Assembly: GCF_008124605.1 (NCBI RefSeq)
Contig: NZ_VRYN01000006.1
Coordinates: 1 to 56,181 of the forward strand
Length of the DNA stretch: 56,181 bases
DNA from: Halobacterium salinarum DSM 3754
Lineage (GTDB): Archaea; Halobacteriota; Halobacteria; Halobacteriales; Halobacteriaceae
Direction: 5' to 3'
Below the pieces are notes generated by a model. That model searched no databases. It was not told where the DNA came from and saw only the letters and a program-made list of their open reading frames with translations. The number at the start of each line of letters is the position of its first letter. Position 1 is the stretch's first letter. Positions 1 through 56,181 of this stretch are shown piece after piece. A program made the position numbers and the translations under genes.

Positions 1-1335
1 CGGATCGAAGAGCAGCAAGAGCGGATCGAAGAACTCGAAACACGTCTCCGGAAGTACGAGAATCCACACACTCCACCCAGTAAGCGACGGTCGGGGACCG
101 ACGAGTCCCCGACCTCGCAGGACGACGAAGACGACGATGTCCGAACTGATGGTGGTACTCCCGGTCGAAAGGACGGTCACAACCCGGAGTGGCGCTCTCC
201 GCCCGATCCTGATGAAGAAATCGAGGTCACCTCTGACTGTTGTCCCGAGTGTGGCGACCACTTCGACGAGTCGGTGGGCGTCAGCCCCCGACTCGTCGAG
301 GAAGTCCCGGATCCACAGCCACCAGAAGTCACCCAGTACAACCGACACCGCTACCAATGCGACTCCTGTGGAACTGAGACGGTTGCGACTCACCCCGACT
401 GCCCCGATGAGGGGCAGTTCGGGGTGAACGTCATCGCGCAATCTGCCCTGTCACGGTACGATCACCGCCTTCCCTACCGGAAAATCACGGACCGCTTCGA
501 GCAACTTCACGGACTCGAACTCTCAGGTGCATCCGCGTGGCACGCGACCGAGCGCGCTGCGCGCGCCGGTCGCTGTGAGTACGAGCAGATCCGTCGAGAG
601 ATTCAGGAGGCTGAAATCGTCCACGTTGACGAAACCGGCATCAAGCGTGACGGTGACCAAGCGTGGATCTGGACGTTTCGGACGGACGAGCATACGCTGT
701 ACGCGGTCAGAGAGAGTCGTGGGAGTGATGTTCCCGCGGAAGTCCTTGGCGAGGACTTCGCGGGAACGGTCATCTGTGATGGGTGGACGGCGTATCCAGC
801 GTTCAGCAGTACGCTTCAGCGGTGCTGGGCACATCTTCTCCGGGAGGCTGAAGACGTTGCTAGTGACCACGAGGAGGCAGAACCGGTGTACCGGTATCTC
901 AAGCAGATGTTCGTCGGTCTCCAGTCGTGGCTGGAGACCGACCCAGATCCTCGTGCGAGAGCACAGATGCATCGAGCGTGTCAGGACGGCCTCAGATCGC
1001 TCGTTGAGCGGTCAGTGACCGACGAACCAGTGGCAACACTCCTCGGGAAGATCGAAGGTGGACTCGACCACTGGCTCACCTTCGTCGGTGAGCCAGCGGT
1101 CTCCCCGACGAACAATGCCGCAGAAAACGCCCTTCGTGAACCTGTTGTTCTCCGGAAAATCATCGGAACACTCCGGAACGACCGTGGCATGTTCGTTCAC
1201 GAGACGATCTTGTCCCTGCTGGCGACGTGGCGCCAGCAGGGACGCAACCCATACGAGGAACTTACGCGGGTTGTCCACGACAACGAAATGATCTCACGAG
1301 AGCAGACTGTGCCGGTTGTTGAGACCTCGGGGTAA
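1..1335 (+). CDS. IS66-family transposase, 5' end cut by window edge
   Basis: The reading frame is open from base 1, so the start codon lies outside the window. The visible part begins with a charged heptad-like segment (RIEEQQERIEELE), as in the IS66 leucine-zipper region. An acidic linker follows, then a zinc-binding pair of motifs (CCPECG near base 240 and CDSCG near base 361). The catalytic DDE core is seen as VDETG, CDGWTAY and NNAAENALR. This order matches IS66 TnpC-type transposases, which cut and join IS ends. Some annotations would start at the ATG at 274, but the conserved N-terminal zipper and first zinc motif lie upstream of it. No matching terminal repeat was found after the stop, so the IS boundary is undefined. 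An ABC permease gene starts only 46 bases downstream. Confidence 0.88.
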   Translation, partial: RIEEQQERIEELETRLRKYENPHTPPSKRRSGTDESPTSQDDEDDDVRTDGGTPGRKDGHNPEWRSPPDPDEEIEVTSDCCPECGDHFDESVGVSPRLVEEVPDPQPPEVTQYNRHRYQCDSCGTETVATHPDCPDEGQFGVNVIAQSALSRYDHRLPYRKITDRFEQLHGLELSGASAWHATERAARAGRCEYEQIRREIQEAEIVHVDETGIKRDGDQAWIWTFRTDEHTLYAVRESRGSDVPAEVLGEDFAGTVICDGWTAYPAFSSTLQRCWAHLLREAEDVASDHEEAEPVYRYLKQMFVGLQSWLETDPDPRARAQMHRACQDGLRSLVERSVTDEPVATLLGKIEGGLDHWLTFVGEPAVSPTNNAAENALREPVVLRKIIGTLRNDRGMFVHETILSLLATWRQQGRNPYEELTRVVHDNEMISREQTVPVVETSG

Positions 1336-1381
1336 ACACGTACCTTTTTTGTAAGTGCGGTGTAAGTATCCCAACACAATA

Positions 1382-3019
1382 GTGAACGTTCGTTCCTGGC
1401 TCCGCCACGCCCTCCAAATCGCGCGCATCGAACGCACGCGGAACAAGCGCCAACCCGGCCACTCCGCTACGTGGCGGGCGCTCCGTATGATCACCCTCAT
1501 TGTGCTCTCTATCGGGGGCGGCACCGGCGCATACTTAATTGGGAAGTTGATAGCTCGTGGCGACTTCACACTGCCGGTCAGCGCCATTCAGACCGCAGCA
1601 GTTGCGGGGTTCATCACATTTCTTTCGCTGGGAATACAGCGGACGTCAAGCGTGAATGAGCGTCTCGATACGGGCTACCTGTTGACGACGGTCGGCGCGC
1701 ACGAGGCAGCGCTTGGACTGGTGTTCACCGTGTACCGCCAAGTGGCTGTCCCGGTGTTCCTCCCAGCTCTCGCTGTCGCCGTTGGGCTCGCACTCGGCTC
1801 ACAAACACCCGCTACGGCCGTTACCGTCGGTGTCGCGGTTGTGGGATTTGTCACGCTCGCCGCCCTGCTCGGTGTTGTCCTCAGTCTGGCCACGAAACTC
1901 GCTACGAGCCGGTCGCCGCGCCTCCGGCGATACAAGAATTACACCTACGTCCTCACTTTCATTCTCGGGTTCCTCATCTGGATCACCATACTCCAGGGCC
2001 CCCTCTCGAATCAAGGTGCCTGTGACTGGCTTCAAGTAGTCCCACCGGGGTGGTTCGTCGATCTTGCCCTGTTCGGGCTGACAGACGTCCCCACTGAGCC
2101 AGCTCGCGGTCTCAGTGCGCTCGGCGTGACTGTTGTGGGATTTCCCGTCCTAATGGGAACCACGATCGCGTTGACTGAGCGTGTCTGGACGGCTGACCGC
2201 GTCAGCGGGTCAGTACTTCACCGCTCCCGGTCTCTGGTCGGCACAGGCCTCGCCGAGTGGCTGTTCGCCGGCTGGGTGTCGCGGCCGGTGTTGACGGTCG
2301 CACGGAAGCGCTGGCTCCAAGAGCGCCGTGTCCCCATTGGACTCCTCTTCCAGGGCTATCTGCTCATGCTCGCCCCACTCGTGTTTCTCCCGATCTTCGC
2401 CGCTGGCGAGGTGCCTGGCGTGGCACTTGTCGGACTCGTATTTCTGTCTGCGGTCGGAACGGCACTCGCCTTCGGAGCCGAGCTGGTTGGAACCGAATAC
2501 GCATCGTTACCGATGACGCTCACCTCGGTGTCGGGACGACACTTCATTCGGGGGACCGTATTCGCTGGCATCACGATTAGCGGCCCGTTCACACTGCTGG
2601 TGGTTCTCTTGCTGGGCCTTGGGAGTCCACTTGTTGGCGTTGAACTGCTGGTGCTGGGTGTTGTAGGTATCGTGCTCATCGCGTGTAGCGTGGTGGTTTC
2701 GGCTATGCTGGGCCTGGATGCGCCGTACTATGCGATCCGAGCAGAGGCAATCCCATTCACCGACATCACAGCGTACACCGAGAGTGGTGGCGTTTTCAAG
2801 TGGGGAAAGGTGTTCGCAGTCGTTGGACTCGTCTGTATTCCGGCATACATGGTGTATGGAGCCAGATTCGTCGGCGGGCCAGTAGCGACGGCACTCGGCG
2901 CCTCTATGCCAGTAGTTCGAATCGGGGCACTCATCGTGACCAGCCTTTTCGCTATCGCCGTAGCGGCTCTGGCTTATCGACGGGCAGTCGCCCGATTCAA
3001 CGAGTACACCCTCCCATGA
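1382..3019 (+). CDS. ABC-2 type permease-like multi-spanning membrane protein
   Basis: About 545 residues from the GTG at 1382. A GTG at 1355 in the same frame is possible but lies very close to the IS66 stop. The N-terminus (basic, WLRHALQIARIERTR) followed by many hydrophobic segments resembles haloarchaeal ABC-2 permeases that work with a CcmA-type ATPase. An ATPase gene of that class lies downstream on the same strand (3637), but 617 bases away, which is unusual for partners. At least ten membrane-spanning segments can be picked out by eye. Substrate unknown. The permease call rests on general character and neighbourhood, not on a sharp motif. Confidence 0.68.
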   Translation: MNVRSWLRHALQIARIERTRNKRQPGHSATWRALRMITLIVLSIGGGTGAYLIGKLIARGDFTLPVSAIQTAAVAGFITFLSLGIQRTSSVNERLDTGYLLTTVGAHEAALGLVFTVYRQVAVPVFLPALAVAVGLALGSQTPATAVTVGVAVVGFVTLAALLGVVLSLATKLATSRSPRLRRYKNYTYVLTFILGFLIWITILQGPLSNQGACDWLQVVPPGWFVDLALFGLTDVPTEPARGLSALGVTVVGFPVLMGTTIALTERVWTADRVSGSVLHRSRSLVGTGLAEWLFAGWVSRPVLTVARKRWLQERRVPIGLLFQGYLLMLAPLVFLPIFAAGEVPGVALVGLVFLSAVGTALAFGAELVGTEYASLPMTLTSVSGRHFIRGTVFAGITISGPFTLLVVLLLGLGSPLVGVELLVLGVVGIVLIACSVVVSAMLGLDAPYYAIRAEAIPFTDITAYTESGGVFKWGKVFAVVGLVCIPAYMVYGARFVGGPVATALGASMPVVRIGALIVTSLFAIAVAALAYRRAVARFNEYTLP

Positions 3020-3636
3020 CCACGAGATCCAGCCATGGCGGGATTCTAAACGGTGCGAATGAGAACAGTAACAGTGGTTGCTGGCGCGGTTTCGTCATTC
3101 AGACGGTCCTGAAGCTGAAGCGACTGAATCGGTACGTACAGAGCGCGTGCCTGTCACGCCCCCAATACCCTAATTCAAGAAGTCCAACATGAAATAATAC
3201 TTGGATATGGTTCCAGTGACCACTGTTTCGCCACAAGCAGTATCTATCCAATCGGTATTCACAGAGCCGCGAGGTCAAGAATTACTAAACAACTGCGCTC
3301 TCAGAACGATTGGTGTTTAGCGACGAGCTAAAACCGCCCAATTGCGGAGTGCTGCGGTGAGGCGGCCTACGACGATGGCGAAGACAGTTCGCATGTCATC
3401 TGGCGGCGGAAAGAGAGGGCCCCCGCTATTGCGACAGCGATCACTACCGCACCGGGGATGAATCTAACCTGTTGACTTCGCGGCGCATCCGTGAACGTGG
3501 TCTCGCTCATAGCCAACTGTTCATCATAAACGGAAGATAATAATTCCGGGAGGCTGATCAGCGAAACGTACGTATCGTCTGCGTTCGCTGATAACAAGGG
3601 CACTCTCAATACGGGCGAAGTTCAATACATCAAGTA
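3020..3636. other. 617-base gap between ABC permease and ATPase
   Basis: No convincing full gene. On the minus strand a frame from about 3609 to 3367 reads YVSLISLPELLSS and ends in a single hydrophobic helix followed by basic residues (GAVVIAVAIAGALSFRR). This resembles the tail of a membrane-anchored protein but has no good start codon (first candidate TTG, first ATG at 3510). It may be a gene remnant. Base composition is lower in GC than in the flanking genes. Confidence 0.4.
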
Positions 3637-4428
3637 ATGACCGACCACCTGGCGATCACCACAGACGATCTCACGAAAGAATACGGCGATACGACAGCCG
3701 TTTCAGGCTTTACTCTGGCCATCGAAGCGGGCCACGTATATGGGTTTCTCGGGCCGAACGGCGCGGGGAAAACGACGACAATCCGCATGCTGACGGCGCT
3801 CACCGAGCCAACCAGCGGCGCCGGCCACGTCGCCGGCCACCCCATCACGAACCGACAGGCAATCATTCCCCACATCGGGTACTTACCTGAGTTGCCACCG
3901 ATCTACGACGAACTCACCGCCCGTGAACAACTGGAGTACCACGGCGGCCTCCGCGATATGGACCCAGTCGAGATCGAAGATCGCATCGAGGAGTTGCTGG
4001 ATCGGTTTGATTTGACGGGTGACGCAGACGACCGGATTTCGACGTACTCCAAGGGAATGAAACAGAAGACTGGGCTGGTTCAGGCACTCATGCACGAGCC
4101 TGATGTCGTTATCCTCGACGAACCAACCAGCGGACTCGACCCGCGGGCGGCGCGCACTGTCCGAGACACGATCACCGAATTAGCCGCTGGTGATCGGACG
4201 GTCTTCCTCTCAACACACATCCTCCCAGTCGTGGCGGAGTTGGCGACTGAGGTCGGGATTCTCTACGACGGCGAATTAGTCGCGGAGGGAGCGCCCGAGG
4301 AACTCAAAGACCGCATGGAAGCGGGCGGCGAGAGCACCCTCGAAGATGTCTTCCTTGAAGTCACCACCGACGAGGCCTACGAGGCGGATGAATCGCCAAG
4401 CGATACCGGAGTAAGCAGGTCAGCGTAA
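3637..4428 (+). CDS. ABC transporter ATP-binding protein (CcmA/NatA type)
   Basis: 263 residues with a complete ABC ATPase core: Walker A GPNGAGKTT at about 39-47, Q-loop region GYLPE at about 81-85, signature YSKGMKQK at about 137-144, Walker B VVILDE at about 157-162, D-loop SGLDP, and switch histidine in LSTH at about 194. The C-terminal part is typical of the CcmA/NatA group that energises ABC-2 permeases. The ATG at 3637 gives the expected N-terminus. The likely partner is the permease at 1382-3019. A second partner probably followed directly, since a permease-like start 24 bases after the stop is now only a 40-codon stump. Confidence 0.94.
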   Translation: MTDHLAITTDDLTKEYGDTTAVSGFTLAIEAGHVYGFLGPNGAGKTTTIRMLTALTEPTSGAGHVAGHPITNRQAIIPHIGYLPELPPIYDELTAREQLEYHGGLRDMDPVEIEDRIEELLDRFDLTGDADDRISTYSKGMKQKTGLVQALMHEPDVVILDEPTSGLDPRAARTVRDTITELAAGDRTVFLSTHILPVVAELATEVGILYDGELVAEGAPEELKDRMEAGGESTLEDVFLEVTTDEAYEADESPSDTGVSRSA

Positions 4429-4452
4429 TACTCCTTTTCTCCCCAACTGTGC

Positions 4453-4575
4453 ATGGTCGACTCAATGACTAGGTGGACGATGCCGAGGAACGTTGCCGAC
4501 GCTGTCTCGTTCGTGCTATGGCGTCACTTCCGAGATGATTGGCGAGACCAACAAGGGCGCTCGTGTCAGCGATGA
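4453..4575 (+). pseudogene. Stump of a gene following the ABC ATPase, probably a permease partner
   Basis: A 40-codon frame begins 24 bases after the ATPase stop on the same strand, with three in-frame ATGs (4453, 4465, 4480). It reads NVADAVSFVLWRHFRDDWR, which looks like the cytoplasmic start of a membrane protein, then ends at TGA. Position and composition fit the beginning of a second ABC permease truncated by rearrangement. The decayed antitoxin gene on the other strand begins right after it. This is inference from position. Confidence 0.35.
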
Positions 4576-4630
4576 CCGTTCGCAGTCCCGGTCGCTCATC
4601 GATCGTCGTCGCTCGCAGACTCAACCGTCG

Positions 4631-5128
4631 TTACCCCCCGCCGCCCTCGTAGATGTCGGCGTCGTCTGGCACAGCAAGATCGAGAGGTTCGTCCTCGAGA
4701 TCCGCTTTGAACAGGCGGAGTCGCTGGGCGGTCTCGGCACCGACCAGTTGCTTGACCGTCTCGAACTCGAGATGATTGTCGTAGTACTTCGTCGCAACTA
4801 GCTCTTGGAGCGACTCGCTGTCGGCCGTGTATTCCTGTTCACTCCGAAGTATCCTCCTCGGTGTCAGGGCCCCTCGCACAACGAGCGGGCTCGTTGCACG
4901 TAGCTCTTTGCGTCCCAGCTACGGGCGTCGCTGATCCCATCGTCGTAATAGCCGGCAGCGATCTCCTGGGTGAGTGCGTCGTCATGAGCGGCGTCTTGGA
5001 GGTACTCCCGAAGCGCGGTCACGAGGACATCTGTTCGGTCTTCCCCGGACGACTGCGGCCAGTGCGTCGGCCCGGTCGATGAGCCGATCGGGGGCCCGGA
5101 ACTGTACGCGTTTCTTATCGGTACTCAT
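4631..5128 (-). pseudogene. Decayed ribbon-helix-helix (CopG-like) antitoxin gene
   Basis: From an ATG at 5128 the minus strand starts as a halophilic RHH protein (MSTDKKRVQFRAPDRLIDRADAL). It then shifts frame, continues as SGEDRTDVLVTALREYLQDAAHDDALTQEIAAGYYDDG and stops. After another shift it resumes as an 82-codon frame (start 4879) containing LQELVATKYYDNHLEFETVKQLVGAETAQRLRLFKADL. The last segment repeats the general pattern of the one before it, as if the ends of two related antitoxin genes had been joined. No partner toxin is recognisable nearby. The frame breaks are visible directly; the family call rests on pattern memory. Confidence 0.6.
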
Positions 5129-5556
5129 AATGTGTACAATTGAGCCTCACTTGGCCACAGGATGTTTCTTGAGGTCACGAGTCCAGTACGTGGCGGGGCC
5201 CACCAGGGCGACACCGAGCACACAGTTGGAGCGATCCCTTGAGATGGGCGAGTTCGACGCGAAAGCGCGTTGACGACGATCCCACAGCCGTCCCAAGCGT
5301 GGTGATCACGCTCGATGGGTGGGAAAACGGCGACTTCGGCAAATACGTGACCACTGCCAGCATCAACAGCGACCTCTACTCGGCTATCCGAAACCAGGCC
5401 ATTCGAGAGGCTAAATCGGATCAAAGTAACGATTGGGAGAATTCGCCACCCAGGGAGTCAGCCATTCGCCGTCAACAATCAGAACTGGGAAATCGACACA
5501 ACCGAGAACGGTACGGTCGTCGTCGGCTTCCTGTGCGTCTCCCGATGAACCCTTCG
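5129..5556. other. Gap with no recognised gene
   Basis: A plus-strand frame (5239-5781) contains a protein-like stretch ([21 protein letters not shown]) but then runs antisense through the downstream secreted-protein gene with poor composition. It may be the tail of a lost gene. Nothing else is supported. Confidence 0.3.
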
Positions 5557-6561
5557 TCACTCCTCAGTAACGAGCTGGGAAAGGGAACAGAAGAGATCGG
5601 TAAGCGTACCGTGGCGTGGTCTATCCGCCGGAGAGAACTGAACTGCCACAGCGTCGGCTTCCTCATGGACAGAGAGTGCCGAAACGGCATCACTTGGGAG
5701 ATCTACCCGAGCAGCCGCCGCTCCGGCAAGCCCAAGGTCTCGACGGAGCGCGGCTGCAAGTGTTGTGGTGGGTACCTGTGAGTCCAGCGTCATTGACACA
5801 CGAAGCTCTCCGTCGTCCGAGATAGCCCCATACCGACGTGTAACGTGGTCGTACACTGGCGGTTTCCGAACAGGGCTAACGGAGTTACACGGTAATTGAA
5901 TGTCGCCGAGGCTGAACCGAAACGGGGACTGTCGCTGGGTCAGGGAGTACGTCCGAAGAGTCGATTCGCCGATTGGGTCCGTGTCACCATGCCAGACTCC
6001 GATGGTGTCCGCGACGATCGACGGGTGACCGACGACGAACGCGGTCTCTGCGAGCACGCTCCCGGCCGTTTCCCCGGTGGTGTACATTGGCCGACCGTGG
6101 CGCATCTCAGCCTGGCGGTCGGTGGAACTATCGACACCGACGAAGTCAGCGAAGTGTTCTTCCGTCCAGTTTGCCCAGACGACGACCGCACCACGACCAC
6201 CGGCAGAGCCGATGAATGCGAGTTTTCCGATGCGCGACGCATCGACAGCCTGGGACGAACCCGTGGACATCAGCCTACGGAGTCGAGCGGGAACTGAAGC
6301 AAACGGAAGAGCTTCGGCGACGGATCCGGCGACGGCACGGACAGGCTCCGGAGGCTCTCCTCGGTTGATCTGAGCCACGGCGAGTGTGTCTGCACTCGCC
6401 GGAATCGTTCCGGCGGTAAGGTCATCAGCGCCGAGTTGGGTGGAACCAGTTGCGTTTCCGTTGACGGTGATGGCGTCAGTGCCGAAGGCTGCGACACTCC
6501 CGCCGAGTATGACGCTACCGGCACCCGCGAGGACTCGCCGTCGTGACTTACCGGATGGCAT
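5557..6561 (-). CDS. Tat-exported protein of unknown function
   Basis: About 334 residues from the ATG at 6561. A TTG 12 bases upstream gives a longer frame but is less likely. The N-terminus is a twin-arginine signal ([23 protein letters not shown]), typical of haloarchaeal secreted proteins folded before export. The rest is a soluble domain with no motif I recognise. It has several TxxAxA-rich helices and a segment [23 protein letters not shown] near the end that suggests a repeated two-domain fold. It stands alone between a decayed antitoxin gene and a small membrane protein. Function unknown. Confidence 0.7.
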
Positions 6562-6873
6562 TTTTTCTAACAAGTAGACAGATATCTAAATAACTTGCTG
6601 TCAGGGATTCTCTCACCCCCAATTTTCGATCAAGGCATCTAACTCACCCGTGTTCGGGAACCTGTGAGACAGGCCCGTACTCGTGGGGAAACCAATCGTC
6701 GCAATTCTCCTCGCTGGGAACCGTGGAGGTGCCGGAAGTTGCATTTCGTTGATGTCAGCTTGGGCCTCTGCGAGCAGTTCGTCAGCCCCCCATGTAGTCG
6801 ATCAGGTTTCGTCATAACTATGTGGTTACAAGTATCCACTGTCTGGAACGGTTATTAGAGAATATTTGAAACG
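6562..6873. other. Divergent intergenic region
   Basis: It separates the minus-strand Tat protein from the plus-strand small membrane protein and should hold both promoters. The A/T-rich stretch just upstream of 6561 (about 6575-6600) suits the first, and TATTAGAGAATATTTG (about 6852-6867) lies just before the second. No gene seen. Confidence 0.4.
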
Positions 6874-7104
6874 ATGGTAAAAAACACACTAACAGACGTT
6901 CGAAACGAGCTTGAAGAGGATCTCCGTCGTCCACTTCTCGGATACACGCTTCTCGGCTTGACAACCGGAATCAGCGTGTTAGCGACCGGAGAGTTGCTTT
7001 CGGCAGCAGCAGTCCCAGAGTCCGTCGTCGTCGCAGGTGTCCTTCTCATAGCGGGTGCTGTACCGACGTTCACGTGGTACGTCCTTCGCAAACTCGGACT
7101 CTAA
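6874..7104 (+). CDS. Small membrane protein, hypothetical
   Basis: 76 residues. A charged amphipathic start (VKNTLTDVRNELEEDLRR) is followed by two hydrophobic helices at about 22-44 and 47-70 and a short basic end. The hairpin of two helices with a cytosolic N-terminus suggests an integral membrane protein. Codon use is normal for the genome and the ATG follows a TA-rich promoter-like stretch. No family recognised. Confidence 0.6.
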   Translation: MVKNTLTDVRNELEEDLRRPLLGYTLLGLTTGISVLATGELLSAAAVPESVVVAGVLLIAGAVPTFTWYVLRKLGL

Positions 7105-7508
7105 CCCATCCACATTCCACTCTCTGGTACGAACAAAACCTATGTGACTGTATTTCTTGCTCGTGGTAAATTCGCTCAGTTCTGGCTAGTATGGTTGCTT
7201 AATTGGTAATTCGTAGATTTCCAAACGCAGAATCTGTGCTCGAAAGTGACTGCATTCTATATATCAATATAAGATTTATTAGTCGTTCGATAGCTGCTGG
7301 GCACAGCGTGCTAGCTCATTGGTATGTAGAGAATAGCTCTCACCCAAATGAGTGTGATTAATTACTGCGCTAATCACACCCAATCTTTACAGAGCTAGCG
7401 CTGGCAATAGCTGATTACCGATGAAATCAAGGCAGTACGAGTCGCTACGGCAGCCCTGGTGGCGAGTCGACGCTAACACACGGGATCGGTCTGGTCGGGG
7501 GAATCACG
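7105..7508. other. AT-rich region upstream of the integrase
   Basis: A 400-base gene-free stretch, markedly richer in A+T than its surroundings between about 7130 and 7440. It contains the nested inverted repeats listed separately. It may be an element boundary, attachment region or promoter region for the integrase. Confidence 0.5.
7310..7399. repeat. Nested inverted repeats upstream of integrase
   Basis: The outer arms are GCTAGCTC (7310-7317) and GAGCTAGC (7392-7399), a perfect 8-bp match that extends with one bulged base (CAGCGT before the left arm, GCTG after the right). Inside is a perfect 9-bp inverted repeat GTGTGATTA (7352-7360) and TAATCACAC (7371-7379). Possible roles are recombinase arm sites, an operator, or a cruciform. 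The repeats are visible directly; the role is not. Confidence 0.6.
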
Positions 7509-8771
7509 GTGTCGCATAACAAATCCGGGACTCGGATCGAAGCGAGCTTCCAGCCATATCTCCGAGACATCGGCAAGGGTCGCGACGGAGGGGGCGGCCA
7601 TTACCGGCGGAACGTCGAGCGAGAGCTCAATCAATTCCGTGACTGGGCAAGCGGTGACGGAGGACCGGACTCATGGGTCGGAGTTGTTCCGGCGGCTGAC
7701 AGCCGCGAGCCACGGTTTAGCGACCTCTCTGAGACGGTGTTCCGCGACTATGCACGGCATCTCGCCAACGAGCGCGGGTTGAAGCAAAACACCACACAGA
7801 CGTACTACGCTTACCTGTCCTCGTGGACTGGGTGGTGTGTGACGGAGGGATATCTCGATGTGCACTACGCGAAGCGCTCGACAGCTCGGGGACCACTGCC
7901 GGACGACGATGGGCGCCGCCCTGGAGATCAGCAAGCATGGAGTCCGGATCACCGTCATCAGCTCACTGAATTCGTGACAGAACAGTTCAAAACCGCACTC
8001 CAACAACACCGTCAGACAGGTGCGGAGTCACCGGAGCGCGCCAGCAGCAGGTATTACGCGATCAAGGCGGCACGGGATAGAGCGCTCGTGTACGTGGTTG
8101 CCTACACCGCGGTTCGAATCGGGGAACTGCTCCGAGATCCATCCGATCCTCGTCGACGGGGGCTTCGGTGGGAAGAAGTCAACGTCGACGACGGAAGCAT
8201 CACCGTCTACCGGAAAAAGCAGCAGTGGGATACGGCAAGTCTGCCGGATCCAGTTGTCCAGCCACTCGAAGCATACCGGACTCTGCTCGATCCGCCCTCG
8301 GACCGTTGGCCCGTCTTCCCGACGTTTAGCCCGCGGAGTCTGGGGAACCTGCTTCGAGAGACGCTGGCCGATCGGGGGGTCACCGACGCGGAAATCGAGC
8401 GTCGCCGGGCAACCCATGCACGTGACTTGTTGTTGGCGCTTGATGAGAACGTTCGGCCACAGTCGATGACCACGAAAGGGGCGCGAAACGTGCTTGACCG
8501 CCTCACCGACGCGGCTGACATCGATGTTTCGGATCCGAACCACGACTATCTCGCGCCCCATGGTGGGCGTCGCGGGATGGGGGAAATCCTCGTGCGGTCG
8601 TTCGGGTATACCGTTGCAGCTCGGTACCTGGATAACTCCGAGGAGATGGTTCGACAGCGGTATTCACACATCGAAGCCGGGAAGCTCGGTGATAAGGCTA
8701 CAGCGGGGATCGAAGACGTGGACCCGGCGCCGCGTTCGTGGAATGGAGACGAGGACAACCCCTCGTCATAA
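7509..8771 (+). CDS. Tyrosine recombinase / integrase
   Basis: 420 residues from a GTG start at 7509. The N-terminal half holds a SAM-like core-binding region (FRDYARHLANERGLKQNTTQTYYAYLSSW). The C-terminal half has the catalytic set: Arg203 in AVRIGELL, His351 and Arg354 in HGGRRG, and the nucleophile Tyr385 in RYSHIE. This is the haloarchaeal phage/XerC-like integrase class, which carries out site-specific integration or excision. It sits beside the nested inverted repeats and ahead of the RdfA/SMC-like pair, which suggests a mobile or formerly mobile segment. No att duplication could be identified by eye. Confidence 0.92.
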   Translation: MSHNKSGTRIEASFQPYLRDIGKGRDGGGGHYRRNVERELNQFRDWASGDGGPDSWVGVVPAADSREPRFSDLSETVFRDYARHLANERGLKQNTTQTYYAYLSSWTGWCVTEGYLDVHYAKRSTARGPLPDDDGRRPGDQQAWSPDHRHQLTEFVTEQFKTALQQHRQTGAESPERASSRYYAIKAARDRALVYVVAYTAVRIGELLRDPSDPRRRGLRWEEVNVDDGSITVYRKKQQWDTASLPDPVVQPLEAYRTLLDPPSDRWPVFPTFSPRSLGNLLRETLADRGVTDAEIERRRATHARDLLLALDENVRPQSMTTKGARNVLDRLTDAADIDVSDPNHDYLAPHGGRRGMGEILVRSFGYTVAARYLDNSEEMVRQRYSHIEAGKLGDKATAGIEDVDPAPRSWNGDEDNPSS

Positions 8772-9122
8772 ATTATATACCGCGATATCTTTTGCCTGGG
8801 TGCTGTTTGGATAGGGTCCTTTGCGCGTGCCTGCAAAGCGCACAGCGTTCAGCATGGAAGGTCGCTCGTATCTGTATACGGGTCATGGACCAGACTCCCG
8901 CATGAATTTGAGACATAGTAAGTCTGTCCCAGATTGCGGTTCGATCCATCCACGGGACGTAGGAAGCCAGTGAATACACTCTCAGCAGCATTTCCCAATA
9001 AAAGCGACAACGTTCAACTGAAGCACGAGAGTGTCGATCACCCCCGACAGACGATGTACAGCGAGTCGTTCGGACACGTCCGACCCGCCTCTATGGTGCA
9101 CGACCGAATGCAACGGTCGCTG
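8772..9122. other. Gap between convergent integrase and SMC-like gene
   Basis: No gene supported. It includes a short inverted repeat TCGGAC/GTCCGA near 9068-9081 and TTTGC/GCAAA near 8820-8837. A stretch near 8938 that looks like a T-loop does not form a tRNA arm. Confidence 0.35.
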
Positions 9123-11012
9123 TTAATTCGTGATTTGAGGGTGGTCTCTCGACTGGGCTGTCTCGTGTGAGATGACATCCCAGTGTTCCGGTGACACCGT
9201 TTCACCGTCGAACGATCCAGCTTCGGGATACGCGGTTGTCACCAGGATCTCGGCCGTGTTCTCTAGATACTCGATCATGTGCCGAATGTGTTCCGCTGCG
9301 AGCTGTCCGATACCATCCAAAAGAATGCACGGAACCCGGTCGCCGACACTGAACGTTCGGTAGCCCGCCAGCGCCGTCACGATCCCAACCAGCTCGCGCT
9401 CCCCCTCGCTGAGAGTGTCTAAATCGGTTGTGTGGCCGTCGCGCGCCAGATTGATTTCGAATCCGACAGTGTCGTTTGCATCGGTCTTCTGGTCGAGGTA
9501 CGCCCCGTCAAAGCCGGGTGCGAACCGACCGATGATGTCCGCCATCGCTGCGTCGAACTGGTTGACGAGCTCGTTGTACTTCTGTTTCCGGCGCTGTCTG
9601 AGGGTTTCAAGCTCGTCTCGCTTCGTCTCCAGCTGTTCTTGGCGGTCGTTTCGCTTCTGCAGTTCCGCTTCGATACGCTCGAGTTCGGCTTGGGCTCGAT
9701 CCAACTTGGTTTCCGTGCTGCCGATCTTCTGCTGGATCGTTTTCAGTTCGGCGCTGTGCGATTCGCCCGCCTTCTCAGCCGCTTCGTACTCGGCTTCGCG
9801 TTGTTCGATCTCCGCCTGAAGCTCCTCGATGGTCGCTTCGATCGACCGGACCTCGTGTTGGTCCTCCTGAATATCGACGCGGAGTCGTTTGATCTCGTCT
9901 TCGAGCTCTGCCTTTTGCTGTCGCTTCGACTCGATCTCACGCGTTCGTTGCTGCATCTGAGTCACCTCCTCGGTGAGCGTGGCCCGCTGTTCCCGCAACG
10001 ATTCCTGTCGGTCACTGATCTCGTTCAGCCGCTCGGTGACCGCTTCCGCCGTGGTCTCCGCGCCGCAGACGAAACACGAGAACGTGTCCCCGGAGAGGGT
10101 GCGTTCGACGTCCGTTATGAGATCTATTTCTCCCTCGTCGATGATCGCCTTGGTGCTGCGGTGGAGATCGTCAAGCAGGTCGATTTTCACTGCTAATTCG
10201 TCGATTCGGGTCTGCTTTTCGGCGATGTCCGCCTCTGCTGTGGGGGAGTCTGGGATGTCGAGTGATTCGAGCGCCGCCTCCTTGTCGTCGAGTTGCGCTT
10301 TCCGGCGGTCGACCTGGTTTTCGAGGCGTTCGAGGCGGGCCTCCTCGCGTTCGAGATCCGACTGTTTGGCCGTCAGTTCGTCCCGGAGGGCGCGCTGATC
10401 GGTTTCTTCGTCGACCTTACGTTCGAGTTCGTCACGTGTCTCGTTGAGGTCGCGAAGCTCCCCTTGGAGCCGCGTCACTTTCTGCTGTGCCGCGGGCAGG
10501 TCCGCGGAGGCGGCTTCGGCTGCGGCGACTTCGTCTTCGAGCTCCTTGATCTCGCGTTGGAGCGCCTCGATACGCAGGTCGATGTTCTCAGTCTCAAGCG
10601 GCTTCTTCAAGAGCTCGGTCAGGCGTTCTTGGTTTTCCTCCCGCACGGCGGCACGGATGGGATTGTCCTCGCCCAGAACAGCAAACAAGCGAGCAGCGAT
10701 CTGGTCTTGGTCTCGTGTGAGATATGGCGTTCCGCTGCGCGAGATCGCGGGTTCGTCGCTGTCGGTCGCTCGCGTGAGAGAGACGGTGTACGTCTCTTCG
10801 TCGGTTTCAAGCGTGACCTTGCCGTCGTCTTCGTTCTCCATCAACGGGTGATCCTCTGTGAGCAGCCCGGTGGTTCCGATTGCGGTCTGGATCGCAGCGA
10901 GGAAACTCGATTTGCCCTGGAAGTTCGAAGCTTGAACGATGTTTGGGCCGGGGCGCAGTGTTGCCTCGCCGGAACGAATGCCACCGATGCAAGTTACATC
11001 TACGTTCCACAT
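9123..11012 (-). CDS. Archaea-specific SMC-related ATPase (Sph/Rad50-like) with zinc hook
   Basis: 629 residues from the ATG at 11012. An earlier start at 11060 lies upstream of the likely TATA element (TTTATTAT about 30 bases before 11012). The domain order is an N-terminal ATPase lobe with a Rad50-like P-loop (ASNFQGKSS), a long coiled coil very rich in E, K, R and Q, a central CxxC hook (CFVCG, Cys313 and Cys316), a second coiled coil, then a C-terminal lobe with signature LSEGERELVG and Walker B ILLDG. The usual Walker B glutamate is replaced by Gly. Members of this family pair with RdfA genes, and one such pair (RdfA/Sph3) has been reported to affect rod shape in Haloferax volcanii. Here it lies 104 bases downstream of an RdfA-like gene on the same strand. 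Confidence 0.9.
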   Translation of the reverse strand: MWNVDVTCIGGIRSGEATLRPGPNIVQASNFQGKSSFLAAIQTAIGTTGLLTEDHPLMENEDDGKVTLETDEETYTVSLTRATDSDEPAISRSGTPYLTRDQDQIAARLFAVLGEDNPIRAAVREENQERLTELLKKPLETENIDLRIEALQREIKELEDEVAAAEAASADLPAAQQKVTRLQGELRDLNETRDELERKVDEETDQRALRDELTAKQSDLEREEARLERLENQVDRRKAQLDDKEAALESLDIPDSPTAEADIAEKQTRIDELAVKIDLLDDLHRSTKAIIDEGEIDLITDVERTLSGDTFSCFVCGAETTAEAVTERLNEISDRQESLREQRATLTEEVTQMQQRTREIESKRQQKAELEDEIKRLRVDIQEDQHEVRSIEATIEELQAEIEQREAEYEAAEKAGESHSAELKTIQQKIGSTETKLDRAQAELERIEAELQKRNDRQEQLETKRDELETLRQRRKQKYNELVNQFDAAMADIIGRFAPGFDGAYLDQKTDANDTVGFEINLARDGHTTDLDTLSEGERELVGIVTALAGYRTFSVGDRVPCILLDGIGQLAAEHIRHMIEYLENTAEILVTTAYPEAGSFDGETVSPEHWDVISHETAQSRDHPQITN

Positions 11013-11116
11013 ACTCTGAGTTCTAGTTAGATCGATAATAAAAGGAGCGATGTTATACACTCACTAGATGATCCGAGCCGCGGAAACAATAGCGTACTAA
11101 CAATAACCGGGGCGTT

Positions 11117-11746
11117 CTAGGCCACGTCGGAATGGGCTCGACAGATGAACCCACGTGTTCGTGCACGGCTGAGCCGGGTCTGCGTAGAACACCCGTCAAC
11201 GTGGCACTGGAGAATAATCTGTGTTCGTACAGTGGCGTCCGCGCCGTTCGGAAGCTCTCCCTTTCGGTCAAGGGATTGGAGCACGTCTTCGATGTTCGTC
11301 CGCATCGTGTCCCGCGCGTATTCGATCTTATCCGATTCCCAGTCGCTGTTCGAGCGCTGTTTGCTTTTGTTCGCGCCGAGACACTGGGTGAGATGGCGGT
11401 ACATCGTTGATCGCGTGGCGAAGTCGGTGGTGAGCTCCGTTCCGTCGATCCCGTCGTCCGCGAGGTCGTCGATGATTTCGCCGCGCGTCACCGCGTCGTC
11501 TGATTGGAGGGCATCGTACTCTGATTGGATGTGGACGTCGATCGCCTTTCGGTTGTGGCTGTCGTAAACCGATTTCAGCAGCTCCGTGTTGAACCAATCC
11601 GTAAGCGGTCGTGTAGCAGTCTCAGGGAAGCCGTGGTCACCAACCCAGCGTGCCGCGAGTTCCTCGTCGAATCCGTCTTCGATGGCGCGCTCCCCCAAGT
11701 CGTAGGTGGCGATCGTGCGCCCGATCTTACAGCAGTGGTCCGTCAT
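11117..11746 (-). CDS. rdfA: RdfA-like (rod-determining factor family) protein
   Basis: 209 residues from the ATG at 11746. It shows the family layout as I know it: a short N-terminal motif (KIGRTIATYDLG), a helical middle with FNTELL and a charged segment (SKQRSNSDWESDKIEYARDTM), and a C-terminal zinc-ribbon-like end with Cys/His residues (QCHVDGCSTQ then FICRAH). It lies directly upstream of the SMC-like gene on the same strand, which is the usual gene pair. The Haloferax volcanii member is reported to be needed for rod cells. This copy sits next to an integrase, so it may be an accessory paralogue with another job. Family assignment is from pattern memory. Confidence 0.75.
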   Translation of the reverse strand: MTDHCCKIGRTIATYDLGERAIEDGFDEELAARWVGDHGFPETATRPLTDWFNTELLKSVYDSHNRKAIDVHIQSEYDALQSDDAVTRGEIIDDLADDGIDGTELTTDFATRSTMYRHLTQCLGANKSKQRSNSDWESDKIEYARDTMRTNIEDVLQSLDRKGELPNGADATVRTQIILQCHVDGCSTQTRLSRARTRGFICRAHSDVA

Positions 11747-12350
11747 GGTCGTCTCGGCATGCTTCGTTCTCTGTATTCAAACCTGCTGATCAGAGATTGT
11801 GCGAATCATCCACGCGTTATTCGGGCCATCACAGCCCAAATGACGCTCCACCCGAGCGACCAGTAGACCATCCCTGATCCCGGTGTGCGTTTCGACCTTG
11901 GCGCGTTGTTTGATGTGCTCAAATTCACCGAGCAGACAACGAATAAATCCGAGAGTGTCGTGCAAAAGACATTCAAAGCAGTGCCTGCAGCTATCTGTAC
12001 ACATAATTTAGTCGTATCAGGAGTGGTTACATGCCTTTTTTGAGTACTTCAAACACTCACGGGATGCAGATTTCCATCCTCAATTATCAAAATCTTGTAC
12101 TGCTAGGACATCGTTAAAGCCTCGTTTCACCAGTTACTGTGCGATACCCGTCTACAATGTGTATAATCGACCGTTTTAGAGAACCAACCAGCGGTACTTG
12201 GTCACGGGCCCACCGGAGGCGGAATCGCTTGTACAAGGCGAAAGACTCCACAATAGTGCCATCTCACGATCAAGGACGGTGTTTTTGATAGTTTCAATCC
12301 CTGGCCGTGTATTCACGGGAGTATAAACAGTTGCTATCCATACGAGTAGT
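11747..12350. other. Divergent region between rdfA and arcR
   Basis: About 600 bases without a convincing gene. A Cys-rich minus-strand frame at 11777-12004 has no family resemblance and was left out. The right part, AT-rich from about 12010 to 12180, probably holds the arcR promoter (GTGTATAATCG near 12160). Confidence 0.4.
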
Positions 12351-13142
12351 ATGGACCCAGAAGCCGCCAACAACGGTGAGCCGCGACGGATAACATCCGT
12401 TCTCAACGCGGTCGAAATCATCGACGCGATCAAAGAACACCGCGGGATAACGCTCCAAGAGTTGACCACCGAACTCGACCTGACGAAAGCGACGATTCAC
12501 ACGTACATGGCGACCCTGCGGCAAGTCGGAATCGTCGAACAAGACGGGGACGGAACGTACCAGCTTGGGGATTGGTTCGTTCCGGTCTCGAACTATGCCC
12601 GAAACAGTACTGATCTCTACCGGCTCGGACGCGAAGAGATCGACAAGTTGGCGACCCAGACTCGGCACACGGCTCACCTCGTCACGGAGTCAGACGGCCG
12701 CCAGATCGTCCTCTACGAATCGATGGGCGAGGAGTCAGTGACCACCGAGTATCACCTCCGAATGCGGGAGACGCCACGGAAACTCCACACCAGTGCGGCG
12801 GGCAAATCGATACTCGCGTTCCTGCCCGAGGGCCGTCGGGAGACGTTGATCTCGGAGATCGAGTTCGGCACGGAGTCGTCCACCCCGATCGGCAGCCCTG
12901 ATGCCCTCCGCGAGCAACTGGCGACCGTCCGCGATCAGGGATACGCGATCAACGACGAGGAGGAGATCCATGGCATCAGATCGATCGGCGCACCGATTCG
13001 TGGCCGAACGGAGGACGTCGCGGGCGCAGTGAGCGTTACCGCACCGAAGACCCGGCTGCAGAACGCGGAGTTCGCGGGGGAAGTCCCCGCACTCGTGATG
13101 GAAGCCGCAAACATAATCGAGGTGAGGTTAGAGACAGCGTAG
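12351..13142 (+). CDS. arcR: IclR-family transcriptional regulator of arginine fermentation
   Basis: 263 residues. The N-terminal winged helix (about 15-75) contains ITLQELTTELDLTKATIHTYMATL. The C-terminal IclR ligand-binding domain has the typical end of the family (GYAINDEEEIHGIRSIGAPIRG and AGAVSVTAP). It directly precedes arcA on the same strand, the arcR-A-C-B order known from Halobacterium salinarum, where ArcR is thought to control the pathway. The ATG at 12351 follows GAGTAGT with no room for a long leader. Confidence 0.93.
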   Translation: MDPEAANNGEPRRITSVLNAVEIIDAIKEHRGITLQELTTELDLTKATIHTYMATLRQVGIVEQDGDGTYQLGDWFVPVSNYARNSTDLYRLGREEIDKLATQTRHTAHLVTESDGRQIVLYESMGEESVTTEYHLRMRETPRKLHTSAAGKSILAFLPEGRRETLISEIEFGTESSTPIGSPDALREQLATVRDQGYAINDEEEIHGIRSIGAPIRGRTEDVAGAVSVTAPKTRLQNAEFAGEVPALVMEAANIIEVRLETA

Positions 13143-13220
13143 CCGCCGCGTGTCATAAACATCGGTATATTTTGGCGACGGCTTTATCAGGCTATATCCA
13201 GAATACTCAACTGAATTCCC

Positions 13221-14681
13221 ATGAGTAGTGAATCACCGGAGTCCGTAGATGACAGCACGAAGGTGCAGGCGACCGCCGAATGGGACCCGCTCCAAGCGGT
13301 CCGGATGCACCTCCCGGGGGCCGAAACGTTCGTTGGCATCATGGACCCCGAGCCGAACCTGTTTCTGAACGACTTCTCGCTTGTCGACGCCCAACAGGAG
13401 CATCTGAGTCTCAGCCAGGACCTGGAGGCGGCGCTTCCAGCATCGAACCCGATCCATTATCTCCACGACGATCTCGCCAACGGCAACGGCATGAACGCAC
13501 TGCTCTCCTCGCGAGTCAACTTCGATCTCAGTGAACTCGGAGAGGACGAGCAGGTCAACCGGCGCGACAAGATGTGGGCACGGCTGCACGAGCTCAGCCC
13601 ACATACGCAGATCCAGGCCGTGCTCGGGAACGCCGAGGTCATCCGGCACCACTCCCACTCCGACGAGGAGGTTCCTGGCTCGAACCCGGACCGCTGGGAC
13701 ACGACGAGTGTGCAGTTGGAGCAGCCGCTCACGAACATGTACTTCCAGCGTGACCAGCAGTTCGTCACGCAAAACGGCGTCGTGCTCTGCTCGATGAAAG
13801 AGGACACGCGCAAACCGGAGGTCGACATCGCTCGCGCGTCCTGGGAGGCCCTCGACGGGGACGAATTCGACGTCGACATCGTCGCCGACATGAGCCAGGT
13901 TCGGGAACACGACGTAACGGAGCACGTCCCCGAGCGCGACGACATCCAAGAGACGGAAGTGCTCGTTGAGGGCGGTGACTTCTATCCGGCTGGCGAGTTC
14001 TCGCTGCTCGGTGTCTCGGCGAAGATTCCCGAAGGAGAGGCGTACCCGAAACACGACATCGCCGAGGATGACACCGAGTACGTCCATCGGACCACGTACG
14101 CCGCAGGTCACCGACTCCTGATGGACGACGCCTTCGGATCCGAGGAAGTCGGCCTCGTTCGTGCGCCGTTCGAAGCCGCACAGGCCCACAAGGACGACGA
14201 CAACGGGGAAGTCGAGATGGACATCATGCACCTCGACACGTGGTTCAACTTCGTCGACGACGATCTCGTTGTCGCCCACAAGGAACTCGTGGAGAACACG
14301 ACGCTTGACGTGTACGCACGAACCCACGGCGGCGAGAAGCCGTACACGCTGGAACGACCCGACGTGAACTTCGGGGAGTACCTGCGCGAGAAGGGCTTCG
14401 AAATCGTCGACGTGTACGACTACGTTGACCCGTCCCATCCGGACACCGACATGGCGTTGAAGGCCATCACGAACTTCCTGACGGTTGGGCCACGGAAGAT
14501 CCTGCCAGTCCGCTTCTCCGACGACGACGACGGCGTGATGAAGCAGTTCATCGATGGGATCCAGGAGGACTACGATGTCACGGTCATTCCGGACGGAGAG
14601 GGGCGCAAGATCATCAACCTCCGTGCGGGCTACGGGGCGATCCACTGTATGACGACGCCGCTTCGACGCACTCCGGAATAG
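13221..14681 (+). CDS. arcA: Arginine deiminase
   Basis: 486 residues. It hydrolyses L-arginine to citrulline and ammonia, the first step of arginine fermentation. Guanidino-modifying-enzyme residues are visible: the acid/glycine motif VEGGDF, the catalytic histidine in MHLDTWF, and the nucleophile Cys476 in AIHCMTTPL near the C-terminus. The protein is longer and more acidic than bacterial ADI (about 410 residues), as in Halobacterium. A TATA-like TTTATC lies about 40 bases before the ATG. arcC and arcB follow on the same strand. Confidence 0.97.
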   Translation: MSSESPESVDDSTKVQATAEWDPLQAVRMHLPGAETFVGIMDPEPNLFLNDFSLVDAQQEHLSLSQDLEAALPASNPIHYLHDDLANGNGMNALLSSRVNFDLSELGEDEQVNRRDKMWARLHELSPHTQIQAVLGNAEVIRHHSHSDEEVPGSNPDRWDTTSVQLEQPLTNMYFQRDQQFVTQNGVVLCSMKEDTRKPEVDIARASWEALDGDEFDVDIVADMSQVREHDVTEHVPERDDIQETEVLVEGGDFYPAGEFSLLGVSAKIPEGEAYPKHDIAEDDTEYVHRTTYAAGHRLLMDDAFGSEEVGLVRAPFEAAQAHKDDDNGEVEMDIMHLDTWFNFVDDDLVVAHKELVENTTLDVYARTHGGEKPYTLERPDVNFGEYLREKGFEIVDVYDYVDPSHPDTDMALKAITNFLTVGPRKILPVRFSDDDDGVMKQFIDGIQEDYDVTVIPDGEGRKIINLRAGYGAIHCMTTPLRRTPE

Positions 14682-14919
14682 CGGTCGACGCGGGCATCGG
14701 GAGTAGGCACGTCCACCGCGGTTGGGCTCTTCTTTGACTGCGTGTGTCTGCGGTGTACCGGGCACGTTCGTTCCGGCGGTGGGACGTTCACTGTGTTCTG
14801 CGGTCCGTGGCTGATCCGTTTCGTGTCAGTGCTGCGCTGTATCGCGGCTTCTGCACGGGGTCGACGGGTGGGAACCGGCGCAAGAGTTTTTGCGTCACCC
14901 GTGTAACTACGAGGCACCC

Positions 14920-15843
14920 ATGAGTTACACCGTTGTAGCTCTGGGTGGGAACGCCCTACTCAGAGGTGGCGAAGGATCAATCCAGGACCAGCGAGACACG
15001 ATCGAGCAGACTGTCCCCCACTTCGTGGATCTCTACGAACGCGGACACGAACTCGTCTTCACTCACGGCAACGGCCCACAGGTCGGACAGCTCCTGTTGC
15101 AGAACGAGGAGGCGGAGTCCGCCGCCGAGAAACCGCTGGACGTGCTCGGTGCCGAGTCACAGGCCCAGATCGGATACCTCCTCCAGCAGCAGCTCCGCGA
15201 AGAGCTCGGTGAAACACCGGCGACGGTCATCACACAGACGATCGTCGACGAGGACGACCCGGCGTTCGACGATCCGACCAAGCGCATCGGTCCGTTCTAC
15301 GACGAGGACGAAGCCTCAGAGAAGGACTTCCCTGTCAAGGAGGGCACCGACGGCGACGGCAACGTGGGATACCGGCGGGTCGTTCCGTCCCCGAAGCCGG
15401 TCGACATCGTTGAGGCAGAACACATCAAGACGCTCGTCGAAACCGGGAAGCCGGTCATCAGCAGCGGCGGCGGTGGCGTTCCGGTCGTCGAAGACGGTGA
15501 CAGCCTGACTGGTGTTGCGGCCGTCATCGACAAGGATCGTGCTGCCCAGTCGCTTGCGACCGACATCGGTGCCGATGAGTTCCTCGTGTTGACCGACGTC
15601 GATGCGGTCTACCGGAACTTCGGCACCGAGGATGAGGAGGAACTCAGCGAACTCACAACCGAGGAAGCGGCGGACATGCTTGCCGCCGGAGAGTTCGGTG
15701 AGGGGAGCATGGCGCCGAAAGTCGAAGCGTGCATCGAGTTCGTCGAAAGCGGCGGTGACCGTGCGATCATCACGAAGCCGGAGACCGCAACCGAGGCGCT
15801 CGATGGGGCGGCCGGCACGACAGTCGTGCCAGCCGACGAGTGA
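14920..15843 (+). CDS. arcC: Carbamate kinase
   Basis: 307 residues from the ATG at 14920. An in-frame start at 14890 would add ten residues before the conserved beginning YTVVALGGNALL. It makes ATP from carbamoyl phosphate and ADP, the energy-yielding step of the pathway. Amino-acid-kinase motifs are present: GGNAL, THGNGPQVG, the ISSGGGGVPV loop, and GSMAPKVEACIEF near the end. The 238-base spacer before it holds a promoter-like GAGTTTTTGC and suggests independent transcription from arcA. arcB starts 56 bases downstream. Confidence 0.96.
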   Translation: MSYTVVALGGNALLRGGEGSIQDQRDTIEQTVPHFVDLYERGHELVFTHGNGPQVGQLLLQNEEAESAAEKPLDVLGAESQAQIGYLLQQQLREELGETPATVITQTIVDEDDPAFDDPTKRIGPFYDEDEASEKDFPVKEGTDGDGNVGYRRVVPSPKPVDIVEAEHIKTLVETGKPVISSGGGGVPVVEDGDSLTGVAAVIDKDRAAQSLATDIGADEFLVLTDVDAVYRNFGTEDEEELSELTTEEAADMLAAGEFGEGSMAPKVEACIEFVESGGDRAIITKPETATEALDGAAGTTVVPADE

Positions 15844-15899
15844 CCGCGAGTTGGGAACAGTCGAAGGATTAAATAGTCGACCCGGAGATACACAACACG

Positions 15900-16787
15900 A
15901 TGGAGCATCTAGTAGACATCAACGACGTCGAGAGCGAAGAGATCGAACAGCTGCTTGACCTGGCGGCGAGCATGAAGGAGAACCCGGGCGAGTTCTCCGG
16001 CGTGATGGACAACAAGTCTCTCGTGATGTTGTTCGCGAAGCCGTCGACGCGAACACGGCTGTCCTTCGAGACGGGAATGACCCAACTCGGTGGGCACGGC
16101 ATCTTCTTCGAGATGGGGTCCTCGCAGCTCAGCCGCGGGGAGCCGATCTCCGACGTGAGCCAGGTGATGTCCCGGTACGAGGACGCCATCATGGCTCGGT
16201 TGTTCGAGCACGACGAGATGATGGAGCTTGCTGAGAACGCGGACGTGCCAGTCGTCAACGGGCTGACCGACTTCCTGCACCCGTGTCAGGCGCTCACCGA
16301 CATGTTCACGATGCAGGAGAAAGACCGCCTCGATACGCTTGCGTTCGTCGGGGACGGAAACAACGTCGCCCACTCCCTGATGCAGGCGTCCGCGAAGATG
16401 GGCGTCGACTGTCGGATCGCGACACCCGAGGGAATGGAGCCCGACGAGGAGATCCAGGACCGTGTCAGCGACGCCAACGTGACCGTCACCAACGATCCCT
16501 ACGAGGCGGTTGATGGCGCGACCGCAGTCTACGGCGACGTGTTCGTCAGCATGGGCGAAGAGGAGCAGCGCGAGGAGAAGCTCGCCGAGTTCGACGGGTT
16601 CCAGATCGATCAGGATCTCATGGACGCCGCCCGCGACGACGCGATCTTCATGCATTGTCTCCCGGCCCACCGTGGCGAAGAGGTCACGGCGGAGGTCGCC
16701 GACGGTCCGCAGTCGGTGATCTTTGACCAGGCCGAAAACCGCATGCACGTGCAGAAGGCCATCGTCCACACGCTCGTCAACCAATAA
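15900..16787 (+). CDS. arcB: Ornithine carbamoyltransferase (catabolic)
   Basis: 295 residues. In the arc pathway it runs in reverse, splitting citrulline with phosphate into ornithine and carbamoyl phosphate. The carbamoyl-phosphate motif STRTRLSFE, the HPCQALTD motif and the catalytic-cysteine motif HCLPAHRGEEV are all visible, which separates it from aspartate transcarbamoylase. The leader has TTAAATAG about 30 bases before the ATG. Its place after arcC supports the catabolic role. Confidence 0.96.
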   Translation: MEHLVDINDVESEEIEQLLDLAASMKENPGEFSGVMDNKSLVMLFAKPSTRTRLSFETGMTQLGGHGIFFEMGSSQLSRGEPISDVSQVMSRYEDAIMARLFEHDEMMELAENADVPVVNGLTDFLHPCQALTDMFTMQEKDRLDTLAFVGDGNNVAHSLMQASAKMGVDCRIATPEGMEPDEEIQDRVSDANVTVTNDPYEAVDGATAVYGDVFVSMGEEEQREEKLAEFDGFQIDQDLMDAARDDAIFMHCLPAHRGEEVTAEVADGPQSVIFDQAENRMHVQKAIVHTLVNQ

Positions 16788-17190
16788 CTGCATCGACCTC
16801 ACTGCTTTTTTGTTGCCGTATGCGCTGTGTGAATGGCCAGCGTGAGCGGGACTTGTGGAACAAGCCGCGGTAGTAGTACGGAGGCGCTCATTAGTCTTGC
16901 CCACTGGCAGTGGTGTGATGAGCCGGCCTAGGTGTTTGACGTTGGCCAGCAGTGAGCTGACTCAGATGCCCCGAGCATCATATATGAATTATAATAATTA
17001 TTGCTAGCTGTGGAGTTTGTAGACAATAATTTATCTGAGAATAGGATTAACTACGGCCGTAGGAATTGGCGGTAGCTTTATCCTACCCAGGGAATAACGC
17101 CAACACGTAGGAGAATAAGAGATGCTCCTGACGCCACAAACGGCAGCTGATGGATCGCCAACTAAAATGAAAACAAACAAATAATTACCA
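16788..17190. promoter_or_regulatory. Intergenic region with palindromes ahead of the arc antiporter
   Basis: A T6 run (16806-16811) just after arcB is a plausible transcription stop. The region around 16980-17045 is AT-rich. It is followed by a perfect 12-bp palindrome CTACGGCCGTAG (17051-17062) enclosed by arms TAGGAT (17042-17047) and ATCCTA (17080-17085). The palindrome lies about 130 bases before the antiporter ATG and is a candidate operator, possibly for ArcR. No gene is present. Confidence 0.45.
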
Positions 17191-18648
17191 ATGGTAGAAT
17201 TCGAACCGAGAAGTTACGAGGACTTTGATCCGGAGAAACGACCGTCGTTCGGACAAGCGCTCCTCCCGATCGCTGGGATGATTACGTTCCTGGCCGTCGG
17301 TATCGTTCTTTTGGGCCTTGACGCCCAAATGCCCCTGCTTTGGGGGATCGCCTTCACTGGTGTGATCGCACGATACGGCTGGGGATACACGTGGGACGAA
17401 CTCTTCGACGGGATTTCAAACAGCATTGTCATGGGATTGGGGGCGATATTTATCCTGTTTATTATCTACATGCTGATCGCGTCCTGGGTTGATGCTGGGA
17501 CGATCCCGTTCATCATGTACTGGGGGCTGGAGTTCCTCACACCGGCGGTCTTCGTTCCGTTGGCAGCGCTCCTTTCGTTCGTGGTTGCGACGGCAATCGG
17601 TTCCTCATGGACGACAGCCGGCTCGCTCGGTATCGCGCTGGTCGGCATTGGCTCCGGACTCGGGATCCCAGCGCCGCTGACTGCGGGTGCGATCCTCTCC
17701 GGCGTGTACATGGGCGACAAGCAGTCGCCGCTTTCCGACACTACACTGCTCGCCTCGGGTGTCAGTGACGTTGACCTCTGGGATCACGTGCGCGGGATGT
17801 TCCCGAACACTATCATCGTTGGGGTTATCTCTCTTGCACTCTACGCCGTCCTCGGGTTGATGGCAGAGACCGGTGGCACTGGTGGTACAGGCGCGGAAGT
17901 CGCACAGATCCAGGGCGGTCTGGCAGGCACATACACGCTTTCTGTCCTGGTGTTGCTCCCGCTGGTCATTACCTTCGGGTTGGCGATCAAGGGGTACCCC
18001 GCGCTGCCGTCGCTCGGTGCCGGCGTGTTCTCCGCGGCAGGCGTCTCGATCCTCATCCAGGGTCGTGGGTTCGCTGAGGCATGGCAGATCATCTATAGCG
18101 GAACAGGACCGAAGACGGGTGTCGACCTCGTTAACAACCTCCTCAGTACCGGTGGGCTTGAAGGGTCGATCTGGGTTATTACCATTGTCTTCGGTGCCCT
18201 CTCGATCGGAGGTATACTTGAGGCGACAGGCGTATTGTCGGTTATAGCGCACAACACTGCAAAAGCTGTCGATAGTGTCGGAGGGGCAACTCTTGTCACC
18301 GCGCTCGGCCCGCTCGTGATCAACGCACTCACTGCGGACCAGTACATGTCCATCGTTATCCCTGGCATGACGTTCCGCGACCTCAACGACGAGTACGATC
18401 TCGACGGAACGAGCCTGTCCCGGACCCTCGAAGAGACTGGGACTGTCTCGGAGCCGATGATTCCGTGGAACTCCGGTGGCGTGTTCATGGCCAGTGCGCT
18501 CGGGGTGCCCGTGTTGAGTTATCTGCCGTACTACTTCGTGGGGATTCTCTCGCCCATCCTGGTTGTTATCATGGGTTTCACCGGCTGGAAGATGTACATG
18601 AAAGACCCCGAGGAGTCACCCGAAGAGTCGGCCGATACGGCCGCATAA
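17191..18648 (+). CDS. arcD: NhaC-family antiporter, probable arginine/ornithine antiporter
   Basis: 485 residues with about a dozen hydrophobic spans. NhaC features include [46 protein letters not shown] and [16 protein letters not shown]. NhaC relatives include Na+/H+ antiporters, but this gene directly follows arcRACB. Arginine fermenters need arginine-ornithine exchange, and in halophiles this exchanger is reported to be of the NhaC type. The substrate is therefore inferred from context. The ATG follows an A-rich leader. A T6 run at 18682-18687 after the stop may end transcription. Confidence 0.85.
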
Positions 18649-18681
18649 CGTCGGCGTCTCGGATCCGGTCTTCGAGCCGTC

Positions 18682-18687
18682 TTTTTT
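18682..18687 (+). terminator. T-run after arcD
   Basis: A run of six T residues 34 bases after the antiporter stop, following a GC-rich stretch. Oligo-T tracts serve as archaeal transcription termination signals. No strong hairpin seen. Confidence 0.4.
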
Positions 18688-18798
18688 ACTAGTCCGTACG
18701 GAAGACACCGGCGCTCCTGTGTCGTTCTTACAGCGATCGTAGTAGCTGCCAACCGAGTTTCACGGACCTCAAAACCGATTCAACGATGTCCAGCGCGG

Positions 18799-20694
18799 TT
18801 ACATCTCTTCGAGCACGTCGATGCCGAGCAGGCCGAGGCCGTTGTCGAAGATCTGTGTCGTTGCCTTCGTCAGCAGGAGGCGCTCCGTGCGTGCGTTTTC
18901 GGCGTCCAAGACCGCGTTCTTGTGGTAGAAGGAGTTGAACACGTGTGCGAGCTGGAGGAGGTAGTGGGCAAGCGGTGCCGCGTCGTACCGTTCCTCACAG
19001 CGTTCCAGGACGAGTGGGTAGCGGGCCAGCTCGAACAGCAGCTCCACATCGGTGTCGTTGAACACCGATGGATCGAGGTCGTCGATCTCGGGAGCGGCGT
19101 CCGCTCCGTCCAGAATGCTGTAGCCACGGGTTGCCGCGTACTGAACGTACGGTCCGGTGTCGCCCTCCAGTGCAACCGACTCGTCGATGTCGAACGTCGT
19201 GTCGCGTTCGCGTTTGGCCGCCACCATCTCGTATTTGATGGTTGCGAGCGCGATCTTGGTTGCGACCGATTGGGCTTCGGCGTCGTCGATTCGGCCTTTC
19301 TCCGCGATGATCTCCTCGGCGCGGTCCTGGGCACGATCAAGGACTTCCCGGGCGGTGATGATCTGTCCTTTCCGTGTCGACATGCTCCCTTCGGGGAGGC
19401 TGATCAGCCCGTAATCGATGTGCTTAAGTTTGATGTCGTTGTATCCCATCTTTCGGGCAGCGACGAACAGCTGTTGGAAGTACTGGTTCTGTTCGTTTGC
19501 CACCACGTAGACCGACTGATCGGCGTCGTATTCCTCGATCCGGTACTCGATCGTCGCCAGGTCGCGGGTTCCGTACAGCGTCGATCCATCGGACTTGACG
19601 ATGTAGAACGGATCGAAGTCGGCGTCTTCGAGGTCGTCGTTGGCCTCCCGCATCTGGCGTGCGCGATCGAGCGAGGCGTCCACGTCTGCCGCTTGCGGGT
19701 CGCCGACGTTCTCGTAGTCGTCAGGGTACACCGGGATGTACACCGACTCGCCCTCGCCGCGCATCGCGACGTCGTTCTCGATCGCCTTCTCGATGATGAC
19801 GTCGTTCCAGCCCTCCTGAGCGTAGAAGCTCTCCCCGTTCCAAACGTCGAATGCGACATCGAGGTCGTCGTAGGTCTGCTTGAAGCGATCGATGCTCACG
19901 GTACGGAACCGCTCCCAGAGGGCAGTCGCGTCCTCGTCGCCCTGCTCGAGCCGGGTGAACCACTCCTTGCCGCTGTCGGCGTGGTAGTCACGTTCCTCGG
20001 TGACGGCGTCGGCGAACTGGTCGGTCACGGTCTCATCGTCTTCGAGATCCGCGAGCATCGAGTCCCGCTGCTCGAACTGCTGGTAGAGATCCAGGAGGTG
20101 TTCGATGGCGTCGTCTTCCAGCGTCGCTTCGTCGCCGAACTCGGTGTACTCGTGCATCAGGTTCCCGAACTGCACGCCCCAATCCCCGAGATGGTTGTCC
20201 CGCGTGACGTCGTGGCCGCGCGCCTCCAGGATGTTCATCACTGCATCGCTGAGGATCGTGTTCCGCAAGTGGCCGACGTGCAGCGGCTTGGCGATGTTGG
20301 GCGAGGACACGTCGGCGAGGATGGTGTCCGGGTCGGCGTCCGTCCGCGTGCCGTACTCCGAACCGTCGCGGAGGATCGTCGACAGCGTCGCGTCTGCCAG
20401 ATCGGTCGTGTCGGCGTGGTAGTTGATGTGGCCGCCTTCGACGGTCACCGCCTCGACTTCAGCCGGCAGCCCGTTGGAGCGGTGGGCGTCGGCGATCGCC
20501 GCCGCGACATCGACCGGGGGCGCTCCGGCCGCGGCCGCGATCGAGAACGAGATCGGTGAGGAGAACTCGCCTTTCTCCTCATCGGTGATGTCTTCGAGTT
20601 CGATCGCGGACTGGTCGACTTCATAGTCGTACCCCGCGTCAGAGGTGGCAGCCCGGATTCCAGCGAGCAGTTCCTGCCGAAGGTTATAAAGCAT
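18799..20694 (-). CDS. argS: Arginyl-tRNA synthetase
   Basis: 631 residues from the ATG at 20694 (MLYNLRQELL). A longer frame from 20802 adds an unlikely cysteine-rich start. It charges tRNA-Arg with arginine. The class I signature HVGH is seen in AKPLHVGHLRNT and the KMSKS counterpart in GSMSTRKG. The C-terminal DALR anticodon-binding region has the usual YVQYAATR to HVFNSFYH run. It is convergent with the antiporter and 130 bases downstream of pyrI on the same strand. It lies next to the arginine fermentation cluster, so arginine use for protein and for energy are neighbours. Confidence 0.97.
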   Translation of the reverse strand: MLYNLRQELLAGIRAATSDAGYDYEVDQSAIELEDITDEEKGEFSSPISFSIAAAAGAPPVDVAAAIADAHRSNGLPAEVEAVTVEGGHINYHADTTDLADATLSTILRDGSEYGTRTDADPDTILADVSSPNIAKPLHVGHLRNTILSDAVMNILEARGHDVTRDNHLGDWGVQFGNLMHEYTEFGDEATLEDDAIEHLLDLYQQFEQRDSMLADLEDDETVTDQFADAVTEERDYHADSGKEWFTRLEQGDEDATALWERFRTVSIDRFKQTYDDLDVAFDVWNGESFYAQEGWNDVIIEKAIENDVAMRGEGESVYIPVYPDDYENVGDPQAADVDASLDRARQMREANDDLEDADFDPFYIVKSDGSTLYGTRDLATIEYRIEEYDADQSVYVVANEQNQYFQQLFVAARKMGYNDIKLKHIDYGLISLPEGSMSTRKGQIITAREVLDRAQDRAEEIIAEKGRIDDAEAQSVATKIALATIKYEMVAAKRERDTTFDIDESVALEGDTGPYVQYAATRGYSILDGADAAPEIDDLDPSVFNDTDVELLFELARYPLVLERCEERYDAAPLAHYLLQLAHVFNSFYHKNAVLDAENARTERLLLTKATTQIFDNGLGLLGIDVLEEM

Positions 20695-20824
20695 TATATG
20701 CGAGCCTTCACCCTCCAGAACGATAAATTCTGCTACATCCGGGCCAGTGGTTCGCCCGGCAGCAGTCGAACAGTAATCAACACAATAACGAGAGAAAGCC
20801 ACGAAAAACCACGAGTACGGCCGC

Positions 20825-21289
20825 CTACTCCGGATCTATCAGTGACGGGATGTCCTCACTGACGATCTGTTCGCAGTACTGACATCGCATCCCGTCGTCG
20901 AGCACGTCGAACCCGGATCGCACGGGCTCGTCGTTGGCGGTGATGCAGTTGGGGTTCGGACAGGAGAGCACACCCGCAACGACGTCGGGACGGTCGACGC
21001 GACGTTTCTCGTCGACCTCGTAGTCACGGACGATGTTGATCGTTGCGTCGGGCGCGATCAGCGACAGGACGTCGACTTCGTCCTGGCTCAGCTCTCGACC
21101 CTCGATCTTGACGATGTCCTTGCGGTGGTGGCGTTCCGAGGTGACGTTCATCCCGACGGTGATCTGGTCGTCGCTTGCTCCGTTGGTCCCGAGGATCTGA
21201 AGCACTTGCAGCGCCTGCCCGGCCGGGATGTGGTCGATGACGGTTCCGGCCTGGATTTTGCTGACCTGGAGGTGTTGGTCGCTACTCAT
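20825..21289 (-). CDS. pyrI: Aspartate carbamoyltransferase regulatory chain
   Basis: 154 residues from the ATG at 21289. It is the nucleotide-binding regulatory subunit of ATCase. The allosteric domain comes first ([22 protein letters not shown]), then the zinc domain with four cysteines (CPNPNC and CQYC) that holds the catalytic chain. The start overlaps the pyrB stop by eight bases (ATGAGTAG), showing translational coupling. An alternative start at 21304 lies further inside pyrB. Confidence 0.97.
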
Positions 21290-22214
21290 CGTCGACACCC
21301 CCATCGGCGGACAGCACCAGATCCAGCAGTGCCATGCGAACCGGCACCCCGTTGTGTGCCTGCTCGAAGTAGGCCGCGTGGTCGGTGTCGTCGATTTCGG
21401 GTGCGATCTCGTCGACTCGCGGGAGCGGATGCATGATGGTCAGGTCGTCTTTGGCGGCTTCGAGGTGGGTGGCGGTGAGTTGGTACTCTCCGGCAACCTT
21501 CTGGTACTCGTTTTCGTCGGGGAACCGCTCGCGCTGGATCCGAGTCACGTAAAGGATGTCCAGCTCCGGGAGCACGTCCTCGAAGGAGTCGTGTTCGCGG
21601 ACACGAGTGCCGGACTCCTGTTCGAGGTCGTAGACGACGTCTCGGGGGAGCTGGAGGCTCTCGGGACTGATGAAGTGTTGGTCGACGTCGAAGTTCGTGA
21701 GCGCGCGGGACAGCGAGTGGACCGTCCGCCCGTACTTGAGATCCCCCATGATGCCGATCGTGAGGTCTTCGAGGCCGGCGTTCTCGCGGATGGTGTAGAG
21801 GTCCAGGAGGGTCTGTGTCGGGTGATGGCCGGCGCCGTCGCCGGCGTTCAAAAGCGGAACGTCGACGAACTCGCTCGCCATCTGGGCTGCTCCCTGGTTG
21901 GGGTGGCGCAGCACCAACGCGTCCGCGTACCCTTCGATGACGCGAACCGTGTCTGCGAGTGTCTCCCCCTTCTTGACGCTTGAGGAGTCTACGGACCCCA
22001 TATCGACGATGTCGCCGCCCAGGCGTTTCATCGCGGTGTCGAAGCTCATCTTGGTGCGGGTGCTCGGCTCGAAAAAGAGGAGTCCGAGCACGGTGTTTTC
22101 GTACCGGTCGGCGAACGCCGACGGGTCGGCGTCGATCTCTGCCGCGCGGTCGAGCACGGTCTCGATGTCCGCCCGGGAGAGTTGTTTGCTCGTGATGATG
22201 TGGTCGAGATCCAT
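21282..22214 (-). CDS. pyrB: Aspartate carbamoyltransferase catalytic chain
   Basis: 310 residues from the ATG at 22214 ([14 protein letters not shown]). The frame stays open to 22307 but the added residues are not family-like. It joins aspartate and carbamoyl phosphate in pyrimidine synthesis. Motifs seen: carbamoyl-phosphate site [20 protein letters not shown], and HPLPRVDEI. It is followed by overlapping pyrI. Carbamoyl phosphate is also the intermediate of the arc pathway encoded 5 kb away. Confidence 0.97.
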
Positions 22215-22379
22215 CACTCTGTGTCTCCGGTCCAGGTGACTTGAATCTTCCTTTCTATCATGAACAACTAACTGATCGAACGTTTCAACGGCATCCGTCG
22301 ACAGCATCCGCCGATCCCGCTGTGGTCTCGCTAGCTATGGCGCGTTTTTCCGGAATATCCAAACAGGAGCTTTATTCGT

Positions 22380-22406
22380 GGGAGTTCAAACGCGTGTTGA
22401 GTTCCC
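22380..22406. promoter_or_regulatory. Hyphenated inverted repeat in the pyrB/gltP divergent region
   Basis: The arms GGGA..TCAA and TTGA..TCCC pair around a centre near 22393. Eight positions match per arm with two mismatched positions inside each. It lies about 125 bases before the transporter start and could be an operator. Confidence 0.3.
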
Positions 22407-22506
22407 GACGATCCCATAGCGAATGTGACGAGAACGCCACGGATACGAAGCAGTCGTCATGTGTTTTTGAAACGACGCCAGCATATGGTATCGTTAGCTT
22501 TACAGC

Positions 22507-22524
22507 CAGCATTTCGGAATGCTG
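22507..22524 (+). promoter_or_regulatory. Perfect hairpin five bases before the transporter start codon
   Basis: CAGCATT (22507-22513), loop TCGG (22514-22517), AATGCTG (22518-22524). The seven-base stem and tetraloop would fold in the mRNA just ahead of the ATG at 22529, or act as a palindromic protein site. Confidence 0.5.
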
Positions 22525-22528
22525 TGCT

Positions 22529-23812
22529 ATGTTGAACCGCCTTCGAGACGCATGGGCTGCGTATCGATCCGTTGCGATCATCTACCGGATCGCGGTCGCG
22601 TTCGTTCTCGGCTCGGTCTGTGGGCTCGCGGTCGGCGCGCCAGCCGCACAGCTTGAGCCGCTCGGAACGCTGTTCGTTCGGTTGCTCAAAATGATCATCA
22701 TTCCTGTCGTCGTGTTCACGCTGCTCATGGGAGCGCGGCAGCTTTCGCCGACCCGCATCGGCAAGATCGGCGGCGAGGTGATCGCGCTCTACCTGGGGAC
22801 GACGGCGGTCGCGATCGCCATCGGGCTGTTGGCGGGCAACCTCATCAACCCGGGAGTCGGGCTTGAGGTGGCTGATGCCGCCGTGGAGACGACGCAAGCC
22901 CCGGATCTGGGGACGGTGCTGATGAACGTCGTTCCGACGAACCCGATCGGTGCGATGGCCAACGGGGACGTGTTGCCGACGATCTTTTTCACGATCGCGC
23001 TCGGCATTTCGTTCGCGATCCTGCAGGACGAGTTCGAGCCCGGCACACCGGTGCACGACGGTGCACAGGCCGTGTTCAAGATCGCAGAGGCGGGCTCGGA
23101 GGCGATGTTCAACGTCGTCTGGGGCGTCATGGAGTACGGCGTGATCGGCGTGTTCGCGTTGATGGCGACGACGTTCGGGGAGGCAGGCGTCGACGCCATC
23201 CTGCCGTTCGCAAAACTCATCGGTGCGCTGGCGCTCGCCGTGGTCCTCCACATCGGGGTCACGTATCTGTTCGTCATTCAGTGGGGGCTGCTGCGTGAAT
23301 CGCCGCGGGCGTTCCTCGCCGGCGCCAAAGAAGCGATGGTGACGGCGCTGAGCATCCGTTCCAGCAGCGGGACGCTGCCCGTCACGATGAACAACGCCGA
23401 CGAGAACTTCGGGATCGACGAGGAGGTGTACAGCTTCTCGCTGCCGCTCGGTGCGACGATCAACATGGACGGAACGGCGATGTATCAGGGCGTGGCGGCC
23501 ATCTTTGCGGCCAATCTGGTGGGGCAAACGCTCACGCTCGCCGAACAGGCGACAGTCATCGTGACCGCCCTGCTCGCGAGCGTCGGCACTGCGGGTGTCC
23601 CGGGCAGCGGGCTGATCATGCTCACGCTGGTGCTCACGCAGCTCGGGTTGCCGCTTGAGGTCGTCGGCATGGTCGCCGGTGTCGACCCGATCCTCGACCG
23701 GCTTCGGACCATGAACAACGTGACCGGTGATCTGGCGGTCACGACGCTCGTCGCGGACTGGAACGACCGGATCGACCGCGAGAACACGGTCTGGGAACGC
23801 ACCGACGACTGA
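22529..23812 (+). CDS. Dicarboxylate/amino acid:cation symporter (DAACS family)
   Basis: 427 residues from the ATG at 22529. The frame is open back to 22241, but the added 96 residues are not membrane-like and would cover the promoter. Family marks are the serine-rich re-entrant loop RSSSGTLPVTMNNA, the NMDGTA motif in TM7, and the conserved GVPGSGLIMLTLVL and DPILDRLRTMNNVTGD at the substrate site. It should import glutamate, aspartate or C4-dicarboxylates with Na+ or H+. It is divergent from pyrB, which uses aspartate, a possible functional link. A hairpin lies directly before the start. Confidence 0.94.
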   Translation: MLNRLRDAWAAYRSVAIIYRIAVAFVLGSVCGLAVGAPAAQLEPLGTLFVRLLKMIIIPVVVFTLLMGARQLSPTRIGKIGGEVIALYLGTTAVAIAIGLLAGNLINPGVGLEVADAAVETTQAPDLGTVLMNVVPTNPIGAMANGDVLPTIFFTIALGISFAILQDEFEPGTPVHDGAQAVFKIAEAGSEAMFNVVWGVMEYGVIGVFALMATTFGEAGVDAILPFAKLIGALALAVVLHIGVTYLFVIQWGLLRESPRAFLAGAKEAMVTALSIRSSSGTLPVTMNNADENFGIDEEVYSFSLPLGATINMDGTAMYQGVAAIFAANLVGQTLTLAEQATVIVTALLASVGTAGVPGSGLIMLTLVLTQLGLPLEVVGMVAGVDPILDRLRTMNNVTGDLAVTTLVADWNDRIDRENTVWERTDD

Positions 23813-23946
23813 GCCGGTGTGGCGGGCAACGATGCCCGGACGGGCGCGGCCGCCCGTGACGTGTCCCGGATCGTGGGTCGGCGACGGCAGAGCATCGTGG
23901 ATATGACTTCGATATTCTTTACCGCATACTCGAAGAATAGGGAGAC

Positions 23947-24399
23947 ATGCGTTCAGCACAGTCCAAACGATCACAGTCCACAGCCACCGGGGAGCGGACG
24001 CTGCACATCGGGCGGGATCGCCCGATCCGGATCAGCGCCGGCCACCGACTGCAACACCACGACGGCAAGTGTAGCCGCCCACACGGCCACAACTACGAGA
24101 TCAGCGTCGAAATCACGGGGCAGCTCACGGACGAGGGGTGGGTTGTGGACAAGGGCACAGTCACGGCGGTGGTGTCCGACTGGGACCACCGGTTCCTGCT
24201 TGAGGACGGCGACCCGCTCGTTGACGCGTTCCGGGAGGCGGGCGACGGCGACGCGGTTGTCGTGCTCGAACAGCCGCCGACCGCCGAGGTGATGGGCGTC
24301 GTGCTGGAGCGGAAGCTCCACGACGCGCTCCCTGAGACGGTGTCAGCGGTCTCCGTCACGGTCGCGGAAACGCCGGCGCTTACTGCTGGCCCGAACTGA
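23947..24399 (+). CDS. queD: 6-carboxytetrahydropterin synthase (QueD)
   Basis: 150 residues of the PTPS fold. Zinc-binding histidines are visible in GHRLQHHDGKCSRPHGHNYEI, which also carries the catalytic cysteine. DWDHRFLL and LEQPPTAEVMG are the other conserved blocks. It makes carboxytetrahydropterin, an early intermediate to preQ0, used in archaea for archaeosine in tRNA. The stop overlaps the queE start by one base (TGATG), so the genes are translationally coupled. Confidence 0.95.
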   Translation: MRSAQSKRSQSTATGERTLHIGRDRPIRISAGHRLQHHDGKCSRPHGHNYEISVEITGQLTDEGWVVDKGTVTAVVSDWDHRFLLEDGDPLVDAFREAGDGDAVVVLEQPPTAEVMGVVLERKLHDALPETVSAVSVTVAETPALTAGPN

Positions 24400-25172
24400 T
24401 GCCGGTCAGCGAAACCACGGACCGGCAGGCGAGCAACGGTGGTGACGGGCCGGCGCTTCCGATCAACGAGCTGTTTTACTCCCTGCAGGGCGAGGGGAAG
24501 CTCGCCGGCACGCCGTCGGTGTTCGTCCGCACGAGCGGCTGCAACCTCCGGTGTTGGTTCTGTGATTCATACCACACGTCCTGGGAGCCCACCCACGCCA
24601 CGATGTCCGTCGACGACATCATCGCGGAGGTGCAGTCGTACGAGCACGCCGACCACGTCGTACTCACCGGTGGCGAGCCACTGCTCCACGACGACGCCGT
24701 GGTGCTGCTTGACCGCCTCGCAGCGCTTGGCTACCACACCACCGTCGAGACGAACGGCACCATCCACCGTGACGCCCCCATCGACTTGGCGAGCGTCAGC
24801 CCGAAACTCGCCTCCAGCACACCCACGGCCGAGACCGACCCCAAAGGCGACGGTGAGTGGGCGGCCCGCCACGACGCCCGCCGCATCGACGTGGCGACGC
24901 TCGGCGCGCTCGCCGACGACTACGACACCCAACTCAAGTTCGTCGTCACCGATCCGTCGGATATGCCCGAGATCGAATCACTGCTTGCGGAGATCAGGAC
25001 AGCCACTGACACCCGAATCGGCGACGAGGACGTGGTGTTGATGCCGGAGGGCACAACCCACGCGGAGCTCGACGCGCGACGAAACGAGGTTGCGACACTC
25101 GCGATGGAGCACGGCTACCGGTATACGCCGCGGCTCCACGTTGCACTGTGGAACGACGCCCCGGAGACCTGA
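24399..25172 (+). CDS. queE: 7-carboxy-7-deazaguanine synthase (QueE), radical SAM
   Basis: 257 residues. The 4Fe-4S motif is CNLRCWFC (CxxxCxxC), preceded by the family start NELFYSLQGEGKLAGTPSVFVRTSG. LTGGEPLLH is the SAM-binding GGEP motif. It rearranges carboxytetrahydropterin into 7-carboxy-7-deazaguanine. It is the second gene of the que set and is followed by queC. Confidence 0.96.
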   Translation: MPVSETTDRQASNGGDGPALPINELFYSLQGEGKLAGTPSVFVRTSGCNLRCWFCDSYHTSWEPTHATMSVDDIIAEVQSYEHADHVVLTGGEPLLHDDAVVLLDRLAALGYHTTVETNGTIHRDAPIDLASVSPKLASSTPTAETDPKGDGEWAARHDARRIDVATLGALADDYDTQLKFVVTDPSDMPEIESLLAEIRTATDTRIGDEDVVLMPEGTTHAELDARRNEVATLAMEHGYRYTPRLHVALWNDAPET

Positions 25173-25176
25173 AACA

Positions 25177-25293
25177 ATGACAGACTCCACTGACGATACG
25201 ATCGACACGAACGCACGCGCTCGGCGCGACCGCACAGCGACGACCAACCGCAGAACGGCCGCGGGTGCCACGCACCCGAGTGGTGGACGATGA
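25177..25293 (+). CDS. Possible small ORF between queE and queC
   Basis: A 38-residue frame starts five bases after the queE stop and ends in TGA overlapping the queC ATG (ATGA). It is rich in D, T, R and A (TDSTDDTIDTNARARRDR) and has no known family. It could serve only to carry ribosomes to queC, or be chance. Low confidence. Confidence 0.25.
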   Translation: MTDSTDDTIDTNARARRDRTATTNRRTAAGATHPSGGR

Positions 25294-25979
25294 GCGCGAA
25301 GCGCGCTGTCGTGCTTGCATCCGGCGGGATGGACAGCGCCACCGCCGCTGCGGTTGCGCACAACGCCGGCTACGAGGTGTACATGCTCCACACCTCGTAC
25401 GGCCAGCAGACCGAGCACAAAGAACACGAGTGCGCAACGGCCCAAGCAGCGGCCCTCGGTGCCGCGGACTTCCTCCATTTGACCACGGATCACCTCTCGA
25501 AGATCGGCGCGTCGAGCCTCACTGACGACGAGATGGCGGTCGCGGACGCCGACATGGAGAGCGACGAAATCCCCACCTCCTACGTGCCGTTCCGGAACGC
25601 CAACCTGCTGGCGATGGCGACGTCGTACGCCGAGGCCAACGACTGTGAGGCGGTGTTCATCGGCGCGCACAGCGAGGACTTCTCGGGGTATCCGGACTGC
25701 CAGCCCGCGTTCTTCGAGGCGTTCCAGCAGACCGTCGCTGCCGGCACCAAACCCGACACCGAAATCAGCATCAACGCACCGTTCGTCGACTGGTCGAAGA
25801 CCGACATCGCCGAGCGCGGCCTGGAACTCGGTGTCCCCTACGAGCACACGTGGAGTTGCTACCGCGCCGAGGCCCCCGCGTGTGGGACGTGCGACGCGTG
25901 TGCGTTCCGCCTCCAGGCGTTCCAGAACCTGGGCGAACGCGACCCGATCGAATACGCCGAGCGCCCGTCGTACACGTAA
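25290..25979 (+). CDS. queC: 7-cyano-7-deazaguanine synthase (QueC)
   Basis: 229 residues. The ATP-binding PP-loop is LASGGMDSATAAAV. The C-terminal zinc site includes CYRAEAPACGTCDACAFR. GAHSEDFSGYPDC and YEHTWSC are further family blocks. It converts carboxydeazaguanine with ammonia and ATP to preQ0, the precursor inserted into archaeal tRNA. It is the third gene of the queDEC operon and is convergent with the following transporter gene. Confidence 0.97.
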   Translation: MSAKRAVVLASGGMDSATAAAVAHNAGYEVYMLHTSYGQQTEHKEHECATAQAAALGAADFLHLTTDHLSKIGASSLTDDEMAVADADMESDEIPTSYVPFRNANLLAMATSYAEANDCEAVFIGAHSEDFSGYPDCQPAFFEAFQQTVAAGTKPDTEISINAPFVDWSKTDIAERGLELGVPYEHTWSCYRAEAPACGTCDACAFRLQAFQNLGERDPIEYAERPSYT

Positions 25980-26033
25980 TGGCGGCCGTTCGCGCGCCCC
26001 GGTGGAAACGGCGAGCGCCGGTGACCGCTCCGG

Positions 26034-27347
26034 TCAGGAGTCGGGAGTCACCGTCAGCGACGTGATCCGTGCGCCGTCGACGCCAGTCACGCGGAACGTG
26101 TGCGTGTCGATCACGGCACGATCACCGACCGTGGGGGCGTGCCCGAGTCGGCTGACCACGAGCCCGGCGACGGTTTCGACCGCCTCGTTCTCGAAATCCG
26201 TGCCGAGGTGGTCGTTGAGTTCGGTGATCGACACCGCGCCAGGAACCTCGTAGCCGCCATCGTCGCGGGGCTCGATGGACTGCGCGTGGGTCGCCAGATC
26301 GAACTGGTCGCGGATGTCGCCGACGATCACTTCGAGGGCGTCTTCGATGGTTGCCAACCCCTCGAAGGCACCCCATTCGTCGATGACGACCGCCATCTGG
26401 CGGTGCTCGGCCTGGAACTCCGCGAGCAGCTCGTCGACGCGCAGCGTCTCGGGAACCACGACGACCGGCCGGCTCAGCTCCCGGGCCGTGACATCGCCCG
26501 ACTCGTCGATGGCGTCGCTGGCGCGCAAGATGTCTTTCACGTCGACGAACCCGATCACGTCGTCGTCCGGGCCTTCGGTGACCGGGTAGCGGGTGTATTC
26601 GCCGCTGGCGGCCATCGTTCGGAGTTCGGGGAGCGGAGTGTCTGCGGACACGCTGGTCACGTCGGGGCGTGGCCGCATGATCTCACGAACAGTCGTGTCG
26701 TCGAGGCTGAAGACGTGCTCGATCATCGACACCTCCGCCGGGCTGATCCGGCCGGCGGCGCTGGCTTCCGAGAGCACGCTCAGGATCTCCGGCTCGGTGT
26801 GGGTGTCGTGGCCCTCTGTCTCCGGGGAGACGCCGATGAGTTGGACCGACCGTGTCGCGATGCCGTTGAACAGGATCGTGCCCGGCAGGAACACGTAGTA
26901 GAACAGTTTCATCACGGGCGCAACCACGAGCGCGACGCGCTCGGCGCGCTGGATCGCGATCGTCTTCGGCGCGAGTTCGCCGTACACGACGTGCAACAGG
27001 GTCACGATCCCGAACCCGAGGGCCACAGTCACGGTGTGGCGAACGGGAGCCGGGAGCACCGGCTCCAGTAGTGGGTCGACCAGAACCGCGACCGCGGGTT
27101 CACCGACCCACCCGAGCCCGAGCGACGCGATCGTGATCCCGAGTTGGGAGACCGCGAGGTAATCATCGAGGTTGTCCGTGGCTTCCTTGACCGCCGTTGC
27201 GCCACGCCGTCCGTCCTGAACGAGCGTCTCGACGGACGCCGACCGCAGCCGCACGAACGCGAACTCTGCGGCGACGAAAAAGCCGTTCAGGACGACGAGG
27301 AGGAGGGCGAGCGCGATCCGACCAACCGCAAGTGACGTAGCTGACAC
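26034..27347 (-). CDS. CNNM/HlyC-CorC family transporter with CBS domains
   Basis: About 437 residues from a GTG at 27347. The frame extends to 27413, but that start lies on a TATATA box. The DUF21 membrane domain comes first with four helices (LNGFFVAAEFAFVRLR, LGITIASLGLGWVGEPA, VVYGELAPKTIAIQ). A pair of CBS domains follows (IMRPRPDVTSVSADTPL onward, then ARELSRPVVVVPETLRVDELL) and a C-terminal CorC_HlyC domain (EDDVVGDI-like and TVGDRAVIDTHTFRV). Relatives export Mg2+/Co2+ or Na+. It is divergent from the alkaline phosphatase gene across a short promoter region. Confidence 0.93.
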   Translation of the reverse strand: MSATSLAVGRIALALLLVVLNGFFVAAEFAFVRLRSASVETLVQDGRRGATAVKEATDNLDDYLAVSQLGITIASLGLGWVGEPAVAVLVDPLLEPVLPAPVRHTVTVALGFGIVTLLHVVYGELAPKTIAIQRAERVALVVAPVMKLFYYVFLPGTILFNGIATRSVQLIGVSPETEGHDTHTEPEILSVLSEASAAGRISPAEVSMIEHVFSLDDTTVREIMRPRPDVTSVSADTPLPELRTMAASGEYTRYPVTEGPDDDVIGFVDVKDILRASDAIDESGDVTARELSRPVVVVPETLRVDELLAEFQAEHRQMAVVIDEWGAFEGLATIEDALEVIVGDIRDQFDLATHAQSIEPRDDGGYEVPGAVSITELNDHLGTDFENEAVETVAGLVVSRLGHAPTVGDRAVIDTHTFRVTGVDGARITSLTVTPDS

Positions 27348-27410
27348 TACGCACGGCGTTCGCCGGCCCCGCTCATCTGCCTTCCGAAGGGCGCTGGGGT
27401 GACGCCACCG

Positions 27411-27441
27411 CATATATAGGCGTCCGGACGACTATTATAAG
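27411..27441. promoter_or_regulatory. Back-to-back TATA boxes with a palindrome between
   Basis: CCTATATATG read on the minus strand (27411-27420) serves the CNNM gene, and CTATTATAAG (27432-27441) serves the phosphatase gene. Between them is a perfect 10-bp palindrome CGTCCGGACG (27421-27430). Its placement suggests a shared operator. The boxes are judged by eye. Confidence 0.5.
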
Positions 27442-27484
27442 TGGCTTTGAGCGCAGTGGTGGTACAGCCGTGTAGAGCGATCAG

Positions 27485-28906
27485 ATGCCAACACCGCACA
27501 CCACAGAGTCACCCAGTGTCGATCGGCGCACGTTCCTGGCGGGCCTCAGCGGGGCCGTCGCCGGGGGCGCAGTCGCGTCACAGTTCCAGACAACGGCGCG
27601 CGCACAGGCCACGGCGTCCCCGGCTGCGAACGCCATCGCGTACATCGTCGATGGGATGGGGCAGACACAGATCTCCGCCGCGCGCTACCTCAACGCCTAC
27701 AAGACAGCGCCCGAGCGCTTCCCGCTGAACGTGAGTCCGGCCGAGACGCCGACCGGGTTCGACGCGTTCTCGTCCCGCGGTTCGATGACCACGTTCCCCG
27801 ATGACCCCTACGAGACGACCACCGACTCGGCGGCCGCCGCAACCGCGTTCGCCAGCGGCGTCAAAACCTACAACGGAGCGATCGGTGGCGTCCAAACCTC
27901 AGGCGGCGGGTTTCAGCGCGTCGATACGGTCCTCGAACGGGCCAGCGCCCAGGGGTACGCGACCGGCCTCATCACGACGACCGAGGCGACACACGCCACA
28001 CCCGCAGCGTTCGCGGCACACGTCGAGGATCGCGGCAACCAGACCGAGATCGCGCGCCAGTACATCGAAGAGACCCAGCCGGACGTGATTCTCGGGGGGC
28101 AGCGCCGCGACTTCGAGGCGGACGCGTCCAACGGCGGCACGCTGGTGGATGCGGCCAGGGACAACGGCTACACGATCGCCGAAACGGCGGCTGAACTGGA
28201 CGCGGTCGACGACCCACCCGTACTCGGGCTGTTCAGCCAGGAGAGCCACCTCGACTACTACCTGGACCGCAAAAACGACCCCGAGAACACACAACCCAAC
28301 CTCGATGCGATGGTCGACGCGGGGGTTGACCTGCTCTCGTCGGCCGGCGACCCCGACAAGGGGTTTTTCCTGCTGGTGGAGTCCGGGCGCGTCGATCACG
28401 CCGGCCACGCGAACTACCCCGCCCAGGTCGCCGAACAGTACGAAGCCACGCAGGTGGCGGGCCAGTTGGTGGAGTACGCCGAGACGACCGCCGAGCCGAC
28501 GTTCCTCGTTTCGACCGGCGACCACGAGTGTGGCGGTCTCACGCTGGGTCGCGACTCGCCCTACGAGGTCGAATACGACGTGCTCGCCGCGCAGAAAGCG
28601 ACCACCAGCCGGCTTCGGGATCTCCTCGCCGGGGTCCGGAGCGCTGACGAACTGGAGTCGATCGTCGCCGCTCACACGGGCATCACCGCACTGACCGACC
28701 GAGAGGTGGCAAAGCTCCGCGACGCTCCGGGTTCGATCAGCACGATTCTCGCGGAGCGAGCCGGGATCGCGTTCACCACCGACGGACACACGGGCACCGA
28801 CGTGCCGGTGTTCGCACACGGCCCGAACGCGGCGCGGTTCGACGCCGCACGCGACAACACTGCGGTCGCCGACGCGCTCGCTGCGGCGCTCGGTGTGTCC
28901 CTGTAA
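27485..28906 (+). CDS. phoA: Alkaline phosphatase, Tat-exported
   Basis: 473 residues. A twin-arginine signal (DRRTFLAGLSGAVAGGAVAS) directs export. The alkaline phosphatase core is clear: metal-binding Asp in IVDGMG, catalytic serine region TTDSAAAATAFASGVKTYNG, then LVESGRVDHAGH, STGDHECGG and DGHTGTDVPVFAHG for the remaining metal ligands. It releases phosphate from organic esters outside the cell. It has its own TATA box about 44 bases upstream. Confidence 0.94.
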   Translation: MPTPHTTESPSVDRRTFLAGLSGAVAGGAVASQFQTTARAQATASPAANAIAYIVDGMGQTQISAARYLNAYKTAPERFPLNVSPAETPTGFDAFSSRGSMTTFPDDPYETTTDSAAAATAFASGVKTYNGAIGGVQTSGGGFQRVDTVLERASAQGYATGLITTTEATHATPAAFAAHVEDRGNQTEIARQYIEETQPDVILGGQRRDFEADASNGGTLVDAARDNGYTIAETAAELDAVDDPPVLGLFSQESHLDYYLDRKNDPENTQPNLDAMVDAGVDLLSSAGDPDKGFFLLVESGRVDHAGHANYPAQVAEQYEATQVAGQLVEYAETTAEPTFLVSTGDHECGGLTLGRDSPYEVEYDVLAAQKATTSRLRDLLAGVRSADELESIVAAHTGITALTDREVAKLRDAPGSISTILAERAGIAFTTDGHTGTDVPVFAHGPNAARFDAARDNTAVADALAAALGVSL

Positions 28907-28925
28907 GCCGCGGCCGCATCCGGTG

Positions 28926-28931
28926 TTTTTT
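28926..28931 (+). terminator. T-run after phosphatase gene
   Basis: A T6 run 20 bases after the phosphatase stop, following a GC-rich stretch. It fits an archaeal oligo-T termination signal. Confidence 0.4.
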
Positions 28932-29016
28932 ACTGGTGGGTGTGCGGACGGAGCAGTATGTCACGCCCGTCCTGTGAGCCCTTGACAGCGAACGACGAGT
29001 TGTTCGGTGGTCTCCC

Positions 29017-30039
29017 GTGACCAGCCAGATCGGGAAGATCGACGCCGAGTTCTTCGCACAGCACCTGTCCCCGAACCTCGGTGCGGACGACGACGCGGTG
29101 ACCGTCGGCCCCCAGTACGGGGTTGACTTCGGTGTGCTCTCGATCGGCGGCCAGCGCCTCGTCGTGAGCGCGGACCCGGTGTCAGTGAACCCCGGCGTCG
29201 GGATCGAGCGCGCCGGCCGGCTGGCCCTCCACAGCGTGCTTTCGGATGTCGCCGTGAGCGGGGTTCCGCCGTCGTTTCTCTCCATCACCCTGGTGCTCCC
29301 GGCGTCAGCACGAGACGACACCATCGCGGCGCTGTGGGACGCGATGGCCACGGAGTGTGAGCGGCTCGGCGTGAGCGTGGTCACAGGACACACCGCGCGC
29401 CAGGACGTGTCGTTCCCCTGGATCGGCGGCGCAACGGCCATGGGTGTCGGTGACCCCGCCGAGATCGTCCGCCCCGATGGGGCCACCGCGGGTGACACGG
29501 TGCTCATGACGCACAGCCCCGGGGCAGAGGTCGCGGGGCTGTTCGCCGCGCTGTTCGGCGACCACCTCGATGTCGCTGACGACACCGTCGAGCGCGCCGA
29601 CGCGCGGCTCGAGGACACCACAGTGGTTGGCGACGCGTGCGCCGCGGCGTCCGCACCCGTGACCGCGATGCACGACGCAACCGAATGCGGCATTCAAGGG
29701 GCGCTGGTGGAGTTGGCGACGGCCGCCGGCGTTTCGATCAGCGTCTCCAGCGACGCCGTCCCCGTTCCCGAGGACGTGAGCGCCGTCTGTGCGGATCTCG
29801 GGCTCGACCCGTGGCAGGTTTCCTCGCGTGGCACGCTTCTCGTCACAGTCCCCGAGGCGCACGCCGACACGGCGATGGCTGCACTGGACGCACGGAACAC
29901 TCCCGTGGCCGCGATCGGGACAGTGAGTGAGGGCAGTGGCGTGACCGTCGATGGGACGCAGGTCGTGCACCCGGGGAGCGATCCCGCCTGGACAGTGTTC
30001 AGTGCGCTTCAGCGGGACGCCGCCGCTCGTTCGCCGTGA
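29017..30039 (+). CDS. AIR synthase-related (HypE/SelD/PurM-fold) protein
   Basis: 340 residues from a GTG start. The N-terminal ATP-binding half shows GADDDAVTV and VVSADPVSVNPGVGIERAGRLALHSVLSDVAVSGVPP, typical of PurM/HypE-like proteins. The C-terminal half carries MHDATECGIQGALVELATAAGV, the HypE-like counterpart of the glycine-rich domain. HypE matures NiFe hydrogenase, but no hydrogenase genes are here, so the substrate is open. Haloarchaea commonly carry such stand-alone proteins. Confidence 0.85.
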   Translation: MTSQIGKIDAEFFAQHLSPNLGADDDAVTVGPQYGVDFGVLSIGGQRLVVSADPVSVNPGVGIERAGRLALHSVLSDVAVSGVPPSFLSITLVLPASARDDTIAALWDAMATECERLGVSVVTGHTARQDVSFPWIGGATAMGVGDPAEIVRPDGATAGDTVLMTHSPGAEVAGLFAALFGDHLDVADDTVERADARLEDTTVVGDACAAASAPVTAMHDATECGIQGALVELATAAGVSISVSSDAVPVPEDVSAVCADLGLDPWQVSSRGTLLVTVPEAHADTAMAALDARNTPVAAIGTVSEGSGVTVDGTQVVHPGSDPAWTVFSALQRDAAARSP

Positions 30040-30057
30040 GCTGCGGCCGCCGTGCGA

Positions 30058-31608
30058 TCACACGACATCGGTGAGATCCGGCGGCGCGTCGGCGAACAGC
30101 CGCGCCGGCATCACGCCCAGTGGGTCCGCAACAGCGGGGTCGAACCCGAGCTGTGCGATCACGGCTCCGGGGTCGATGCCGGGTGCGACCTCCGTGAGTG
30201 TGAGGCCGTCAGGCGTCAACTCGAAGACGGCGCGCTCGGTGACGTACACAACCGACTGGTCGGTTTCCAGCGCGTGATCAGCGCTGAATGTGACGTGTTC
30301 GACGTCCTCGACGAACTTCGAGTGCGCCCCCTCGGATGTCACCGTGATTGTTCCGTCGGCGACCGCGACCGAGAGACCGCCCGTCGTGAGCGTGCCACAG
30401 AACACGACTGCAGCGGCGTTCTGCGTGATGTTGATGAACCCGCCACAGCCCGGGAACTGGGAGCCGAACCGGCTGACGTTGACGTTTCCCTGCGCGTCGA
30501 CCTGCGCCATCCCCAAGAACCCGACATCGAGTCCGCCGCCGTCGTAGAAGTCGAACTGCTGGGGTGAGGACACGAGGGCATCGTGGTTGACTGCCGTTCC
30601 GAACTCGATTCCGCCGGACGCAGCCCCACCAACCGGTCCGGACTCCACGGTTTCCGTGATCGCGTCGCCGACACCTCCCTCAGCGGCGGCCGTTGAGACG
30701 AGTTCGGGGATCCCCACGCCCAGGTTGATGACCGCGCCCGCGTCGAGTTCCATTGCGGCGCGGCGTGCGATGATCGTTCGTTCGTCGATCGGGAGCGGAT
30801 CCGTACTGGGCGTCGGTGGCTTGACTGTGCCGCTGTGTGCGGGGTCGTAGGCCGAGCCGTACGTTTGTGGGTGGTCTTCCGGCGATGCCTCGACGACGGA
30901 ATCAACGACCACACCGGGTACAGCGACATCGTGGGGCGCGAGTGTCCCCGCGCTCGTGACGCGCTCGACCTGCGCGATCACCCTGCCGCCGGTGTTGTGT
31001 GCGGCTTGGGCCAGCGCCAGCATGTTCGAGGCGAGTGCCTCCCGCTCCATGGTGACGTTCCCGTGCTCGTCGGCCGTGGTGCCGCGAATGACCGCGACGT
31101 CGATCGGAACCGCGTGATAGAACAGGTACTCAGTGCCGTTGAGTGTGACGCGCTCGACGAGGTCCTCGCTCGTGACGGCGTTGGCTTTGCCACCATCACG
31201 TCGTGGGTCAACGAACGTGTCCAGTCCGACATGCGTGATCGTTCCAGGCTTGCCAGCCGCGGTGTCCCGGAGCAAGTGATCTAGGACGCCAAACGGGAGG
31301 TTGTACGCCTCGATTTCGTTGTTAACGACTGCCGCCATCAGGTCCGGTGTGAACCCCCAGTGACTGGCGATCGTCCGTTCGAGCATGCCCTCCTGCACGA
31401 GATGTGAGACGCCATGTCCTTGCCGGTCGCCCTCTGCCGCGGGCTGGTAGAGTGTGAGATCCTGCGGAGCCCGCGTTCGCTCATAGCGGTCGCCCAGCGC
31501 AGCAAGGACTGCTTCCGGGATGCCAGTCGCCACGAACCCCCCGATCCCAACCGTGTCACCGGACTCGACGCACGCGACCGCCTCTCGACGTGACTGTTGT
31601 GTTACCAT
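30058..31608 (-). CDS. Fused-subunit acyl-CoA:acetate/3-ketoacid CoA-transferase
   Basis: 516 residues with alpha and beta halves on one chain, as in bacterial YdiF. The alpha half begins EAVACVESGDTVGIGGFVATGIPEAVL. The beta half has NLGVGIPELV followed by TVESGPVGG, where the Glu is the expected covalent CoA-thioester residue. Close to the end are NVSRFGSQFPGCGGFINI and GAHSKFVEDVEHVTF. It moves CoA between short acyl groups. It is convergent with the AIR-synthase-like gene and ends 18 bases from it. Confidence 0.93.
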   Translation of the reverse strand: MVTQQSRREAVACVESGDTVGIGGFVATGIPEAVLAALGDRYERTRAPQDLTLYQPAAEGDRQGHGVSHLVQEGMLERTIASHWGFTPDLMAAVVNNEIEAYNLPFGVLDHLLRDTAAGKPGTITHVGLDTFVDPRRDGGKANAVTSEDLVERVTLNGTEYLFYHAVPIDVAVIRGTTADEHGNVTMEREALASNMLALAQAAHNTGGRVIAQVERVTSAGTLAPHDVAVPGVVVDSVVEASPEDHPQTYGSAYDPAHSGTVKPPTPSTDPLPIDERTIIARRAAMELDAGAVINLGVGIPELVSTAAAEGGVGDAITETVESGPVGGAASGGIEFGTAVNHDALVSSPQQFDFYDGGGLDVGFLGMAQVDAQGNVNVSRFGSQFPGCGGFINITQNAAAVVFCGTLTTGGLSVAVADGTITVTSEGAHSKFVEDVEHVTFSADHALETDQSVVYVTERAVFELTPDGLTLTEVAPGIDPGAVIAQLGFDPAVADPLGVMPARLFADAPPDLTDVV

Positions 31609-31724
31609 ACAGCCCCGTGCAAGGCCAGATAGTTTTGTCTTGGTGTTGGCTCCGTGAATAGAGCCACCGAGAGAGCAGGATCGCTGTGACAGTGAAAACT
31701 GGGGGTGCGATCGGTTCGAGCCGC

Positions 31725-32921
31725 TTACGCGCCGTCAGAGATCTTTACCACGCCATTTCTACTGGCAAAGAACAGGTCAGACCCATGAACTGACAGCGAA
31801 GAATAAGACTCTACCGTGGCATTCACATCCAATGACCACTTGCGAGAACCGGTATCAGCGTCGGACGCATACAGTGTCTCCTCCCCAAGCCAGAACTGGG
31901 TCCCATCAGCAACGATTGGCGGTGATGTACGGCCATCGGGATGCTTCTCGATGTTGATTGTGCTTCCATCCGCAGCGTCCAAGGTCGTGAGAACGCCACG
32001 ATCAGACGAATCGGAGGCAGACACGTGGATTCGATTATTGCTAACGGCGAGCGAATGACCATACTCGTTTGGAATGGATGTTTTCCACTGTGTTTCACCC
32101 TCCCGTTCCGTCGATAACGCATACAGCTTCCCACCTTCTGCGGAATAATACACGCTTTCATCACCAATAACGATCTGTTGGTCTGTCTCAGGGAGGAGGG
32201 ACCGCCGCCAGACCTGATCACCAGATTCAGGATCAACCGCTGCAACGCCTGTTTCAAGTTGGATATACACGATCCCGTCCCGAAGCCCTACACTATTGGG
32301 TCCGGTGTCTTCAAAGCTGAACGTCCAGCGTTTCTGCCCCGTCGTGGCGTCGTACGCGACGACCGAGGAGGAGTCCCAACTGAGAATCTTGCCACTGACG
32401 AAAACAGGTGCATTGCCCAGGAATGGGGAACCTGTGTTCGCCCGCCAGCAAAGGTCACCACTTCGAATATCGTAGACGCGGATGCCTCTGCTTGTTGAGG
32501 CGAAAGCCGCGTTCCCAGCGATTGTCACCGATCCACCGCTGCCGGTTGTCTCTACATTCCAGGATCGTGTGTTTTCGTTGATGTCGAATGAGGTGTACGA
32601 ACCTCCGAATTCATCTGGAGTGAGTGCAAGGATGCCACGGTCACCGGTAAACATCACCTGTGAGTCGGGGTGCAGATTGAATAGCTCAAGTACAGTCGAT
32701 TCGGTTGCATCACTCGAAGGGCCAGGATCGGTTGTTGCACCGGTTCTCGCGAAATCGTGTTGATACGTCGGCCACGGACCAGTCACCTCCCCAACCGGGG
32801 CATCCTGTATGTATTCAACGTCTCCGCCGAATAGAGTGCTACTGCAGCCGGCTACCGCACTCACCGATGTCGCCCCAACTGCTGCTAACAGACGGCGACG
32901 TGTACAGATCGAATCTACCAT
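31725..32921 (-). CDS. PQQ-like beta-propeller lipoprotein
   Basis: 398 residues from the ATG at 32921; a TTG seven codons upstream is less likely. The start combines arginines (TRRRLLAAVG) with a lipobox ending VAGCSS, so a Tat-exported lipoprotein anchored at the membrane face is expected. The body has repeated W-docking blades (GDLCWRANT, GQKRWTF, GDQVWRRSL, ETQWKTS, SRKWSLD), typical of PQQ-binding-like propellers. Such proteins usually act as scaffolds. No quinoprotein active site could be seen. Confidence 0.88.
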   Translation of the reverse strand: MVDSICTRRRLLAAVGATSVSAVAGCSSTLFGGDVEYIQDAPVGEVTGPWPTYQHDFARTGATTDPGPSSDATESTVLELFNLHPDSQVMFTGDRGILALTPDEFGGSYTSFDINENTRSWNVETTGSGGSVTIAGNAAFASTSRGIRVYDIRSGDLCWRANTGSPFLGNAPVFVSGKILSWDSSSVVAYDATTGQKRWTFSFEDTGPNSVGLRDGIVYIQLETGVAAVDPESGDQVWRRSLLPETDQQIVIGDESVYYSAEGGKLYALSTEREGETQWKTSIPNEYGHSLAVSNNRIHVSASDSSDRGVLTTLDAADGSTINIEKHPDGRTSPPIVADGTQFWLGEETLYASDADTGSRKWSLDVNATVESYSSLSVHGSDLFFASRNGVVKISDGA

Positions 32922-33120
32922 AGTTAAAACATATAAGAACAAAGTAAATATCTTGTGTTGTGAAGGAGTTAACGGTGCGAAAACGCGATGTCGATAACAC
33001 GGATCGAGGGGCAGTCACAGCAACCAGAACGCACCGGGCAACGATCGAGTGCGCTCGCACCTGCGTGGCGACTGCGCTCGCGGCAACAACTGATAAGCCT
33101 CCGGCATGCGTAGGTGGGGT

Positions 33121-34092
33121 ATGAAGCTCCGCCAGATTGCCGGGTCGCTGGCCGCGGCTACCGGTGTCGTTGCTGCCACGAACGCCGCCCTCGCGTGGCG
33201 GGCGGACGAGCTTGCGTCGCCACTAGACGGGACGAACAACACGTACCAGTGGCGTGGGTTCGACATCGCGTACACCGAGGCCGGCGATCCGGACGATCAG
33301 GACGTGGTACTGCTGCATGGACTGAACGCTGCGGGATCGAGTTTCGAGTTCCGCAACGTGTTCGACGCGCTGGCCGCGGATCACCACGTGATCGCGCCCG
33401 ACCTGCCGGGGTTCGGTCGCTCAGACCGGCCGCCGATCGAGTACGCGGCGTCCCACTACACGACGTTCGTGGCCGACTTCCTCGCCGACGCCGCCGAGGA
33501 TCCGATGGTCGTGGCATCATCGCATTCGGGTGCGTACGCGACCGCTGCGGCCGCCGACACCGATTCGGTCAGCGAGCTGGTGTTGGTGTGTCCGACGACC
33601 GCGGGGTTCTCGGGGACGCGCCCGCTCGTCGGCGCGCTCGTCAGGGCGCCAGTGGTCGGCACGGCGCTGTTCAACGTGGCCACGAGCAAGCGCGCCATCC
33701 GATATTTCAACGCCGATCACGGCTACCACGACGAGTCGGTTGTCACCGAGGACGTGGTCGAGTACCACTGGCGGACCGCCCATCAGCCGGGCGCTCGGTT
33801 CGCCGCCGCGTCGTTTTTCGCGGGCGCCCTGGATGTGGATATGGACTTGGGTGCCGAGCTGGCGGCTCTCGATCTGCCGGTGACAGTTGTTTGGGGCCAG
33901 GAAGCGACCATCTCGCCTGTCGCTGATGGCCGCGACATCGCCGATGCCGCGGGCGCGCGGCTGGTGGTGCTCGAAGAGTCCGACGTGCAGCCCCACGTCG
34001 AGCGCCCTGAGGCGTTCCTCCGGGACGCCGTGGAACCAAGCGCTACAGTTGAGGGCGGCGAGGATGTCAAACACGCCACTGATGGAGCGTGA
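33121..34092 (+). CDS. Alpha/beta hydrolase
   Basis: 323 residues from the ATG at 33121; an upstream start at 33106 is possible. A short hydrophobic N-terminal segment (LAAATGVVAATNAALA) may anchor it. Alpha/beta hydrolase marks include VVLLHGLNAAG (oxyanion hole HG), APDLPGFGRSDRP, the nucleophile elbow SSHSGAYA and the C-terminal histidine in VQPHVERP. The elbow is S-x-S-x-G instead of the usual G-x-S-x-G, an unusual first position. Substrate unknown. Confidence 0.88.
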   Translation: MKLRQIAGSLAAATGVVAATNAALAWRADELASPLDGTNNTYQWRGFDIAYTEAGDPDDQDVVLLHGLNAAGSSFEFRNVFDALAADHHVIAPDLPGFGRSDRPPIEYAASHYTTFVADFLADAAEDPMVVASSHSGAYATAAAADTDSVSELVLVCPTTAGFSGTRPLVGALVRAPVVGTALFNVATSKRAIRYFNADHGYHDESVVTEDVVEYHWRTAHQPGARFAAASFFAGALDVDMDLGAELAALDLPVTVVWGQEATISPVADGRDIADAAGARLVVLEESDVQPHVERPEAFLRDAVEPSATVEGGEDVKHATDGA

Positions 34093-36598
<2,506 letters not shown>

Positions 36599-36651
36599 CG
36601 CGCCCGATCCACGCGCCGTCCACCCGTGGCGGTCGGCGTGTCGCTAACGCG

Positions 36652-36951
36652 GTGGAGCTGTTGCTGTTTCTGACTACGGCTGTGAGCAACTGCGATCAGG
36701 ACGAATGGTATCCGCGCCAGTGTGTGACGTTCGAGCGCTGGTGCGACGGGCAGTATGTGATCTGCTTGGCAACCCCTGGGTCCGACCCGATACGATACGA
36801 ATTGAATCGCGCAGGATGGAAGGTCGGCAGCGGACCGGGTGTCCACGAAGATGCTTCTAGCGATTCTGAGCCAGAAAACGGCGGAACAACGGTGTGGAAG
36901 GGCCGGCAGCTAACGGTTGGCCGGGCGGCTAATCATCACGTGGACCCGTGA
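36652..36951 (+). CDS. Possible small hypothetical protein
   Basis: A frame of about 99 residues from a GTG at 36652 has protein-like composition (DEWYPRQCVTFERWCDGQYVICL then DPIRYELNRAGWKVG) and acidic residues as in neighbours. It begins 53 bases after katG and overlaps the end of the convergent DMT gene by 23 bases. The start is uncertain and no family is recognised. Confidence 0.35.
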   Translation: MELLLFLTTAVSNCDQDEWYPRQCVTFERWCDGQYVICLATPGSDPIRYELNRAGWKVGSGPGVHEDASSDSEPENGGTTVWKGRQLTVGRAANHHVDP

Positions 36952-37867
36952 ATGACGAGATCGTAGTCACGACAACGGACCGCAGACGTAGTGCTCGCCA
37001 CTTCGAGGCGAGGAACCCGGACAGGATGAACGCAAACCCCACGACGGTTGCTGGCGTGATCTCCTGTCCAAGCACGAGCCAGCCGGCCAGCGCCGCGAAG
37101 ACGGGGATTACGTACTCAATGAAGCTCATCTCGATGGGACCGAGGTCGTCCAGTAATCTGAAGTAGAGCAGGAACCCACCGACGCCGGCGACCACAGAGA
37201 GGTATGTGAGTGCGCCGAGCGCGGACGGCGTCCAGGTGGCGGCCGCAAACGACTGGCCGGGGAGCACGAGTACAGCGACGTGGAGGACGACGGCGCCGGT
37301 GGCCATCAGCCACGCCTGGGTGGATAGGAACGGCAGCGATGGCGATCGGCTGTGTGTGACGACCGCGGCGACGGCGAACGCGAACGCGGACGCAAGCACA
37401 AGTGACACGCCAAGGACGCTGTCCGCGATGTTCGTAGGGTCGGGGTTAGCGATGATGACGACCCCAGCGAACCCAAGCATGACGCCGACCGCAGTGGCGG
37501 CGGTGAGCTGCTCATCGGTGGCGACGAGGCGCGTGAGCGCAGGCGTCACGACGGGAACGAGACCCAACAGAACAGCTGCGACACCGCCGGTAACGTACTG
37601 CTGACCCGTAAAGAGGAACGCATGATGGGCGCCGATCGTGAGGGTGCCGCCGACGAGCACGTAAACGAAGTCATCCATAGTTCGGGGGTAGACGTCAGCG
37701 TCCGAGACGAAGACGGCAGCAAACAGCAGTGCGGCAGCGATGTCGAAGCGTACGGCCGCGAATGGGACTGCGGGGAGATCGGCCAATCCAACGTCGGTTG
37801 CCATGAACGCCGTTCCCCAGACAGCGCACAGGAGCAAGAAACGACCGGTCGTCCGGTAACGACTCAT
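36929..37867 (-). CDS. DMT/EamA-family permease
   Basis: 312 residues from the ATG at 37867. Ten hydrophobic spans fall into two repeated EamA halves: the first opens with FLLLCAVWGTAFMATDVGL, the second around LGVSLVLASAFAFAVAAVV. Conserved blocks include FAAVRFDIAAALL and IEYVIPVFAALAGWLVLGQEIT, typical of the family. It probably exports metabolites or amino acids; the substrate cannot be told from sequence. Confidence 0.92.
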   Translation of the reverse strand: MSRYRTTGRFLLLCAVWGTAFMATDVGLADLPAVPFAAVRFDIAAALLFAAVFVSDADVYPRTMDDFVYVLVGGTLTIGAHHAFLFTGQQYVTGGVAAVLLGLVPVVTPALTRLVATDEQLTAATAVGVMLGFAGVVIIANPDPTNIADSVLGVSLVLASAFAFAVAAVVTHSRSPSLPFLSTQAWLMATGAVVLHVAVLVLPGQSFAAATWTPSALGALTYLSVVAGVGGFLLYFRLLDDLGPIEMSFIEYVIPVFAALAGWLVLGQEITPATVVGFAFILSGFLASKWRALRLRSVVVTTISSFTGPRDD

Positions 37868-38181
37868 TCGTGAGGGGTTCGCTGTCAAGGGGCAAATATG
37901 CGTCGAACTGCACGGACTCTCGGGGCATCCGGACCTGCGTGATGGCGGTGGCGGCTGTGTAGTATGCTGTCGCTATCGATGACCGCCAGCTACCCACCGC
38001 ACGTTTTTCGCGGCTCGGTGTCGGTAACAGTAGTTGAAAACACGCCGATTCTATTCAGCAACGCGCCTCGGTAATCAGTTAATGTCTGATGCCCTCAAAC
38101 TACCCTTGAGAAGATCGGCAAACAATTGTCTGATTTATGGTAATTGGGCTGAGAGTTGGGGGTCGTGTAGGTGTCTTAGTT
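37868..38181. other. Gap left of the IS6 element
   Basis: No gene supported. It is AT-richer toward the IS. The eight bases next to the IS end (TCTTAGTT) are not repeated on the other side. Confidence 0.4.
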
Positions 38182-38768
38182 GGCACTGTCTAGTTAAGCC
38201 AGTTTGAGAAGTGAGCAGTTCGTTGGTTTTGGTGTCTATGCGAAACCAAGAACTGCTCACAGAGACGTTGAACACAGCGAATCTTGAATGTTGGGAGCGA
38301 GAGCGGACGGCGAAGCCGTCAAGGGTCGCAGTTGACGAGACCGCTATCAAAATCAACGGCGAATGGTCTTGGCTGTACGCTGCAATAGACCTCGACACAA
38401 AATTGATTCTTGACGTGGAATTGTTTGGACGGCATGGGACTGATCCAGCGGCTGCATTTCTTCATGGACTCCGTGAGAAACACGATCTCTCCGACGCTGT
38501 GTTTCTCGTTGACCAGTTCGGCTACCGGACTGCCCTCTCCCGCTTAGGGCTCAACGGTCGGGTTGACTATATCGACAGAAACCTCATCGAAAAGTGGTTT
38601 CACACCTTCAAAATGCGTATCGCCCGTTTCCATAACTCCTGGGTCGGCAGTCGGGCGAGCGCACGCGAATGGATTGAACAATTCGTACATTACTACAACC
38701 GCCAACGACCGCATCAACCACTCGACGAACGAACGCCAGCTGAAGCCGTGCTTAACTAGACAGTGCCC
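38182..38768 (+). mobile_element. IS6-type insertion sequence with perfect 18-bp terminal inverted repeats
   Basis: The left end GGCACTGTCTAGTTAAGC (38182-38199) is exactly repeated in reverse at the right end (38751-38768). The 587-base unit encodes one transposase whose stop codon lies inside the right repeat. The flanking eight bases differ (TCTTAGTT and CTGAGGAA), so there is no target duplication. Recombination between IS copies or an adjacent deletion may have removed one original flank. Confidence 0.92.
38238..38759 (+). CDS. IS6-family transposase
   Basis: 173 residues from the ATG at 38238. DDE residues are in AVDETAIKING, FLVDQFGYR and NLIEKWFHTFK. The tail YYNRQRPHQPLDERTPAEAV is typical of the rve-like C-terminus. 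It is shorter than common IS6 transposases (about 220-240 residues) because the N-terminal helix-turn-helix region is short, but the fit to the element ends suggests a complete gene of a compact subgroup. Confidence 0.88.
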   Translation: MRNQELLTETLNTANLECWERERTAKPSRVAVDETAIKINGEWSWLYAAIDLDTKLILDVELFGRHGTDPAAAFLHGLREKHDLSDAVFLVDQFGYRTALSRLGLNGRVDYIDRNLIEKWFHTFKMRIARFHNSWVGSRASAREWIEQFVHYYNRQRPHQPLDERTPAEAVLN

Positions 38769-39093
38769 TGAGGAAGAAGTAATCAGAGTTCTGCACTACT
38801 GCGATTCTGCTCCGCTTAATGATGACATTGACCGGCTTCTAAGAGCGTGTATGGATAGAGGAATAGACAATATTCGTCGAAATGACCGTGCCCAGTCAGC
38901 AATGCACGCCGTAATTATCAATTCGACGGGTGTTCAGGTTGGCCCGACTACTGAGGAGTCATACTCACGCCAGTTTGAACTCGTTCGAGGGTGGAAAAAC
39001 GACGAAAATCTTAGTCCGGGAGTCCGTCGGTTTGCCCGTAATCTAGAGGGCGACCTCTATGATACGGTTGATGAGGACATAGATTCAATCTAA
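38769..39093 (+). pseudogene. 3' part of a gene cut by the IS6 element
   Basis: A frame open from inside the IS continues to a stop at 39093 and reads like real protein after the IS end (EVIRVLHYCDSAPLNDDIDRLLRACMDRG and SPGVRRFARNLEGDLYDT). It has no start of its own and lower GC than neighbours. Its 5' part is not found left of the IS, in line with the missing target duplication. Function unknown. Confidence 0.6.
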
Positions 39094-39101
39094 AATTCCT
39101 A

Positions 39102-40529
39102 TCAATCGGCATCTGAGGGGGCCCAGTCAGCATCAAATATATCTTCGAATACCTGCCGAGTTTTTGGCGGTTCGGTCGGAATCTGAAGGTCGCGCGGATC
39201 GTCCTCGATGGCCTGCATTAATTCACCAGCGGTGACTTGCTTTCCTTCGCTTAGGTCTTCGCCAGTTTCCTCAGCGCGGAGGATGTTCGTCACCGTCCAA
39301 ATGTTGAAGGGGTGGGCCGCGAAGTTGAAGTAGAACGCCCGAAGCGCCGGATTCTTCGACCCAGACTTGGCCAAGAAGTCGCGTTTGATTTTCCGGAAGT
39401 CCGTTTCGATGCCCCACCGACGGCGGTACGCCTTCCCCAACTCTTCTGGTGGGACTTCCTCCGGGTGAAGGTTCGTGTAGAAGTACGTGTAGTCGTCCAT
39501 CGGCTCATTAGCCCCTGAGTTCCGTAGTTTCACCGTCTTGTCCGACTCCAGCCCAACCGCGTAGTAGCTATCTTCGTCGAGGTTGCCCACGCCGTAGGAG
39601 TAGTACGACGACCGCAGATCGGTACGGGCCATCCCGTTCAGGAAGTGCTTGATGGTCGAAATCGTGTCCGAGTTGTAGAACTCTGTCCCGGCGTCAAGGT
39701 AGACGCGGCCGATATCCACGTGTTGCCTGCTCAGCCGGAGCATCCAACGGATATACTTCGAGGCCTTCGACTTGTCTCTGACAAGGAGCACGACCAGAAT
39801 CAGCGGCGTGTCGGTCCCGACGACAGCGAGCGTGATGTACTTCCACGCCCACGAGTAGTTCCGGCCCGGCTTCGTCCGGCGAATGTACTCGTCACTCTCT
39901 GAGTCGCCGTAGAACGGCCAATGCGTGATGTCGATAGCGACCTCTGCATCCTCGGGGAAGTAGTCGTACCGGGCGGCGATCTTGAACAGTTGCTCATTCG
40001 CCTCCCGGAACATCCGCATGACTGACTCCCGTGAGGACTTCCGAAGGTGGTGCGTGAGGTTCTGTCCGGTCGGGATGTCGCCGTCGTCGTAGAACGGTTT
40101 GTACTTGAGGTTCTTCGCGGCGTCGTTGACGAACCCGTTCCCGTTCGCGGCGGCGATGAGCACCCGGAGCGACGGATCTTTGGTCACTTCCGTGCTGTCG
40201 TCGCGCTTCAGTCGGAGGTACTTGAACGTCTTCGAGCGAAGCTCCCGAGCGATCACCTGAACCGGCGGGAACCCCTCGCCGTCAGTGGCTATCGTGTCCG
40301 GTGTTGGGCCTCGAAACCAGTGTTCGAGCTTCGTGCCCTGCAAGCGCCGGACCAGCGTTTCAGTCTCGCTCGCGTAGTAGTGCCGCGTCGCGTCCTCTCC
40401 ATCCAGATTCTCGGTGAGGTTCTCGTTAGTCGGCTTCGACCAGTAGTACGGACGAAGCTGGACCTTCCCGAGTGCCTTTGCGAGCCGATGCTCGGGCGTC
40501 TCTAGCTCGTCGTACCGATCCCGTTCCAC
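39102..40529 (-). CDS. DDE transposase-like protein (IS4-like)
   Basis: 475 residues from the GTG at 40529, but homologous-looking coding extends upstream without a start codon to 40712 (IIPPLWEVIKSEAYSIHNWSV). Likely catalytic residues are Asp in AIDITHWPFYGD, Asp in VYLDAGTEFYN, and Glu in the IS4-type YRRRWGIETDFRKIKRDF motif. No terminal repeats were found around it. It runs downstream of the HTH-RHH-RelE genes on the same strand with only 12 bases between the toxin stop and the likely original start. It may be a lost IS or a domesticated gene. Confidence 0.75.
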   Translation of the reverse strand: MERDRYDELETPEHRLAKALGKVQLRPYYWSKPTNENLTENLDGEDATRHYYASETETLVRRLQGTKLEHWFRGPTPDTIATDGEGFPPVQVIARELRSKTFKYLRLKRDDSTEVTKDPSLRVLIAAANGNGFVNDAAKNLKYKPFYDDGDIPTGQNLTHHLRKSSRESVMRMFREANEQLFKIAARYDYFPEDAEVAIDITHWPFYGDSESDEYIRRTKPGRNYSWAWKYITLAVVGTDTPLILVVLLVRDKSKASKYIRWMLRLSRQHVDIGRVYLDAGTEFYNSDTISTIKHFLNGMARTDLRSSYYSYGVGNLDEDSYYAVGLESDKTVKLRNSGANEPMDDYTYFYTNLHPEEVPPEELGKAYRRRWGIETDFRKIKRDFLAKSGSKNPALRAFYFNFAAHPFNIWTVTNILRAEETGEDLSEGKQVTAGELMQAIEDDPRDLQIPTEPPKTRQVFEDIFDADWAPSDAD

Positions 40530-40774
40530 CGACCAATTGTGGATGCTGTAGGCCTCTGATTTGATTACTTCCCACAGCGGCGGGATGATATTCTTGGCCG
40601 GATTGCGCGTCGGGAGGGCCGTGTACCCCCAAGTGTCATACCGCGGGTTGTCGGGTAGCTTACTCTTGGCTTCTCTGTACCGGCTTGAAATCTCCGCCTT
40701 TTCTTCTGCCGCTCATGGATTTCACCCTTCGACTCAGGGTCACGGTCGGCGTTCTCGTCTTTCTCCTTTGCCAC
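40530..40774 (-). pseudogene. Frameshifted 5' end of the transposase-like gene
   Basis: A GTG at 40774 opens a frame (AKEKDENADRDPESKGEIHERQKK) that ought to join the transposase frame. The join needs one extra base at an A4 run near 40704, where AAGAAAAGG would become AAGAAAAAGG. Downstream of this point the correct frame continues EISSRYREAKSKLPDNPRYD into the main ORF. It is either a one-base deletion or a sequencing error. Confidence 0.5.
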
Positions 40775-40786
40775 GACAAATCCCCC

Positions 40787-41086
40787 CTACTCATCGTCTC
40801 GCCACGACCCCCATACCTCCCGATACTTCCCGAGTTCGCGGTACTCCTTCTTCCGCTCGAAGGCATCGATGGCGTAGATCACCTCGTTGTCCTTGTCCCA
40901 CTCGATCAGGACGCGGAAGTCACCGACACGAAGCTTGTAGCCGGGGTGGTTCTTCAACCGATCAAGAAAGTGGCCCGGGAAGTCGCCGATGTCCTCCAGC
41001 TTGTTGATGATCCGCTCGGCTTCCTCTGTCTCAAACTGTTCCAGCGTTTCGACCAACGTCTCCGTCAGAACGACCTCATGAGCCAC
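40787..41086 (-). CDS. relE: RelE/ParE-type toxin
   Basis: 99 residues. The RelE fold is suggested by VVLTETLVETLEQFETEEAERIINKLEDI followed by HFLDRLKNHPGYKLRVGDFRVLIEWDKDNEVIYAIDAFERKKEYREL. The run YKLRVGDFRVLIEWD is the family hallmark. RelE toxins cut mRNA at the ribosome. It starts ten bases after the antitoxin stop, in the antitoxin-first order of type II systems. Confidence 0.9.
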   Translation of the reverse strand: MAHEVVLTETLVETLEQFETEEAERIINKLEDIGDFPGHFLDRLKNHPGYKLRVGDFRVLIEWDKDNEVIYAIDAFERKKEYRELGKYREVWGSWRDDE

Positions 41087-41096
41087 CGTTCAGCCC

Positions 41097-41375
41097 TCAG
41101 TCGTCGATACCGAGGCGTTCTCGGGCCTCATCTGTGGACATCGTCCGGCCCGCTGCAACGTCCGCGTAGCCCTCTGAGACGCCTTCCTGCGCACCAGGCG
41201 TCAGAATCGGCTCCGTGGTATCGCGCAGCACCTCACGGATGAACTCCGAGCGGTTGGTGTAGTTCAGTTCCTCCGAAAGCTCATCAAGCTCGTCCAGAAG
41301 CCGCTTCGGCACCTTGACGTTGAGCTTCACCATCTCACCCTCCTCCCCGTTATCCCCGGGCGTGTCCGTGCTCAT
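41097..41375 (-). CDS. Ribbon-helix-helix antitoxin
   Basis: 92 residues from the ATG at 41375; an earlier in-frame start at 41402 is less likely. The RHH core is MVKLNVKVPKRLLDELDELSEELNYTNRSEFIREVLRD. The C-terminal tail with AAGRTMSTDEARERLG probably wraps the toxin. It would bind DNA at its own promoter and neutralise the RelE product. Confidence 0.9.
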   Translation of the reverse strand: MSTDTPGDNGEEGEMVKLNVKVPKRLLDELDELSEELNYTNRSEFIREVLRDTTEPILTPGAQEGVSEGYADVAAGRTMSTDEARERLGIDD

Positions 41376-41413
41376 ACGCTGTGGTACGCCGGTGGTACTC
41401 AAAGAACTGTCGC

Positions 41414-41623
41414 TCAGTCGTCCCGCGGATCGCTGACCAGTTCGTAGAGGCCGCTTTCATGGGCTTTTTCGACGTGTCCAGCAGCGACAAGAACGTTTAG
41501 ACGGTTGTGAATGGTCTGTTTCGACAGGCCAGTCCAATCTACAAGAACAGCAGGCGTACACCGTCCTTTCTGAAGCTCATCAAGGATTTTTCGGTCACTT
41601 TCTATCAACTCGTCTGCTTCCAT
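41414..41623 (-). CDS. Winged-helix transcriptional regulator
   Basis: 69 residues from the ATG at 41623 (start at 41638 also open, but it falls too close to a TATA-like TAATACC). The sequence SDRKILDELQKGRCTPAVLVDWTGLSKQTIHNRLNVLVAAGHVEKAHESGLYELV is a single winged helix of a type common in haloarchaeal plasmids and proviruses. It leads the RHH-RelE genes and faces the unknown operon starting at 41835, so it may control both. Confidence 0.82.
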   Translation of the reverse strand: MEADELIESDRKILDELQKGRCTPAVLVDWTGLSKQTIHNRLNVLVAAGHVEKAHESGLYELVSDPRDD

Positions 41624-41672
41624 CTTTGTTGCTTGCATGCGTGACTATGGGCATAGGTATTACGAGTGGTTA

Positions 41673-41714
41673 GTTAGTCCTTTTGGATAGTATGGACTAA
41701 ATGGATTGACTAAC
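41673..41714. promoter_or_regulatory. Operator-like inverted repeats of TTAGTC half-sites
   Basis: TTAGTCC (41674-41680) pairs with GGACTAA (41694-41700). GTTAGTC (41673-41679) also pairs with GACTAAC (41708-41714). A further GTTAGT overlaps at 41669-41674. The cluster lies in the divergent spacer upstream of the winged-helix gene and is a likely binding site for that regulator or the RHH antitoxin. Confidence 0.6.
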
Positions 41715-41784
41715 AGTAAATCATATGAGGATGGCGGTGAGAGTGATTGTTGAGAAGCGCGGGACGCCGGTCAGAAGTTGCCCG

Positions 41785-41835
41785 GGGCGTGTTTGGACCA
41801 CGCCCGACCGTGCTTCGCTGGAGACCAACGAAGCA
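41785..41835 (+). promoter_or_regulatory. Two tandem hairpins at the start of the unknown operon
   Basis: Hairpin 1: GGGCGTG (41785-41791) and CACGCCC (41799-41805). Hairpin 2: TGCTTCG (41811-41817) and CGAAGCA (41829-41835), whose last base is the A of the ATG at 41835. They could control translation of the first gene or be protein sites. Confidence 0.5.
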
Positions 41836-42047
41836 TGTCAATGAAGACATCCGCCGGACTTCAGGATTCCGGCACGGCGAACGAATCGAACCCCGAAAAC
41901 GAGGAGGCCGACTCCGCTCTTGCGGAGCTTATCGAGCAACACGAGAACACCGACTGGAGTGACGTTCCAGGCATCAGCGCCGCGGAAGCAGGTGCGTGGA
42001 CGGCACGACTGATCGAGGCGCGAGAATCCACCCCGGAGGGTCTGTGA
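41835..42047 (+). CDS. Small acidic protein, first gene of unknown operon
   Basis: 70 residues (MSMKTSAGLQDSG, then ENEEADSALAELIEQHENTDWSDVPGISAAEAGAWTARLIEARE). It looks like a soluble helical protein with no known domain. The stop overlaps the ATG of the next gene (TGATG), indicating coupled translation. The longer frame from 41778 was not used because the ATG at 41835 follows the two hairpins. Confidence 0.6.
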   Translation: MSMKTSAGLQDSGTANESNPENEEADSALAELIEQHENTDWSDVPGISAAEAGAWTARLIEARESTPEGL

Positions 42048-42535
42048 TGCAGCGTCGTCAGTTCCTCGCCGCGGCCGCAGCACTCACGGCACTTCCGCAG
42101 GCGGCACAAGCTGAGGCGGCTGGCAACACGACCACCCCCGGCGAGATCGTCGAAGACCGAAGCGTGACCGACGATGGAACGTACTCGCTCACCGACTGTG
42201 GCTCCGTTCCAGGTGGGCTGAACAACGTCCACGTCACGGCAGAAATGAACGACGGCCCGCTCGAAATTGAAGGTGTTCACGAAGAGAACGGCTGGTGCGG
42301 TGTCGGGCTCCGCTGGAGTTCTGGCCCTATCGAGGTTGGCACTGGACTCGATCCAGACGACGCCCGCGAGGAGTTCGCTGGCGTGCCCGTGAACCAGTCG
42401 GTGCCCGAGGGCACGGACGGCGATGCGGCGGCGCTCTCGCGGCCTCAGCAGAAGCAAGAGCAGACCGTCCCCGACCCACAACGACCACTACCGGCTGTCC
42501 CTGCTCACCGGCGAGACGGCCTACGACCCTGGTGA
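42047..42535 (+). CDS. Exported protein of unknown function
   Basis: 162 residues beginning with a twin-arginine-like signal (MQRRQFLAAAAALTALPQAAQA). The mature part has a probable beta domain (VTDDGTYSLTDCGSVPGGLNNVHVTAEM, then NGWCGVGLRWSSGPIEVG) with two cysteines about 50 residues apart. The last 37 residues overlap the next gene in another frame and have odd composition (RPQQKQEQTVPDPQ), so the true C-terminus may have been shifted. Confidence 0.55.
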   Translation: MQRRQFLAAAAALTALPQAAQAEAAGNTTTPGEIVEDRSVTDDGTYSLTDCGSVPGGLNNVHVTAEMNDGPLEIEGVHEENGWCGVGLRWSSGPIEVGTGLDPDDAREEFAGVPVNQSVPEGTDGDAAALSRPQQKQEQTVPDPQRPLPAVPAHRRDGLRPW

Positions 42536-43034
42536 GTTCTCGCAGGCGACCATCGAGATCGAGGTGTCGGACCTCATCGGCATCGAGGACGCACAGACCG
42601 CGCACGAGCGGTGGCTGGCGTCCGACGTGGCAGCCGCGTTCAACGAGTCGGTGTATCACCCGTACACCTCGTTGAAGTTCCACACGCTCCTCGTGGCGGC
42701 GCTACTGGATAACCCCCGGGCCGATCACGACTTCGGCGATCTCCGGCTCATCGTGGACCCGGCGGGCGACGTCGTCCCGTTCCGCACGGTCTTCAACGGC
42801 GACCGCTTCGCGCTCCGTATCGACGAGAACACCGACGGGAGTCCGTCGGCCCGGCTTGGAAGCCGGCCGTGGCGGTCGTGGGCGTCAGTGTGGAACCGCC
42901 TGACAGCGCACCCGCTCGATACCGGTCACGACAAGTACGACATGACCCTCGATGCCAACCTTCGGCGGATGCAGTCCTGGAGCGCGGCGCTCCAGTACAT
43001 CGAAGACTACCACGAGTGGAGGCCCGACCGATGA
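42423..43034 (+). CDS. Unknown protein, third gene of operon
   Basis: 203 residues if started at the ATG at 42423; the first 18 residues are very basic and may not be translated. The core reads HYRLSLLTGETAYDPGEFSQATIEIEV, YHPYTSLKFHTLLVAALLDNPRADHDFGDLRLIVDPAGDVVPFRTVF and RPWRSWASVWNRL. I do not recognise the family. It overlaps the previous gene and its stop overlaps the ATG of the last gene (ATGA), so the products are probably made together. Confidence 0.6.
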   Translation: MRRRSRGLSRSKSRPSPTHNDHYRLSLLTGETAYDPGEFSQATIEIEVSDLIGIEDAQTAHERWLASDVAAAFNESVYHPYTSLKFHTLLVAALLDNPRADHDFGDLRLIVDPAGDVVPFRTVFNGDRFALRIDENTDGSPSARLGSRPWRSWASVWNRLTAHPLDTGHDKYDMTLDANLRRMQSWSAALQYIEDYHEWRPDR

Positions 43035-43936
43035 CGGCGATTCAGCAAGTCCTGTGGGAACTGTGGATGGACTACATCGGCCACCCGTACTACGTCTCGG
43101 GGAACGCCATCCTGCACGCCCTCGGCCAGCACCTCGATCCCGAGATCCACGGGTCGGTATCGGCCAGTCATGGCGTCTTCGTCCCCGGTCAGTTCGGGAC
43201 GTTCCCCGAGGAACACACGCAGTCGGGCATCCGGCCGTACCTCGGGAGCGGCCTCCCCGACGTCAAGGCCTACGACGACCTCTTCCTCCAGCGGGAAGCG
43301 ATGCATCCGTGGCTGCTGGACACCCGCGCTCGGGACGCGCTGAACACGCATGATCTCCGGGTCCACGGCGGCCACCCGGCGCTCGCCCACGAGACGATCA
43401 TGGGTCGCCGGGAAGACCAGCGGAAGCAACAGCAGACGACGAAGTGGTACGTTCACGCCTACCTCCACGCCGATGACCCGACGGTACTCCCACTCGGCGA
43501 GGATGTGCTGGAGGGACTCCAGTTCGGCGGCAAGCGCAACTACGGCTACGGCGAGGTCCAGCTGAAGGACACGCAGATGGTGGACCTCGATGAACTGGAC
43601 TACTCGCGGCTCGAAGGCGCGGAGACGTACCTCATCGAACTCGTGACGCCGTTCGTGGTGGAGTCGGAGTATCCCGACGCGGACGACCGGCCTGTCCCGT
43701 GGTGGTGGGCTGAGAACCGCGACGGTCTCCGGCTTCGTGAGGAGAAGATCCTCGAACAGCGCGAGGTATTCAGACTGGAGACGGTGGACCACGGGCAGGT
43801 CGTGAAGTACCTTGGCGACCGTCCGGTGGAGACCGCGAAGAACGGCCTCACGAGGGTCGGCTCGCACTCCCGATACGGCTTCGGTGAACTGCGGCTGAAG
43901 CCCCTCGGCGAACAGTATCAGGAATCAGAGAAGTAA
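43031..43936 (+). CDS. RAMP-like protein with two glycine-rich loops
   Basis: 301 residues. Two segments end in a loop of the RAMP type: GGKRNYGYGE at 166-175, followed by a strand-like VQL, and GSHSRYGFGE at 277-286, followed by LRL near the C-terminus. A strand-like ETYLIELVTPFVVESEY opens the second half. The N-terminal part (GNAILHALGQHL, SHGVFVPGQFG) would fit a first ferredoxin-like fold. This is the layout of two-RRM-fold Cas proteins such as Cas6, Csm4 or Cmr3, but no CRISPR or cas genes are nearby and no catalytic residues can be assigned. The call is inference from motif shape. Confidence 0.5.
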   Translation: MTAIQQVLWELWMDYIGHPYYVSGNAILHALGQHLDPEIHGSVSASHGVFVPGQFGTFPEEHTQSGIRPYLGSGLPDVKAYDDLFLQREAMHPWLLDTRARDALNTHDLRVHGGHPALAHETIMGRREDQRKQQQTTKWYVHAYLHADDPTVLPLGEDVLEGLQFGGKRNYGYGEVQLKDTQMVDLDELDYSRLEGAETYLIELVTPFVVESEYPDADDRPVPWWWAENRDGLRLREEKILEQREVFRLETVDHGQVVKYLGDRPVETAKNGLTRVGSHSRYGFGELRLKPLGEQYQESEK

Positions 43937-44021
43937 CGACTAACAAGCAACCGATGGAACACCAGAATCAGGATGAATCGGACGAGAAAAATACAGCGGT
44001 GCGGCTGAATAAAGAAATCGT

Positions 44022-44040
44022 ATTACCAACAACTGGTAAT
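44022..44040. terminator. Inverted repeat between convergent operons
   Basis: ATTACCA and TGGTAAT arms around ACAAC. It lies between the RAMP-like gene and the end of the ugp operon, so a terminator or boundary element is plausible, though there is no T-run. Confidence 0.4.
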
Positions 44041-44069
44041 GGAACCGCATCGTTCGGTGGGTGCACGAG

Positions 44070-45209
44070 CTACTGTGACGGGGTTGGTTTGGCGGGTTGG
44101 TCTTCGGACGCCGCGTGGTAGATCGCGTCACCGGTCTCGGGGTCAAACAGGTGGAGGCGTTGCTGATCGAAGCACAGACGGATCGTGTCCCCGGTCGAAA
44201 CGTCCCGGCGAGGTTGGACTTTCACCTGTAGCTCGTCGTCACCGATGGTGCAGTGTAACAGGAGCTGTTCACCGAGCGGTTCTCGGACGGTTACCCTCGC
44301 CTCAAAGGACTCCTCGTGTCCAGTGGCAGAGCGCCCAGCCAATAGGACGTCCTCGGGTCGAACCCCGAATGTCAGGCGGCGGTCAACGAGTGCCGAGTTG
44401 GAGCCGCCGTCGGGAAGCGGGTGAGCGAACCCCTCGTGGTCGGCAACGAGACCACGGGGGCGGTCGCGAACCCGCACGGGAACCAGGTTCATTGCCGGTT
44501 CGCCGATGAATCCGGCGACGAACTGGTTTGCGGGGAAATCATAGAGTTGCTGTGGCGGCGCGACCTGTTGGACGGTGCCGTCGTTGAGGACGGCGACGCG
44601 GTCGCCAAGCGTCATCGCTTCGGTCTGGTCGTGGGTCACGTAGACGGTTGTGGTGTCGAGTTCTCGATGGAGTTTCGACAGCTCCGCCCGCATGTGGACG
44701 CGGAGCTTCGCGTCGAGGTTCGACAGTGGTTCGTCGAGCAGGAACACGGACGGCTCGCGAACGAGCGCGCGCCCGATGGCCACGCGCTGGCGCTCACCAC
44801 CGGAGAGGGCGTCTGGGGTCCGGTCGAGTAACTCCGTGATACCGAGTGTTGCGGCTGCGTCGGCGACGCGGTCCTCGATCTCGGCGCTGGAGTAATCGGT
44901 GACTGACTGCATCCCGAAGGTCATGTTCTCGGCGGCAGTCATGTGTGGATACAGGGCGTAGTTCTGGAACACCATAGCGATGTCACGGTCCTCGGGTGGT
45001 GAGTCGGTGACATCAGTGCCGCCGATCCGGATGGTGCCGGCCGTGGCGTCCTCGAGGCCAGCGATGAGCCGAAGCGTCGTCGATTTGCCACAGCCCGAGG
45101 GGCCAACGACGACGAGGAACTCCTCGTCGAGGACATCGAGATCGATCCCGTCAACCGCGGCGATGCTGTCGTAGTGTTTGGTGAGGTCGGTGAGTGTGAT
45201 CGTACTCAT
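44070..45209 (-). CDS. ugpC: ABC importer ATPase (UgpC/MalK type)
   Basis: 379 residues from the ATG at 45209. Walker A GPSGCGKST, Q-loop MVFQNYALYPHMT, signature LSGGERQR, Walker B VFLLDEPLSNLDAK and switch THDQTEAM are all present. The C-terminal MOBE-like domain has TFGVRPEDV. It energises the permease pair encoded just upstream; the spacing to ugpE is five bases. Carbohydrate or glycerol-phosphate import is expected. Confidence 0.96.
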   Translation of the reverse strand: MSTITLTDLTKHYDSIAAVDGIDLDVLDEEFLVVVGPSGCGKSTTLRLIAGLEDATAGTIRIGGTDVTDSPPEDRDIAMVFQNYALYPHMTAAENMTFGMQSVTDYSSAEIEDRVADAAATLGITELLDRTPDALSGGERQRVAIGRALVREPSVFLLDEPLSNLDAKLRVHMRAELSKLHRELDTTTVYVTHDQTEAMTLGDRVAVLNDGTVQQVAPPQQLYDFPANQFVAGFIGEPAMNLVPVRVRDRPRGLVADHEGFAHPLPDGGSNSALVDRRLTFGVRPEDVLLAGRSATGHEESFEARVTVREPLGEQLLLHCTIGDDELQVKVQPRRDVSTGDTIRLCFDQQRLHLFDPETGDAIYHAASEDQPAKPTPSQ

Positions 45210-45214
45210 TGGAA

Positions 45215-46078
45215 TCAGGATTGCTGAATCGCGATGGTTTCGCGAAGCGAACGGTGGAAGACCAGCAGTACGGCAAGCGGCGGCAACAACGCGAGCACCG
45301 CCGCGGCCATGATGACGCCCCACTGTGTCAAGCCGGCCTGGGCCGCCCCCTGGATGTATCGAATCCCGACCTGGGCGACCTGACTTGGTTTGTCCGTGAC
45401 CGCGATGAGCGGCCAGAGGAACTGGTTCCAGGAGTAGATGAACGTGATGACGCAGACGCCGGCGATCATGCTGCGGGACATCGGGATCAGCACGGACACC
45501 AGGAAGCGAAACGGGCCGACCCCATCCACGTGGGCTGTCTCGACCAGCGAGTCGGGAATCGAGCGGAAATGCTGGCGGAACAGGAACACCGCGGTTGCGC
45601 TGGCGATGTACGGCCCCGTGATCGCTAGGAGGGTGTTCGTCCAGCCGAGATCCGCCATCAGCTGGAAGAGGGGCACGATCCGGACTGGAACGGGTAACAA
45701 CAGCGTGAGCAGAACGAACATGAAGATCGCGCGCTCGTACGGGAGTTCGTAGTAGACGAGCGCGAGCGCGGCCAGCAACGAGAGGGTGACTTTCCCGATG
45801 ACGACGGCGATGCTCATCACCAGCGAGTTGAGGAGGTAGGTCCCGAAGTTGTACGTTGTGAGCGCGGCCTGGTAGTTCTGGAGGGCGTTACTGCCGGGTC
45901 CGATGGTGGTGGGCTGGTAGACTTCGGCGGTCGTTTGCGTGCTCATCAGCACGGCCAACACGAGTGGGGCGGCCATCAGTGCGATCGCGCCGAACAGCCC
46001 CAGGTGCATCAGAGCGTTCTCGGGGAGGATGTCACGGTGGGTCGTCCGGGTCGAAGACTGGGCGGTGTCAGTGGCCAT
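45215..46078 (-). CDS. ugpE: ABC importer permease (UgpE/MalG type)
   Basis: 287 residues from the ATG at 46078. Six hydrophobic spans and the inner-membrane EAA-type loop ETAHVDGVGPFRFLVSVLIPMSR, which docks on the ATPase. It is the second permease of the operon; the start is four bases after ugpA stops. Confidence 0.93.
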   Translation of the reverse strand: MATDTAQSSTRTTHRDILPENALMHLGLFGAIALMAAPLVLAVLMSTQTTAEVYQPTTIGPGSNALQNYQAALTTYNFGTYLLNSLVMSIAVVIGKVTLSLLAALALVYYELPYERAIFMFVLLTLLLPVPVRIVPLFQLMADLGWTNTLLAITGPYIASATAVFLFRQHFRSIPDSLVETAHVDGVGPFRFLVSVLIPMSRSMIAGVCVITFIYSWNQFLWPLIAVTDKPSQVAQVGIRYIQGAAQAGLTQWGVIMAAAVLALLPPLAVLLVFHRSLRETIAIQQS

Positions 46079-46082
46079 TGTA

Positions 46083-46976
46083 TCACGCCCCATACTGTGC
46101 GTATCCCTCTGAAACGCGGATTTGGACGTACATCAGTACCGCGACCAGGGCGAACAGGATGACTGACTCGGCCGACGCCAAGCCCAGGCTGTTGAACTCG
46201 AAGGCGTCGCGGTAGAGCTTGAATATCAGGAGATTGGTTGCGTCGCCCGGACCGCCGCTGGTGAGGAGGTCCACGATCGGGAACGTGGAGAAGAACGCGT
46301 AGATCGTGTTCATCACCGTGAGGAAGACCAGCGTTGGTGCCATCAGCGGGAGGTAGACGCTCCGGAGGCGTCTGAGGTGGCCAACCCCGTCGAGCGTGGC
46401 GCGTTCGGTGAGCGTTTTGGGGATCGTGTTGAACGCGGCAACGACGAAGATGATGTTGTATCCGAGCTGCTTCCAGATCGCGACGACGGCGACGACGGTG
46501 AACGCCTGCGGGCCGCTGTTGAACCAGTCTAAGGTGAACGGGGTGACCGCTTCGAGGTAGTGGGTGAACACACCGAGGTTCGGGTGTAGGATGAAGTTCA
46601 ACAGGATCGCGGCGACGGCCGGCGGCAGCGCGTACGGCCAGATGGCGGCGATGAGGTACGCCGACGAACCGACGGACACGGTGAAGAGGAGATATCCGAC
46701 CGCGATCGACAGCAGGAGGGTTCCGGTGACGACGATGGCTGCGAACAGGACAGAGATCGCGAAGCTGTGGTGGTAGGCGGTTGAGGTCAGCAGCTGAACG
46801 AAGTTCTCCGCGCCGACCCAGGCGGTCTGCTGCCCGAGGAACAGGGTTCTGTACAGGCTGAGTCGGAACGTCTCGAGGCCCGGATAGTAGAGGAACGCAC
46901 CGAGCACGACCACGGAGGGGAGCAGCAGTCCCAGGGCCTGCAGTGTCGAATCGAATGGGGTTGGCTGTGTGGACAT
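46083..46976 (-). CDS. ugpA: ABC importer permease (UgpA/MalF type)
   Basis: 297 residues, six or more spans. The EAA-type loop ERATLDGVGHLRRLRSVYLPLMAPT lies about 80 residues from the C-terminus. It starts 11 bases after the binding-protein gene, so B-A-E-C is one transcription unit. Confidence 0.93.
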   Translation of the reverse strand: MSTQPTPFDSTLQALGLLLPSVVVLGAFLYYPGLETFRLSLYRTLFLGQQTAWVGAENFVQLLTSTAYHHSFAISVLFAAIVVTGTLLLSIAVGYLLFTVSVGSSAYLIAAIWPYALPPAVAAILLNFILHPNLGVFTHYLEAVTPFTLDWFNSGPQAFTVVAVVAIWKQLGYNIIFVVAAFNTIPKTLTERATLDGVGHLRRLRSVYLPLMAPTLVFLTVMNTIYAFFSTFPIVDLLTSGGPGDATNLLIFKLYRDAFEFNSLGLASAESVILFALVAVLMYVQIRVSEGYAQYGA

Positions 46977-46987
46977 GGGTGGTCGGG

Positions 46988-48379
46988 TTACGCGCTGTCG
47001 TCGATGGAGTCGGTGTAGTCCTGGATGGCGCTGGTCGCTTGGGTGTCCATCTCTGCGAGGCCCGCCGAAACGGACATGTCACCGGTGATGATGCTGACCG
47101 AGAGCTCCTCGTTGATCGTTCGGACTTCCGGGAACGCGCCCATGACTGCGCCGCGCGTTGCCGGTGTGTCGGTGGTCTCCTGGAGTTGGTCGAAGGCCGT
47201 GCGGAAGTTCGGGTGTTCGTCGAACCAGCCGTCGTCCGTGAGCCGGTCGATGACGCTCTGTCGCACCGGGAAGTAGCCGCTGTTGCGGTGCCACCGCAGC
47301 TGCTGGTCGGGCTGGGTGAGATACGCGATGAACGCACCGGCGGCCTGTTTCTCCGCAGTCGTCAGTGCGTCCGGAACCCACAGTGAGCCGCCACCGATGA
47401 CGACGCCTGAGTTGTCTCCGGTCGGGGTTGGGAGGTATGCGGATCCGAGTTCGAAGCCGCGCTGCTTTGCACCGGCCACCAGCGAGACCAGATTCGACGT
47501 GGAATCCCACAGCATCGCCGCTTGCTCGGTGAGAAACGCCTGTCGGGCCTCGTCCCACGCCTCGATCCCGGGGTTCAAATAGAGGTCGGCGTTGGCCATG
47601 TCGGTCCACCACTGGTAGACCGCGCGTCCGGCGTCGCTGTCGAAGTTAGTCTCCGTGGGTCGGCCGGCACGGCCGTTGTCGTTGTTGACCAGGAGTTGGT
47701 TTTGCTTCGCGAACTGCTGTTCGATCTGCATCCACGAGTGATTCGGCCAGGTGAGGCCGTACTCTAGTTGCGTGTTCGAAACAATGGTGCTGGCCGCTGT
47801 CCGGAGTTCGGCAAGCGTCGTCGGCGGGGCGTTCGGATCGAGCCCAGCCGCCTCGAAGGCACGCTTGTTGTAGAGCATGATGGTGTTCGAGGAGTTGAAC
47901 GGCATCGAGTTGAGCGTGCCATCGGTGCGGTAGTAGTTGAGGACCGACGGGAGGAAGTCCTCGCGGTCGATTTTGTCTTCGGGGAGCAGGGAGTCGATGG
48001 GAGTGAACGCGTTGCTGTCGAGGGCGATTCGGGTCCCGATCTCGAAGAGTTGGACGATCCCCGGGGGATCGCCGGCCCGCGACGCCTGGAGGGACTGGTT
48101 GAGCGTCTCACGGTAGCCGGTCTTGCTCACGGGGTTGATCGAGACACCGTCGGTCTGTGCTGAGAAATCCGCTGCCATCTGCTCGATTGTGGTCGCCAGT
48201 TCGTCGCCGAAAACGTGCCAGAAGTCCAGCGTGATGGTGCTGGAGCCGGTATCCGATTGGGTTGTGGCTGTGTTGAGTGCGCCACAACCGGCGAATGCTG
48301 TGAGTCCGGCCGTGCCGGCACCGGCGAGGACTGCGCGTCGTGTCGCTGTGGCTCTCCGTGTCTCTGTGGTGGGCGCCAT
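46988..48379 (-). CDS. ugpB: Extracellular solute-binding lipoprotein (UgpB-like)
   Basis: 463 residues from the ATG at 48379. The signal combines TATRRAVLAGAGTAGLTAFAGC, a Tat motif and lipobox, so the protein is anchored outside the membrane. The mature start ITLDFWHVFGDELATTIEQMAADF and SKTGYRETLNQSLQA match the UgpB branch for sn-glycerol-3-phosphate. The binding-site segment YGLTWPNHSW is less diagnostic, so a sugar is possible. The glycerol dehydrogenase gene 3 kb away favours glycerol compounds. Confidence 0.92.
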   Translation of the reverse strand: MAPTTETRRATATRRAVLAGAGTAGLTAFAGCGALNTATTQSDTGSSTITLDFWHVFGDELATTIEQMAADFSAQTDGVSINPVSKTGYRETLNQSLQASRAGDPPGIVQLFEIGTRIALDSNAFTPIDSLLPEDKIDREDFLPSVLNYYRTDGTLNSMPFNSSNTIMLYNKRAFEAAGLDPNAPPTTLAELRTAASTIVSNTQLEYGLTWPNHSWMQIEQQFAKQNQLLVNNDNGRAGRPTETNFDSDAGRAVYQWWTDMANADLYLNPGIEAWDEARQAFLTEQAAMLWDSTSNLVSLVAGAKQRGFELGSAYLPTPTGDNSGVVIGGGSLWVPDALTTAEKQAAGAFIAYLTQPDQQLRWHRNSGYFPVRQSVIDRLTDDGWFDEHPNFRTAFDQLQETTDTPATRGAVMGAFPEVRTINEELSVSIITGDMSVSAGLAEMDTQATSAIQDYTDSIDDSA

Positions 48380-48560
48380 CGGATAACGCAACTCGGGGTC
48401 CTCGGATGAGTGCTTATATGAGTTGAAAATATCCGTCCAGACAGTTCTGGAGACCTATTGAGCCGTGCATGGGGCGGCGCGCAGCAATACCGTCGACGTT
48501 CCAGAACTGACCCCGGTTTTTAATATCGAACCAGTCGTTGTGTGGGTGGCTGTTGGATTC

Positions 48561-48725
48561 ATGCTCTCGAACGCAACGCGAGTGACAGTCGTGTGCATCG
48601 TTTCGGCGGTCGCGCTCTGGCTCGTCGTGAGACGGATCACCGATGCGGCCTGGGTGCAGTTGGTGACGCTCATCGGCGTTGGCGTCTGGCTGCCGACAGT
48701 GCTCGCCAAGCGGGTGGGGCGGTGA
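48561..48725 (+). CDS. Small membrane protein, hypothetical
   Basis: 54 residues from the ATG at 48561 (MLSNATRVTVVCIVSAVALWLVV onward), with two hydrophobic helices and a basic end (LAKRVGR). A TATA-like TTTTTAATATC lies about 35 bases upstream, supporting an almost leaderless transcript starting at this ATG and not at 48465. Divergent from ugpB. Confidence 0.6.
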   Translation: MLSNATRVTVVCIVSAVALWLVVRRITDAAWVQLVTLIGVGVWLPTVLAKRVGR

Positions 48726-48886
48726 CAGCGGGAGTGTCCGAGGGCCGTGCGTGGTAGCGGGCGTGACTCGAGTGCGGATCGGGAGATCGTCGACGACCAC
48801 ACCGCAGTCAGTTGTGAGGATGGCGCAGGTTCAAAATGAGGGGGTGGGGATGCGTGCGACACGACGCACGTGGCTGCGGGCAGCCC

Positions 48887-49213
48887 TCAGAACGGAGGAC
48901 TGTAGTCCTGGTACTCGTCCATGTCCTCCATGCGGTCAGTTTTCGACGGCATGACCGCGGCACGGGGGCCGCCCGAGCGCACGACGGTCACGTCATCGAG
49001 GTCGTCGAGGCTTTCGGGGAGGCGACTTTCGATGGCGTTCATCGTCATCGGTGCGATGCCGCAACCCGAGCACGCGCCGCCGATCGCGACGGTCGCGGTG
49101 CCGGCTGCTTCGTCGATCTCCCGGATCTCGAAGTTGCCGCCGTGTTGCTGGATCTGGGGGACGTTGTCACTGAGATAGTTGCGCGTCTGTCGTTCGAGGT
49201 TGCCTGCGCTCAT
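48887..49213 (-). CDS. NifU C-terminal domain protein (iron-sulfur scaffold)
   Basis: 108 residues from the ATG at 49213. The NifU-like core is NLERQTRNYLSDNVPQIQQHGG to GGACSGCGIAPMTMNAIESRLPE, with the CxxC pair that holds an Fe-S cluster. It probably supplies clusters to other proteins. It is next to the origin; the start lies about 200 bases from the first ORB. Confidence 0.92.
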   Translation of the reverse strand: MSAGNLERQTRNYLSDNVPQIQQHGGNFEIREIDEAAGTATVAIGGACSGCGIAPMTMNAIESRLPESLDDLDDVTVVRSGGPRAAVMPSKTDRMEDMDEYQDYSPPF

Positions 49214-49414
49214 TGCGGATGTACAGACGCACCATAGTGTCATAAATCCATGGTATTTGGCGAGCCTAAACCAGCTCAAGGAGGGCGATCCGACGTGGAG
49301 GCCACTGGAAGCGGTGAACCCACCACGGGGCCAAGCCTCGTGGCACTCGCCTTGAACCGCCTGTAGACAACACCACGACAGAGTGCAGTAGGGCTGAAGG
49401 CGCGATAGAGCGAG

Positions 49415-49435
49415 TTACACATCGATGACGGGGGG
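49415..49435 (+). repeat. Origin recognition box 1
   Basis: TTACACATCGATGACGGGGG, identical to ORB 4. It lies 140 bases before cdc6 and may serve both the origin and autoregulation. Confidence 0.85.
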
Positions 49436-49574
49436 TGAGCGAGCGCGATACATCGCTGGCGGTGCCGGTAGAGAGAGAGTGACATGGCCGAATTTAGGGC
49501 ACAGATCCCGTATCACACCAGGATAAACATCGATTGGGGTTACGCTTTTCAACCAGGGGGTGTACAGCATACGT

Positions 49575-51020
49575 ATGGCTGGTCGCGACCAAGGTGGGAC
49601 GCACGGAGTCGGCGACGACGCCGGGGTGGGCGGCGATGACGCGGCCGCCGATGGCTCCGGGCATGGCGCTGGTAGCCAACTCGCTGGCTCGGACGCGGCC
49701 ACAGACGAGGACGCACAGCGGTCGATCCGTGACATGCTTCACGACGACGGGGACGCGTCGGTGTTCGTCAACCGTGACCTCGTGGAGCCGGACACGATCA
49801 TCGACGAGGAGCGAATCGTCGGCCGCGACGAACAACTGGAGTCGGTGGTGTCGTTTCTGAAGCCAACGCTGCAAGGGAATCGGCCACCGAACATGCTCCT
49901 GTACGGGCCCGCGGGAACCGGGAAGTCGCTCATTATCGGTGCGGTCACCCAACAGATCATCGAACTGTGCCACTCCAAGGGTGAGCGGTTCGGCGTTGTG
50001 CAGGTCAACTGCCAGCCGATCAACACGCTCGACCAAGCCGTGTACGAACTCGTCCAGACGGTCGCCAGCGATGTCGGCATCGAACCCGGAGTTCCCGAAA
50101 CCGGAGTGTCGACGAAACGGAAGTACAGACGGCTCTACGACCTCATCAACGAGCATTACGACTCGGTCATCTTCATTCTGGACGAGATCGATCTGCTGGT
50201 TGGTCGGCGCGCAAACGACGAGCCGGCGTACTCCAAACTGCTGTATCAACTCTCGCGCGCTAGCAACACGAACGACATCGAAGGCCAAGTGTCGGTGGCC
50301 GCACTGACAAACGACCCCAAGTTCATGGAGAACATCGACGGGCGGGCCGAGAGCTCGTTCAATCCCCGCGATATTTACTTCCCGGATTACGACGCCACAC
50401 AGCTCCGGCAGATCCTCGAAAACAGGCGTGACGCGTTCCGCCAAGACGCGTTGACCGACGACGTACTCCCGCTCGTGTCGGCGTTTGCGGCACAAAGCCA
50501 TGGTGATGCTCGGAAAGCGATCGATCTGTTCCGTGGAGCCGGCGATCTGGCCGACGAACAGGGGGATCAAACGGTCCGCGAAGACCACGTCCGGGAGTCC
50601 CAAGACGAGATCGACAAGGACCGGTCGCTGAAGTTGATCGCGGGGCTGACGACCCAGAAGAAGATTTCCCTGTACGCGACGGCGGCTGTCGCGCACTGTT
50701 CGAGTGCAACGCGGAACTCGGTGCCCAGTCCGGTTGGGTTCCAGGTGTACCAGTGGGTCACCGAGGAGATCGATGCCGACCAGATGACCCGGGAGACGTA
50801 CGTGAAATACGTCAAGGAGTTGTCGACGTATGGATTGGTGTCGACGGCCCGAAAGAGCCGTGGACGCGGTGGCGGAATGTATATGGACTTCACCTTCAGG
50901 GGTGATCCGGAGTCGATGATGCATCGGGTTGTCGACGACACGCGACTGGAGAGAGTCGGCACCGAATCCGAGCGGCTCCACGCGGTGGTGAACGCCCAAC
51001 TTCGAGAGTTCGAGGAGTAG
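49575..51020 (+). CDS. cdc6: Cdc6/Orc1 replication initiator
   Basis: 481 residues from the ATG at 49575; a start at 49560 is also open. The first 50 residues are glycine/aspartate-rich and disordered. The AAA+ core has Walker A GPAGTGKS at about 111-118, Walker B FILDEID at about 200-206, and TNDPKF. The C-terminal winged helix (SSATRNSVPSPVGFQVYQWV onward) binds ORB repeats. Four repeats of one sequence flank the gene, so this protein is expected to fire the origin here. Confidence 0.96.
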   Translation: MAGRDQGGTHGVGDDAGVGGDDAAADGSGHGAGSQLAGSDAATDEDAQRSIRDMLHDDGDASVFVNRDLVEPDTIIDEERIVGRDEQLESVVSFLKPTLQGNRPPNMLLYGPAGTGKSLIIGAVTQQIIELCHSKGERFGVVQVNCQPINTLDQAVYELVQTVASDVGIEPGVPETGVSTKRKYRRLYDLINEHYDSVIFILDEIDLLVGRRANDEPAYSKLLYQLSRASNTNDIEGQVSVAALTNDPKFMENIDGRAESSFNPRDIYFPDYDATQLRQILENRRDAFRQDALTDDVLPLVSAFAAQSHGDARKAIDLFRGAGDLADEQGDQTVREDHVRESQDEIDKDRSLKLIAGLTTQKKISLYATAAVAHCSSATRNSVPSPVGFQVYQWVTEEIDADQMTRETYVKYVKELSTYGLVSTARKSRGRGGGMYMDFTFRGDPESMMHRVVDDTRLERVGTESERLHAVVNAQLREFEE

Positions 51021-51060
51021 TTGCCAGGCGATTCCCTGCTGCCTTTCGCTTCCCTCCCCA

Positions 51061-51081
51061 CCCCCCGTCTTCGATGTGTAA
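51061..51081 (-). repeat. Origin recognition box 2
   Basis: Reverse orientation with one mismatch (CCCCCCGTCTTCGATGTGTAA, differing at one base from the other boxes). The G-string faces away from the AT-rich region. Confidence 0.8.
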
Positions 51082-51145
51082 TCTCCTGTCGTGTCTCTGA
51101 TCAGATCGTCGGCTCCTGCTGGCGATCGTGGCAAGGCCACACCCC

Positions 51146-51166
51146 CTCCCCGTCATCGATGTGTAA
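51146..51166 (-). repeat. Origin recognition box 3
   Basis: Reverse orientation, CCCCGTCATCGATGTGTAA core with one mismatch in the C-run. It faces ORB 4 across the AT-rich segment. Confidence 0.85.
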
Positions 51167-51502
51167 ACGATACCACCGAGGGATCGATGGCACACTGGCA
51201 ACGAAGTGAGACCAAGACAGAAGCAGGGTTCAACGCCGCTGTGACAGGAAGGCGACGTATTAGACGGAGTTCGAATGCTGTCAAGCACTAGTTACGTGTT
51301 CTCCTACAACTACCAAATTAACATACAGCTATTGCAGTGCGGTTACTGTTTTCCCTGGTCTATTATAAATCTTTCCTTAATAGTAATACAGTTCGCTGAG
51401 AGGGACAAAACCGGCAGAAGGGAGCTGTCCTCGGCGTGTATCGCGGTCGTAGCTCACCTACTGGTTGGTTCGACCGATCCCCCCACCCTGCGGCAATCCC
51501 GT
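51167..51502. other. Replication origin core with AT-rich unwinding region
   Basis: Between inverted ORB 3 and ORB 4. The segment 51289-51392 is rich in A+T (for example TATTATAAATCTTTCCTTAA) in a GC-rich neighbourhood. ORBs of opposite orientation around an AT-rich duplex-unwinding element next to cdc6 is the standard archaeal origin layout. Confidence 0.85.
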
Positions 51503-51523
51503 TTACACATCGATGACGGGGGG
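51503..51523 (+). repeat. Origin recognition box 4
   Basis: TTACACATCGATGACGGGGG, perfect copy of ORB 1, followed by more G-rich sequence. It marks the right edge of the origin, about 90 bases from the gldA stop. Confidence 0.88.
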
Positions 51524-51616
51524 AGGGAGTCCCCCCTCCCTTTTCGCCGCCGACACGTCCAGCTCCCGCATGAATCTCGGCGGGCCGCCCAGCAGGAACG
51601 GTGGTACGGGACCCCG

Positions 51617-52714
51617 CTATCGATCCCGAACCCGCCGCCCCATCTCGTCGGCGGTCAGCAACGCATCACGCACCATTGCTGGTGTAACGTCAAACGGCTC
51701 GTCGTGGATCGTCTCGGCTTCGTCACAGGCCGCCTCCGCGACCACGTCCAGGTCTACCTGTTCAGGGTTCGTGATCCCGATCTCACCGAGGGTGACAGGC
51801 AACCCGAGTTCGACCGAGAACTCGATGAACTCCTCGATCCTCGCGTCGGAATGCCCCTCCAGCACGAGCTGCGTGATCGTACCGATGTTCACCTTTTCAC
51901 CGTGGGTCGCGTCGTGCGTTTCCGCGAGCTGCGTGAGGCCGTTGTGCACGGAGTGGGCAGCCGCCAGCCCGCCGCTTTCGAACCCCAGCCCGCTGAGCAG
52001 CGTGTTCGCCTCGATCACGGCGTCGACGCTCTCGGTCACGGCATCGTGCTCGACGGCGTCCAGCGCGCCGGCACCGTGCTCACGGAGCGTCTCATAGCAC
52101 AGCTCGGCGAGCTTGTGTCCCGCGCGGGTTGGTTTCCCACCGACCTCGTTGTCGCCGCCGGACTGTGCGACTGCGTCCGCCTCGAACCACGTTGCAAGCC
52201 CGTCTGCGATCCCCGAGCGCAGGAACCGAGCCGGCGCTGCAGCGACCACTTCGGTGTCAACGATCACCAAGTCCGGGTGCTGCTCGTAGTACCAGTAATC
52301 CTCGAACTCGCCGTGCTCGCTGTAGATCACTGACAGCGAACTCGTCGGCGCGTCCATCGATGCGATCGTCGGCATCGACACCATTGCGCCGCCGACCTCC
52401 TCGCGGACTGCTTTCGCGGTGTCCAGGGCCTTGCCGCCTCCGGCCCCGATAACGATGTCGGCACCCTCGTCGACAGCAACGGACGCGATCCGCTCGATCT
52501 CGTCCTCCGAGGACTCCCCGTTGAACACGACCGATGAGCCGTCGAGTCCGGCTTCCGCGAGGCTTTCGTGCACGTCGCTCTCGATCATGTCCATCACGAT
52601 CTCGTCGGCGACTAGCAATGCTGTGTCACCGAGTGATTCCGCGTGCGTGCCGATGTCGGTCGTCACGTTGCGTCCCTGTACGTACGTCGATGGCGATTTG
52701 AATACGCTCGTCAT
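51617..52714 (-). CDS. gldA: Glycerol dehydrogenase-type iron-dependent alcohol dehydrogenase
   Basis: 365 residues. Nucleotide-binding GAGGGKALDTAK and PTIASMDAPTSSLSVIY match the GldA group. Metal ligands are expected at Asp in GIADGLATWFEAD and His in AHSVHNGLTQL and THGEKVNIG. It oxidises glycerol to dihydroxyacetone with NAD+. A close relative is glycerol-1-phosphate dehydrogenase, but the SMDAPTSSLSVIYSEHGEFEDY segment favours GldA. Confidence 0.93.
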   Translation of the reverse strand: MTSVFKSPSTYVQGRNVTTDIGTHAESLGDTALLVADEIVMDMIESDVHESLAEAGLDGSSVVFNGESSEDEIERIASVAVDEGADIVIGAGGGKALDTAKAVREEVGGAMVSMPTIASMDAPTSSLSVIYSEHGEFEDYWYYEQHPDLVIVDTEVVAAAPARFLRSGIADGLATWFEADAVAQSGGDNEVGGKPTRAGHKLAELCYETLREHGAGALDAVEHDAVTESVDAVIEANTLLSGLGFESGGLAAAHSVHNGLTQLAETHDATHGEKVNIGTITQLVLEGHSDARIEEFIEFSVELGLPVTLGEIGITNPEQVDLDVVAEAACDEAETIHDEPFDVTPAMVRDALLTADEMGRRVRDR

Positions 52715-52916
52715 GAGTTAGGCCGTACTAAAAATTCACCGGGGAGCCGCATATACTTTACGAGAACACGCATTATCTCCGGAGAAACCACGTCATACAT
52801 CCATTATACTGTGCGATCTTTCACGCACACACAGGTCGTCGCGTCGAGCAGCCCCGCAACCGATTCGGCACCGTCTTCCGGTCGCTAATACCACCCGAGC
52901 GCTTCGCCGACCGTGG

Positions 52917-53264
52917 TCACTCCTCGAACCGAAGCAGGTCCTTTTCCCCGAGTTGCATGAGGAAGTGGCCGAGCGTCTCTTCGACCGGCGCAACGCGCTC
53001 CGCGTCGTGTTCATCGGCGACGCGAGACGCGATGTCCGCGACGGTGTTGGTGCCATCGCAGGCGCGCCAGACGGTTGCGCCAACCGCATCGAGCACGAGC
53101 TTGCGGTCGCGGTCCGCGTCGAAGAGGTCAAACAGGAACCCATCGACGCGGTTCCGCGGGGCGACCGTTCGCGTGATCGTGACCTGCACCACGTCGTCGG
53201 TCTGCGTGACCGTCCACTCCTCTGTTGTGCGCTCCGGAATCGCAGTTGGCGCGTGTGTTGTCAT
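52917..53264 (-). CDS. PqqD-like protein
   Basis: 115 residues. The middle PRNRVDGFLFDLFDADRDRKLVLDAVGATVWRACDGTNTVADIASRVADEH matches the PqqD family, where the sequence LDxxGxxVWxxCDGxxTV is diagnostic. No pqq operon is present. The ATG overlaps the stop of the upstream OPT transporter gene (ATGA), so the two are translated together, an odd pairing. Confidence 0.8.
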   Translation of the reverse strand: MTTHAPTAIPERTTEEWTVTQTDDVVQVTITRTVAPRNRVDGFLFDLFDADRDRKLVLDAVGATVWRACDGTNTVADIASRVADEHDAERVAPVEETLGHFLMQLGEKDLLRFEE

Positions 53265-55228
53265 GTGTCCTGTGGGTCGCGGATGACGCCGCCGACGAAG
53301 ACGGCGACGAGAGCGACGAGCGCCACGCCACCGAGCAGCGTCTGTGTGCCGGATGCGAGTCCCACCGCGTACGGCGCGCCCTCGTCGGCGCCGATCCCGA
53401 GCACGTAGATCCCGCCGACGACGATCCCCATGATCGCCTCGCCAGTGATCAGCCCGGCGGCAATGATTCGGCCGCGGTAGGTCGCACGTTCCTTTGCCGC
53501 CCCGTCGCCGTCGTCGCTGCGCCAGTCAACGTATCGGTCGACGCCCGCCCGCAGCAGCCCGCCGAGGAAGATCGGCGTGGCGAGCGTGATCGGGAGGTAG
53601 ATGCCGACCGAGAACGGCAACACGGGGACGTCCATCATGATCAACACGATCGCGAAGACGGCACCGATGAGGATCATCCCCCACTGCGCGCTTCCAGTGA
53701 GCACTCCCTCCGAGATCAGCGCCATCATGCCGGCCTGCGGAGCGGGGATCGTCTCGCTTCCGATGCCGTACGCTTGGTTGAAAAACGACAGCACCCAGCC
53801 CGCGAACACCGACGAGATCGCGATCCCGACCATCTGTGCGATCTGCTGTTTGCGTGGGGTTGCGCCGAGCAGGTAGCCGGTTTTCAGGTCCTGTGAGGTG
53901 TCGCCGGCGACCGCCGCGGCGATCGCAACAACGGAGGCGGTCAAGAGCACCACGACCGGATCCGAGACGCCGGTGGATTTCATCGCGAGTGCGGCGATCA
54001 GGACGGTCGCGACCGCCATCCCGGAGACTGGGTTCGACGAGCTGCCGACGACCCCGACCAGGTACGCGGACACCGCAACGAACAGGAACGCGGCGACCAC
54101 GGCAATGACACCGCCCAGAACGCCGAGTTCGACCTGTGGGATCGCAACCAGCGCGATCGTGATCGCGAGCGCCCCGAGCACGACCACTTTCATCGAGAGG
54201 TCGCGCTGGGTTCGGGGGATCTGTGTCGCGGTTTCCGATTTGGAGCCGCTGAGTTCGGCGGCCGCGGACGCAAGCGCGTCGCGGATCGTTCCAGCCATCG
54301 AGATGATCGCGTAGAACCCGCCCACGATCATCGCGCCCGCACCGATGTATCGCACGTACTGATCCCAGACCGCGTGTGCTTGTCCCATCAGGGTGAGATT
54401 CGCCGCCTGATCGGGCACAAACCCGCCCGTGATGAGCAGCGGGATCAACATCATCCACGCCACCAGCCCGCCACCGAACACGTACGCTGCGATCCGCGGA
54501 CCGATGATGTAGCCGACGCCGATCAGGGCGGGCGTGAAGTCACCGCCGATCGCGAACCCGCGGGTCTGACCCGCCGAGAACGCCGTTTCGAGGGTCGTCT
54601 TCATCACGGCCATGCCGTTGGCCAACCACATGTAGATGAAGCTCACGAAGAATCCCAGTGAGATGAGTTTCACCCCGCCGTCGCCTTCCGAGCCGGTTTC
54701 GAGCACGTCCGCACACGCCGTGCCCTCGGGGTAGGGCAGCTGTTCGTGCTTGTCGACGATGAGATACCGCCGCATCGGGATCATGAACAGCACGCCGAGC
54801 AGCCCACCCAACGCAGCCACGGCCGCGGTTTCGACGATGTTGATGGACTGATCGAGGAACGTGACGCCCGCGATCGTGAAGATCACACCGGCGGCCAGTG
54901 CCTCGCCCGCCGAAGTCATCGTCTGTACGATGTTGTTCTCCAGGATCGTGCCGCCGATGCCCGCGTACCGCAGCGCGTAGAACAGTCCCATGCTGATGAC
55001 TGCCGCCGGGATCGAGGCGCTGATCGTGAGCCCCGACCGCATCCCGAGGTACATGTTCGCAGTGAGCAGCAACACGTTGAGCGCGAGCCCGATCAACACC
55101 GCCTTGACGGTGAGCTCGGCGACGTTCTTTCCGGCGGGAACGGTTGGAGCCGGCCCAGGCCGTGTGTGGTCATTTGTCGTGCGATTCGTGTCCGCCGTGG
55201 ATGGTGACTCCGATGGGTCTTGTGGCAT
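53261..55228 (-). CDS. OPT-family oligopeptide/metal-chelate transporter
   Basis: 655 residues from the ATG at 55228; the frame extends to 55429, but the added part is not family-like. About 16 hydrophobic spans. OPT features are NVLLLTANMYLGMRSGLTISASIPAAVISMG, NNIVQTMTSAGEALAAGVIFT, EQLPYPEGTACADVL and GDTSQDLKTGYLLGATPRKQQ. It imports peptides or metal chelates with protons. The N-terminal 35 residues are a hydrophilic extension. Confidence 0.95.
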   Translation of the reverse strand: MPQDPSESPSTADTNRTTNDHTRPGPAPTVPAGKNVAELTVKAVLIGLALNVLLLTANMYLGMRSGLTISASIPAAVISMGLFYALRYAGIGGTILENNIVQTMTSAGEALAAGVIFTIAGVTFLDQSINIVETAAVAALGGLLGVLFMIPMRRYLIVDKHEQLPYPEGTACADVLETGSEGDGGVKLISLGFFVSFIYMWLANGMAVMKTTLETAFSAGQTRGFAIGGDFTPALIGVGYIIGPRIAAYVFGGGLVAWMMLIPLLITGGFVPDQAANLTLMGQAHAVWDQYVRYIGAGAMIVGGFYAIISMAGTIRDALASAAAELSGSKSETATQIPRTQRDLSMKVVVLGALAITIALVAIPQVELGVLGGVIAVVAAFLFVAVSAYLVGVVGSSSNPVSGMAVATVLIAALAMKSTGVSDPVVVLLTASVVAIAAAVAGDTSQDLKTGYLLGATPRKQQIAQMVGIAISSVFAGWVLSFFNQAYGIGSETIPAPQAGMMALISEGVLTGSAQWGMILIGAVFAIVLIMMDVPVLPFSVGIYLPITLATPIFLGGLLRAGVDRYVDWRSDDGDGAAKERATYRGRIIAAGLITGEAIMGIVVGGIYVLGIGADEGAPYAVGLASGTQTLLGGVALVALVAVFVGGVIRDPQDT

Positions 55229-55935
55229 AATCGAATCGGGCGGTCGTCTCCACACCTGCGCCGTCGTCGCGCAGCCCACCGACCACACCAACCGAACTAC
55301 CGGATTTCGTATGTATGCTAAATCGTCGCTGGTGTGTCCGATGAGCGCACTGACGGTCTTGGAGAGTGATTCCGCGTTTTCGGTGACGGTAGTCAGTTCC
55401 ACGCATAAATACCGAACGTTCTTAGACAATCGTTCAGTACCACTGTCGTGTCTTCACTGGGCAAAGCTCTCGATAACACTTCTCATGGCTGTGTCTCTCT
55501 CCCAACAACTATGATTCTGTACATACTATGGACGGGTTATCCGCTATGGTTTGACTGCTGCAAACGATCCGTCAATTCCAGCTCAGTTCTGTTTGGCTCC
55601 CACAATTCGTTATTGGATATTGCTGATCGTTTCTGTCCGAGATCCACACTGCAGGGCCACACCCTGGGTAGTGTATTTCTGCTCTCCGTTGAACTCGCCC
55701 TTAATTCCGTTTCAACATACATAATGAAACAAAATTATATTATTTACCGGGTAGAAAAGAAATGTGTATCATGTCACGCCAACGAACGCGACGCGACATC
55801 ATCCGTACCGCCGGTACGACTGCAGCGGGGTTGGCAGTTGTCTCTAGGGTGTCATAGAACGATTCACAAGGGTTAGTTTCAGGCCATATGTATCGAATCA
55901 CCCGCTAAGTGGGATTGCGGATTGAGCGAATTCGC
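55229..55935. other. Gene-poor region near right end
   Basis: No full gene, apart from the truncated leader at 55771. Base composition is more AT-rich than in the coding neighbours. A motif GTGTCATAGAACGATTC (about 55850-55866) may be an IS end but no partner was found. Confidence 0.4.
55771..55857 (+). pseudogene. Truncated Tat-leader gene
   Basis: A 28-residue frame starts MSRQRTRRDIIRTAGTTAAGLAVVS, a clear twin-arginine signal peptide, then stops. The mature protein is missing. It is preceded by a TATTTACC promoter-like stretch. It is probably cut by an insertion or deletion near 55845. Confidence 0.5.
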
Positions 55936-56133
55936 CTACTCAGTATCCATGAATACACCAATAGTTCCGAGGAATCCGGACGCGAAAACCGTGAGCCCGA
56001 CAACTGGATTGAAGTAGTGAGCAATAGCGAGACCAAGTAAACTGACCTGTGTACCCAAAATCATCATCTGCGTCCCGAGACGGTTGATATCGGCATCAGA
56101 CTTCGGCACAGAAAAACAATAAAAAGGAGCCAT
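55936..56133 (-). CDS. Small membrane protein, hypothetical
   Basis: 65 residues with two hydrophobic helices (MMILGTQVSLLGLAIAHYF and VVGLTVFASGFLGTIGVF). A TATA-like TATCAATATTTAAC precedes the ATG at 56133, which allows a nearly leaderless transcript. No family recognised. Confidence 0.55.
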   Translation of the reverse strand: MAPFYCFSVPKSDADINRLGTQMMILGTQVSLLGLAIAHYFNPVVGLTVFASGFLGTIGVFMDTE

Positions 56134-56181
56134 GTTAAATATTGATAGAGCGTCAGTCTGTACTTAGCGATTCAACGAGAG

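Follow-up and report, generated by a model that had tools for sequence, protein, structure and literature searches.

The question raised by this locus is whether a gene for an SMC-like protein and the rdfA gene beside it, which lie next to a tyrosine integrase in the 56,181-nucleotide stretch of Halobacterium salinarum DSM 3754 analysed here (the window), are cargo of a mobile element or a module that serves its host. The first-pass annotation read the pair as a mobile copy of the rod-shape genes rdfA and sph3 of Haloferax volcanii. The SMC-like gene, rdfA, the integrase and the nested inverted repeats that it described are all present at those positions, as judged by family models, annotation and sequence shuffles (Table 1).

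Table 1. Positions in the window of the rdfA and sph1 genes, their motifs and the neighbouring elements.
Feature	Position	Strand	Remarks
sph1, SMC-like protein Sph1	9123..11012	-	629 aa; ASRP model; annotated sph1 in identical plasmid records
rdfA, RdfA family protein	11117..11746	-	209 aa; 104 bp upstream of sph1; PF21811 match
Walker A of Sph1, N30-FQGKSSF-37, lysine K34	10902..10925	-	motif census
Zinc hook of Sph1, C313-FVC-316, in coiled coil	10065..10076	-	motif census
ABC signature of Sph1, LSEGERE (534-540)	9393..9413	-	motif census
Walker B of Sph1, CILLD-G (562-567), without glutamate (G567)	9312..9329	-	motif census
C-terminal Cys3His ribbon of RdfA (C181, C186, C202, H205)	11132..11206	-	putative zinc site
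Tyrosine integrase	7509..8771	+	420 aa; PHROG match, annotation; neighbour, judged outside the system
Nested inverted repeats	7310..7399		upstream of the integrase; judged outside the system

In Halobacterium salinarum this locus is rdfA-sph1, two genes on a large plasmid that form an already known module of the haloarchaeal Sph family of SMC-like proteins. This identity rests on DNA identity over 24 kb, annotation and family models. Bases 1-24000 of the window are 100.0% identical to plasmid pHSAL1 (148 kb) of strain 91-R6 (NZ_CP038632.1). The Sph1 protein scores 458.7 bits against the ASRP model NF045487 (curated cut-off 300), which places it in the ASRP/Sph family, and the rdfA product scores 112.8 bits against PF21811 (gathering cut-off 27), which places it in the RdfA family. 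In RefSeq, sph1 starts with the ATG at 11012 (the protein begins MWNVDV); the open reading frame of the first-pass annotation opens 48 bases earlier, at the GTG at 11060. The records of strains R1, NRC-1 and 91-R6 annotate the two products as rod-determining factor RdfA and SMC-like protein Sph1, and in all three the genes adjoin those of the arginine deiminase pathway. An arginine-tRNA ligase and pyrBI are on the same plasmid segment in the pHSAL1 record. The Sph1 proteins of R1 and NRC-1 (OE5212F; Hp71) are identical to the window protein over 629 aa and have the same immediate gene surroundings. The window and 91-R6 differ from these two strains by an IS66-type element at the left edge of the window, where their match stops. 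In the draft genome of the window, one RdfA match and one ASRP match are above the cut-off, and both belong to this pair; 27 weaker ASRP matches include the SMC and Rad50 genes. Strain R1 contains a second pair, rdfA-sph2, on plasmid PHS3.

Much is already published on this gene and its family, and is cited here from excerpts of the papers. Sph1 of H. salinarum is the protein Hp71 (PMC9389158). Its overproduction turns H. salinarum cells into elongated rods and also yields rods in Haloferax volcanii, where the orthologue of OE5212F is HVO_A0180 (PMC7824242). The suggestion that the pair could influence host cell shape therefore has published backing for sph1 itself, upon overproduction. Both the transcript and the protein are regulated by the cell cycle (PMC1906763), and the Sph1 peak coincides with septum formation (PMC5120986). 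The pair by itself adds little, since sph1 is a studied gene with an annotated partner.

Relatives were gathered in two ways. With the window RdfA as query, 249 of 292 genomes of the class were matched at E 0.001. The Sph1-type scan of named genomes, made with the alignment, gave 180 pattern stretches, 77 of which were confirmed, in 67 loci; these loci were found by two peptide patterns, one of which ends just before the Walker A glycine-lysine while the other contains LSEGE. Flanks are shortened in 17 of the 67 loci. The comparison group consists of 33 regions that were collected via RdfA, regardless of Sph motifs. The trees and the motif census cover 100 rows, 73 of the Sph1 type, among them the window, and 27 from the other group; 97 of these 100 rows differ and some plasmid rows in the trees duplicate genome rows. 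Three Sph1-type fragments shorter than 500 aa (L156, L162 and L164) were left out of both, seven comparison regions with RdfA but no nearby Sph are absent from the trees, and an intermediate set of RdfA proteins with about 28-36% identity to the window RdfA was kept outside them. The trees are quick trees with SH-aLRT support only.

Pairing with rdfA is general across the Sph1 type. An rdfA gene is within 0.9 kb of the sph gene in 65 of the 67 loci, on the same strand in 60 and on the opposite strand in five, and the two loci with no rdfA nearby (L156 and L164) both contain sph fragments. The junction is a 3-bp overlap in 16 Sph1-type loci and a 2-3 bp gap in 15. A published survey of 24 genomes gives 42 of 54 RdfA genes and 42 of 50 SMC-like genes as adjacent to each other (PMC10869688). 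In 7 of the 33 comparison regions, no Sph gene was found near RdfA (group-specific profile, E 1e-10), so RdfA does not always depend on an adjacent partner. Sph1-type RdfA is present, by score, in 2 of 13 Halobacterium genomes, and Sph1 is not universal in the genus.

The Sph and RdfA trees show one and the same division into two groups, with SH-aLRT support of 100 and 99. The window Sph1 and RdfA are in the Sph1-type group, on the opposite side from the Haloferax rdfA-sph3-HalOD1 locus. That locus is represented by L196, where a HalOD1 protein is downstream of sph; on the basis of this synteny L196 is taken as the Haloferax sph3 locus. This is the gene order described for rdfA-sph3-ddfA in H. 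volcanii, which is itself outside the set. The window Sph1 is 61.9% identical to its nearest relative, from Halosimplex pelagicum, and 25.9% identical to the L196 protein. Sph1-type loci of Haloferax fall in the same group as the window, with about 36% identity to those compared, and the RdfA of these loci carries a hydrophobic tail at its C terminus, which is missing from the window RdfA. A separation of Sph1 from Sph2-4 is also found in a published tree (PMC11276520). The distances in the two trees are correlated at 0.97 overall, 0.89 within the Sph1 type and 0.77 within the other group, in a comparison that permutes tips and leaves shared ancestry uncorrected.

These phylogenies revise the assignment to RdfA and Sph3. 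The families were correctly named, and the RdfA and Sph3 genes of H. volcanii (HVO_2174 and HVO_2175) have the same gene order as the window pair, but the window pair is of the Sph1 type, a separate paralogue group in both trees. The phylogeny and survey of mobile regions proposed in the first-pass annotation gave a mixed outcome: in the trees the pair is apart from the shape-determining copy, and plasmids do carry it.

The same two groups differ in their ATP site. The Walker A lysine is present in all 73 Sph1-type rows, whereas arginine replaces it in all 27 rows on the Sph3 side. The ABC signature reads L/M-SEGE in 73/73 Sph1-type rows, in contrast to LSESE or LAESE in 27/27 of the others. 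As 64 of the 73 Sph1-type rows come from the scan whose patterns touch two of the motifs, the Walker A region and LSEGE, this census is partly circular for the Sph1 type, and weight falls on the nine pattern-free rows (the window and eight plasmid loci), where GKS and LSEGE are present in 9/9. The CxxC of the zinc hook is found in 70/73 Sph1-type rows and in 27/27 others, and is complete in 97 of the 100 rows. The Walker B glutamate is missing in 99 of the 100; in L144 alone, a glutamate follows the aspartate. The Walker B aspartate is followed in the Sph1 type by glycine in 54 rows, arginine in 8, aspartate in 5, glutamine in 4, and glutamate and asparagine in one each, and in the other group by serine in all 27. 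The zinc hook and the missing Walker B glutamate that had been described for the window protein are both borne out, but the latter is a trait of the family and not a peculiarity of this protein. In the same genome, SMC and Rad50 retain the DE with the glutamate. The full SMC/Rad50 catalytic site is not found in Sph1, which does not count against its membership of the Sph family.

The sequence of Sph1 shows a head of the SMC/Rad50 type, in which Walker A is intact and the Walker B glutamate is absent, and a coiled coil that carries a zinc hook. Rad50 and SMC share the head domain and the coiled coil with Sph1, and the zinc hook is common to ASRPs and Rad50 (PMC9389158). Sph1 is shorter (629 aa) than the open reading frames of Rad50 (923 aa) and SMC (1197 aa) in the same genome and, unlike these proteins, it lacks the Walker B glutamate; no Mre11 is annotated beside its gene. 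The main new detail is that the ATP site of Sph1 differs from that of the other Sph proteins, and this difference may be worth following. Walker A and B motifs of ASRPs are mentioned in PMC9389158, and the excerpts of that paper do not describe a difference between Sph1 and the other Sph proteins; the word Walker is absent from PMC10869688 and PMC11276520.

A parallel division is present in RdfA. Three cysteines of the C-terminal ribbon are present in all 100 rows. The fourth position is His205 in 73/73 Sph1-type rows, in contrast to a CxC in 27/27 rows of the other group. The AlphaFold2 model of RdfA (mean pLDDT 89.1, pTM 0.62), built from an alignment of the window and 50 of 62 RdfA references (L102 and L104 outside), consists largely of helices, with a small ribbon at the C terminus. 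Foldseek returned nothing for this model at E 0.001 or better, the best VIA match had a Z of 4.0 over 47 residues, and the RdfA profile had no significant match among PDB sequences. As there is no confident match to a PDB fold, the suggested role of RdfA comes from its linkage to sph. The Sph1 model (mean pLDDT 86.0, pTM 0.58), from the window and 44 of 64 Sph1 references, is most similar to a Rad50 complex (7zr1, E 5.5e-17).

The integrase gene converges on sph1, with about 350 bp between it and the sph1 stop. The integrase scores 25.6 bits against PF00589, just under the Pfam cut-off of 27.1, matches the PHROG integrase phrog_1 at 7.7e-9 and is annotated as a site-specific integrase. The inner arms of the inverted repeats are GTGTGATTA and TAATCACAC, at 7352 and 7371, and the outer arms are GCTAGCTC and GAGCTAGC, at 7310 and 7392. 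Taken as a single pair of 27-nt arms, the repeats match at 19 of 27 positions, versus a maximum of 17 in 40 local mononucleotide shuffles; with 10-nt arms, the best match (9/10) was not above 20 shuffles (8 to 10). The block 7203-8807 travels with the integrase in L229 and L045 while the distance to sph1 changes. Across 13 Halobacterium plasmid records, which are not independent (NC_002608 and NZ_BK010831 have the same length and positions, and NZ_CP128378.1 and.2 are versions of one accession), this distance is approximately 350 bp in six, about 6 kb in six and 58 kb in one. In strain GSL-19, a block of approximately 5.5 kb is between the two genes.

Beyond Halobacterium, the integrase family is frequent on plasmids, with 253 records at E 1e-20, and its relatives are near 2 of the 67 Sph1-type loci and, among the 33 comparison regions, near one. 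The profile used derives from P0003 and its relatives alone, and may thus miss distant tyrosine recombinases; a motif scan for further tyrosine recombinases added none. An annotated integrase is present in one (L083) of 16 annotated plasmid loci from outside Halobacterium, with 8 kb flanks and with L078, which has no annotation, left out. A search for att-like direct repeats gave two imperfect pairs of 17-20 nt, neither of which plausibly flanks rdfA-sph1. The survey of integrase neighbourhoods that had been proposed thus found no stable linkage within Halobacterium or across the family. The integrase looks incidental to rdfA-sph1, and a neighbour that is adjacent in 6 of 13 plasmid records and 2 of 67 loci gives no evidence for a self-mobile unit.

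The Sph1 type appears, from shared sequence, to move within larger segments of 9-22 kb that are near-identical across genera and families. Halohasta litorea and Halorubrum laminariae have 21.8 kb of such a segment in common, at 99.5% identity. Two others cross a family border: Halobellus clavatus shares 9.3 kb with Halosimplex salinum at 98.9% identity and 16 kb with Halorarius halobius at 97.7%. The idea of a mobile copy is thus retained in part, in that the pair is plasmid-borne and its relatives are shared in such segments, but not in its link to the integrase. A single integrative element made up of rdfA-sph1 and the adjacent integrase, which alters the shape of a new host, would fit the arrangement in the window, these segments and the limited occurrence of the type in Halobacterium. 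It is nevertheless improbable, as the integrase is an inconstant neighbour, no plausible att-like repeats were seen around the pair and the shared segments reach far past the pair, as plasmid transfer would predict. Based on the 13 Halobacterium plasmid records, the 67 relatives and the 33 comparison regions, the mobile-element reading was rejected as the main explanation.

The neighbours of the pair are of several kinds. Neighbour clustering returned many antisense open reading frames within sph along with real neighbours. Pfam searches of five of the 22 listed Sph1-type neighbour clusters identified three as amidohydrolase or aldehyde dehydrogenase genes and gave no match for the other two. 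In the 16 annotated plasmid loci, most neighbours are hypothetical genes or belong to metabolism, transport, stress response and regulation, with a few transposases, a single Fic protein and a single PIN-domain protein (L233 and L081). L080 has a ParA family gene approximately 7 kb from the pair. Among the five Pfam-searched clusters and the annotated neighbours, no partition or defence gene was seen to recur, and no known defence system is among the product names of the inspected neighbours. The first-pass annotation had also raised defence against plasmids and viruses, and an SMC-type system like Lamassu or Wadjet would account for the match of the LmuB profile PDLC03859 to Sph1 (7.4e-20) and for the Lamassu LmuACB and Wadjet JetABC chains in the Foldseek list of Sph1. 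These chains are at ranks 14-16 and below, with Rad50, MukBEF and SMC chains above Lamassu, and the likeness to LmuB is confined to the SMC head. Neither RdfA nor the integrase hits any PADLOC family at E 0.1, the flanks in R1, NRC-1 and 91-R6 have no annotated Lamassu or Wadjet effector or accessory genes, no relative of either protein was confirmed in the viral contigs (RdfA scan or Sph1-alignment scan) and none was found in phage records. A defence role has no positive support in this analysis and is highly improbable.

The explanation preferred here, with a probability of about 60%, is that rdfA-sph1 is a known plasmid-borne Sph module that serves its host rather than travelling as cargo of the neighbouring integrase. 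Sph1 would dimerise through its zinc hook. ATP binding would join the heads into a long-lived clamp, as hydrolysis should be slow without the Walker B glutamate. RdfA may be a dedicated accessory subunit that works with the Sph1 head or with DNA. The complex would act late in the cell cycle on the organisation of DNA or the envelope, which would explain cell elongation under excess Sph1. The linkage with rdfA, the tree correlation, the architecture and the published data on overproduction, the cell cycle and gene conversion count in favour of this explanation. The 2 of 13 Halobacterium genomes with Sph1-type RdfA and the 7 of 33 other-group RdfA regions count against it, as do the RdfA model, for which no confident PDB fold was matched, and the shape of the Haloferax Sph1 deletion.

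In Haloferax, deletion of HVO_A0180, its Sph1, leaves a cell shape much like that of the wild type, and the overproduction phenotype may therefore be indirect (PMC11276520). In the same source, gene conversion is impaired in all four sph deletions, with survival cut in the assay, whereas an smc deletion has no such loss of survival. These results, along with the Rad50 and other SMC heads that are the nearest folds of Sph1, favour a pair whose main role is in recombination or gene conversion of polyploid replicons, with secondary changes in shape. This reading is doubtful. Rod formation and motility in Haloferax depend on Sph3 and its RdfA (PMC10869688), and no gene named Mre11 was seen in the 16 annotated plasmid loci from outside Halobacterium, where one metallophosphoesterase is approximately 5.5 kb away in L080. 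A 2026 paper gives the Sph3 phenotype the opposite way round (PMC13286277).

The ATP-site split and the agreement of each Sph with its own RdfA lead to a simple test of whether shape is set by a non-hydrolysing SMC-like protein. A broader and rather unlikely proposal is that the Sph family is a lineage of the SMC fold without fast ATP hydrolysis, whose members would be nucleotide-gated or nucleotide-free scaffolds, cytoskeleton-like rather than DNA motors, each with an RdfA as a co-evolved adaptor, and in which Sph1 would keep ATP binding. The near-universal loss of the Walker B glutamate and the Walker A arginine and altered signature of the Sph2-4 group, the group that sets cell shape, are counted toward this proposal.

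In all 27 aligned Sph proteins outside the Sph1 type (from L096 and 26 of the 33 comparison regions gathered via RdfA, L195–L227), an arginine is present in place of the Walker A lysine. The signature motif of these proteins is LSESE or LAESE and their Walker B motif reads D-S.

By a simple hydropathy cut, 27 of the 100 aligned RdfA rows, all of which are Sph1-type, have a hydrophobic C-terminal tail beyond the metal ribbon (for example, L112, L124, L137 and L161). This tail possibly contacts the membrane. Unlike these proteins, the window RdfA does not have a hydrophobic C-terminal tail. Within the genus Halobacterium, no RdfA match is present in two genomes (G003 and G006), both listed as 99% complete.

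Genes for universal stress proteins, antiporters, potassium uptake and amino acid permeases surround some pairs (L096, L232, L233, L235 and L238). The second pair of H. salinarum R1, rdfA-sph2, is flanked by a universal stress gene on one side and by trkA-type and kdp genes on the other.

In some Halobacterium plasmids, sph1 is separated from the tyrosine integrase by a 5.5 kb block that is absent from the window. The IS66-type element of the window has 100.0% identity to a copy on a Natrinema pellirubrum plasmid. Across a 21.8 kb segment, Halohasta litorea and Halorubrum laminariae (L100 and L108) share 99.5% identity.

Coordinates of the features described in the text
Feature	Locus	Position
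IS66-type element	window	1-1344
Block between sph1 and integrase	L229	~5857-11390
Pair with stress and transport gene neighbors	L096	6084-16197
Rad50-like ORF	L004 (G000:C13)	150-1346

The 398-aa ORF of L004 matches the first part of haloarchaeal Rad50 and is adjoined by a partial Mre11 match. A fuller Rad50 is present elsewhere in the same genome. The ORF and the partial Mre11 match may form a second, divergent pair; they may instead be a remnant or stem from the assembly.

Follow-up and report, generated by a model that had tools for sequence, protein, structure and literature searches.

A degenerate ISH3-like transposon of Halobacterium salinarum whose intact sisters carry nuclease-less HRAMP-like genes

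HRAMP (haloarchaeal RAMP; Makarova et al. 2019) is an already known system, described as array-less and type III-derived (PMC8730458, PMC12669027), and HNH, PD-(D/E)xK and other nucleases are among its associated proteins. In the literature that we searched, no HRAMP function has been demonstrated. The other close comparison is with CRISPR-associated transposons (CASTs), of which the known examples are Tn7-like or Mu-like (PMC11406308, PMC11656645).

The locus studied here lies in a 56,181-nucleotide stretch of Halobacterium salinarum DSM 3754 (contig NZ_VRYN01000006.1; the window), where the original prediction had seen a regulator and a toxin-antitoxin pair facing a compact four-gene operon that ends in a RAMP-like protein. 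Its intact relatives carry three overlapping genes, called A, B and C below. Like HRAMP, these relatives are haloarchaeal and array-less and have diverged Cas5 and Cas7 homologues of type III affinity, and their uncharacterised protein B may correspond to that of HRAMP; unlike HRAMP, they form a separate clade without nucleases, in which A, B and C overlap compactly and are transposon-borne, with a transposase and a leader RNA of their own. With CASTs they share a nuclease-deficient class 1-like effector core aboard a transposon, but they have a single ISH3-like transposase, ~30-bp terminal inverted repeats (TIRs) and 4-bp NTAN duplications in place of Tn7- or Mu-like machinery, their proteins are type III-like, no array is present and guided insertion is only hypothetical. 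Type III Csm and Cmr complexes resemble them in having, by profile, Csm3-like and Cmr3-like subunits, and differ in that the clade has no recognised Cas10 or small subunit, no array, and extremely diverged proteins. The DDE transposase has as its best match the ISH3 model NF033541 (E 3.4e-33), but it is 611 aa long, misses the ISH3 family threshold (scores of 115 and 82 bits, where 225 are required) and travels with several kb of cargo.

What had been seen as a cassette is the right portion of a degenerate transposon, which entered at an NTAN site and generated a 4-bp duplication there. At ~20 loci, DNA similarity breaks off sharply at window position ~44038, where a conserved 30-bp end forms the boundary, and an inverted copy of this end, with a 4-bp duplication, lies on the far side of the neighbouring transposase; the resulting 6,008-bp element (38028-44035) encloses the entire cassette and that transposase. 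A whole-genome search within the family found no empty site that was close enough, but six Halobacterium plasmid records contain the joined flanks as one unbroken piece (~97.8%), and in the record read in detail, that of Halobacterium sp. GSL-19, a single GTAA at the join marks the empty site. The element thus shows each hallmark expected of a DDE transposon: TIRs, a duplicated target and an empty site. In Halobacterium salinarum NRC-1, pNRC200 217573-223580 is 100% identical to the window element. The parts of the window copy are as follows.

38024-38027, target-site duplication, left copy, GTAA; the same 4 bp stand at 44036-44039, and once in the GSL-19 empty site
38028-38057, plus strand, left terminal inverted repeat CAGTAGTTGAAAACACGCCGATTCTATTCA; 20/30 against the inverse of the right end, 29/30 against sister left ends
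38185-39100, nested insertion, a stretch missing from the intact sister L085 (blastn gap)
38211-38759, IS6/IS240-like transposase gene in the nested insertion (PF13610, 2.1e-8; IS6 family transposase in the NRC-1 annotation)
39102-40774, minus strand, ISH3-like DDE transposase, a pseudogene; lacks aa ~126-173, has in-frame TGAs and a broken frame (611 aa in intact sisters)
40787-41086, minus strand, ParE/RelE-like toxin (PF05016, 3.6e-4, just under the gathering score)
41097-41402, minus strand, ribbon-helix-helix (RHH) antitoxin (PF01402, 1.4e-7)
41414-41638, minus strand, winged-helix regulator (PF12802 MarR_2, 4.9e-8)
41669-41714, 16-nt inverted repeat, a putative operator amid the divergent transcripts; arms 41669-41684 and 41699-41714, 81%
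41754-41845, plus strand, structured leader RNA (model R1, 98 bits); its 3' hairpin covers the gene 1 start codon
41835-42047, plus strand, gene 1, a 70-aa acidic protein in a variable cargo position; 74-80% identical in L028, L003 and L036
42047-42535, plus strand, chimeric reading frame 'gene 2'; the N-terminal part of a putatively exported ~125-aa protein (twin-arginine-like signal), joined to gene B residues 17-60
42356-42369, plus strand, internal deletion junction; 14 bp common to both breakpoints
42423-43034, plus strand, gene B remnant 'gene 3', residues 60-246 of ~246 aa; frameshift near 42471, and the ATG at 42423 is not the native start
43031-43936, plus strand, gene C, an intact Cas5/Cmr3-like RAMP protein of 301 aa (VNG_RS11520 in NRC-1, 'hypothetical protein')
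44006-44035, plus strand, right terminal inverted repeat TGAATAAAGAAATCGTATTACCAACAACTG, the conserved 30-bp end
44036-44039, target-site duplication, right copy, GTAA; pairs with 38024-38027

The antitoxin gene VNG_RS11535 (window 41097-41402) is annotated in NRC-1 as Phd/YefM, yet its profile match is to the ribbon-helix-helix family PF01402.

Over the family of elements, NTAN abuts 28 of 29 distinct right ends, and of the 13 complete elements whose left end could be recognised, 11 have identical 4 bp outside both ends; shuffling gave a mean of 1.9 and at most 7. Beyond the NTAN preference, the 29 right ends show no common target, and in a homing test the insertion flanks resembled their own element no more than background. 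Direct repeats of at least 20 nt within 150 bp were absent from three elements, so these hold no CRISPR array; none had been claimed for the locus, and the window element likewise lacks any CRISPR-like repeat.

An intact sister with every part is found on pNATPE01 of Natrinema pellirubrum (L085/L171; 6,569 bp, duplication GTAT). One strand carries the TIR, the 611-aa transposase and the ParE-like, RHH and winged-helix genes; the other carries the leader RNA, gene 1, gene 2 and the overlapping A, B and C, followed by the TIR. Relative to this sister, 1.39 kb has been deleted from the window copy, taking with it the end of gene 2, gene A in its entirety and codons 1-16 of B. The deletion joins sister-element positions 5912 and 7300 and has ~14 bp of shared sequence at its junction; deletion between short direct repeats has been described for haloarchaea (PMC3119063). 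What remains of gene B lies in two frames, residues 17-60 at 42341-42472 (in the 'gene 2' frame) and residues 60-246 at 42471-43031. With A deleted and B both truncated and frameshifted, 'gene 2', 'gene 3' and the 113-nt overlap between them are artefacts, and the window copy is incapable of building the complex in cis.

The original prediction therefore stands in part. Its reading frames exist, both on the plus strand (41835-42047, 42047-42535, 42423-43034 and 43031-43936) and on the minus strand, where the winged-helix (41414-41638), RHH (41097-41402) and RelE-like (40787-41086) calls are borne out by domain profiles. The spacer has the repeats reported for it, the 16-nt inverted repeat (81%) and also a 9-nt direct repeat, and the two glycine-rich loops of the last gene are not only present but invariant or nearly so among 20 relatives. 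Among its three overlaps, those at 42045-42049 and 43031-43034 are real, whereas the one at 42423-42535 is a product of the deletion and the frameshifted B; with A missing, B broken and gene 2 chimeric, the compact four-gene operon does not exist in the window copy. The supposed linkage of the divergent halves proved correct, since both lie inside one transposon, with its TIRs, target duplication and empty site. Recurrence of the regulatory set, proposed as a check, was seen in whole or in part (HTH-RHH-ParE) in three other complete elements; the ParE/RelE-like toxin is 94-96% identical in three other complete elements, and the ParE/RHH genes are common to the elements in L082 and L084.

Profile matches point to A as Cas7/Csm3-like and C as Cas5/Cmr3-like, with B a conserved uncharacterised protein, which together with the literature would make the three the core of HRAMP. 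A RAMP-like last gene had been predicted, and 27 of 28 C homologues match Cmr3 models (best 6.7e-9), so that the Cas5 homologue of HRAMP is present. In intact sisters, A matches Csm3 (best 2.6e-6), and 9 of 25 members match Pfam RAMP families (best 1.4e-4); the Cas7 homologue is thus found in the intact sisters and is deleted from the window copy. The same profile check, proposed for genes 3 and 4 together, succeeded for C and found no match for B, a gene common to transposon-borne and chromosomal loci. PDB sequence searches with A, B and C returned nothing above chance, and AlphaFold models of C and B from 20-row alignments had pLDDT values of 41 and 40, too low for fold claims.

Of 391 genomes searched across the class, 116 have C homologues, which fall into two groups. 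The chromosomal group (47-56% identity to the window C) has no TIRs and mostly continues with a 222-aa DEDDh/RNase H-like nuclease and a ~355-aa HNH nuclease. At the 20 chromosomal loci the DEDDh-type gene was present in 18, and either the HNH gene or an alternative gene (three loci) in all 20. This group looks like published HRAMP; its loci with HNH and DEDDh-type nucleases (L094-L113) fit the published description. At L101, L105 and L110, an unrelated ~240-aa third gene replaces the HNH nuclease after C, and the one that was scanned had no Pfam match. The window group is at least 75% identical to the window C, and neither nuclease was found at any of its 63 loci (0/63), which makes it a nuclease-less derivative and not typical HRAMP. 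In the C tree, this transposon clade is a single branch with 100/100 support, separated by a long branch from the chromosomal group, and within it sequences are up to 97% identical across family borders. C relatives occur in many haloarchaeal genera, one genome holding several partial copies, and viral contigs contained none. The dN/dS values of A (0.14), B (0.25) and C (0.18) indicate purifying selection.

Regulators and first genes vary between the other elements, while A-B-C is constant. Elsewhere in the window genome, contig C13 matches pHSAL2 of H. salinarum 91-R6 without a difference over 16 kb and carries another element, in which A, B and C are intact (HBSAL_RS12640, 12635 and 12630 in 91-R6). 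A third element (C13 4358-9274) is flanked by target-site duplications and has an intact transposase but no HRAMP genes. This transposase-only derivative (L114; L170 19853-24769), with matching 4-bp duplications, retains just a scrap of the gene 1 start and the right end, and its left part holds a metallophosphoesterase gene and other genes. Conversely, duplication-flanked elements at L007 and L091 have A, B and C without a transposase. Elements with only one half thus exist, so neither half is strictly required in cis. Within the 611-aa transposase clade, 14 of 19 loci lie at most 9 kb from a C gene, and at a 15th, L039, a fragment of C lies within the element. At L017 (5685-6365), the C-terminal half of a TnpB (Cas12f1-like TNB domain, 9.2e-10) stands immediately before gene A.

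Our preferred reading, to which we give a probability of roughly 75%, is that the window holds a degenerate transposon whose intact sisters combine an ISH3-like transposase with a nuclease-less HRAMP core, an effector expected to bind without cutting. By analogy with type III complexes, A would polymerise along RNA as a backbone, C would cap this backbone and B may be an accessory subunit; the complex would then bind nucleic acid without cutting it and could work on behalf of the transposon, or of the plasmid that carries it, to mark, silence or choose targets. Our analysis of A-B-C found no guide RNA, array or target.

The best surviving alternative, which we place a little short of even odds, is that A-B-C is defensive cargo directed against competing plasmids, viruses and transposons by RNA-guided binding or by recruitment of a host nuclease, with no role in transposition, and that the ParE/RHH pair is likewise cargo. 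A defensive role has been predicted for chromosomal HRAMP (PMC8730458), other accessory genes are aboard (the toxin-antitoxin pair, variable small reading frames, the TnpB half), and HRAMP-less elements have also moved or persisted. However, every transposon-borne locus has lost both nucleases, the predicted cutters, and A-B-C remain together while the remaining cargo varies.

We consider a CAST-like role unlikely, in which the complex, lacking nucleases, would choose or license the sites where the ISH3-like transposase inserts, using a guide from outside an array. CASTs do likewise carry effectors minus their nuclease (PMC11656645), the transposase clade is found mostly with HRAMP, and the C tree is consistent with a single acquisition followed by wide spread; against this stand the missing array, the lack both of a shared target beyond NTAN and of a match between flanks and element, the elements with one half only, and an ISH3-like transposase without Tns subunits. 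Similarly doubtful is the wider idea of a new sort of CRISPR-associated transposon, an ISH3-like element in which the array-less, nuclease-less and type III-derived HRAMP complex would steer or license transposition, or hold rival elements in check, by means of a guide RNA of unspecified source.

The leader RNA (~88 nt; loci L115-L144) is missing from Rfam 15. Its covariation is strong: in 40 sequences, counted on an alignment fitted to the model, 13 of 20 pairs are changed on both sides, compared with 3.6 in shuffled and 2-5 in slid controls. The RNA occurs in 114 of 391 genomes, mostly distant from HRAMP, and heads variable accessory operons, at the start codon, with a divergent small regulator. 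It is a separate, widespread haloarchaeal motif and is probably not specific to HRAMP. The divergent regulator of RNA-headed operons is often a winged-helix protein or a ~80-aa protein ending like 'EEHHPELLEELREVVC' (L145-L158), and several such operons lie, by eye, near Orc1/Cdc6-like ATPase genes, suggesting plasmid-like islands. The 3' strand of the closing stem has two mutually exclusive pairing partners, the 5' end of the leader and the stretch ahead of the start codon. Because this alternative pairing surrounds the start codon, a translational switch is the likeliest role.

That the leader is instead a guide or scaffold RNA of the complex, and not an mRNA control element, seems to us quite improbable. 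Its structure is strong, it lies immediately upstream of the operon in 28 of the 59 transposon-clade loci listed, and genomes with the transposon clade are enriched for it (odds 3.9). Yet the odds are 0.97 for genomes whose C homologues all fall outside the clade, most RNA-bearing genomes lack the transposon clade, 53 of the 81 RNA sites tallied have no such C gene nearby and head unrelated accessory operons, and the RNA sits on the start codon of whichever gene comes next. The stand-alone divergent chromosomal cassette of the original prediction can be set aside, since, despite divergent genes and a repeat-rich spacer, the TIRs, the target duplication, the GSL-19 empty site and the broken genes make the window copy a decayed transposon-borne relative of HRAMP.

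The literature that we searched, which did not include the founding HRAMP paper (PMC6702361), does not describe a transposon-borne nuclease-less HRAMP clade, and a term search of two papers on haloarchaeal mobile elements found no such element. Our preferred reading, a transposase joined to a nuclease-less HRAMP core, suggests capture of a CRISPR-like complex by a transposon that belongs to none of the known CRISPR-transposon groups. If true, a transposon would here have independently acquired a CRISPR-like effector whose source was type III-like, the element's own ISH3-like transposase would have spread it, and selection would be keeping a nuclease-less HRAMP derivative across many haloarchaeal genera. 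Since H. salinarum plasmids carry copies, broken in NRC-1 and intact in 91-R6, the role of HRAMP would be testable in a model archaeon.
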